NCBI GenBank assembly: GCA_007693765.1
Contig: RECZ01000128.1
Location: 1-33,773, forward strand
Direction of reading: 5' to 3'
DNA from: Phycisphaerales bacterium
Lineage (GTDB): Bacteria > Planctomycetota > Phycisphaerae > Phycisphaerales > UBA1924
DNA length: 33,773 nucleotides
Shown here: positions 1 through 33,773 of the stretch, piece by piece
Layout: each line of letters opens with the position of its first letter
How positions within the stretch are numbered: the stretch's first letter is position 1
Position numbers and translations under genes: made by a program
Notes under the pieces: model-generated
What the model was told of the DNA's origin: nothing
Seen by the model: only the letters and a program-made list of their open reading frames with translations
Database searches by the model: none

Positions 1-1
1 G

Positions 2-271
2 CGCGCCGACGAGGTGCGCGCGATGGCGATGGAGGGGCGCATCGAGGACGGGGCGCTCTTCAACGACCTCGCCGCCGCGGCGGAGCAGGTCGCTCCACAA
101 CTCGCCGAACTGCGCCCCGAAATCGCCCGCGCTGCGGGGCGTCCGGCGCACGTGACGGGCAGCGGGAGTTCGATGTTCGTGCTGGCGAGCGGCGCCGCGG
201 ATGCGCAACGACTCGCGGAAGACATCGAGCGCGCGACGGGATGCGTCAGCCGGCCGGTGCGGATCGGGTGA
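2..271 (+). CDS. ispE: 4-diphosphocytidyl-2-C-methyl-D-erythritol kinase, C-terminal fragment
   Basis: Only the last 89 codons are in the window; the frame is open from base 2 and ends at TGA 269-271. IspE is the GHMP-family kinase that phosphorylates CDP-methylerythritol in the MEP isoprenoid pathway in the cytoplasm. The visible part carries the C-terminal GHMP signature VTGSGSSMFVLA, preceded by a helical stretch with FNDLAAAAE, which resembles the FNDLE-type segment of IspE proteins. The N-terminal ATP-binding part lies outside, so the assignment rests on the C-terminal domain alone. Another GHMP kinase is possible but fits less well. Its 3' end overlaps the convergent lipoprotein gene by 26 bp. 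Confidence 0.75.
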   Translation, partial: RADEVRAMAMEGRIEDGALFNDLAAAAEQVAPQLAELRPEIARAAGRPAHVTGSGSSMFVLASGAADAQRLAEDIERATGCVSRPVRIG

Positions 272-956
272 GCTCGATCTCGATCGCCTCCGGCCCCTCC
301 GGCAGGCCGAAATCCGCCCATCGTTCGGCGGGGATCTCCGCCCCCGGGTGCAGGTCCACGCCGGGGAACTCCCCGAGGATGCCCGCCCCGCGGAGCACGT
401 GTTCCGGCAGGTCGAGGCCCGCGGCTCGGAAGGCGGCCCGCAGGCCCGAGGTGCTGTTGGGGCCCAGCAGCAGGTAGCGGTGCTCGAAGATGCGGTCGCG
501 TTGCAGCTCGTACGCCGCGCTGGGGGTGATCTGGAAGACGGCTTCGAGTCGGTCGTCCGGCTCGACGAGCATGGGGCGGATGCGCTTGCCCCGCGGGTAC
601 TTGGCGATGCGGGCGGAGACATCGCTCTCGACGCCGTGCAGCGTGTAGGCGTCGCGCCGGGTGGTGTCCCAGAACTCGACGACGGTGGAGAGGTGCTCGT
701 GTGGTTCGGGCGCGTCGATCACGGCGTAGAGGTGACGCCCACGCCCGGCGACGATCCACGATCGCAACTCCACGCGGACCAGCGGCTGTTCGGCCACGTT
801 CGCCGCCTGGGCGGCGTGCTTGGGCGTGGGTTCCTCGTGGCAGGCGGGGACCGCGACCAGCGACAGCGCGAGCAGGCAGAGCAGCGCGCACGCCCGCGCA
901 CACGCGCCGAACCGGGTGTTCGGAATCTCCCACGATGTGCGCCGGGGCTCGCTCAT
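246..956 (-). CDS. putative lipoprotein of unknown function
   Basis: 236 aa. A hydrophobic stretch (about residues 22-37) ends in the lipobox-like AVPAC, with Cys39 as the predicted lipidated residue, so the protein is probably anchored to a membrane outside the cytoplasm. I recognise no family in the mature part. It is rich in charged beta-type sequence and has a segment YLLLGPNSTSGLRAAF near residue 165. There is no Shine-Dalgarno before the ATG; instead TATAGA lies 7 nt upstream, which would place the transcript start at or next to the start codon. The gene is convergent with ispE and overlaps it tail to tail. Confidence 0.7.
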   Translation of the reverse strand: MSEPRRTSWEIPNTRFGACARACALLCLLALSLVAVPACHEEPTPKHAAQAANVAEQPLVRVELRSWIVAGRGRHLYAVIDAPEPHEHLSTVVEFWDTTRRDAYTLHGVESDVSARIAKYPRGKRIRPMLVEPDDRLEAVFQITPSAAYELQRDRIFEHRYLLLGPNSTSGLRAAFRAAGLDLPEHVLRGAGILGEFPGVDLHPGAEIPAERWADFGLPEGPEAIEIELTRSAPAG

Positions 957-963
957 ATGTCGG

Positions 964-969
964 TCTATA
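964..969 (-). promoter_or_regulatory. candidate -10 hexamer TATAGA, leaderless start
   Basis: TATAGA on the minus strand sits 7 nt before the ATG of the lipoprotein gene ending at 956. No clear -35 is visible. This is one of a group of similarly placed hexamers in the window. Confidence 0.4.
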
Positions 970-1014
970 CGCGGCAGACGGCGGCGCGGTTGAGACGGGC
1001 GCCGCGTCCGGGGG

Positions 1015-2085
1015 TCAGGCGATGGACACGCTCTCGTCGAGGTAGACGTCCTGGATGGCGTGGAGCATGGCGACGCCGTCCTTCATGGGGCGCTGGAACG
1101 CCTTGCGCCCCGAGATCAGGCCCATGCCCCCGGCGCGCTTGTTGATGACGGCGGTGCGGACCGCGTCGGCGAGGTCGCTCTCGCCCTTGCTCTCGCCGCC
1201 GGAGTTGATGAGCGGGGAGCGGCCCATGTAGCAGTTGGCGACTTGGTAGCGACAGAGCTCAATGGGGTGGTCGCCGGGGGTGAGGTCGGTGTACATGCGC
1301 TTGTCGAGCTTGCCGTAGGAGGAGCCGCCCATGTTCAGGGCCTCGTAGCCCTTGTTGTTGGTGGCGAGCTTCTGCTTGATGATGTCCGCCTGGATGGTGA
1401 CGCCCAGGTGGTTGGCCTGCCCGGTGAGGTCGGCGCTGTTGTGGTAGTCGACGCCGTCTTTCTTGAAGGCGTTGTTGCGGAGGTAGCACCAGAGCACGGT
1501 GACCATGCCCAGACTGTGCGCCTCCTCGAACCACTCGGAGACCTCGTCGATCTGGCGCCGGCTCTCGTCGGAGCCGAAGTAGATCGTGGCGCCGACCGCC
1601 GTGGCGCCCATCTCGAAGGCCTGACGCACGGAGCCGTAGCGCGTCTGGTCGAAGGTGTTGGGGTAGGTCATGAGCTCGTTGTGGTTGAGCTTGACGAGGA
1701 AGGGGATCTTGTGGGCGTACTTGCGCGCCACCATGCCCAGCACGCCCAGCGTCGAGGCGACGGCGTTGCACCCGCCCTCGATGGCGAGTTCGCACAGGTG
1801 GGCGGGGTCGAAGCAGGCGGGGTTCTTGGCGAAGGACGCACCGGCGGAGTGCTCGATGCCCTGATCCACGGGGAGGATCGAGACGTACCCCGTGCCCGCG
1901 AGGCGCCCGGTGTTGAGCATCGTCTGGAAGTTGCGCAGCACGCTCAGGGGTCTGTCCGAGTCCTTGAGGATGCGGTCCACGAAGTCCGGCCCCGGCAGGT
2001 GCATCGAGGATCGCGGGAAGCCTTTGCACTCGTAGCTCAGGAGGGCTTTGGCGTCGGCGCCGAGGAGTTGTTCGATCGCGGTCAT
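1015..2085 (-). CDS. fbaB: class I fructose-bisphosphate aldolase (FbaB/DhnA type)
   Basis: 356 aa. It cleaves fructose 1,6-bisphosphate to DHAP and glyceraldehyde 3-phosphate by a Schiff-base mechanism in glycolysis/gluconeogenesis. The sequence follows E. coli FbaB nearly end to end, with blocks [16 protein letters not shown] (about 70-85), [32 protein letters not shown] and the C-terminal [13 protein letters not shown]. The likely Schiff-base lysine is K237 in ADIIKQK, by analogy with the family. I chose the ATG at 2083-2085 because MTAIEQLLG matches the family N-terminus and GGAG lies 10 nt upstream; a longer reading frame to 2133 adds unrelated residues. The gene stands alone with a leader of roughly 90 nt containing a strong hairpin. 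Confidence 0.95.
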
Positions 2086-2110
2086 TTCGGGCTGGCTCCG
2101 TTTGTGGCAG

Positions 2111-2129
2111 GCCGGCTCGCCGAGCCGGC
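2111..2129 (-). repeat. hairpin in the fbaB leader
   Basis: A 9-bp perfect inverted repeat (arms gccggctcg and cgagccggc) with a single-base centre. It lies in the presumed 5' UTR between the -10-like TATCAT (2181-2186) and the start codon. No U-tract follows, so it is not an obvious attenuator. It could affect mRNA stability or bind a protein; its function is unknown. Confidence 0.4.
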
Positions 2130-2180
2130 GCACGCGCGCGTGGTGGGGATGGCGCCGACGAGAGGCGGCGTGAGCGCACG

Positions 2181-2186
2181 ATGATA
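2181..2186 (-). promoter_or_regulatory. candidate -10 hexamer TATCAT for fbaB
   Basis: Minus-strand TATCAT is the best -10 match upstream of fbaB. It implies a leader of about 90 nt, consistent with this gene having a Shine-Dalgarno. No good -35 is seen. Confidence 0.3.
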
Positions 2187-2236
2187 GCGTCGCGCCCGTG
2201 GCGTTCGGTCCGGCCGCGGCGGGGGGGTGGGGAGGA

Positions 2237-2572
2237 TCAATCCTCGTCGTCGTGGTGCAGATGCCCGTTGAGGTGGACGGCGCCGTTCGGCGTCTCCACC
2301 GAGCGCTGCATGAGCCGCCCGACCTTGAACTTCACCGTGCGGCGCGCCGGCACCTGCACGCGTTCGAGGGTCTTGGGGTTCTGGGCGGTGCGGGGGGCGC
2401 GCTCCTTGGGTTCGAGCACCCCGAAATCGCGGAGCTCGATGCGGTTGCCCCGGCTGAGCTCTTCGATGATCTGGTCGAGGAACGCCTGCACGACCATCTT
2501 GACTTCGACACGCTTACAACTCGTCGATTCCGCGACGCTCTCGATGAGTTCTTTTTTCGTGATTGTCGACAT
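2237..2572 (-). CDS. HU/IHF-family DNA-binding protein
   Basis: 111 aa. It has the two N-terminal helices of the HU/IHF fold (residues 1-40, [13 protein letters not shown] onward), the [19 protein letters not shown] beta region (44-62) and the DNA-intercalating arm with AQNPKT (Pro66 at the tip), then [12 protein letters not shown]. Such proteins bend and compact DNA as dimers in the nucleoid. The fold normally ends near residue 92; this one adds about 19 residues ending in [10 protein letters not shown], rich in His and Asp. The start at 2570-2572 is supported by AGGGAG 9 nt upstream; a longer frame to 2608 adds a non-family sequence. HU versus IHF subunit cannot be decided. Confidence 0.92.
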
Positions 2573-2652
2573 CGCGTGCGGCTCCCTTTTTCCGGATGGG
2601 TTCGCCACAGATGGTTGTTCCGCAGACGCCCGCGGCTGCCGCTGGCGTCAAC

Positions 2653-2681
2653 ACAATGCAGGGTCGTATCGATGTTCTCAA
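2653..2681 (-). promoter_or_regulatory. candidate promoter and dyad for the HU-like gene
   Basis: Minus-strand TTGAGA (2676-2681) and CATTGT (2653-2658) are separated by 17 bp, giving a leader of about 75 nt. The -35 overlaps a dyad GTTCT-CA-AGAAC at 2674-2685 that could be an operator. The same TTGAGA-17 bp arrangement occurs upstream of the TPR/alpha-CTD gene. The -10 is a weak match to consensus. Confidence 0.3.
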
Positions 2682-2838
2682 GAACCGAGTCCGCCGTGTC
2701 GGCGTCAAGCCGACGCGCCCAGTATGGCCGGAGCGGCGCCATCGGTCAATGATTCGTTTCGACATTTCTCGCCCCCGCGAACAGCACGCGAACACCACCC
2801 CGAACGGAGCGGATATCCGCGTGGCGACGCCCTCAGGC

Positions 2839-3240
2839 TCAGAAGGACGTGCCCCAGCGCGAGTAGATCACGGGGATGCGACGCTCCACCGGCGGCGTGG
2901 GGGCGGGCCAGGCGGTCACACGTGAGAGCGAGCGGTCGACTGGGGGTGTCAGCGCACCGTCGCGGCGGGCGTACTCGTGCAGGTCGGCGTCCCCGATGCC
3001 CACGGAGGCGTACACGTCCCATACCGGCGGCGCCGAGAAGACCAGCGATGAGGAGCCGCCTCGTGTGGGCCGGAGGGGGTCGCGCTCGATCTGCGCGCTC
3101 TCGTTGGCGGCGCATCCGAACAGGCCCGAGAACGCGAGAGTGCTCGCGAACACGGCGCGGAGTCTGCGCGCGCGTCGGGATGTGCATCGGGTGTGGATCA
3201 CTGCGGTATGCGCGGTGCAACGCGTGTGCCGGGGCGTCAT
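2839..3240 (-). CDS. small putative lipoprotein of unknown function
   Basis: 133 aa. A long basic N-region (several Arg, residues 4-28) precedes a hydrophobic core ending in SGLFGC, with Cys43 as the predicted lipid site. The mature part is about 90 residues with no family I recognise; it ends RRIPVIYSRWGTSF and has a WDVYASVGIGDADLHEYA segment. The start at 3238-3240 is chosen because CGGAGG lies 4-9 nt upstream; the frame stays open to 3372 but that extension runs into the tRNA. The N-region is long for a signal peptide, so the true start could be slightly internal. Confidence 0.6.
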   Translation of the reverse strand: MTPRHTRCTAHTAVIHTRCTSRRARRLRAVFASTLAFSGLFGCAANESAQIERDPLRPTRGGSSSLVFSAPPVWDVYASVGIGDADLHEYARRDGALTPPVDRSLSRVTAWPAPTPPVERRIPVIYSRWGTSF

Positions 3241-3329
3241 GGGGCCTCCGATCGCGCGGCCGTGCGCAAGGTGTGGCGTCCGTGCATCGAGCGTTGCGTT
3301 GGCGCAACGCGCGACGTGAAACGATGAAG

Positions 3330-3745
3330 CGCGCCCGGGGGGACTCGAACCTCCGACCTGCGGTTTCGGCACATCCGCCGATCACTCGGCGGGCCGGACC
3401 ATCTCTTCGACCCCGCGGCGCATCTCGGAGCGAGACGCGACGCGTGGCCGCCGGGCGCTTCGGCGCGCTCACGGGAGCGCGCCTACGCGGGGGTATCGCC
3501 GGGGCGGCTCACCCGCTGGCCTCTACACCTTCCGCCGACGACGCGAGGGTCGCTCGCGTGCCCCGTCGACGGCTCGGCTCGGGATCGCCCTCCGGCGCGC
3601 TGCGCCGGGTGGGGGTTCCCCGAGTTCACCCGGTTCGCCTCGACCCGTCACCGGGCCGGGCCCCTCTTGGTACTGCGTCGGCGGCGTGCTCGCCCCGACG
3701 CGCCGCGAAGGAAACCGCTGCTCTATCCAGCTGAGCTACGGGCGC
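3330..3745 (-). tRNA. tRNA-Arg (anticodon CCU) interrupted by a group I intron
   Basis: Exon 1 is 3709-3745 and exon 2 is 3330-3366. Joined, they give a 74-nt tRNA: acceptor GCGCCCG/CGGGCGC (7 perfect pairs), D stem GCTC/GAGC with loop AGCTGGATA, anticodon stem GCGGT/ACCGC with loop TTCCTAA (anticodon CCU at 34-36), and T loop TTCGAGT. The discriminator is G and CCA is not encoded. The intron falls between U36 and A37. The T stem GGAGG/CCCCC has one A51-C63 mismatch. This tRNA would read AGG codons, which are rare in GC-rich genomes. A -10-like TATACT lies at 3818-3823, 72 nt upstream. A scanner that does not allow such introns would miss the gene or see two fragments. Confidence 0.9.
3367..3708 (-). 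ncRNA. self-splicing group I intron (IC3-like) in tRNA-Arg(CCU)
   Basis: 342 nt, starting after exon U36 and ending in G, as group I introns do. P4 pairs CTCGGG (3619-3624) with CCCGAG (3578-3583). P7 pairs GGCCA (3517-3521) with TGGTC (3397-3401), flanked by the conserved-looking GAAGGTGTAGAG before and AAGAGATGGTCC around it. P9 is a 7-bp stem capped by a GTGA (GNRA) loop (3375-3392). P6 is GCCGTCGACG/CGTCGTCGGC with an inner CGCGAG/CTCGCG hairpin. Compared with my recollection of the Azoarcus tRNA-Ile intron, P7 GACUA/UAGUC becomes GGCCA/UGGUC, a compensatory change. P1 is not resolved; GGGG at 3693-3696 is a candidate guide. There is no homing endonuclease ORF. Agrobacterium tRNA-Arg(CCU) carries a group I intron at the same kind of site. 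Confidence 0.88.
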
Positions 3746-3817
3746 GTGTGGTTGGTTGTATGAACTCTCCGTGAAGATTCGCGGCTGCACCCCCGAACGT
3801 TTCGGGCGCGACGGCGG

Positions 3818-3823
3818 AGTATA
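3818..3823 (-). promoter_or_regulatory. candidate -10 hexamer TATACT for the tRNA-Arg gene
   Basis: TATACT on the minus strand, 72 nt before tRNA position 1, implies a 5' leader removed by RNase P. No convincing -35 is visible. Confidence 0.3.
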
Positions 3824-3859
3824 GAGCGTCTCGAACGGAGGGAGCGGTGGTGGGGCGGG

Positions 3860-3865
3860 TACACT
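3860..3865 (+). promoter_or_regulatory. candidate -10 hexamer TACACT for the AsmA-like/LOG operon
   Basis: GGGTACACTCCC lies 19 nt before the ATG at 3885 and predicts a leader of about 12 nt without a Shine-Dalgarno. The same TACACT context precedes the DUF58 gene, the pseudopilin gene and the thiC riboswitch. Confidence 0.4.
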
Positions 3866-3884
3866 CCCCGACCGGCCGACCACG

Positions 3885-6800
3885 ATGGATGCACGCCCGC
3901 GACATCCCGAGCCCCCGGGCGCAACGCCACCGGCGCACAAGCCGCGGCGGCGCACCCGCGTGATGCGGATCCTCGCCTGGGGCTCCGTGGGCGCCGTGGT
4001 GCTGGCCCTCATCGCGACGCGCACCGTAGTCCTCAAGCCGTTCGTGCTGCCGGCGCTCGAGCGTGCCATCGGGTGCGAGGTCCGCGCGGGGCGGGTGATC
4101 CTGCAACCCAACGGTCGGCTGACCATCACCAACCTGCGGCTCCAAGCACGCGGCGTGCCCGGTGACGCCGCCCGATTTCTCCGCGCCCGAAAGGTGGACA
4201 TCGATCTCGATTGGGACGCCGTTCGCGCCGGCGCGCCGCGCGCCTCCCGCATCGTGCTGCATCGTCCCGTTGTGCGGCTGAGCCAGTCCGCCATCGACGG
4301 TCGCCTCAACGTGCAGGCGCTGGCCAGCGGCCCGGGCTCCGGCGCTGGGTTGGGCGACCTGCCCGAGATCGACCTCCGCCGCGCCCTGCTCGAGTTCGGC
4401 GAACACGACGGCGCCGACTATCAGACACTGCTGCGTCTCCCGGTGGAGGGCGAAGCCATACGACGGCCCGATGCGCCCAACATCTACGCCTTCCGGCTTG
4501 TCGAGACCGACGAGAGCGCGAAGGCGCGAGGCCGACCGCCCACGCGACTCGTGGGCGAGTACGACACGCTGCTCGTCGAGGGTCGCGTGAACATCGAAGA
4601 CGTCGAGATCGCGCAGTGGGGCGACCAATGGTCGCCGCGGAACGTGCGCGCGTACTGGCGCGACATGGCCATCCAGGGGCGCATCCCCACGGCGCAGCTC
4701 GTCTTTGACCAGGAATCCGGGCTCGCCGCGGAGTTCACGCTCGACGGCGTCCGCATGACCCTTCCCGTCGCCGCCGATCCGGCGTACGACGCCGACCCCA
4801 AGGCCGCGACACGCCGCATGACGATGCGCGGCGTGAGCGGGGTCGTGCGCTTCGCGGCCTCGGGCGTGCGTGGCGATTTCACGGGCTACATCGAGGATCT
4901 CCGCTACAGCGTGCGTATCCGAACCGACGGTCTGGGCCTCAACGCGCCCTTCACCATCGATTTCGAGACTCCCGAGCCCTTCCTCGTGGCCGAAAGCCCC
5001 GAGCTGCTCCCCTTTGCGCCGGACATCGTCCGGCGGAGGTTCCGGAGTTTCTCCGGCCCCACGGCGAAGGTCGTTGCCCGCGTGCAGGTGACGCGTGAAG
5101 CGCCGGTCGCCACCGGCCCGGGCAGGACGCGTGTCGCCGGTTCGCTCCGCTTCGAGGACGGCGCGGCAGCGTACGAGAGCTTCGCGTACCCCTTCCATCA
5201 GCTCGAGGGGTTGGTGCGATTCAGCGACGAGGCGATCGAGATCGTGTACATCTCCGGCGTCGGCGCCGGGGGGTCGCGATTGCAGGCGAACGGGCGCATC
5301 GCGCCGCCGACGGACGGCTCGGCTGTGGCGATCGACATTGCGATTGTCGATGTTGTCCTCGACGAGAACTTCGAGGCCGCGCTGCCCGAGAACCGGCGTG
5401 AAATCCTCAGCGCACTCTTCGATAGAGCGGCCCACGCGCGACTGATCGAACGCGGATTGGTGCAATCATCCGCTGCGGCGGAGGCGGCCGTTCTCGCGTT
5501 GCGTGATGCCCGCCTCCGCCTCGCGGCGCTGTCAGAGGAGGAGCCGGTCGAACGTCGCGATGAGCTCGCGAGGAAGATCGCGGCGCAGGAGCAGGCGGCC
5601 GCGGCGCACGGCTTCGACCTTGCCGGGCGTGCGGACATCAACATCCGTATCCGTAGAGAGCTCGGCGACGACAGCGTGTGGACGCGCGACATCGACGTGC
5701 GGATGCCCTACGCGGGCATCCTCGTCCGGACGTTCCCGTACCCGGTGCAGGTCCGCGACGTGCAGATGCGCATCGACGACAAGGCCGCGACCATTGACAC
5801 CGAGAACATCGCCGGGCTCACCGGGGCGCGTGGGTCCATGCGCGCGAACATCGTCCTCACCAATGAGCGTGGAGAGGACGTGTTCGAGCCGGACATCGTC
5901 GTGCACGCGACCGGTGCTCCCGTCGACGAACTGCTGCTCAGCGCGATCCCGGAGTCCCGCGACGCCGAGCTCTCCGCGGCCGACTCGCTCCGCGCGCTGG
6001 GGCTCGCCGGCGGGGTGAGCTGCGAAGCGCACGTCTTCATGCGTGAGGACGGGCGGACGGCCTTCGAGGTCGACATCGCGCTCGACGATCTCGAGGCCAA
6101 TCCCGGCGCCGTCCCGGGTGCGTCGGCGCTCGTCGGCGATCTTTCTGGGCGGATGCAGATCACCGGTGAGGGTGCGCAGATCACCGATCTCGTCGGGCGC
6201 ATCGGCTCGTCGCCGTTCACGCTGAACGCCGACGCGATATTCGACGACCCGGAGCGGGGGGTGCGTGGCGAGCTGCGCGCGGTCGTTGAGACGATTGGCC
6301 TCGACCTCGAAACCCCCGTCGAGCGCGTGCTCGGTGCGATCTACCCGCCCGCGCAGGACGCCGTGCTCTCGCTCCGCACGCAGCGACGCCCCGAGGGCGT
6401 CATCGACGCGACGATAGAAGCCAGCACACCGTTGCGGCGCGGCGAAGAGGGCGCGACCCTTCGCGCACGGGTCCGCAACCCGCGCGACGCCTCGTTCGAT
6501 CTGCTCGGCGGGCGTGTGCTCGTGGCTTCGGCCATGGGCGAGGTCGTGTACGAGCTCGGACGCATCGAGTTCGACGACGTGCGCACCGCCGTGGTCTTCG
6601 ACAACGACCCGGTCGGTGACATCGGCATGCGCGGCGCCCTCGATCTGGTCGGGTCCGAACCCGTTGGTGGGCGCATCGACCTCGAATTCCAGGGATGGCG
6701 GTTCGAGTCGCCGCTGCTGCGCTCGCTCGTTTCCGACGCGGACACCACGGGGCGCATCGCCGCGGCGCTGGGCGATTCGGTCTACGGCGAGTTCGACGGC

Positions 6801-8168
6801 GGCATCGTCTACGACCTCCAGGCGGCGCACAAAGCAACGCTGCGCGGCGAGGTGCGCCCACGGTCGCTGATAATCTCGCGCGACGGGCACGCTGTTCGCT
6901 TCGACACCATCGAGGGCGGCGTGTCGTTCGAACCCGGTCGGGGCGCCATCGAGGGCCTGCGTCTCGCAGGCGAGAGCGTGCGGGCGGAGATCGACGGCGC
7001 GTGGACTCTGCCCGATGATGATGGTCCCGGCGCACTCGAACTGCGCATCAACGCCGGCGCATCGTCTCTCGGACCGTCCATGCGGGCGCTCCTGCCCGAG
7101 GGCGCCCGCGACGCCATCGACGCGCTGCTGGTCACGTCCGATGGGCCAATGACGCTGCACGACGGCGACCTGCGAATCGCCATGGGGGGCCCGAACGCGG
7201 CGGCGAGCACGCGCTTCAGCGGCGTGGTGGGTTTCGAGAACGCCTCGCTCATGCTCGGGGCGCCGATCGAGCGGGCCAGCGGCGCCCTCTCCATCAGCGT
7301 CGACCGGATTGCGGGCTCGTCCCGCCCGGACATAGACCTCGCGTTGCGGTTCGACGCGCTGGAGATCCTCGGCGTGCGCGTCCACGACGGCGTGACGCGG
7401 GTCGTCAGCGGACAGGCGCCGGGCGAGTTCATCGTCCCCACCGTCGAGGCCCGCAGCCACGGCGGGCGCATCACCGGCACGGCCCATGTGCGGCGCGCCA
7501 GCGGCGAGGATCGGATCCTCTACGACCTGCGCGTCGACGCCGCGGGCATCGCCTTCGCGCCGATGCTCGCCGATCTGAGCGCCCGCGGGCAGCGCCGCGA
7601 GACCAACGAGCCGCCGGCGCAGACGTCGCAACGGCGTTCGCTGCGTCGGGGTTCGCTCGATGGCTTCCTCTCTCTCTCCGGCGAGACCGGCGACGGGGGC
7701 GCCCGCATCGGTCGTGGCGCGATCCGTGTCTCCGGGGGGGAGGTCATCCGCCTGCCGCTGCTCGTGAACCTCATCGAACTGAGCAATCTCACGGCGCCCG
7801 CGGGAGACGAACTCGATTTCGCCCTTGCGCGGTACTACATCCGCGATGAACTGCTGGTTTTCGAGGAGTTGGGCGTCTCGTCCAACGCCATCACCATCGC
7901 GGGGCAGGGCACGATACGATGGCCCGAACTCTACGCCGATCTGCGGTTCAACAGCCGCAGCAACGCGAGGATCCCCGTCTTAAGCGATCTCATCGAGGGC
8001 CTGCGCGATGAGTTCGCCACCATCACCGTCACCGGCCCGCTTGCCGACCCACAGTACGGCGTGACCCAACTATCTGGCACGCGTCGATTGTTCGACGGCA
8101 TGTTCGGACGGAGCGCAGAGCGAGCACACAACCGCCAACCGACCTCGGCGGATCGAGGAATCAAATGA
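3885..8168 (+). CDS. large AsmA-like envelope protein
   Basis: 1427 aa. A basic, proline-rich N-terminus is followed by one membrane segment (about 28-50) and then very long beta-rich sequence of the AsmA/TamB/YhdP kind, such as GRLTITNLRLQARG (about 85-98). The C-terminus has the AsmA-type pattern GGEVIRLPLLVNLIELSNL, then GQGTIRWPELYADLRFNSRS and TVTGPLADPQYGV. Members of this superfamily are inner-membrane anchored, span the periplasm and are linked to phospholipid transport to the outer membrane. The size is close to E. coli TamB and YhdP. A helical stretch with many Ala and Glu (about residues 510-590) interrupts the beta pattern. An internal ATG at 3963 is an alternative start. The stop overlaps the next start (ATGA). 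Confidence 0.8.
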   Translation: MDARPRHPEPPGATPPAHKPRRRTRVMRILAWGSVGAVVLALIATRTVVLKPFVLPALERAIGCEVRAGRVILQPNGRLTITNLRLQARGVPGDAARFLRARKVDIDLDWDAVRAGAPRASRIVLHRPVVRLSQSAIDGRLNVQALASGPGSGAGLGDLPEIDLRRALLEFGEHDGADYQTLLRLPVEGEAIRRPDAPNIYAFRLVETDESAKARGRPPTRLVGEYDTLLVEGRVNIEDVEIAQWGDQWSPRNVRAYWRDMAIQGRIPTAQLVFDQESGLAAEFTLDGVRMTLPVAADPAYDADPKAATRRMTMRGVSGVVRFAASGVRGDFTGYIEDLRYSVRIRTDGLGLNAPFTIDFETPEPFLVAESPELLPFAPDIVRRRFRSFSGPTAKVVARVQVTREAPVATGPGRTRVAGSLRFEDGAAAYESFAYPFHQLEGLVRFSDEAIEIVYISGVGAGGSRLQANGRIAPPTDGSAVAIDIAIVDVVLDENFEAALPENRREILSALFDRAAHARLIERGLVQSSAAAEAAVLALRDARLRLAALSEEEPVERRDELARKIAAQEQAAAAHGFDLAGRADINIRIRRELGDDSVWTRDIDVRMPYAGILVRTFPYPVQVRDVQMRIDDKAATIDTENIAGLTGARGSMRANIVLTNERGEDVFEPDIVVHATGAPVDELLLSAIPESRDAELSAADSLRALGLAGGVSCEAHVFMREDGRTAFEVDIALDDLEANPGAVPGASALVGDLSGRMQITGEGAQITDLVGRIGSSPFTLNADAIFDDPERGVRGELRAVVETIGLDLETPVERVLGAIYPPAQDAVLSLRTQRRPEGVIDATIEASTPLRRGEEGATLRARVRNPRDASFDLLGGRVLVASAMGEVVYELGRIEFDDVRTAVVFDNDPVGDIGMRGALDLVGSEPVGGRIDLEFQGWRFESPLLRSLVSDADTTGRIAAALGDSVYGEFDGGIVYDLQAAHKATLRGEVRPRSLIISRDGHAVRFDTIEGGVSFEPGRGAIEGLRLAGESVRAEIDGAWTLPDDDGPGALELRINAGASSLGPSMRALLPEGARDAIDALLVTSDGPMTLHDGDLRIAMGGPNAAASTRFSGVVGFENASLMLGAPIERASGALSISVDRIAGSSRPDIDLALRFDALEILGVRVHDGVTRVVSGQAPGEFIVPTVEARSHGGRITGTAHVRRASGEDRILYDLRVDAAGIAFAPMLADLSARGQRRETNEPPAQTSQRRSLRRGSLDGFLSLSGETGDGGARIGRGAIRVSGGEVIRLPLLVNLIELSNLTAPAGDELDFALARYYIRDELLVFEELGVSSNAITIAGQGTIRWPELYADLRFNSRSNARIPVLSDLIEGLRDEFATITVTGPLADPQYGVTQLSGTRRLFDGMFGRSAERAHNRQPTSADRGIK

Positions 8169-9388
8169 CGCCGAGCAACGAGCACGAGATCAAGCCCAAC
8201 ACGCCGCGTGAGCCCCGCGCCCCCGGTCCCCACGGCGGGCACGAGGCGCCCGCGGACGCGGGCGCGAAGACGCCCGTCACACCCGGCGGCGAGCGCACGC
8301 CGCCGAAAACCGACGACGCGAGCGCAGGGGGCGGGCGATTCCCCGAGGAACGCCTCGTCGCCCGTCTCAACGCCCTGATCGAGGAAACCGGCGCCGACCC
8401 CACCAGCTACGACGGCAAGCTGGTGCGTGATCTCCTGGTGACCTCGCTCAAGCTGATCCGCGACGGACGCGACACGGGCGAGCTCAAGCTGCTCTCCTCC
8501 GCCGTCAAAGAGCTCCGCCACGCCTACCGCGTCTTCGCGAACTACTCCACGTCGCGACGCGTGAGCATCTTTGGCTCGGCCCGCACCCCGCCCAAGCACC
8601 CGGACTACAAGGCCGCGGTCGAGTTTTCGCGCATGATGGCGGCGCTGAACTGGCACGTGATCACCGGCGCCGGCGGCGGCATCATGCAGGCCGGTCACGA
8701 GGGGCCGGGACGCGAGGCCTCCTTCGGGCTCGCCATCCACCTGCCCTTTGAAACCAGCGCCAACGAGATCATCGCCGGCGACTCGAAACTCATCAATTTC
8801 CGCTACTTCTTCACCCGCAAGGTGATGTTCATGAGCCAGGCGGACGCCGTAGTCACCTTCCCGGGCGGCTTCGGCACCATGGACGAGATCTTCGAGGCGC
8901 TCACCCTCGTGCAGACGGGCAAGGCGGCGATGAAGCCGATCGTCCTCTGCGAGGGCGAGGGCGGCGACTACTGGCGCCACTGGGAGAACTACATGCGCCG
9001 CTCCCTCCTCGACAACGGGTTCATCAGCCCCGAGGACCGCGACCTGTACTACATCGCCGACGACCCCGCCGACGCCGCCAAGCACATCGAGCGCTTCTAC
9101 CGCAACTACCACTCCTCGCGCTACGTCCGCGACGACTTCATCATCCGCCTCAACGCCAGGCTCCGCGAAGAAGACGTCGAACGCCTCAACAACGAGTTCG
9201 CCTCCATTGTTCGAGAGGGGAAGATCGTCCAGCGCGGCCCCTACGACGCCGAGGTTCGCTTCCTCGACCTGCCCCGCCTCGCCTTCACGCACACCCGGCA
9301 CCACTTCGGTCTGCTCCGCCTGATGATCGACCGCATCAACAGCTTCGACCCCATCACCGAGCCGGCGCACCCGCCCAACAAGCTTTGA
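8165..9388 (+). CDS. LOG-family (lysine-decarboxylase-like fold) nucleotide-processing protein
   Basis: 407 aa. The core (about 130-330) has the Rossmann-type LOG features: VSIFGSAR, VITGAGGGIMQAG (165-177), FFTRKVMF and the signature PGGFGTMDE (233-241). Family enzymes cleave nucleoside 5'-monophosphates to free base and ribose 5-phosphate; some release cytokinins, others such as E. coli PpnN act on purine and pyrimidine nucleotides. The protein is about twice the length of plain LOG proteins: residues 1-60 are proline-rich and probably disordered, 60-125 are helical, and about 80 residues follow the core. Its ATG lies inside the AsmA-like stop region (ATGA, 4-bp overlap), so translation is probably coupled. 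Substrate is unknown. Confidence 0.85.
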   Translation: MTPSNEHEIKPNTPREPRAPGPHGGHEAPADAGAKTPVTPGGERTPPKTDDASAGGGRFPEERLVARLNALIEETGADPTSYDGKLVRDLLVTSLKLIRDGRDTGELKLLSSAVKELRHAYRVFANYSTSRRVSIFGSARTPPKHPDYKAAVEFSRMMAALNWHVITGAGGGIMQAGHEGPGREASFGLAIHLPFETSANEIIAGDSKLINFRYFFTRKVMFMSQADAVVTFPGGFGTMDEIFEALTLVQTGKAAMKPIVLCEGEGGDYWRHWENYMRRSLLDNGFISPEDRDLYYIADDPADAAKHIERFYRNYHSSRYVRDDFIIRLNARLREEDVERLNNEFASIVREGKIVQRGPYDAEVRFLDLPRLAFTHTRHHFGLLRLMIDRINSFDPITEPAHPPNKL

Positions 9389-9472
9389 AACCGAGCCCTC
9401 TCCACGCATCCCCGCATATCCCCTCGCCCTGCCCGCCCGCCTTCACGCGGCGGCCCCTGCTGGGCCCCGGCT

Positions 9473-9502
9473 CCCCGCCGTGGGGGGCCCTCCACGGCGG
9501 GG
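9473..9502. terminator. strong hairpin after the LOG gene, terminator-like but without U-tract
   Basis: Perfect 11-bp arms ccccgccgtgg / ccacggcgggg around an 8-base loop, 85 bp after the LOG stop and before the next promoter-like hexamer. No T run follows on either strand, so it may only protect mRNA 3' ends or act with Rho. Confidence 0.4.
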
Positions 9503-9525
9503 TCGCATTGACGCGGCCGTCCCGC

Positions 9526-9531
9526 TATCTT
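9526..9531 (+). promoter_or_regulatory. candidate -10 hexamer TATCTT, leaderless GTG start
   Basis: TATCTT ends 8 nt before GTG 9540. TTGACG is present at 9508-9513 but only 12 nt away, too close for a standard -35. Confidence 0.35.
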
Positions 9532-9539
9532 GCCCACCC

Positions 9540-10511
9540 GTGACGCGACGCACCGACCGCACCCCGATGTCCCCTGCCCGGCTCCGGCGCGCCGCGTGCA
9601 TCGCCGCGTCCGCGCTGGCGCTCGCCATCGCCGGCTGCGCCGGCGACTCCCGCCGCAACGCCCTCGCCCTCTACGACGTGGACGCCTTCGCCTTCGCCGA
9701 CGACCTGATGTCGCCGGCGGTGCGTGGCGGCTCCAACGGGCTTGAGGTCGTCTGGTTCATCGCCTTCGACGAACAGCAGGACGTCGCCAACGCCCTCGCC
9801 CCCTACGTGCACCAGCCGCTGCCCATCGATGAGGCGACGAAAGCACGATGGGAATCCAACGGTGTTCGTCTGGTGCGTGTGCCGCTCGACGATTTCAACA
9901 CCATTGCCTCGACGCTCGAGGTCAGCGGTCTGCGGCAGCGCCAGTGGATGGGCTGGGCCCTCGACTGGCGTGAAGCGTTCCGCGGCCGCTCGCTCAACCG
10001 CGGCGCCGCGTTTTTGCTCGACGGCGTGCGCACGAACTCGCCCGGCGGGTCCACGCGTTTCGTGGCCCGCAGTTGGACGACGCCGACGCTCGACGGCCCG
10101 CGCATCCGTCTGGAGCTCGCCGCCCAGCTCGAGCCGTGGGGCGCGCGGCGCGCCGACGCCCGGAACATGTACGAGAACTCGCTGGGCGCCGGCGCCGAGG
10201 TCGAGCTCACCGATGAATTGACGATCGGCGAGGTCTTCTCCTCCCTCACGCTCGATGTCGCGTTCGAGCCCGGCTACGCCTATGTCCTGACCGCCGAGAC
10301 GCCCGGCGTTGTTTGGGGCGAGCAGCCCACTACCGACGACGGCTCTGGCGAGCCGGTTGTGGCCGAGCCCTACGGCCCGCATGTGGCGCTCCCGCTCACG
10401 ATCGGCGAGGCCATGCTGACCAACCAGCCCGTGGCGTCGCACGAGCGCCCGGCCCGCGTGATCCTGGGCTTGATCCCCCGCGCCCCGGAGCGCGCCGTCG
10501 TGCTGCCCTGA
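9540..10511 (+). CDS. putative lipoprotein of unknown function
   Basis: 323 aa from GTG 9540. The signal region has many Arg, then a hydrophobic core SALALAIAGC, with Cys33 as the lipid site. The mature part of about 290 residues (motifs WFIAFDEQQDVANAL and QRQWMGWALDWREAFRGR) matches no family I can name. Two starts are possible: GTG 9540, favoured by TATCTT 8 nt upstream, and ATG 9567, which gives a compact 23-residue signal peptide but has no ribosome site. The last codons fold into an inverted repeat with the bases after the stop. The gene faces the SpoIID gene tail to tail. Confidence 0.75.
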   Translation: MTRRTDRTPMSPARLRRAACIAASALALAIAGCAGDSRRNALALYDVDAFAFADDLMSPAVRGGSNGLEVVWFIAFDEQQDVANALAPYVHQPLPIDEATKARWESNGVRLVRVPLDDFNTIASTLEVSGLRQRQWMGWALDWREAFRGRSLNRGAAFLLDGVRTNSPGGSTRFVARSWTTPTLDGPRIRLELAAQLEPWGARRADARNMYENSLGAGAEVELTDELTIGEVFSSLTLDVAFEPGYAYVLTAETPGVVWGEQPTTDDGSGEPVVAEPYGPHVALPLTIGEAMLTNQPVASHERPARVILGLIPRAPERAVVLP

Positions 10512-10521
10512 GCAGGGCAGC
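10502..10521. terminator. hairpin between convergent genes
   Basis: gctgccct-gagc-agggcagc, an 8-bp stem with a 4-base loop spanning the TGA of the plus-strand lipoprotein gene (10509-10511). It lies 24 bp before the 3' end of the opposing SpoIID gene, so it could serve both directions. There is no U-tract. Confidence 0.35.
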
Positions 10522-10544
10522 GGGCGCCGCCAGCAGGTGACGAC

Positions 10545-11882
10545 TCAATACCGCGTTTCGATGGACGTGTCCGGGTAGAACCGGGCGAGGATGCCCCGCG
10601 CCGACTCGCCGCGTGTGGCGAACGTCTGCGTGCAGAACTGGCACATGCCCACCCCGTGTCCGAACCCACGTCCGGTGTAGGCGACGCGTCCGCGGTCGAT
10701 GCGCACCTCGACGTCGCCGCTGTGGATGCGCGTCTCGCGGACGATGTTCGGCAGGCCCGTCGCCGGGTGGTTGGAGGCGTTGCGGAACTGTTCGGCGCTG
10801 AGCGCCCACCACTTGCCCTGCGCATCGTAGAGACGGAACTCCGCCGCACGCCCGGCCTCGTTGCGGCGAAAGACCTCGACGCGCGCAAGCGACGCCATGT
10901 TGCGCACGGCGTACCCGCTGGCGGCGCCCCAGGCCTGCACGCGGCGCAGCACGTCGTCCGTGGAGCGCTCCACCGTCCACGCATAGAGCGGGGATGTTTG
11001 GCAGGCGTGCTCGCGCTCGCGCCCCTGCAGGGGCGCGGCGAGGTTGTACTCGAAGCCGCGGCCCGTGGGCCACGTGTCGCGCGCAGAGCCCGGCCTGCCG
11101 CCGCACGTGCTCGAGTAGTACGCCCGCAGCAGGTGCCCGCGGTAGGTGAGCACGAGGCCGCGTGTCGCCTCGACGGCGCGGAGCGCGGTCTGGTTCGTGG
11201 TGGCGCCGCCGTAGACCTGGTCGCGGTCGGTGCTCTCGATGTCGAAGTGATCGCCGCGGCCCATGCGCCGCTGGCGTTCGTGCAGCGCGTACGAGCGGGC
11301 GGCGATAGCCTGCGTCTCGAACGCCGCGGCGTGCCAGTTGGGGTAGAGCTCCTTGGCGACGACGCCAGGCAGGTAGCGCTCGATGGGCACGTGGTTGACC
11401 ACGTCGAAGACGCCCGGCGAGAGCGTGGGTCGCGTGTGCAGCAATACGACGCCGGGGTAGGGTGTCTCGCCGAACGCGATGTCCGCGCCGTCGGCGTGGC
11501 GCAGCGCCAGGGGCTGGCCGCGATCGAAATGCCGCGTCGCCCCGCCGTGGTCGGTGACGATCCAGCCCGATTCACCGAGGCGGACCCGCACCGGCGAGCG
11601 GAGCGTCACGGGGCGCCCGAGGCCGGGGTGGTTGTCGACGACGACGTCCCCCGTGGCGCCGAAGCGAGCCTCGGCGGCCTCCGTGGCGATGCGCACGCGC
11701 ATACGCGGCTCGCCGGCGGCGTCGTTCAGCACGCGCACGCTCGCGGGCTGCGGCGATCGGAACATGCTCGCGCACGAGGCGAGCGCCATGAGGCACAACA
11801 GGGCCACACACCCGGCGACGATGCTCCGGGCCCGGGTGGCGGGGGGGGTGCGCGCGATCCGTGCGGCGGTTGGATGTCTCAA
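10545..11882 (-). CDS. SpoIID/LytB-type lytic transglycosylase-like lipoprotein
   Basis: 445 aa. SpoIID enzymes cleave glycan strands of denuded peptidoglycan. The signature is clear: IERYLPGVVAKELYPNW (E178 matches the catalytic Glu), QAIAARSYAL (191-200), SSTCGG (C260) and the C-terminal GRGFGHGVGMCQ. The N-terminus is a lipoprotein signal ending in LASC (Cys37), so it probably sits in the outer membrane facing the periplasm. The start is TTG 11880-11882 with GAGGG 6 nt upstream; the first ATG inside would remove the signal peptide. It follows the TPR/alpha-CTD gene by 69 bp on the same strand and may be cotranscribed. In non-sporulating bacteria the family probably works in septal wall turnover. 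Confidence 0.88.
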   Translation of the reverse strand: MRHPTAARIARTPPATRARSIVAGCVALLCLMALASCASMFRSPQPASVRVLNDAAGEPRMRVRIATEAAEARFGATGDVVVDNHPGLGRPVTLRSPVRVRLGESGWIVTDHGGATRHFDRGQPLALRHADGADIAFGETPYPGVVLLHTRPTLSPGVFDVVNHVPIERYLPGVVAKELYPNWHAAAFETQAIAARSYALHERQRRMGRGDHFDIESTDRDQVYGGATTNQTALRAVEATRGLVLTYRGHLLRAYYSSTCGGRPGSARDTWPTGRGFEYNLAAPLQGREREHACQTSPLYAWTVERSTDDVLRRVQAWGAASGYAVRNMASLARVEVFRRNEAGRAAEFRLYDAQGKWWALSAEQFRNASNHPATGLPNIVRETRIHSGDVEVRIDRGRVAYTGRGFGHGVGMCQFCTQTFATRGESARGILARFYPDTSIETRY

Positions 11883-11951
11883 TGTCGCCCTCGTGCTGTC
11901 AACGTCGGGGGTGGCGGCGTCCGTTCGCGCACACGCCCGGCGGGGTGCAGA

Positions 11952-12893
11952 TCAATACTCGATTTCGCGGAGCTCGAGCCCGTACTGGGTGAGGCGCTCG
12001 CGCACCTCGACGAGGGAGGTCGCGCCGAAGTTCTTGACGCCCATGAGCTCCGCCTCGGTGCGGGCGACGAGGTCGCCCATCGTCTGGATGCCCAGGAGCT
12101 GCAGGGCCTTGCGCACACGCACCGAGAAGTCGATGTCGGCGACGGACTTGTTCAGCGCCGCCTCCTTGCCGCTGCCCTTGAGCGATTCGAAGATGTCGCG
12201 GCGCGACTGGCGGCGCTGGTCTTCGAGGCGCTGGCCGAGGCGCAGGCCACGGGCGGTGAGCATGTGCTTGATCTCGATCAGCGACGACTCGCCGAAGTTC
12301 TTGTACGCGAGCAGCTCCGCCTCGCTCACCCGCAGCAGGTCGTACAGCGAGCGGATGTTCATCTTCTTGAGGCAGTTGCGGGCGCGGACGCTCAGGTCGA
12401 AATCCGTCACCGGGATGTCGAGCATGGCGTTGCGCTTGGCGAGGTCGCGGTCGTGCTCATCGTCGATGAACATGTCGCGCGAGGCCAGCACGTCCTTCAT
12501 GTACAGGCGGGCGCGCAGGTGGTTGGGGTTGGTGTCGAGGATCTGCTTGAGGCACTTCTCGGAGCCGGCGTAGTCGCCGCGGTCTTCGTAGAGCACCGCG
12601 AGGTTGAGCAGCGCGTTGATGGGCGCCGGCGTGCGGTTGCTCAGCAGCTCGTAGAGGACGATGGCCTCGTCCTCCTCGCCGAGGAGGTCGAGCAGGAACG
12701 CGAGACGGAAGACGGCCTCGTCGTCGCTCCGGTCCGCCGCGACGGCCTTGCGGAGCTGCGCCACCGCGCCGGGGCGGTCGCCGGCGTCTTCGGCCTCCTG
12801 CGCGGCTTTCTTGTGCTTGCTGGCGGTGGCGGGGTCGCGCTGCTCCGTGTCGGGGCCGGCGCCGATCACCATATCCATCGGGTCGTGGCTCAT
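11952..12893 (-). CDS. TPR protein with two RNA polymerase alpha-CTD-like domains
   Basis: 313 aa. Residues 24-140 are TPR-like helices (for example NLAVLYEDRGDYAGSEKCL). Residues 158-222 are strikingly like the C-terminal domain of RNA polymerase alpha: FDLSVRARNCLKKMNIRSL, then NFGESSLIEIK and RGLRLGQRL. The E. coli DNA-contact residues R265, N268, C269, G296 and S299 correspond to R170, N173, C174, G201 and S204. Residues 248-307 are a second, more diverged copy (FSVRVRKALQLLGI, VKNFGATSLVEVRERL) that keeps the Arg but has Lys and Ala for Asn-Cys. No catalytic polymerase alpha N-domain is present. It could bind DNA or a transcription partner; the function is unknown to me. CGGAG before the ATG supports the start. 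It is preceded by its own promoter candidate. Confidence 0.85.
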   Translation of the reverse strand: MSHDPMDMVIGAGPDTEQRDPATASKHKKAAQEAEDAGDRPGAVAQLRKAVAADRSDDEAVFRLAFLLDLLGEEDEAIVLYELLSNRTPAPINALLNLAVLYEDRGDYAGSEKCLKQILDTNPNHLRARLYMKDVLASRDMFIDDEHDRDLAKRNAMLDIPVTDFDLSVRARNCLKKMNIRSLYDLLRVSEAELLAYKNFGESSLIEIKHMLTARGLRLGQRLEDQRRQSRRDIFESLKGSGKEAALNKSVADIDFSVRVRKALQLLGIQTMGDLVARTEAELMGVKNFGATSLVEVRERLTQYGLELREIEY

Positions 12894-12986
12894 GCTCGCT
12901 CCGTGCTGTCTTCTATTGTGGATCGCTCACGCCGGGGCCTCTTGCCGAGGCTTCCGTCGCGATGCGCGGCTCTCGCCGAACCGAAC

Positions 12987-13015
12987 AGGGTACCGCTCTC
13001 AGGGTATTTTCTCAA
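12987..13015 (-). promoter_or_regulatory. candidate promoter of the TPR/alpha-CTD gene
   Basis: Minus-strand TTGAGA (13010-13015), 17 bp, TACCCT (12987-12992). It predicts a leader of about 87 nt. The -35 matches the one proposed for the HU-like gene. Confidence 0.4.
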
Positions 13016-13038
13016 CGCCTACGGCGAGCATACGCGCG

Positions 13039-14607
13039 CTAGACGCCCTCGCCCGGCCCGCCAGGCCCCCGCACCGGCTCTGAACCAGCCACCGACCCGA
13101 GGATCGCCGCCGCGGGCCCGTCGGTCGGTGGGGGGGCGTCGGGCCCGCCGGTGTTGAGCAGATCGATCGATCGCCACCGCCCGCCCATGAACCGGAAGGC
13201 CATCACCCCCGCGAACACGGTGATGAACGCCGCCGCGGCGATCCACGGCCCCAGGGCCCGCAGGTCGGGGAAGAGCGCCAGCATCGCCCAGCCGCCGCCG
13301 ATGATGAACGTCCACGCCATGATCACCGTCGCCACCCCCGGCCAGACGGTGTCCCCGGCGCCGCGGAGGGCGCCCACGAGGGTGATGCCCAGGGCGTCGA
13401 AGATCTGGAAGAGGGCGGCGCAGATCATGATCTGCGAGCCGATGCGCAGGATGTCCTCCGCCATCTCCGGCGGGGCGTTGGGGTCGATGAACAGGCGCAC
13501 CATCGGCTCGCGGAAGATCACGAAGCACGCGGCGCAGAACCCCATGTACACGATGCTCACCCGCACCCCCAGCCACGCCCGCTTCACCGCGAGGTCGGGC
13601 CGGCCCATGCCGATGCACTTGCCCACCATCGCCGTCACCGCGATGGAGATGCCCACCGCCGGCATGAACGAGAGGTGCATGTACCGCAGGCCGATCCAGC
13701 CCGCGGCGTTGTCCGCCACGCCGATGCTGGCCAGGATCGCGGTCATGAAGATCGCCCAGCACACCAATTCGTTGCCCAGCGTCACGCCCGCGGGCCAGCC
13801 GATCTTCAGGATGTCGCGCATCGGCGCCAGCCGCGGGCGCCACGCGCTGCGCGTCTTGAACTTCCGGTGCATCGCGGGCCCGAGGAAGATCGCCATAGGG
13901 ATCGCGGCCTCGACCATGCTGCCGATCACGGTGCCGATCGCCGCGCCCACGACGCCCAACTGGGGCATTCCGAAGTTGCCGAAGATCAGCGCGTAGTTCA
14001 CCACGACGTTCACGATGTTCCCGCACAGCGCCGCGACGAAGACGGTCATCGGCGCGTGCATGCCGTAGAAGAACTGCGCGATGGCCCGGGCGGAGATCGT
14101 GAACACCGCCCCCAGCAGCAGGATCCGCGCGTACGACGTCTGCAGCTCGAACACCCTCGGGTCGTACGCGTCGCGCTCGAACGTCATCCCCAGCAGGCCC
14201 GCGGCGTCCAGCGTCAGCGACGGCCCCGCCACCAGCAGCCAGCGCAGGCACAACGCCGCGGGCACGAGGACGATCAACCAGAACAGCACGCCCAGCCAGA
14301 CCCCGTTCCACGCGTACATCGGCGCCCGCTCGGGCCGCCCCGCGCCAGAGTTCTGGCTCACGTAGGTGTTCACCACGCTCAGGGCCCCGAGCGTGATGGC
14401 AATGGGCACGAACGCGATGATGCCGCCGTTGCCCTGCGCCGCCAGCTCCGCCGCCCCCAGCCGCGAGACCATCAGCCCGTCCACGAACTGCGCGATGGTG
14501 TACGACACCATCGTCGCCGCCACGGGCGCGGCGAGCACCAGCAGCTCCATCAGCGGGGTGCGGCTGCTCGTATCAGTGGTCGGCGCCAGAGGTTGAGTGT
14601 GGCCCAT
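13039..14607 (-). CDS. MATE-family multidrug/cation antiporter
   Basis: 522 aa with about twelve hydrophobic segments between residues 18 and 480 and short loops. The N-half begins MELLVLAAPVAATMVSYTIAQFVD with GLMVSRLGAAELAAQG after it, a typical MATE opening; the C-half has the repeated pattern GALRGAGDT near residue 405. MATE proteins export drugs and toxic compounds across the inner membrane using H+ or Na+. The C-terminal 40 residues are Pro/Gly-rich and cytoplasmic. The substrate cannot be told. The ATG at 14605-14607 has TAGGAT 16 nt upstream and no Shine-Dalgarno. Confidence 0.9.
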   Translation of the reverse strand: MGHTQPLAPTTDTSSRTPLMELLVLAAPVAATMVSYTIAQFVDGLMVSRLGAAELAAQGNGGIIAFVPIAITLGALSVVNTYVSQNSGAGRPERAPMYAWNGVWLGVLFWLIVLVPAALCLRWLLVAGPSLTLDAAGLLGMTFERDAYDPRVFELQTSYARILLLGAVFTISARAIAQFFYGMHAPMTVFVAALCGNIVNVVVNYALIFGNFGMPQLGVVGAAIGTVIGSMVEAAIPMAIFLGPAMHRKFKTRSAWRPRLAPMRDILKIGWPAGVTLGNELVCWAIFMTAILASIGVADNAAGWIGLRYMHLSFMPAVGISIAVTAMVGKCIGMGRPDLAVKRAWLGVRVSIVYMGFCAACFVIFREPMVRLFIDPNAPPEMAEDILRIGSQIMICAALFQIFDALGITLVGALRGAGDTVWPGVATVIMAWTFIIGGGWAMLALFPDLRALGPWIAAAAFITVFAGVMAFRFMGGRWRSIDLLNTGGPDAPPPTDGPAAAILGSVAGSEPVRGPGGPGEGV

Positions 14608-14623
14608 AACGCGTGCGCGGCGG

Positions 14624-14629
14624 ATCCTA
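14624..14629 (-). promoter_or_regulatory. candidate -10 hexamer TAGGAT for the MATE gene
   Basis: Minus-strand TAGGAT, 16 nt before the ATG; it predicts a leader of about 9 nt. No -35 is recognised. Confidence 0.3.
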
Positions 14630-14673
14630 CGCCGAGACGCGCCACCCCGAAGCGCCGGGGCCGCGCCGGCGGA

Positions 14674-14910
14674 TCAGCCGGTGCGGCCCAGCCGGTGGGC
14701 ACGCACCCGCGAACGAGCCTCATCCACGAGGTCGAGCAGCCGTCGTCGTGTCTCCGGGCGGACGTCCAGCGTCGACGCCCGCTCCATCGCCTCCGTCGCC
14801 ATCCAGACCAGCAGCGTCGTGTGCTGGGCCGAGCCGGGATCGTTCCGGAGGTCTCGCTCGAGTTGGTCGGCGAGGTAGCAGCCGGCCCGGTCGTCGGAGG
14901 TTGTGCGCAT
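14674..14910 (-). CDS. small hypothetical protein
   Basis: 78 aa, soluble and charged, mostly helical by appearance: an N-terminal CYLADQLERDLRNDPGS segment and a C-terminal RRRLLDLVDEARSRVRAHR helix. I recognise no family. The ATG at 14908-14910 is preceded by GAGGA about 8 nt upstream. The same frame stays open to 15564 but the extra part lies antisense to scpB and is not credible. It is the first gene of a minus-strand run (then MATE, 66 bp further). It could be non-coding, but the start site and codon pattern favour a gene. Confidence 0.5.
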   Translation of the reverse strand: MRTTSDDRAGCYLADQLERDLRNDPGSAQHTTLLVWMATEAMERASTLDVRPETRRRLLDLVDEARSRVRAHRLGRTG

Positions 14911-15012
14911 TGGGACGGTCCTCGTGCGGGGGACGGGTGCGTGGGATGTGCCCATCGGCCGACCCCGGCGGACAATCCACCCCCACGCGCCGACGCGGGC
15001 GAGCGGCCGCGG

Positions 15013-15018
15013 TAGGAT
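15013..15018 (+). promoter_or_regulatory. candidate -10 hexamer TAGGAT, near-leaderless scpB start
   Basis: TAGGAT ends 9 nt before GTG 15028. The AGGA within it could alternatively be a distant Shine-Dalgarno, so this case is ambiguous. Confidence 0.3.
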
Positions 15019-15027
15019 GCAACGATC

Positions 15028-15717
15028 GTGACGAAAGCACCCCAGACCATCACCGATCCCACCCACGAAGAGGCGGCCCCCGAGGGCGTCGGCGCCGTCG
15101 ACCCCGCGGCTATCGCCCCCGCCGTGGAGGCCGTGCTCTTCAGCCTCGACAAGCCCACATCGCTCGCCAAGGTGGCCGAGGCGGTCGCCAAGCGGGTGCG
15201 GGAGACGCAGGCGCGGCACGTCCGCGAAGCGATCGATCTTCTGAATGAGACGTACGAGCAGACCGGGCGCGCCTTCCGCGTCGAGCAGGTCGCGGGCGGA
15301 TATCGGGTCATGACCATGCCCGAGCACGCGGAGGTCGTCGCGGCGTTCCACGCCTCCCGCGCCAGCGCCAAGCTCAGCCGCGCGGCGGTCGAGTCGCTCG
15401 CCGTCATCGCCTACCGCCAGCCGGTCACCCGCGTGCAGATCGAGGCGATCCGCGGCGTGGCGTGCGGCGAGGTGCTCCGCACGCTCCTCGACAAGCGGCT
15501 CATCGCCATCGTCGGACGGGCGGAGGAACTCGGGCGCCCGATGCTCTACGGCACGACGCGCCACTTCCTCGAACTCTTCGGCCTCTCGAGCGTGAAGGAC
15601 CTCCCCGCGGTGGGCGACATCGCCCCCGACTTCGCCGCGCTCATCGAGCAGAAGAACGACGATCCCCAGGGCGATGCGCCAGCGCCCGAGGATGCGCCGG
15701 AGGCCCCCGCGTCATGA
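15028..15717 (+). CDS. scpB: segregation and condensation protein B
   Basis: 229 aa. ScpB is the winged-helix dimer subunit of the SMC-ScpAB condensin complex that organises and segregates chromosomes. Visible family features are AVEAVLFSLDKPTSLAKVAEAV (written here with its start at residue 32) and the core SLAVIAYRQPVTRVQIEAIRG, followed by VLRTLLDKRLIAIVGR and GRPMLYGTTRHFLELFGL. Residues 1-30 and the last 25 are acidic, Pro/Ala-rich tails. No scpA or smc lies in the window. The start is GTG. Its stop overlaps the next gene by 4 bp (ATGA), so the two are probably translated together. Confidence 0.93.
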   Translation: MTKAPQTITDPTHEEAAPEGVGAVDPAAIAPAVEAVLFSLDKPTSLAKVAEAVAKRVRETQARHVREAIDLLNETYEQTGRAFRVEQVAGGYRVMTMPEHAEVVAAFHASRASAKLSRAAVESLAVIAYRQPVTRVQIEAIRGVACGEVLRTLLDKRLIAIVGRAEELGRPMLYGTTRHFLELFGLSSVKDLPAVGDIAPDFAALIEQKNDDPQGDAPAPEDAPEAPAS

Positions 15718-16175
15718 GTCGGTCGCAGCGCTTCGTTGTTTTCGCGGTCGTTCTCGCGGCGTCCCTGCTGGGCGGGTGCTCGACGTACAAGCTGCAGGGG
15801 CGCATCGTCGATGGACAGGTGAGCTACATCTCCGTGGTTGACGCCTCCGACCCGCGGCTCGTGGGCGGCTACGGCCTCGAGGGCGCCACGCTCGAACTCT
15901 GGACCGACCCCGACCGCATCAACCGCAAGCGCGTGGCCCAGGGCGTGAGCGACGGCGACGGCTACTTCGAACTGCCCGTCGACGAGATCGGCGCCGGCCT
16001 CCTCGAGTACGACGTCGGCCTCAACGTCCGGCGGCACGGCTACGCCGGCACGCAGCAGACCTTCCGCCTGCCGCCCCAGCGCCGGCGCGTGCTCGTCGTG
16101 CTCCGCCGCGGCGACGGGCCCCGCGACACCGAGGTGGAAGACCTGATGGAAGAGTACCGGCGCTTCAACCGCTGA
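15714..16175 (+). CDS. putative lipoprotein with carboxypeptidase-regulatory-like fold
   Basis: 153 aa. The signal peptide ends in LLGGC (Cys22). The mature part contains YGLEGATLELWTDP and SDGDGYFELPVDE, a pattern of the prealbumin-like/carboxypeptidase-regulatory beta-sandwich, in which an optional decoration or small ligand is carried by a cell-surface module. That is a structural guess from the GxxVxLxxD...T-x-G-x-F style and not a firm family call. It overlaps the end of scpB by 4 bp. The pairing with a cytoplasmic chromosome protein probably reflects shared transcription rather than a shared job. Confidence 0.7.
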   Translation: MSRSQRFVVFAVVLAASLLGGCSTYKLQGRIVDGQVSYISVVDASDPRLVGGYGLEGATLELWTDPDRINRKRVAQGVSDGDGYFELPVDEIGAGLLEYDVGLNVRRHGYAGTQQTFRLPPQRRRVLVVLRRGDGPRDTEVEDLMEEYRRFNR

Positions 16176-16230
16176 CCTTGGCGAAACGGCGTTCGCGCTC
16201 GCCGGGGGGAACCCGCCCGCGCGGGGGTCG

Positions 16231-16236
16231 TACACT
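16231..16236 (+). promoter_or_regulatory. candidate -10 hexamer TACACT, leaderless DUF58 start
   Basis: TACACT ends 7 nt before ATG 16244; no Shine-Dalgarno is present. It separates the scpB-lipoprotein unit from the DUF58 operon. No -35 is obvious. Confidence 0.42.
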
Positions 16237-16243
16237 CCGCGTG

Positions 16244-17377
16244 ATGGTGAAGCGTCGCAGACTCCATCTCGGGCTGCCGGGCATCGGCTACATCTTCGTG
16301 TCGGTCCTGCTCGGCCTCGGCGCGGTCAACAGCCAGAACAATCTGCTCTTCTGGGCGTTCGGCGTGGCCATCGTGGGTCTGCTGCTCTCGGGGCTGATCT
16401 CCGGCGCCATGCTGATGCGGGTGGAGGCGGTGCGCGAGGAGGTCGAATCGTCGAGCGTCGGCCGGCCGCTGCGCATCCGCTACGCGCTGCACAACCGCGC
16501 GCGGCTGCTGCCCGCGTTCGCGATCACCATCGAGGAACTCACGGGCAAGGGACGCAAAGGCTCGACGTGGGCCGCGCACATGCCCCTGCCCCGCGGCTAC
16601 GCCGCCCACATCGCCCCGCGACGCACCGTGCACGCGGTCGCCGGGGTGCGCCCGACCCGGCGCGGCGAGGCCGTGTTCGACGCGTTCCGCATCGTGAGCG
16701 GTTTCCCGTTCGGCCTCTTCCTGAAGTCCGTGACGTTCATCGACGATCCCCGCGCCGGCGCCCGCGCGCTGGTGCGGCCCGAGGTGCGCCCCGTGCGCCA
16801 CGGCGTGGTGCGCGAGCTCGTGCGCATCGCCGGCGAGGGCGCCACCAACACCGACAGCCTCGGGCGCGGCGACGAGTTCTTCGGATTGCGCGAGTACGCC
16901 CCCGGCGACAGCCCCCGCCACATCGCTTGGCGCTCCACCGCCCGCACGGGCGAGCTCGTGGTGCGGGAGCACGTCGCCCCCTCGCCCACGCGCGTGTGGG
17001 TCGGCCTCGCATTGCGGTCGGACGACGACACCCGGCGCGAACGCGCCATCAGCATGGCCGCGAGCCTGCTCGTCGCCGCCCACCGCGAGGGGGTCGAGAC
17101 GGGGTTGCACATCATTTCGGAGGGGGTGCGCATCCCGGCGCGCACGGGCGCGCGGCATCTCGGGGCGATGCTCGATGCGCTGGCGTTGATCGGCGCCGAT
17201 CGCCCGCCCACCCCGCGACGGATGGCCCGGCACGACGCGCCCAAGGGCGCGTGGGTCATCGTGCACGACGACGAGCCGACGCGTGCGATCGCCTCACCCG
17301 ACGCCCGCCACGTCACCGCGCTCCGCCCCGGCGAGGTCTTCATGGACGACCACCCCGATACGGAGGGGGCGTCGTGA
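16244..17377 (+). CDS. DUF58 domain membrane protein
   Basis: 377 aa. Two membrane helices near the N-terminus (about 12-30 and 33-57) precede a cytosol- or periplasm-facing domain. The DUF58 signature is GDEFFGLREYAPGD (209-222), followed by SPRHIAWRSTARTGELVVRE. DUF58 proteins have a von Willebrand A-like fold and usually belong to MoxR-ATPase/transglutaminase clusters; the role is poorly known. I chose ATG 16244 over the in-frame TTG at 16178 because a -10-like hexamer sits 7 nt before it and the extra residues are low-complexity. The stop overlaps the GTG of the next gene. No MoxR ATPase gene lies next to it. Confidence 0.88.
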   Translation: MVKRRRLHLGLPGIGYIFVSVLLGLGAVNSQNNLLFWAFGVAIVGLLLSGLISGAMLMRVEAVREEVESSSVGRPLRIRYALHNRARLLPAFAITIEELTGKGRKGSTWAAHMPLPRGYAAHIAPRRTVHAVAGVRPTRRGEAVFDAFRIVSGFPFGLFLKSVTFIDDPRAGARALVRPEVRPVRHGVVRELVRIAGEGATNTDSLGRGDEFFGLREYAPGDSPRHIAWRSTARTGELVVREHVAPSPTRVWVGLALRSDDDTRRERAISMAASLLVAAHREGVETGLHIISEGVRIPARTGARHLGAMLDALALIGADRPPTPRRMARHDAPKGAWVIVHDDEPTRAIASPDARHVTALRPGEVFMDDHPDTEGAS

Positions 17378-19566
17378 ATCTCCTCAGACGAGCCGACGTC
17401 TGGCGGCTGGCCGCGATGGCGATGGGCATCGTGTGCTTCTTCGTCGCCTCCGGGCACATCTTCATCGCCCTCGTCGCGCTGGGTCTGGCCGCGATGGGCC
17501 GGATGCTCGTCGGCGACCGCAGCGACCGCGCCCTGCCTCGGTGGCTGCTCAACCTGCTCGTGCTCGTGGCGTCGGCGTACGCGGGGCAGCGTTCGCTCTC
17601 GAACCCGCAGGACACCGTCGAGTACATCGGCACCCTGCTGGCGTGGGTGCAGGTGGTGAAGCTGTACGACAAGCAGACGCCGCGCGACCACGCGCAGTTG
17701 CTCATCATGAGCGTCTTCACGGTGATCGCGGCGTGCCTGACCAGCAACGCGATCGAGATCGGCGTCGCGCTCGCCCTCTACACGCCGATCGCGCTGTACG
17801 CGATCCTCCTGCACCAGGTGGCCTCGCCGCAGCGCCGCGTGCGCTTCACGAACCCGGACACCCCCGCACCGGCGTTCAACGCCCGCTCGCTGGCGCACCT
17901 CCGCGCGAGCGTGCTGGTGATGACGACGCTCGGAGTGCTGGGCGCGGGCGTGGTGTACCTCGTCCTGCCCCGCGGCATGGGCTCGGACATGTTCTCCGAC
18001 TGGTCCAGCCCGCGGGCGGGCGCCATGAGCGGCTTCACCGACGAGGTGGCGCTGGGCAGGCCCGGCGAGATCACCGAATCGCAGGAGACCGTGCTCGACC
18101 TCGTGCTCCTCGACGAGACAGGGCGCAACATCGGCTCGCTCAACCGCTCCGTGCTGCTGCGCGGGGCAACGCTCGAGCACTACGACGCCTCCCGCGGCCT
18201 CTGGCGGCGCGCCGACGACGCCGCGGAGCGCAGCGAAACGGTCTGGCCCGGCCCTGGCGCCGCCCTGTCCATCGGCCCCTCGATCGCCTCGCAGCGCTAC
18301 GTGCAGCGCATCACCATCCGCAACAAGCAGCACGACCACCTCTTCACGATGTCGCGGCCCGTCGCCGTGGCTTTCGACCGCGAGACGCAGGTCCGCCTGC
18401 GTCCCCACGACCACGTGCTGACCACCAGTCGCAACGGGCGCGTCACCTACTCGGTCGAATCGGAGATCGACGTGCGCCCGAGCCAGGCCCTGCGCACGCC
18501 GCGGCTGCCGAGGCTCTTCGGCGAGGGGCCGATCCACGACCTCGCCCTCGAAGTGCTCGCCGCGAGCGACATCGAGCGCGACCCGGAGGCGCACATCACG
18601 CGGCACGACCGACAGATCGCCCGCATTTTCGAGCGCTACCTCCAGACCGAGTACCAGTACGACACCTTCCTCGAGGCGCCCGAGAGCGACGAAGACCCGA
18701 TGGAGATGTTCCTCTTCCGCGTGCGCCGGGGGCACTGCGAATACTTCGCCGGCGCCATGGCCGCGATGCTGCGCAGCGTCGGCATCGACGCCCGCGTCGT
18801 CACCGGGTACCGCGCCAGCGAGTTCAACGACATCGCCGGCCACTACACCGTCCGGCAGAGCAACGCCCACGCGTGGGTCGAGGCGCAGGTCGACGAGGGG
18901 CTGTGGATGACCTACGACCCCTCGCCGCCGGAGTTCGTCAGCGCCCTGCACGCGCCGCGGGGCGGTCTGCTCGGGCGTCTGGAGAAGATGTACGAAGCCG
19001 TCGAGCACGGGTGGATCACCTGGGTCGTGGGCTTCGACGAGCAGAAACGCACATCGATCCTCGGCCTCGACGCCGAGCGCGACGGCGCACGCTTCAACAT
19101 CTCGGTGGAGTGGCTCTACGCCTCCCGCGCCGACATCGCGCGGCGGCTGTTGCAGAGCGCGCTCTGGGGGGTCATCGCGTTCGGCGTCACGGCGCTGCTC
19201 GGGTTCGGCCTCCGCTTCGTCTGGCGGTGGCTCGAGAGCGTCCGCCCGGGCCTGTTCGCGTCGCTCTTAGCGCGCCGTGCCCCGCGCTCCGGCGAACGCC
19301 GCGAACTCGCCTTCTACCGCGCCGCCCTCAACGCCCTCGCCCGCGCCGGCGTGGGCAAGCCGGCCTGGCGCACCCCCATGACGCACGCCGACGCGCTCGC
19401 CCGGCGCGACCCCGCGCTCGCCTCCGACCTCCGCACCCTCGTCGAGCTGTACTATCGCGAGCGTTTCGCCGGCCGCCCGCTCACGCCCGACGAAGTCGAA
19501 CGCGCCCAGCGTTCGCTCGGGTCCCTGCGGACGCGGCTCAACGGCACGCGGGAGCGCACGCGATGA
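17374..19566 (+). CDS. TgpA-like membrane transglutaminase-domain protein
   Basis: 730 aa. Several membrane helices (about residues 10-60, 60-75, 105-150 and 180-200) are followed by a large extracytoplasmic region and another helix near residue 600. The transglutaminase-like catalytic triad is intact: C455 in GHCEYFAGAMAAMLRS, H499 in SNAHAWVEAQ and D515 in TYDPSPP. The family (DUF3488/transglutaminase/DUF4129) is typically encoded next to DUF58, as here. The substrate is unknown; acyl transfer or proteolysis at the cell surface is likely. The start is GTG 17374 inside the DUF58 stop (GTGA), with GGAGGGGG upstream. The stop overlaps the following ATG, so three genes are chained. Confidence 0.9.
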   Translation: MNLLRRADVWRLAAMAMGIVCFFVASGHIFIALVALGLAAMGRMLVGDRSDRALPRWLLNLLVLVASAYAGQRSLSNPQDTVEYIGTLLAWVQVVKLYDKQTPRDHAQLLIMSVFTVIAACLTSNAIEIGVALALYTPIALYAILLHQVASPQRRVRFTNPDTPAPAFNARSLAHLRASVLVMTTLGVLGAGVVYLVLPRGMGSDMFSDWSSPRAGAMSGFTDEVALGRPGEITESQETVLDLVLLDETGRNIGSLNRSVLLRGATLEHYDASRGLWRRADDAAERSETVWPGPGAALSIGPSIASQRYVQRITIRNKQHDHLFTMSRPVAVAFDRETQVRLRPHDHVLTTSRNGRVTYSVESEIDVRPSQALRTPRLPRLFGEGPIHDLALEVLAASDIERDPEAHITRHDRQIARIFERYLQTEYQYDTFLEAPESDEDPMEMFLFRVRRGHCEYFAGAMAAMLRSVGIDARVVTGYRASEFNDIAGHYTVRQSNAHAWVEAQVDEGLWMTYDPSPPEFVSALHAPRGGLLGRLEKMYEAVEHGWITWVVGFDEQKRTSILGLDAERDGARFNISVEWLYASRADIARRLLQSALWGVIAFGVTALLGFGLRFVWRWLESVRPGLFASLLARRAPRSGERRELAFYRAALNALARAGVGKPAWRTPMTHADALARRDPALASDLRTLVELYYRERFAGRPLTPDEVERAQRSLGSLRTRLNGTRERTR

Positions 19567-20264
19567 CGGATCGCACGGCCGAACGACGCGAGGAAGACTG
19601 GTCGCCGCTCGAGCCCGATGTGCACGAGCGACAGATCGAAGCCCTCGGCGCCTTCGTGCGCGCTAATAGCGTGCGCACCGCCGTCGACCTCGGCAGCGGC
19701 GACGGGCGCGTGGGCGTGCCCATGGCCGCGCTCGGCGTCCGCGTGCTGGCGATCGACAACGACGACGAGGCGCTGCGGCGCTGCGCGGCGGCCGGCCTCA
19801 CCACCCGCAACGCCGACCTCCTCGACCCCGCGCTCGACTGCACCCTCGACGGCGAACCGCCCGACTGCGCGTGGTGCCTCGGCAACACGCTGATGGAGAT
19901 CCCCGACGGCGCCGACGCCGCGGCGATGCTGCGCCGACTCCGCGCGGCCCTGCGCCCGGGCGCGTGCCTGATCATCGACAACTTCAGCGCCCGCTACTGG
20001 CCCTGCGTCGCCCAGGGGTTGTGGGTGAGCGGCGTCAGCCCCGACGGCACGGAGCAGATCGTCTGGGCGGACGACGACAACGTCTTCGCCCTCCGGCGCG
20101 GCGACGAGGTGGATGTCGACCACGAGGAGATCCGCCCCGGCGACCGCCTCATCCGCCTGTGGACGCGTAACGAACTGCGCCTCCTCGCCATGGCGACCGG
20201 CTGGGAGGGCCCCGAGGAGGACGAATCGGGCGAACTCCTCATCCTGCGCCGCCCCGAGGCGTAA
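19563..20264 (+). CDS. class I SAM-dependent methyltransferase
   Basis: 233 aa, soluble. Motif I is VDLGSGDGRVG (41-51) and the acidic residue that binds the SAM ribose is in VLAIDNDDEAL (D65). A later segment GNTLMEIPDGADAAAMLRRL with RAALRPGACLIIDNFS is typical of class I small-molecule methyltransferases. The substrate cannot be inferred. Its ATG lies in the transglutaminase stop (ATGA), so it is part of the DUF58 operon; whether it works with those proteins or merely shares the mRNA is unknown. Confidence 0.85.
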   Translation: MTDRTAERREEDWSPLEPDVHERQIEALGAFVRANSVRTAVDLGSGDGRVGVPMAALGVRVLAIDNDDEALRRCAAAGLTTRNADLLDPALDCTLDGEPPDCAWCLGNTLMEIPDGADAAAMLRRLRAALRPGACLIIDNFSARYWPCVAQGLWVSGVSPDGTEQIVWADDDNVFALRRGDEVDVDHEEIRPGDRLIRLWTRNELRLLAMATGWEGPEEDESGELLILRRPEA

Positions 20265-20369
20265 GCCACCGGGGCCGCGAGCCGGACCCAACAGCGCCGG
20301 CGATGGTTCTCGGTCCTGCGTTGTTGGTGTGCGTCGCTCCGGGTCAAGCCACCCGCGCGATGGATCGAT

Positions 20370-20389
20370 AAGCCTCCGTTGGGGGGCTT
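20370..20389. terminator. hairpin between the methyltransferase and PilZ-like genes
   Basis: aagcctcc-gttg-gggggctt, an 8-bp stem with one G-T pair, about 105 bp after the methyltransferase stop and 40 bp before the PilZ-like start. No U-tract follows. It may end the operon or shape the leader of the next gene. Confidence 0.35.
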
Positions 20390-20429
20390 CGCGAACAGCC
20401 ATGCGCACCACGCCGAGAGGGGACGCCCC

Positions 20430-21329
20430 GTGCCCGCACGCCGATCCAGAACAGAACACTGGCGCGACAGCCTCGCGCAGCTCGCCGAGCGCGGCGGCGC
20501 GCTCGAGGTCTCGCTCGCCGGCCCGGAGGGCGAGGACTACGACTACAACCACTCCGTGCGCAAGAACCTCATCTGGCGCGTGCGCGTCCTCTCCGTCAAC
20601 GATCACGAGATCGTCGTGGAAGAGCCCGTCGTCATGCGCCAGCGCATCGCCCTGGCGCCCGGCATCGAGCTCATCGGCGTCATCGCGATCGGGCCCAACC
20701 GCTGGATGTTCCGCACCCGCAACCTCGGCCCCACCAGCGGGCGCCTCGCCGGCGGGCTCGAAACCGGCGCCCTCCGCCTCATCATGCCCAGCGAGGTCGA
20801 GCGCTGCCAGCGCCGCTCGTTCTACCGCGTCTCCACGATGGGCCTGCACCTGCCCATCATCGAGTGCAGCGCGCTGCTCGACCCGGAGTCCGCCTTCGCC
20901 GCCGAGGCGGCCAACCAGGCGCTCATCACCGATCAACTCACCGACGACGTGATCGCCCGCATCGAGCCCGCTCCCGAGCACTCCGTGCTCGTGCCCGAGA
21001 TCGGCCCCTCCTTCGAGGCCAGCATGGTCAACCTCGGCGGCGGCGGCGTGGGCCTGCTCGTCGAGCCCGATCAGGCCCACGGCCTCGAGAGCCACCGCCT
21101 GTTCTGGCTGATGATCAACCTCACGCCGCACATCCCCTCGCCGCTGGGCGTGAGCGCGCGCCTCGTGCACACGCACCTGGACGTCTCGCACCGCACGTAC
21201 GCGGGCATGTCGTTCGAGTTCGGGCGCCACCGGGCGCACGAGAAGTTCGTGGTGGAGCAGATCTGCCGCTACGTCGCCGAGGTGCAGCGCGAGCAACTCC
21301 GCAGCCGCTACGATCGCGACGCGGGCTGA
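20430..21329 (+). CDS. PilZ-like domain protein (possible c-di-GMP receptor)
   Basis: 299 aa, soluble. Residues 20-118 resemble the N-terminal beta domain of flagellar-brake-type PilZ proteins (HEIVVEEPVVMRQRIAL, then IELIGVIAIGPNRWMF). RRSFYR (R129-R133) is an RxxxR motif placed where PilZ domains start, and NLGGGG (201-206) occupies the place of the (D/N)xSxxG motif, with Gly for Ser. About 68 residues separate the two motifs, longer than usual, implying an inserted segment (about 147-195). The GTG at 20430 has GAGGGG about 8 nt upstream; an earlier in-frame TTG at 20379 lacks support. Binding of c-di-GMP is plausible but not assured given the altered motif. Confidence 0.6.
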   Translation: MPARRSRTEHWRDSLAQLAERGGALEVSLAGPEGEDYDYNHSVRKNLIWRVRVLSVNDHEIVVEEPVVMRQRIALAPGIELIGVIAIGPNRWMFRTRNLGPTSGRLAGGLETGALRLIMPSEVERCQRRSFYRVSTMGLHLPIIECSALLDPESAFAAEAANQALITDQLTDDVIARIEPAPEHSVLVPEIGPSFEASMVNLGGGGVGLLVEPDQAHGLESHRLFWLMINLTPHIPSPLGVSARLVHTHLDVSHRTYAGMSFEFGRHRAHEKFVVEQICRYVAEVQREQLRSRYDRDAG

Positions 21330-21388
21330 TCACAATCGAACACGCATCAGCATGAACCGCCTCGCCGCTCGCACGGCGCGACACACCG

Positions 21389-22186
21389 TCAGCGCACGAT
21401 CCGCACGCGCTCCGTCGGGCGTTCCAGCACGTTGATGGCCGCGACGCCGTCGCCGGTGCGCAGCATCACCGGGTTCTCGCCCCCGTTGAGCACGCAGGTG
21501 TAGCGCGAGCCGCGGACCTCGTGCCGCTCGATGCGGTCGTAGGGGCTGGCGTTCTCGAGCACGGCCCGGCCCTCGCCGGCGTCGACGTCCAGCAACCCTG
21601 TCGAGCCGCGCGCGATCTGCAGGCGGATGTTGCCCTTGCCCGTCGTGAGCGCCACGGGGTCCGCGATGGGCGTGGCCGTCCGCACCTCGATGGGCCCCTC
21701 GTCGAGTTCCGCGTGGATGGCCCCGGCGACGCCGATAAGGATGATCCGCCCCTCGCCGACGCGCACCCGCACCCCGCCGGCGGCGGGCGCCGTGATGCGC
21801 ACGTCGACGCGGTGCCCCTCGACGCTCGGGCGCACCGTCGTGGACCGCACCCGCACGATGGGGAGGTCGTGGGCCTCGTCCGTCTCGACCGTCACCGACT
21901 CGTGGGCCAGGATCATCTCCCGATCCTCGCGCTCGACGTCGCCGTCGATGCGGAGGGTGTGCCGCACGTCGATCTCGCGCACACGCGGGTCGATGCGGAC
22001 GATCACGTCGCCGCGGAAGTTTTCCACATCGATGGCGGGCCCGGCGACGCGGGCGTCTGCGATCATCGGCGGATCGATCCGGATGCGCTCCGCACGCTCG
22101 GTGGCGCAGCCCCAGAGCGGCGCCAGAGCGAAAACAGCGAGGGCGAGGGTTCCGGCGAGCGTGCGGCGGGTTCGGGCGTGCGGCAT
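21389..22186 (-). CDS. putative lipoprotein, DUF4097-like beta-strand protein
   Basis: 265 aa. The signal peptide ends LAPLWGC (Cys27). The mature part is almost all short beta strands with repeated GxGxxxL turns: VRVRVGEGRIILIGVAG, ALTTGKGNIRLQIARG, LLDVDAGEGRAVLEN and MLRTGDGVAAINVL. This ladder resembles the putative adhesin family DUF4097. It probably sits on the periplasmic or outer surface. The ATG (22184-22186) has AGGAG about 9 nt upstream. It is convergent with the PilZ-like gene and divergent from the next lipoprotein gene. The function is unknown. Confidence 0.68.
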   Translation of the reverse strand: MPHARTRRTLAGTLALAVFALAPLWGCATERAERIRIDPPMIADARVAGPAIDVENFRGDVIVRIDPRVREIDVRHTLRIDGDVEREDREMILAHESVTVETDEAHDLPIVRVRSTTVRPSVEGHRVDVRITAPAAGGVRVRVGEGRIILIGVAGAIHAELDEGPIEVRTATPIADPVALTTGKGNIRLQIARGSTGLLDVDAGEGRAVLENASPYDRIERHEVRGSRYTCVLNGGENPVMLRTGDGVAAINVLERPTERVRIVR

Positions 22187-22385
22187 GGTCAAGCTCCTGC
22201 GGGTCTGCGTCCGAGGGTGGACGGGCGGGCGTACCCTTGAGACGATATCGAATGCCCGCCGATCCCACATGAACCGCCCGCGGCCCATCTGGCCCGGGCG
22301 GGACGAACCGGCGAGGCGCTCGCCGCGAAGAGTGCCGCAGAAGCGGCGAGCGGACAGACGAATCTCCGGCGCGAGGTGCTACGCC

Positions 22386-23171
22386 ATGGGCAGAACCACG
22401 GATCGTAAAAACCCCCGAATCATCGCTCTGCGTGGCGTGGCCTGCGGCGCCGCGTCGGTGCTCCTGCTCGCGGGGATGTCCGGCTGTGAGTGGTGGCTCT
22501 CGATCAATCAGGGCGGCAAGTCGCTGGCCGAGAAACTGATCGACGACCGCTTCGGCGACGACGACAAACCGCAGAGGGGCTCCGGCGCGACGGTGACCGG
22601 CGGCGCAGGCGGCGCCGGCGGGTCGAGCGGTGGCGGCGCGGGCGGACGTTCCGCCGCATCTGGCGCTGCGGGGAGCGAGAGCGACGAAGCGGACACACCG
22701 CAGGAGGCCGCCGCGAAGCCGCCGCGGCTCACCGCCCACATCGGCGGGCACCGGTGGGACGTCCGCGCTCTGCGCATCACGCCCATCGACCACGGCGCCC
22801 TGGCGCTCGAGGCGCGCCTCACCAACGCCGGATCGCCCGCGTCCGTGCGCATCGTCTTCGACAGCGCCGGCTGGCCCAAAGACGCGAGCGGCGCCCCGGT
22901 GGACTTCGATTGGAACGACGAGCGCCCGGACGTTGAGCGCTCCACGGAGATGCCCACCGGCGAGGCCCTGTCGCTCGACGGCCGCCGTCACGCGCTCGCA
23001 CTCGTCGGAGTGAACGCCGCGCTCGATCGCGACCCCGAGCACCCGCGCCTCACGGGGATCATCGACGCCCACGCCACGCGCACGACGAGCGAGGGGCACG
23101 CCTTCGAGCAGCTTTTGCGGGTGCGGTTCGATGTCGGGGTCGAGGCCGCCGCCGAAGCCACCGACCGCTGA
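22386..23171 (+). CDS. putative lipoprotein with Gly/Ser-rich linker
   Basis: 261 aa. The signal peptide ends LAGMSGC (Cys34). A low-complexity linker of Gly, Ala and Ser (about 68-97) joins it to a C-terminal beta domain of about 150 residues (AHIGGHRWDVRALRITPID onward) that I cannot assign. It probably holds a folded domain away from the membrane. The ATG has GAGGTG about 9 nt upstream. It is divergent from the DUF4097-like gene across a 199-bp region in which TTGAGA occurs (22237-22242) without a matching -10. Tail to tail with the pseudopilin gene. Confidence 0.7.
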   Translation: MGRTTDRKNPRIIALRGVACGAASVLLLAGMSGCEWWLSINQGGKSLAEKLIDDRFGDDDKPQRGSGATVTGGAGGAGGSSGGGAGGRSAASGAAGSESDEADTPQEAAAKPPRLTAHIGGHRWDVRALRITPIDHGALALEARLTNAGSPASVRIVFDSAGWPKDASGAPVDFDWNDERPDVERSTEMPTGEALSLDGRRHALALVGVNAALDRDPEHPRLTGIIDAHATRTTSEGHAFEQLLRVRFDVGVEAAAEATDR

Positions 23172-23219
23172 GGGTCTGGAAAGCGAGGGGGCGCGCCGGC
23201 TGGGGGGTGTGGCCGCGGA

Positions 23220-24155
23220 TCAGTTCGTCGGCGCGCCCGGGGCGCCTTCCGGGGGCGGGTTGCGGATCTGGTGCAGCCGGGCGATGGGCGTGCCGGTGGG
23301 GTCGTGGCGCTCGGGCATGAGCCACAGCCAGTAGTCGGACTGGTACCCGCTGCCGGGCCGCAGCGAGACGCGCCGGGCGGAGCCGTCCCAGAACGCGATG
23401 TTGCTCTCGCGGTAGCCGTGCCACCAGCCGATGGGTTGATAGGCTTGGGTGTACTGCTGCTCCGTCAGCACGCCGGGCTCGAGGCTGGCGAAATCCCCGA
23501 GCATCACGGTGAGCGACGGGTTGACGAGCACGGTGTCGGGCCGGTTGTTGTGGGCCCACTTCCGCATGCCGGGGAAGTTGCGCCCGGCGCCATCGATGCT
23601 GCCGACGCGCGCCCAGACCCAGTCGTTGCTGGTGTAGCTGTTGCCGCGCACGCCGAAAGCGGAGTGCATCCATTCGGGGTACAGGAACCAGCTCTGGGGG
23701 TACCCCTGGTTGATGTTATTGCCCGAGCCCGCGATGACAGCGCCGGTGTCGCGGGGGCACTGGTAGACCTCGAAGAGGAAGTGGGGGCTCGTGACCTGCA
23801 GATACTCGTTGATGGGCGGGTTGGTCCGGTTCGCCAGCTGATTGGGCTGCGACGGGTTGACCCAGGTGACGGCGCCGCCCCATCCGCTGCTGTATGGCGG
23901 ATTGGACGTTGGGAGGGGGTTGGCGATGTTCTTTTCGCTGTTCGGGAAGACGCCGCGCGAGGTTACGAAGGCGTGCCACGCCACCGCCAGTTGTCGCTGA
24001 TTGGAGAGGCACACGGCGTCGCGCCCGATGTCGCGGACGCGCGACAGGCCACCGACAAGGAGGCTGATGAGCACGCCGACCACCGCGACGACAACCAAGA
24101 GCTCAATGAGCGTGAACCCCCCACGAAGACTGGTCCGAGAACGGGACCGCTCCAT
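23220..24155 (-). CDS. type II secretion/type IV pilin-like pseudopilin (DUF1559-like)
   Basis: 311 aa. The prepilin signal is textbook: a basic leader, then GG|FTLIELLVVVAVVGVLIS with cleavage between G13 and F14 and the conserved Glu at mature position 5 (E18). The globular part contains ESNIAFWDGSARRVSL near the C-terminus, like the H-X9-DG end of the DUF1559 family that planctomycetes carry in many copies. It is processed by a prepilin peptidase and assembled or anchored in the inner membrane. Neighbouring genes show no other secretion component. TACACT lies 6 nt before the ATG and there is no Shine-Dalgarno. Confidence 0.88.
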   Translation of the reverse strand: MERSRSRTSLRGGFTLIELLVVVAVVGVLISLLVGGLSRVRDIGRDAVCLSNQRQLAVAWHAFVTSRGVFPNSEKNIANPLPTSNPPYSSGWGGAVTWVNPSQPNQLANRTNPPINEYLQVTSPHFLFEVYQCPRDTGAVIAGSGNNINQGYPQSWFLYPEWMHSAFGVRGNSYTSNDWVWARVGSIDGAGRNFPGMRKWAHNNRPDTVLVNPSLTVMLGDFASLEPGVLTEQQYTQAYQPIGWWHGYRESNIAFWDGSARRVSLRPGSGYQSDYWLWLMPERHDPTGTPIARLHQIRNPPPEGAPGAPTN

Positions 24156-24161
24156 GGAGGC

Positions 24162-24189
24162 AGTGTACCCCCGCGCCGCGGCAAGACAA
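24162..24189 (-). promoter_or_regulatory. candidate promoter of the pseudopilin gene, leaderless
   Basis: Minus-strand TTGTCT (24184-24189), 16 bp, TACACT (24162-24167), then 6 nt to the ATG. The divergent region 24156-24427 otherwise shows only GC-rich sequence. Confidence 0.42.
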
Positions 24190-24427
24190 CCTCGATTCGC
24201 CACTGGCCGACGCCGCGTCGGCCCCCGGGTTTCGGTGAAGGGGCGTCCGGGTATGCAGTCGGTGGGGTCCGGGGAAGAGACATTCCTCGGGGGCAGGCTT
24301 CCGGGGGTGGGCGGAACTCTGGCGCGGAGGGAGCGTCTGACCGATGGTGGAGGCACGACCCCACGCCGCGACGCATCGCCGTCGCGGGTTTGCGTCGTCG
24401 CACGCACGTAGTGAGGATGTACAGGAT

Positions 24428-25987
24428 ATGAGGACCATGTCGCATCGTTTGTTGTCCGTGGCCGCACTGACCGTGTGCGCCGCGCCCGCGCTCGCCGAGC
24501 CCCCGCTCTTCCAGATCTCCATCCCGCCGCTCGTCGAGGGCGGCCCCTTCACGGGCAGGTTGGTGGTCTACCTGATCGCGGAGGACGCCAAGGTCGACCG
24601 GCGGCTCAGCCCGATCGACGGCCCCTTCTTCGACGACCCGCAGCCGATGTTCAGCATGCGGCTCGAGAACGTGGAGGCGGGCGAGGCGTTCATGTTCAAG
24701 GACGAGGCGTACTTCCCCGTCCCCCTCGCAGACCTCCCCGCGGGGCGCTACCAAGCCATGGTGGTGCTCGATCGCTCCATGACGCACAGCGCATGGAACA
24801 AGGAGGAGGGGGCCTTGGTGTCCCCCCGGCGCGCGTTTGACCACGACCCCGAGACGCAGCCCGCCTATGTGCAGTTTCAGCTCCTCAACCACGAGATCCA
24901 GCCCATCCCCATGCTCGAGGGCGTCGAGCTCTTCGAGACCTCCAGCACGCTGCTGACGCAATTTCGCGGCATGCCCGTCACCCTGCGGGCCGGCGTCGTC
25001 TACCCGGAAGATTACGACCCGGACCGCGAATACGCCGCGGTGTATTGGATCCCCAGCTTCGGCACCGTGCCCGAGTTCGGCGGCGATCACCGCGACGCAT
25101 GGCTCGAGGTGCACCGGCGCACCCGCGTCCCCGGTCCCCCCGTGCACCCGCTCTGGCGCGACGCGTTCTTCATCTCGCTCGACCCGCAGGGCCAGTTCGG
25201 CCACCATCTCTTCGCCGACTCCGATAACAATGGGCCCGTCGGGCGCGCTCTGATCGAGGAGCTCATCCCGGCCCTCGAAACGAAATACAACCTCCGGCCC
25301 GAGCCCGAGGCCCGCATCCTGCGCGGCCACTCCTCCGGCGGCTGGTCGTCGATCTGGCTGGCCATGAAATACCCAGAGACCTTCGGCGGCGCGTGGTCGA
25401 GCGCCCCGGACCCGGTGGACTTCCGCGCCTTTCAGCTCGTCAACATCTACGAAGACCAGAACATGTACTTCGACGACGACGGCTTCGAGCGCCCCAGCTA
25501 CCGCTCCGGCGGCAACGTCCTCATGACCATCCGCGAAGAGAACCGTATGGAGTACGTCTTGGGCTCCCGGTTCGAGGGCGCGCAGCAGTGGGGCTCTTGG
25601 CAGGCGGTCTTCGGGACCCGCGCTCGCGACGGCATGCCGCGCCCGCTCTTCAACATCGACACCGGCGTCATCGACCGGCAGGTCGCCGAGAGCTTCAAGC
25701 GCTTCGACATCGGCCATCTGGTGCGCACCAACCCCGACAAGTACGCCCCCATCTTCCGCGACCGCATCCGCATCGTCTGCGGCGAAGATGACAACTTCTA
25801 CCTCGAGGGCGCCGTGCGCAAGCTCAAGGCCGCGCTCGAGGAAGCCGGCGCCGTCGGCGGCGAAGGGTATTGCGAGCTCGTCCCCGGCGCCGACCACGGC
25901 TCGGTGATCATCCGCGCGAATCAGAACATCCTCATGGATCAGATGCTCGATCACCTCCGCGACCACGGCTTCCCCGCCCGCCCCTGA
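24428..25987 (+). CDS. secreted esterase, enterochelin-esterase/esterase D-like alpha/beta hydrolase
   Basis: 519 aa. A Sec signal peptide with cleavage after ALA (residue 23). The hydrolase domain lies in the C-terminal half: RAGVVYPEDYDPDREYAAVYWIP opens it, the nucleophile elbow is GHSSGGWSS (Ser302), and His490 in GADHGS follows; D454 or D455 in GEDDN could complete the triad. The N-terminal 190 residues form a beta domain of the kind preceding enterochelin esterases. Natural substrate unknown. The start ATG 24428 has GAGGA some 10 nt upstream; a second ATG at 24437 is nearly equivalent. A clear intrinsic terminator follows. Confidence 0.83.
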   Translation: MRTMSHRLLSVAALTVCAAPALAEPPLFQISIPPLVEGGPFTGRLVVYLIAEDAKVDRRLSPIDGPFFDDPQPMFSMRLENVEAGEAFMFKDEAYFPVPLADLPAGRYQAMVVLDRSMTHSAWNKEEGALVSPRRAFDHDPETQPAYVQFQLLNHEIQPIPMLEGVELFETSSTLLTQFRGMPVTLRAGVVYPEDYDPDREYAAVYWIPSFGTVPEFGGDHRDAWLEVHRRTRVPGPPVHPLWRDAFFISLDPQGQFGHHLFADSDNNGPVGRALIEELIPALETKYNLRPEPEARILRGHSSGGWSSIWLAMKYPETFGGAWSSAPDPVDFRAFQLVNIYEDQNMYFDDDGFERPSYRSGGNVLMTIREENRMEYVLGSRFEGAQQWGSWQAVFGTRARDGMPRPLFNIDTGVIDRQVAESFKRFDIGHLVRTNPDKYAPIFRDRIRIVCGEDDNFYLEGAVRKLKAALEEAGAVGGEGYCELVPGADHGSVIIRANQNILMDQMLDHLRDHGFPARP

Positions 25988-26016
25988 CGCGGCCACGAAT
26001 ACAACACCGCACACGA

Positions 26017-26045
26017 CGGACGGGCCACGCGGCCCGTCCGTTTTT
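26017..26045 (+). terminator. intrinsic terminator of the esterase gene
   Basis: A perfect 10-bp stem (26017-26026 with 26031-26040), ACGC loop, then TTTTT. It is the only hairpin with a proper U-tract in the window. Confidence 0.88.
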
Positions 26046-26065
26046 CGTTGCGGTGGGGCCGAGGC

Positions 26066-26902
26066 TCAGGCGACGGGCGACTCCTCGCGCAACGCCGCGT
26101 GCTCGCCCGCGGGGTCGATGCGCAGGTACCGGCTGAGGATCCGCGTGCCCAGATAGAACGGGCCCGTGTCCAGCAGCGCCACGATCACTTTGAAGGCGTA
26201 GCCGGAGACGATGAAGAACACCAGTTGCGGCCAAAGGTCGCGCTGGTCGTCGATGGGCAGCAGCCCGACGTAGAAGTGCGTGATCAGGATGACCGCCGTG
26301 GTGTCCACGAGTTGGCTGACCACGGTCGATCCGTTGTTGCGCAGCCACAGGTGCTTGCCCTTGGTCAGCCGCTTCCAGAAGTGGAAGACGTGGACGTCCG
26401 TCAGTTGGGCCGCGAGGTAGGCGATCATCGAGGCCGCGACGGCGCCGAACGCGGCGGTCTTGATCTCGAAGAAGAGCGGCAGCCGCTCGCCCGCCTCGCG
26501 TAGCTCCTGCAGCGAGGGGTCCGGCGCGGGGGGCAGCACGGAGCCGATCCACAGGATGAACACTACCCACAGGTTGATGAGGAACCCCACGAACACCACG
26601 AAGTTCGCGCGGCGCCGGCCGTAGAGCTCGCTGATGAAATCCGTGCAGAGGAACGTGATGGGGTAGGGCAGCACGCCGATGGCGACGAACAGCGGGAACG
26701 AGAAGCCCTCGGTGATCGGGATCTGCACGCCCACGAAGCGCGTCACGCCCAGGATGTTGAGCATCGCCAGCGTGCCCACGAAGATACCCGCCAGCACGAG
26801 GAACACCCGCTCGCGCCGCTCGTGCAGCACGCTCGGGTCGAGGCGGGCGAGGCCGGGGAACGTCGCCTGATGGTTCGGGTTGAGCGCAGTGGGGGTCGGC
26901 AC
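26066..26902 (-). CDS. queuosine precursor transporter (VUT/YhhQ family)
   Basis: 278 aa with about six membrane helices between residues 33 and 250. The family motif region is FLCTDFISELYGRRRA (85-100), followed by a later STVVSQLVDTTAVILI. YhhQ imports queuosine precursors (preQ0/preQ1) for tRNA wobble modification. A hydrophilic loop around residues 120-150 is longer than in E. coli YhhQ. The GTG start (26900-26902) has TATCGT 8 nt upstream and no Shine-Dalgarno. The esterase terminator separates it from the gene on the other strand. Confidence 0.9.
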   Translation of the reverse strand: MPTPTALNPNHQATFPGLARLDPSVLHERRERVFLVLAGIFVGTLAMLNILGVTRFVGVQIPITEGFSFPLFVAIGVLPYPITFLCTDFISELYGRRRANFVVFVGFLINLWVVFILWIGSVLPPAPDPSLQELREAGERLPLFFEIKTAAFGAVAASMIAYLAAQLTDVHVFHFWKRLTKGKHLWLRNNGSTVVSQLVDTTAVILITHFYVGLLPIDDQRDLWPQLVFFIVSGYAFKVIVALLDTGPFYLGTRILSRYLRIDPAGEHAALREESPVA

Positions 26903-26910
26903 GGCGGATC

Positions 26911-26916
26911 ACGATA
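26911..26916 (-). promoter_or_regulatory. candidate -10 hexamer TATCGT, leaderless transporter start
   Basis: Minus-strand TATCGT ends 8 nt before the GTG of the queuosine-precursor transporter gene. Confidence 0.38.
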
Positions 26917-27030
26917 CCCACATACATGAGGGCTGGGATGTGAGGATCGATCGGACCCGCGTGGTTTGGCTGGAGAGGCGCCCAACGAGCGTAGACCCGA
27001 GCGGGACGGGGCGAACCCGGCGGCCTTCGC

Positions 27031-27059
27031 TTGTGCCCGTCGCCGGCCGGCCGCATAAT
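27031..27059 (+). promoter_or_regulatory. candidate promoter of the beta-helix gene
   Basis: TTGTGC (27031-27036), 17 bp, CATAAT (27054-27059), five of six matches in the -10. The leader would be about 48 nt and ends with GGAG 8 nt before the ATG, as expected for a led transcript. Confidence 0.5.
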
Positions 27060-27114
27060 GCGCTATCGATCAGCCCATCGTGGAATCTTGTGGCTTACAG
27101 AGCGGAGACAAAGC

Positions 27115-28257
27115 ATGCAGAACGACGACGTATTCGATCGGCGCGTCTTACTCGCCGGACTCGGCGCCGCGGGCGCGTTCGCAGCCACCCGCTCGCTGCG
27201 CGCAGGCGATCTGAACCCGCCGGCGGGTCCGATCTCTCCGACGATGAAAACGCTCGATGAGATCGAGCCGCGCACAGCGATCAATGCGCAGAATACGCCA
27301 GGTGACACGGATTGTCTGTACAGGATCTCGCAGCCGGGTTCGTATTACGTCACCGAGAACCTGCACGGTGAGAGCGGCAAGAGCGGCATCTGCATCGACT
27401 CCGAGAACGTGAAGGTCGACCTGATGGGCTTTTCTATCGTCGGCGCCCCAGGATCGCTGTACGGCGTCTTCGTGCGGTCCTTTCGGAGGAGCATCCGTTT
27501 GCACAACGGATCAGTGGAGCAATGGGGACTGGATGGCGTGAATTTGGTCGACGGCGATTTGTCCGGCGTCAATCATGAGGTCGATGCCGTGTTTGTCTCG
27601 CAGAATAACGGGCGGGGCATCCGAGTCGGCGCCAACAGCGTGATCCAGAACTGCATCGCGTTCAACAACGGCACAATCGGGATTTCCGGCGGGGTGAACG
27701 CGATTATCTCGCACTGTGTCGCGCGAACATCCGGCAACGTCGGGATCGCGGGAGGCGCCGGCGGCACGATGATGCACTGCGCTGCGGAGCAGAACGCCAG
27801 CCATGGCTTGTTCACCAGCAACAGCGGTCTCGTCCTGCATTGCAACTCCCTGAACAACGAGGGGAATGGAATCCACGTGGGCGTCGCGAGCATGGTCTCG
27901 CATTGCACCGCCGCCGGCAACACGATCAGCGGCATCCGATTGAACGGGCGGTCGATCGCGTTGAACAATGTCTGCCAGTCCAACAATGCCGTCGGGGATG
28001 GGGCGGGCATTCTCATATCGAACGCTCGCAACCGTGTCGAGGGGAATAACTGCGTTTTGAACGGTGTCGGCATCCGCGCCACGACCGGCGGACATTTCAT
28101 CGCTCGGAACACGTGCTCCGGCAACGTCGTCAACTGGGACATCGCCGCCAACAACGCGTGCCTTGTCGTCAATGCGACGCTCGGGAGCGCGTTCGCCGGC
28201 AATGCGGGCGGCGTATCCACCGGCTCGACCGATCCGAACGCGAACTACACCTACTGA
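27115..28257 (+). CDS. Tat-exported right-handed beta-helix protein
   Basis: 380 aa. The N-terminus FDRRVLLAGLGAAGAF has twin arginines (9-10) before a hydrophobic core, a Tat-type signal with Asp in place of the usual Ser/Thr. From about residue 90 to 350 there are repeated coils of roughly 22 residues rich in N, G, I and V (NGRGIRVGANSVIQNCIAF, HGLFTSNSGLVLHCNSLN and so on), a parallel beta-helix of the pectate-lyase type. No catalytic triad is evident; it may bind or cleave polysaccharide. The gene has more A+T in codon third positions than its neighbours, by eye. GGAG lies 8 nt before the ATG. Confidence 0.8.
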   Translation: MQNDDVFDRRVLLAGLGAAGAFAATRSLRAGDLNPPAGPISPTMKTLDEIEPRTAINAQNTPGDTDCLYRISQPGSYYVTENLHGESGKSGICIDSENVKVDLMGFSIVGAPGSLYGVFVRSFRRSIRLHNGSVEQWGLDGVNLVDGDLSGVNHEVDAVFVSQNNGRGIRVGANSVIQNCIAFNNGTIGISGGVNAIISHCVARTSGNVGIAGGAGGTMMHCAAEQNASHGLFTSNSGLVLHCNSLNNEGNGIHVGVASMVSHCTAAGNTISGIRLNGRSIALNNVCQSNNAVGDGAGILISNARNRVEGNNCVLNGVGIRATTGGHFIARNTCSGNVVNWDIAANNACLVVNATLGSAFAGNAGGVSTGSTDPNANYTY

Positions 28258-28276
28258 CCGCTTCGGCTGACAGCCA

Positions 28277-28301
28277 TCCCGCCCGGGTGCGTCGGGCGGG
28301 A
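28277..28301. terminator. hairpin after the beta-helix gene, no U-tract
   Basis: tcccgccc - 9-base loop - gggcggga, an 8-bp stem 20 bp after the stop. No T run follows. Its right arm overlaps the presumed -35 of thiC. Confidence 0.4.
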
Positions 28302-28326
28302 CATCGCGCCGCCGCGGGTGTACACT
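28298..28326 (+). promoter_or_regulatory. promoter of the thiC transcript
   Basis: GGGACA (28298-28303), 17 bp, TACACT (28321-28326). The hexamer ends 8 nt before the first paired base of the TPP aptamer, just where a transcript carrying the aptamer should begin. This supports TACACT as the -10 form of this organism. Confidence 0.6.
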
Positions 28327-28334
28327 CCCCATGT

Positions 28335-28423
28335 TCGCTCGGGGCGCCCCCGCCGCACGTGCGCGAGGGGCTGAGACGCACCCGTAGAACCTGATCCGGT
28401 TCGCACCGGCGTAGGGAACGCGA
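28335..28423 (+). ncRNA. TPP riboswitch (THI element)
   Basis: The aptamer core is present in order: CTCGGGGCGCCC, GGGGCTGAGA, ACCC, GAACCTGATCCGGTTC and the closing ACCGGCGTAGGGAA. P1 pairs TCGC (28335-28338) with GCGA (28420-28423). P3 has an extra inner GCACGTGC helix. Thiamine diphosphate binding to such elements lowers expression of thiamine genes, here thiC. No terminator hairpin with U-tract lies between the aptamer and thiC, so control is more likely at translation. Confidence 0.93.
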
Positions 28424-28426
28424 CGC

Positions 28427-28528
28427 ATGAGGCTCCGCCAGACATCTCGGCGTGCAGACACGTGCGCGACGCGCTCCCGAGCGCCGTCCGACGTACGCCA
28501 CCGCACCGCCGAGGTCCCCCATGCCTGA
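28427..28528 (+). CDS. candidate upstream ORF in the thiC leader
   Basis: ATG 28427 opens 33 codons ending in TGA 28526-28528, which overlaps the thiC start at 28521 by 8 bp in another frame. AGGGA (28413-28417), 9 nt upstream, is part of the conserved 3' end of the TPP aptamer and could be its Shine-Dalgarno. The peptide ([13 protein letters not shown]...) is Arg-rich and matches nothing known to me. It may be a translated leader that couples to thiC, or chance. Confidence 0.35.
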
Positions 28529-30509
28529 CACATCCGCACCCGCCCGCCGCCTCCCCCTCCGCGGCGCCCACAACCCCTCCACGAACCGCGAGGGCACCTC
28601 GCCCGGCTCCTTCGCCAACGCCCCGGACGTGGGCGGCCCGCTCGCCTACTCCTCGCCCGACACGCCCGGCATGCCTGCGCCGTCGGGCAAGACGGCGTGG
28701 GACTTCCTGCCCGAGGGGTGGTCCGTGGTCGATCTCCGGGCCGCCCCCGCCGGTGCGCCCGCGTGGGTGGGGGACGTCGAGTCAGCCAACCCACACGTGC
28801 CGGCGCGCACCCGCGTCGACGCGAGCGGCTGCGGCGCCTGTCTCGGCGACGATCGCGCGTTCGTCGAGTTCACCACCGCCCGGGGTGGGCGCCTCCGCGT
28901 GCTCTATCCGCGCGGGTTCAGGCCCGTCACGCAACTGGAGCACGCGCGGCTGGGGATCGTCACGCCCCAGATGCAGCACGTCGCGACGCGCGAGCCGCAC
29001 CTCGCGGCGGAGCAGGTCCGCGACGAGATCGCCTCCGGTCGCATGATCCTGCCGGCGAACGTCCACCACCTTGCGCACAACCTCGAACCGATGGTCATCG
29101 GGCGGGCCTCGCGCACCAAGGTGAACGCCAACATGGGCGCCTCGCCCGTGTCATCGGGGACGGAGGAAGAGGTCGAGAAGCTGCGCTGGGCGGAGAAGTG
29201 GGGGGGCGACACGGTGATGGACCTGAGCACCGGGGGCGACCTCGACGCCTGCCGCGCCGCGATCATCGCCAACTCCACCGTGCCCATCGGCACCGTGCCC
29301 ATCTACTCGATGATCATCGGGCGCCGCCTCGAAGACCTCACGCCCGAGGTCATCTTCGAGTCGCTGCGGCATCAGGCGCGTCAGGGCGTGGACTACTTCA
29401 CGATCCACGCCGGCGTGCGCAAGGCGCACCTGAAGTTCATCCGCGACCGTCTCATCGGCATCGTCTCGCGCGGCGGGTCACTCCTCGCCAAGTGGTGCCT
29501 CGTGCACAACGCCGAGAACCCGATGTACGACCACTTCGACGCCATCTGCGACATCATGCGCGAGCACGACGTGTCCTTCTCGCTGGGCGACGGCCTCCGC
29601 CCCGGCGGCCTCGCCGACGCCACGGACGAGGCACAGCTCGCGGAGCTCGAGACGCTGGGCGAGCTCACCGAGCGCGCGTGGCGGCGCGGCTGCCAGGTGA
29701 TGGTCGAGGGCCCCGGCCACGTGCCCTTCGATCAGATCGAGTTCAACATGAAGGCCCAGCGCACGATCTGCCACGGTGCGCCCTTCTACGTGCTCGGCCC
29801 GCTGGTGACGGACATCTTCCCCGGGTACGACCACATCACCTCGTGCATCGGCGCCACCGCCGCGGCGTACCACGGGGCGTCCATGCTCTGCTACGTCACG
29901 CCCAAGGAGCACCTGGGCCTGCCCAAGAAGGACGACGTGAAGCAGGGCTGCGTGGCGTACAAGATCGCGGCCCACGCCGCGGACGTCGCGCTGGGCATCC
30001 CCCACACCCGCGACCGCGACGACGACCTGACCAAGGCCCGCGCCGCGCTGAATTGGGAGCGACACTTCGAGCTCTCCTTCGACCCCGACCTTGCGCGAGC
30101 CTTCCACGACGAGGACCTCGACGTCGACACGGACTTCTGCGCCATGTGCGGCCACGACTGGTGCTCCGTGCGCATCAGCAAGGAGATCCAAGAGTTCGCC
30201 TCCGGCAAGGCCGAGGGCTTCGAGCGTCTGGGCGGTAAAGACGGCGCGACCCCGGGGGCGCCGAAGATTTCCGCGGCCCTTTCGCCCGAGCAGCAGGAGA
30301 TCCTTCGCCAGCGGGGCGTGCTCAGCCCGGAGGAGATCCACCGCCTCGCCGCCAAGACCCGCAAGGCGGTGGGCGCGGACGCCGACAAGGCGTCCTGCCA
30401 CTCCGACTACGTCGATCCGGACAAGGCGAAGCAGGTGCAGCAGCAGAAACTCGTGCAGGTGGACGTCCGCCCGGCGATGAACGTGCCCAAGCATGACAGC
30501 GTGATCTGA
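28521..30509 (+). CDS. thiC: phosphomethylpyrimidine synthase
   Basis: 662 aa. ThiC is the radical-SAM enzyme that rearranges aminoimidazole ribotide to HMP phosphate in thiamine synthesis. Typical blocks are [72 protein letters not shown] and [13 protein letters not shown]. The non-standard radical-SAM cluster motif CAMCGHDWC (C540, C543, C548) is intact. About 75 residues follow the usual domain. The start ATG 28521 has GAGG 7 nt upstream; the in-frame GTG 28452 would only add a low-complexity arm. The TPP riboswitch lies 98 nt upstream. Confidence 0.96.
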
Positions 30510-30612
30510 GCCCGCTGCAGGGAGCGAGCCCGCCATCGAGTGATCCGGCCGCGCGACAGCCACCACGCCAGTGCGTGCCGTAAAAGTCGGCCGGCGCACG
30601 GGCGGGATCGGG

Positions 30613-30618
30613 TACCAT
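30613..30618 (+). promoter_or_regulatory. candidate -10 hexamer TACCAT, leaderless start
   Basis: TACCAT ends 6 nt before ATG 30625, with no Shine-Dalgarno. No clear -35. Confidence 0.35.
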
Positions 30619-30624
30619 CTTGCG

Positions 30625-31227
30625 ATGGACGCACCGAACCCACCCCTCCGCCGCGCTCGCGGCAGCGGCCCCGTGCTTGTCGTTGTCGGTCTGGCGCTGC
30701 TCGTGCTGGGCACGGTGACGGGCTTGGCCGGCGTCTTCTTCGGCGTGCGCAGCGTCGCCACAACGATGCAGCAATCCTTCGTTGCGGTGGATCGCGGCGA
30801 CTGCGAGCGGTTCACCCCCGTCGAGTCGCGGTCCCACACCGTGTGGGTCCGTGATCTGAACGGGCAGGGCATCGATCCGGCATTGATCGCATCGGCGCTG
30901 CGCGTGACAGAGGTGGAGTCCGGGCGCGAAGTCCGAATCGCCGCGTCGATCTCCACCACCATCACGGTGATGGATGTCAAGCGCAAAAGCGTCGGCTCGA
31001 TCGAACTCGTCGCCGGTCGCGAGGTCGAGATCTGTCTGACGGGGAACTCACCCGTCGCGATGATCGAGATCGCGCCGCAGGGGCTCGACGCCGGCGTGCT
31101 CGCGGCCCTTGTGCCCTGCTTCGCCTTCCCCATCGCGTTCGCGGGGCTGGTGATGGCGATCATCGGGGGGATCTTGTGGCTCAGCCGTGCCCCCGGAGCC
31201 CCCGGCGACACCCTCAGCGCTCGCTGA
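30625..31227 (+). CDS. hypothetical protein with two membrane helices
   Basis: 200 aa. Short cytoplasmic arm, helix 1 at about 15-41, an extracytoplasmic domain of some 110 residues (DRGDCERFTPVESRSHTVW at about 55-73) and helix 2 at about 155-186 with a short tail. The domain is beta-rich, with no family I recognise. A longer in-frame start at 30571 is possible; ATG 30625 is favoured by the -10-like TACCAT. It stands between thiC and the small AsmA-like gene, with intergenic gaps on both sides, so it is likely a separate unit. Confidence 0.65.
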   Translation: MDAPNPPLRRARGSGPVLVVVGLALLVLGTVTGLAGVFFGVRSVATTMQQSFVAVDRGDCERFTPVESRSHTVWVRDLNGQGIDPALIASALRVTEVESGREVRIAASISTTITVMDVKRKSVGSIELVAGREVEICLTGNSPVAMIEIAPQGLDAGVLAALVPCFAFPIAFAGLVMAIIGGILWLSRAPGAPGDTLSAR

Positions 31228-31409
31228 CCATCCGCGCAGCCCAACGTTGACGCTTGTCATAGATGCGCTGACGTCATCCCCCGTGCCACCCACGCATCCG
31301 AGTGTTGTTCGCGATTCATCGTTACCGATGACGCTCGGGGCGCTCCCGGCCGACGGCCGGCGTCCTCGCGGGCATCGGTGTTGCGGCCGCACCCCTCGCA
31401 CCGCCGAAG

Positions 31410-31415
31410 TAGAAT
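31410..31415 (+). promoter_or_regulatory. candidate -10 hexamer TAGAAT
   Basis: TAGAAT lies 20 nt before the ATG of the small AsmA-like gene and leaves a leader of about 14 nt that contains AAGGAG. Confidence 0.35.
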
Positions 31416-31435
31416 CCACACCAAGGAGCCCCCGC

Positions 31436-32305
31436 ATGAAACTCTTCAAGAAACTGCTCATCGTCGGCGCGGTGTGCGTCGTAGTTCTGATCGTCGGCGT
31501 CGTCGTCGCGTTCTCGCTGGGCATGAACGCGATCGCCAAGCAGGGCATCGAGCGGGGCGGCACCTACGCGCTGGGCGTGAACACCACCGTCGACAGCGCC
31601 AGCGTCGGCATCTTCAGCGGCAAGTTCGGGATGCGCGGCTTCTCCGTGGCGAACCCCGAGGGCTTCCCCTCGTCGCACTTCCTCACGCTGGGCAACGCCG
31701 GCGTGCAGGTCTCGATGGGCTCCCTCCAGAGCGACACCATCGAGCTTCCCGAACTGCGGCTCGAGAACATCGTCGCCAACCTCGAAAAGAAGGACGGCGC
31801 GGCCAACTACCAGGTGATCCTCGACAACGTCAAGCGACGCACCGGCGAGAAGGACCCCTCCGCACCGCCCTCCGAAGACGAGGGCCCCAACCTTGTCATC
31901 AACGACCTGATCATCCGCGACGTCACGGTGAACATGCAGGTGCTCGGCGTGACGAACATCACCGTGCCCATCGACGAGATCCGCCTCAAGAACGTCGGCA
32001 GGACGGGCACCGGCGTACGCGGCACCGGCGTGACGCTCGGGGAACTCACGGGCATCATCGTGCAGGCCGTCATGGCCGCGGCGATCCAGCAGGGCGGCGA
32101 CCTCATCCCCAGGGACCTCGTGGGCGACATGCAGGGCGCGCTCGCCGGCCTCGGTTCGCTGGGCGACATGGGCCTGCAGGTGCTTGGCGATTCGCCCGTC
32201 AAGGTCGAAAAACTCGGCGACGCGGCGCAGAAAGCCGTCGAGGGCGCCGTCGAAGGCGTTCGCGGCCTCATCCCCGGCCAGCGACGCGGCAACAACGACG
32301 ACTAA
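31436..32305 (+). CDS. small AsmA-like membrane-anchored protein
   Basis: 289 aa. A basic start MKLFKKLL, a membrane helix (7-28), then SVGIFSGKFGMRGFSVANPEGF and PNLVINDLIIRDVTVNMQ, the alternating beta pattern of AsmA-like proteins in which strands describe a 'layer on layer' groove. The C-terminal third is helical and Gly/Ala-rich (IIVQAVMAAAIQQGGDL and on to the end). It is far smaller than the AsmA-like protein at 3885-8168. Members may handle lipids between membranes; the precise role is unknown. Start supported by AAGGAG 8 nt upstream. Confidence 0.7.
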   Translation: MKLFKKLLIVGAVCVVVLIVGVVVAFSLGMNAIAKQGIERGGTYALGVNTTVDSASVGIFSGKFGMRGFSVANPEGFPSSHFLTLGNAGVQVSMGSLQSDTIELPELRLENIVANLEKKDGAANYQVILDNVKRRTGEKDPSAPPSEDEGPNLVINDLIIRDVTVNMQVLGVTNITVPIDEIRLKNVGRTGTGVRGTGVTLGELTGIIVQAVMAAAIQQGGDLIPRDLVGDMQGALAGLGSLGDMGLQVLGDSPVKVEKLGDAAQKAVEGAVEGVRGLIPGQRRGNNDD

Positions 32306-32490
32306 GCGACGCGGTTTGTTCCAGCGTGATGATGGCGGCGGCGTCAACGGGTGGTGTTGAGCGCCCGTCGGGATCGCTCGTGGACGTCGCGGGCTCACGG
32401 GATCGTTCCTGAACGCCGCCGAGACCATCGGTCAGGTGGATGCGAACACGATCGGTGAGCGCCCGTTGGAACCCGGGTGTATTTCTGACG

Positions 32491-32496
32491 TACCAT
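32491..32496 (+). promoter_or_regulatory. weak -10 candidate TACCAT for apaG
   Basis: TACCAT 48 nt before the apaG ATG, with TTGGAA at 32466-32471 as a poor -35 (19 bp away). The 32306-32490 interval shows only short imperfect repeats. Confidence 0.22.
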
Positions 32497-32544
32497 GCCC
32501 GCGGCGAAACGTGTCGCCGGCGCCGGCTTGGAGGAGACAGCCAC

Positions 32545-32961
32545 ATGGTCCCCGTTGAAGCAGACAGATCACGCGGTTCAGAGGCCATCACCCGGGGTGT
32601 GCGCGTCTCGGTCACGCCCTCGTACCGCCAGGACCGCTCCGACCCCGGCGCCGGGAGGTTCATCTTCTCGTACCGCGTGCGCATCGCCAACGAGGGCGAG
32701 GCGCCCGTGTCGCTGCTCGCTCGCCGGTGGGTGATCGTCGACGCCGACGGCGAGCGTCACGAGGTCGAGGGCGAGGGCGTGGTGGGCTTGCAGCCGCAGA
32801 TCCAGCCCGGCGCTGCGCACGAGTACGAGAGCTTCTGCCCCCTCCAGACGGCGTGGGGCACGATGGAGGGCTCGTACCTCATGCGCACCGCCGACGGCGA
32901 AGAATTCCACGCCGAGATCGCGCGGTTTTACCTCGCCGCGCCGGTTCCCGACGAGAATTAG
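32545..32961 (+). CDS. apaG: ApaG-domain protein
   Basis: 138 aa, close to the usual 125. The fibronectin-III-like ApaG domain is recognised by FIFSYRVRIANEGEAPVSLLARRWVIVDADG, quoted here only as blocks: YRVRIANEG, LLARRWVIVDADG, EGVVGLQPQIQPGAAHEYES and AWGTMEGSYLM. ApaG proteins were first linked to Co2+/Mg2+ efflux and occur as a domain in F-box proteins; the molecular role is unsettled. GGAGGAG ends 8 nt before the ATG, the best ribosome site in the window. It stands alone rather than beside ksgA or apaH as in enterobacteria. Confidence 0.9.
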   Translation: MVPVEADRSRGSEAITRGVRVSVTPSYRQDRSDPGAGRFIFSYRVRIANEGEAPVSLLARRWVIVDADGERHEVEGEGVVGLQPQIQPGAAHEYESFCPLQTAWGTMEGSYLMRTADGEEFHAEIARFYLAAPVPDEN

Positions 32962-33002
32962 CGCGTCCTTCGCCGTAGGTGGCGGGGTACGCACCGCGGG
33001 GG

Positions 33003-33008
33003 TATTAT
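33003..33008 (+). promoter_or_regulatory. weak -10 candidate TATTAT before egtD
   Basis: TATTAT fits the consensus -10 well but lies 205 nt before the egtD ATG and has no -35. The interval up to the gene contains nothing else I recognise. Confidence 0.22.
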
Positions 33009-33213
33009 CTTTCCTGAGTTCTTCGCGTCCCGTTCGGGCGACACGCCCGCGAACAGGGCCGCGCATGCGTCCGCGCCGTGTGGTGTGGGCGTGAAAGATC
33101 ATCACAGTTCACACACACCCGCGATGCTGCGCCGCACCGCCACGCGCGGCGCCGACGCCGGACCCGGACGGGGCGCCATGCGCCCGCACACCCCCTCGGA
33201 GGACACGCACACC

Positions 33214-33773
33214 ATGACAACGCACGATGCGCCCGCCGAAACGCCGAAAATCCACGACCTCGAGCCCACGCTCGGCGACTTCCGCGCCGACGTGCTCGAG
33301 GGGCTCTCGCGCCCCAGTAAGGCGCTGCCGTGCAAATACCTCTACGACGAGCGCGGCTCCAAGCTCTTCGACAAAATCTGCGAGGTCGACGAGTACTACC
33401 CCACGCGCACCGAGATCGCCATCACGCGCGACAACGTCCACGACATCGCCGATGCGCTCGGCCCGCGTTGCGTGGTCATCGAGCCCGGCAGCGGGTCGAG
33501 CATGAAGACCGGCACGCTCTTGGACAACCTCGAAGACCCCGTCGCCTACATCCCCGTCGAGATCTCCCGCGAGCACCTCGCCGACGCCTCGCTGCGCATG
33601 GCCGAGGCGCACCCGAACGTCGAGATGCTGCCCGTGTGCGCAGATTTCACGCGACCGTTCGACCTGCCCACACCCTCCCGCGAATACGCCCGGCGCGTCG
33701 TCTACTTCCCCGGCTCGACGCTCGGCAACTTCCGCGCCGATTTCGCCAAGGCGTTCCTCGCGCAGATGGCCGA
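33214..33773 (+). CDS. egtD: L-histidine N-alpha-methyltransferase (ergothioneine synthesis), 5' part
   Basis: 186 codons, running off the window end. EgtD trimethylates histidine to hercynine with SAM. The opening KYLYDERGSKLFDKICEVDE and TRTEIAI segment, the SAM region VIEPGSGSSMKT, and FPGSTLGNF are all as in EgtD. GGAGGA lies 11 nt before ATG 33214. The frame does not contain a stop to the end. The partner EgtB, a sulfoxide synthase, is not visible and could follow. A broader EgtD-like methyltransferase with another substrate remains possible. Confidence 0.88.
   Translation, partial: MTTHDAPAETPKIHDLEPTLGDFRADVLEGLSRPSKALPCKYLYDERGSKLFDKICEVDEYYPTRTEIAITRDNVHDIADALGPRCVVIEPGSGSSMKTGTLLDNLEDPVAYIPVEISREHLADASLRMAEAHPNVEMLPVCADFTRPFDLPTPSREYARRVVYFPGSTLGNFRADFAKAFLAQMA

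Follow-up and report, generated by a model that had tools for sequence, protein, structure and literature searches.

What interrupts the tRNA-Arg(CCU) gene on the minus strand of this contig, and would the gene still yield a tRNA? The window, which is the whole stretch of 33,773 nt that was analysed, belongs to a 2.9-Mb metagenome-assembled genome that is 96% complete. ARAGORN reported zero tRNAs on the raw, unspliced window, as a sequence-only reading of the DNA had thought possible for ordinary annotation. That reading also took the host to be a planctomycete, and a scan of named genomes indeed returned Phycisphaerales and Phycisphaeraceae for this intron type.

The gene is split into a 5' exon of 37 nt that ends at U36 (3709–3745, minus strand, as are all features of the locus given below) and a 3' exon of 36 nt (3366–3331), followed by the discriminator G3330. 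Between U36 and A37 lies an insert of 342 nt (3367–3708), which starts directly 3' of U36 and has a G as its last base. The joined exons and the discriminator make up a tRNA of 74 nt, and CCA is not encoded at the 3' end of the gene. The two halves, the cloverleaf and the U36/A37 junction had been proposed by eye and were exact to the base: ARAGORN called the spliced sequence tRNA-Arg(CCU), as it did for 21 spliced relatives. When long introns were permitted, a check that had been suggested beforehand, the program placed a 342-nt intron at the locus, with the boundary one base off and the anticodon printed as CCG. The T stem of the tRNA (GGAGG/CCCCC, 3336–3355) contains an A-C mismatch, which recurs in an intronless relative (L027). 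A scan for promoters and terminators found nothing.

Our explanation is that a group I intron interrupts the anticodon loop of the sole detected tRNA-Arg(CCU) gene, as computed from the fold, the sites and the homologs of the insert; by analogy with known introns it would be spliced out to leave the 74-nt tRNA, and it would have persisted by inheritance with losses or by occasional transfer. We assign this explanation a probability of roughly 95%.

Of 163 genomes searched in this family, 23 contain a homologous intron, at 69–79% identity and always in tRNA-Arg(CCU). All 22 complete homologs are inserted between U36 and A37. Other genomes of the family have uninterrupted CCU genes with the same junction (TTTCCT/AAACCG), and both states occur within a single genus, where G155 has an intronless CCU gene whereas G156 has the intron. 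The intron also occupies this site in one genome from a second family of the order (G238) and in one genome from outside the class (G785). Trees of the introns, based on a 92-site core and on 277 sites, had weak support at most nodes, and therefore we claim no route of transfer; one well-supported node (98) groups G156, G009 and G068. Three genera (L014, L018, L025) share one divergent tRNA-Arg(CCU) allele with a GCTCCGG acceptor and sister introns, which may represent a transferred tRNA gene.

The group I fold was drawn by hand onto the alignment of the 22 introns, with partners slid by 1–3 columns and 500 shuffles as controls. Of 1537 cells, 96.2% were paired in this fold, compared with at most 54% after sliding. 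Changes on both sides were found in 27 pairs, against 3–11 in the slid controls, and the covariation score was 0.226, against at most 0.050. None of the 500 shuffles matched the observed covariation values. A chance origin of the pattern is excluded, because homologs occur in 23 of the 163 genomes and the covariation exceeds that in all shuffles and all slid controls.

Within the 22 introns, covariation was found in P1, P2, P6a, P7.1, P7.2, P8, P9.0 and P9. The helices P3, P4 and P5 were almost invariant within the family; these are supported by more distant relatives or by the conservation of their sequence. For instance, the two strands of P3 (3633–3629 with 3455–3451) did not vary in the family alignment (A1) but covaried across Patescibacteria and viral relatives, with CC/GG in 40, TC/GA in 15, CT/AG in 15 and TT/AA in 12 introns; these counts were left as parsed, including five non-pairing rows in which the regular expression had caught the wrong CCC. 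P4 (3624–3619 with 3583–3578) and P5 (3614–3612 with 3590–3588) were placed by the 22-intron fold. P6 and P6a together span 3528–3577, and six of the eight pairs of P6a (3572–3565 with 3539–3532) covaried. The guanosine-binding helix P7 (3521–3517 with 3401–3397, and 3523 with 3396 across a bulged A) was recovered in the 22-intron fold and in the wider set. P8 (3408–3450), P9.0 (3395–3394 with 3369–3368) and P9 (3392–3386 with 3381–3375, with a GUGA loop) are likewise helices of the 22-intron fold. P4, P6, P7 and a GNRA-capped P9 had all been recognised from the single sequence, together with a compensatory change in P7; these features are conserved in the 22 homologs, and the P7 change is real.

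The splice sites agree with this picture. P1 pairs U33 to intron position C2 (3712–3707) with the internal guide GAGGGG (3666–3661). It was 100% paired, the U36-G wobble was invariant (22/22), and the next two pairs had changed on both sides. The intron had been described as starting after a U and ending in G, and both the U36-G pair and the terminal G are kept in 22 of the 22 introns. All six pairs of P2 (3642–3657), which has a GNRA loop, covaried, and across the 22 introns the loops of P2 and P9 are mostly GNRA. Hence, both a conserved P3–P9 core with the P3/P7 pseudoknot and the group I type of splice site, a U paired to G in P1 plus a terminal G, were found. The extra hairpins assigned beforehand to the P8 side do exist. 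That description was incomplete, however: there is also a hairpin in the P1 loop, and an insertion lies between P7 and P3. This insertion consists of P7.1 (3516–3512 with 3491–3487) and P7.2 (3508–3505 with 3501–3498), and its pairs change on both sides.

Direct searches with the standard model gave a different impression. The Rfam model RF00028 (Intron_gpI), proposed as a first check, had no match in the window, in its genome or in ten introns of the family, even at E 0.01, and no Rfam family reached its cutoff at the locus. This silence would suit an insert of another kind, such as an intron spliced by proteins or an element that had integrated here. The full group I fold with its covariation speaks against such an insert. 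The open reading frames (ORFs) crossing the intron had no recognisable protein domain and no recognisable endonuclease gene, in agreement with the earlier description of an intron without an ORF. Moreover, the family is linked by transitive homology to introns that RF00028 itself detects by a wide margin. R1, a covariance model built from the P7–P9 part of the family introns and with E-values from a shortened calibration, matched the planctomycete introns L293 (6.5e-21) and L294 (1.9e-20); their RF00028 scores of 83.7 and 79.6 bits, respectively, exceed the cutoff of 50. In the viral sequence L104 the matches of R1 and RF00028 overlap. In Synechococcus phage S-CBWM1, R1 matched a group I intron that is annotated in psbA (1.3e-9), and it also matched several viral introns with an insertion resembling P7.1/P7.2. 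Homology to the curated group I families was thus found indirectly, by R1 and RF00028 on the same introns, while the direct RF00028 search of the family was negative. A weak R1 match in G063 (L223) was regarded as a chance hit, because the core motif is missing there.

The negative result of RF00028 seems to reflect a blind spot of this model for a GC-rich family, because it scores relatives recovered by R1 (E about 1e-20) far above its cutoff. The absence of a covariance-model hit had been named in advance as grounds for rejecting the group I assignment. That situation has arisen only in letter, because R1 bridges the family to introns that RF00028 scores and to an annotated group I intron of a phage. 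A group I intron in tRNA-Arg(CCU), supported by its covarying fold and by homologs at the same site, therefore stands, and an insert of any other kind is extremely improbable.

Which group I introns are its closest counterparts? The IC3 introns of Azoarcus and cyanobacteria (in tRNA-Ile, tRNA-Leu and tRNA-fMet) resemble it in their anticodon-loop site, the short P5 without P5abc and the GNRA loops on P2 and P9, and their core sequence in P4/P6 and P7 is nearly identical. The IC3 subgroup is not known to have P7.1, and our comparison introns agree: in the IC3-type L297 (tRNA-Leu), L278 and L081 the 5' strand of P7 runs straight to the 3' strand of P3. In contrast, the planctomycete intron has P7.1/P7.2 between these strands, and it has UGAA before P4 where IC3-type introns have CAAA. 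The kinship with the tRNA introns of Azoarcus and Agrobacterium that had been suggested at first was therefore partly right, but the architecture of domain 7 is unlike that of the IC3 type.

P7.1 and P7.2 are known from domain 7 of IA introns (PMC1995217, PMC4227781), and the insertion is shared with IA-type introns of bacteria and phages such as Twort and the IStrons. Yet, P7.2 is nested inside P7.1 here, whereas it forms a separate hairpin in IA2. IA2 introns also have an extended domain 9 with P9.1 and P9.2 (PMC4227781), while in the 22 introns there is room only for P9 and P9.0 before the 3' splice site. The single short P9 and the tRNA host gene set the planctomycete intron apart from the IA type. 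Compared with these two subgroups, it fits neither IC3 nor IA2 by these features; it is an intron of a known kind whose domain 7 is a structural variant.

The P7.1/P7.2 insertion may also contact another part of the intron. A GGG just after the 5' strand of P6a (3563–3561 in the window) and a CCC in the P7.1/P7.2 loop (3504–3502) are nearly universal in the class. In 12 of 13 introns outside the family that lack this combination, the two loops can be matched by four or more contiguous Watson-Crick pairs, compared with a mean of 3.1 of 13 for permuted loops (p<5e-5; n=13, with the best register taken). Examples are UGGUU/AACCA in L310, GGUC/GACC in L323, GCAU/AUGC in L318, GAGU/ACUC in L239 and UAGG/CCUA in L276. 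Because the two loops covary in relatives, we predict a loop-loop helix between the P7.1 loop and the loop on the side of P6. No description of such a contact was found in literature titles and abstracts, a search that most RNA-structure journals fell outside. The contact is a specific prediction that could be tested by mutants.

Similar introns occur far from the planctomycetes. Many Patescibacteria have P7.1-type introns, mostly in tRNA-Phe(GAA) (L224–L292), with the same type of core and conserved GGG/CCC loops. Those in tRNA-Phe are apparently spliced after U33, whereas the planctomycete intron lies after U36 of tRNA-Arg(CCU). Insertions in tRNA genes of this group (CPR) have been reported (PMC9698310). 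Rhodopila has P7.1-type introns in tRNA-Asn (L226, L249, L262), with two copies in L262. In a stretch of one viral contig (L087, 1606–3053, minus strand), 1.5 kb hold three group I introns of the P7.1 type, which do not lie in a recognisable tRNA. Possibly, all these introns form one undescribed structural class, namely group I introns of the anticodon loop that combine an IC3-like core and a short P9 with a domain-7 insertion whose loop forms a covarying helix with the P6 loop, a class common to Planctomycetota, Patescibacteria, Rhodopila and viruses, with GC-rich members that escape the Rfam model. We regard this wider proposal as tentative, with the odds somewhat against it. A P7.1 class of this kind would connect the tRNA introns of distant phyla with those of viruses, so that the path by which they spread could be tested.

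At least 120 stretches of viral contigs (L079–L158) also contain the core motif of bacterial tRNA introns; according to ARAGORN, most of these motifs lie in tRNA-Leu(UAA) or in another tRNA gene. The megaplasmid of Mycetohabitans rhizoxinica has a tRNA-Leu(UAA) gene that is not annotated and is interrupted by an IC3-type intron (L325, 430–860).

A separate question is where the planctomycete intron came from. The intron of Agrobacterium and Bartonella (BbgpI) resides in the same tRNA gene, splices after CCU and belongs to a tRNA that standard annotation likewise misses, and CCT repeats flank it in Bartonella (PMC7717549). The distribution is sporadic in both groups. A transfer of this alphaproteobacterial intron into the same site would be compatible with our main explanation. 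However, a scan of 84,980 species genomes for the P7–P7.1 motif returned no Rhizobiales; the non-planctomycete genomes with the motif were mostly Patescibacteria, plus Rhodopila (tRNA-Asn). The alphaproteobacterial intron, from a different phylum, is set apart by this motif scan and not by sequence alignment. We consider such an origin unlikely.

In two genomes of the same class, HNH-like ORFs overlap P7.1-type introns in tRNA-Asn (L293, 529–945, plus strand; L294, 1087–1497, minus strand). These ORFs have CxxC, HH and CANCHRE motifs, with a sub-threshold match to Pfam HNH (E 0.01). This suggests past mobility by homing. For the intron at our locus, the sporadic distribution and the lack of an endonuclease gene are what one would expect of a formerly mobile element, which may now be kept by inheritance with losses or by occasional transfer.

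Would the gene still be functional? The interrupted gene is the sole CCU gene detected among the 40 tRNAs of the genome; a second intact tRNA-Arg(CCU), which would have spoken against the original proposal, was not among them (assembly 96% complete). The other arginine tRNAs detected were CCG and UCU. It had been suggested that AGG would be left apparently unread if the tRNA were missed. This was overstated: AGG is rare, with 5 codons in two ORFs, and the intact tRNA-Arg(UCU) can read it by wobble, so that the effect of the missed CCU tRNA on annotation is smaller. The same two facts would allow the locus to be a dead pseudogene with a decayed, unspliced intron, and the mismatch in the T stem points in that direction as well. 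Yet, that mismatch is shared with the intronless allele L027. Moreover, the catalytic core, the splice-site U-G and the terminal G are kept across the introns while the loops vary freely, and in every relative the exons, once spliced, give a tRNA that is called CCU. A dead gene is therefore very unlikely, albeit less so than an insert outside group I.

That a functional intron would splice itself out is inferred from the chemistry of group I introns and from an experimentally spliced counterpart, the tRNA-Arg(CCU) intron of Alphaproteobacteria; BbgpI of Bartonella splices in vivo and self-splices in vitro (PMC7717549). By this analogy, the transcribed intron would fold into the P3–P9 core, and pairing of U33–U36 with the internal guide in P1 would bring the U36-G wobble to the active site. 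The 5' splice site would be attacked by an exogenous guanosine that is bound in P7, after which the terminal G would take the place of this guanosine and the exons would be ligated into the 74-nt tRNA. The short loop-loop helix is predicted to fasten the P7.1/P7.2 domain to the P6 loop.

Bacterial tRNA group I introns have been reviewed from cyanobacteria and from alpha- and betaproteobacteria (PMC4033280), and a review of bacterial group I introns makes no mention of planctomycetes (PMC3984707). We found no case in a planctomycete tRNA in the literature searched, which most subscription journals lay outside. As far as could be checked, Planctomycetota is a new host phylum for tRNA group I introns. 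Roughly one genome in seven of a single planctomycete family carries such an intron, which neither the standard RNA model nor tRNA finders detect; this is of interest to specialists in ribozymes and in tRNA annotation.

Two further features of the host genome may be mentioned. Genes for tRNA-Asp, tRNA-Glu, tRNA-Ala(GGC) and tRNA-Arg(ACG) were absent from the 40 tRNAs found. These are probably assembly gaps, because the genome has no second R1 match. In the window itself, a TPP riboswitch (28330–28435, plus strand, 66 bits) lies just upstream of an ORF of 685 aa (28452–30509), which is probably a thiamine gene.
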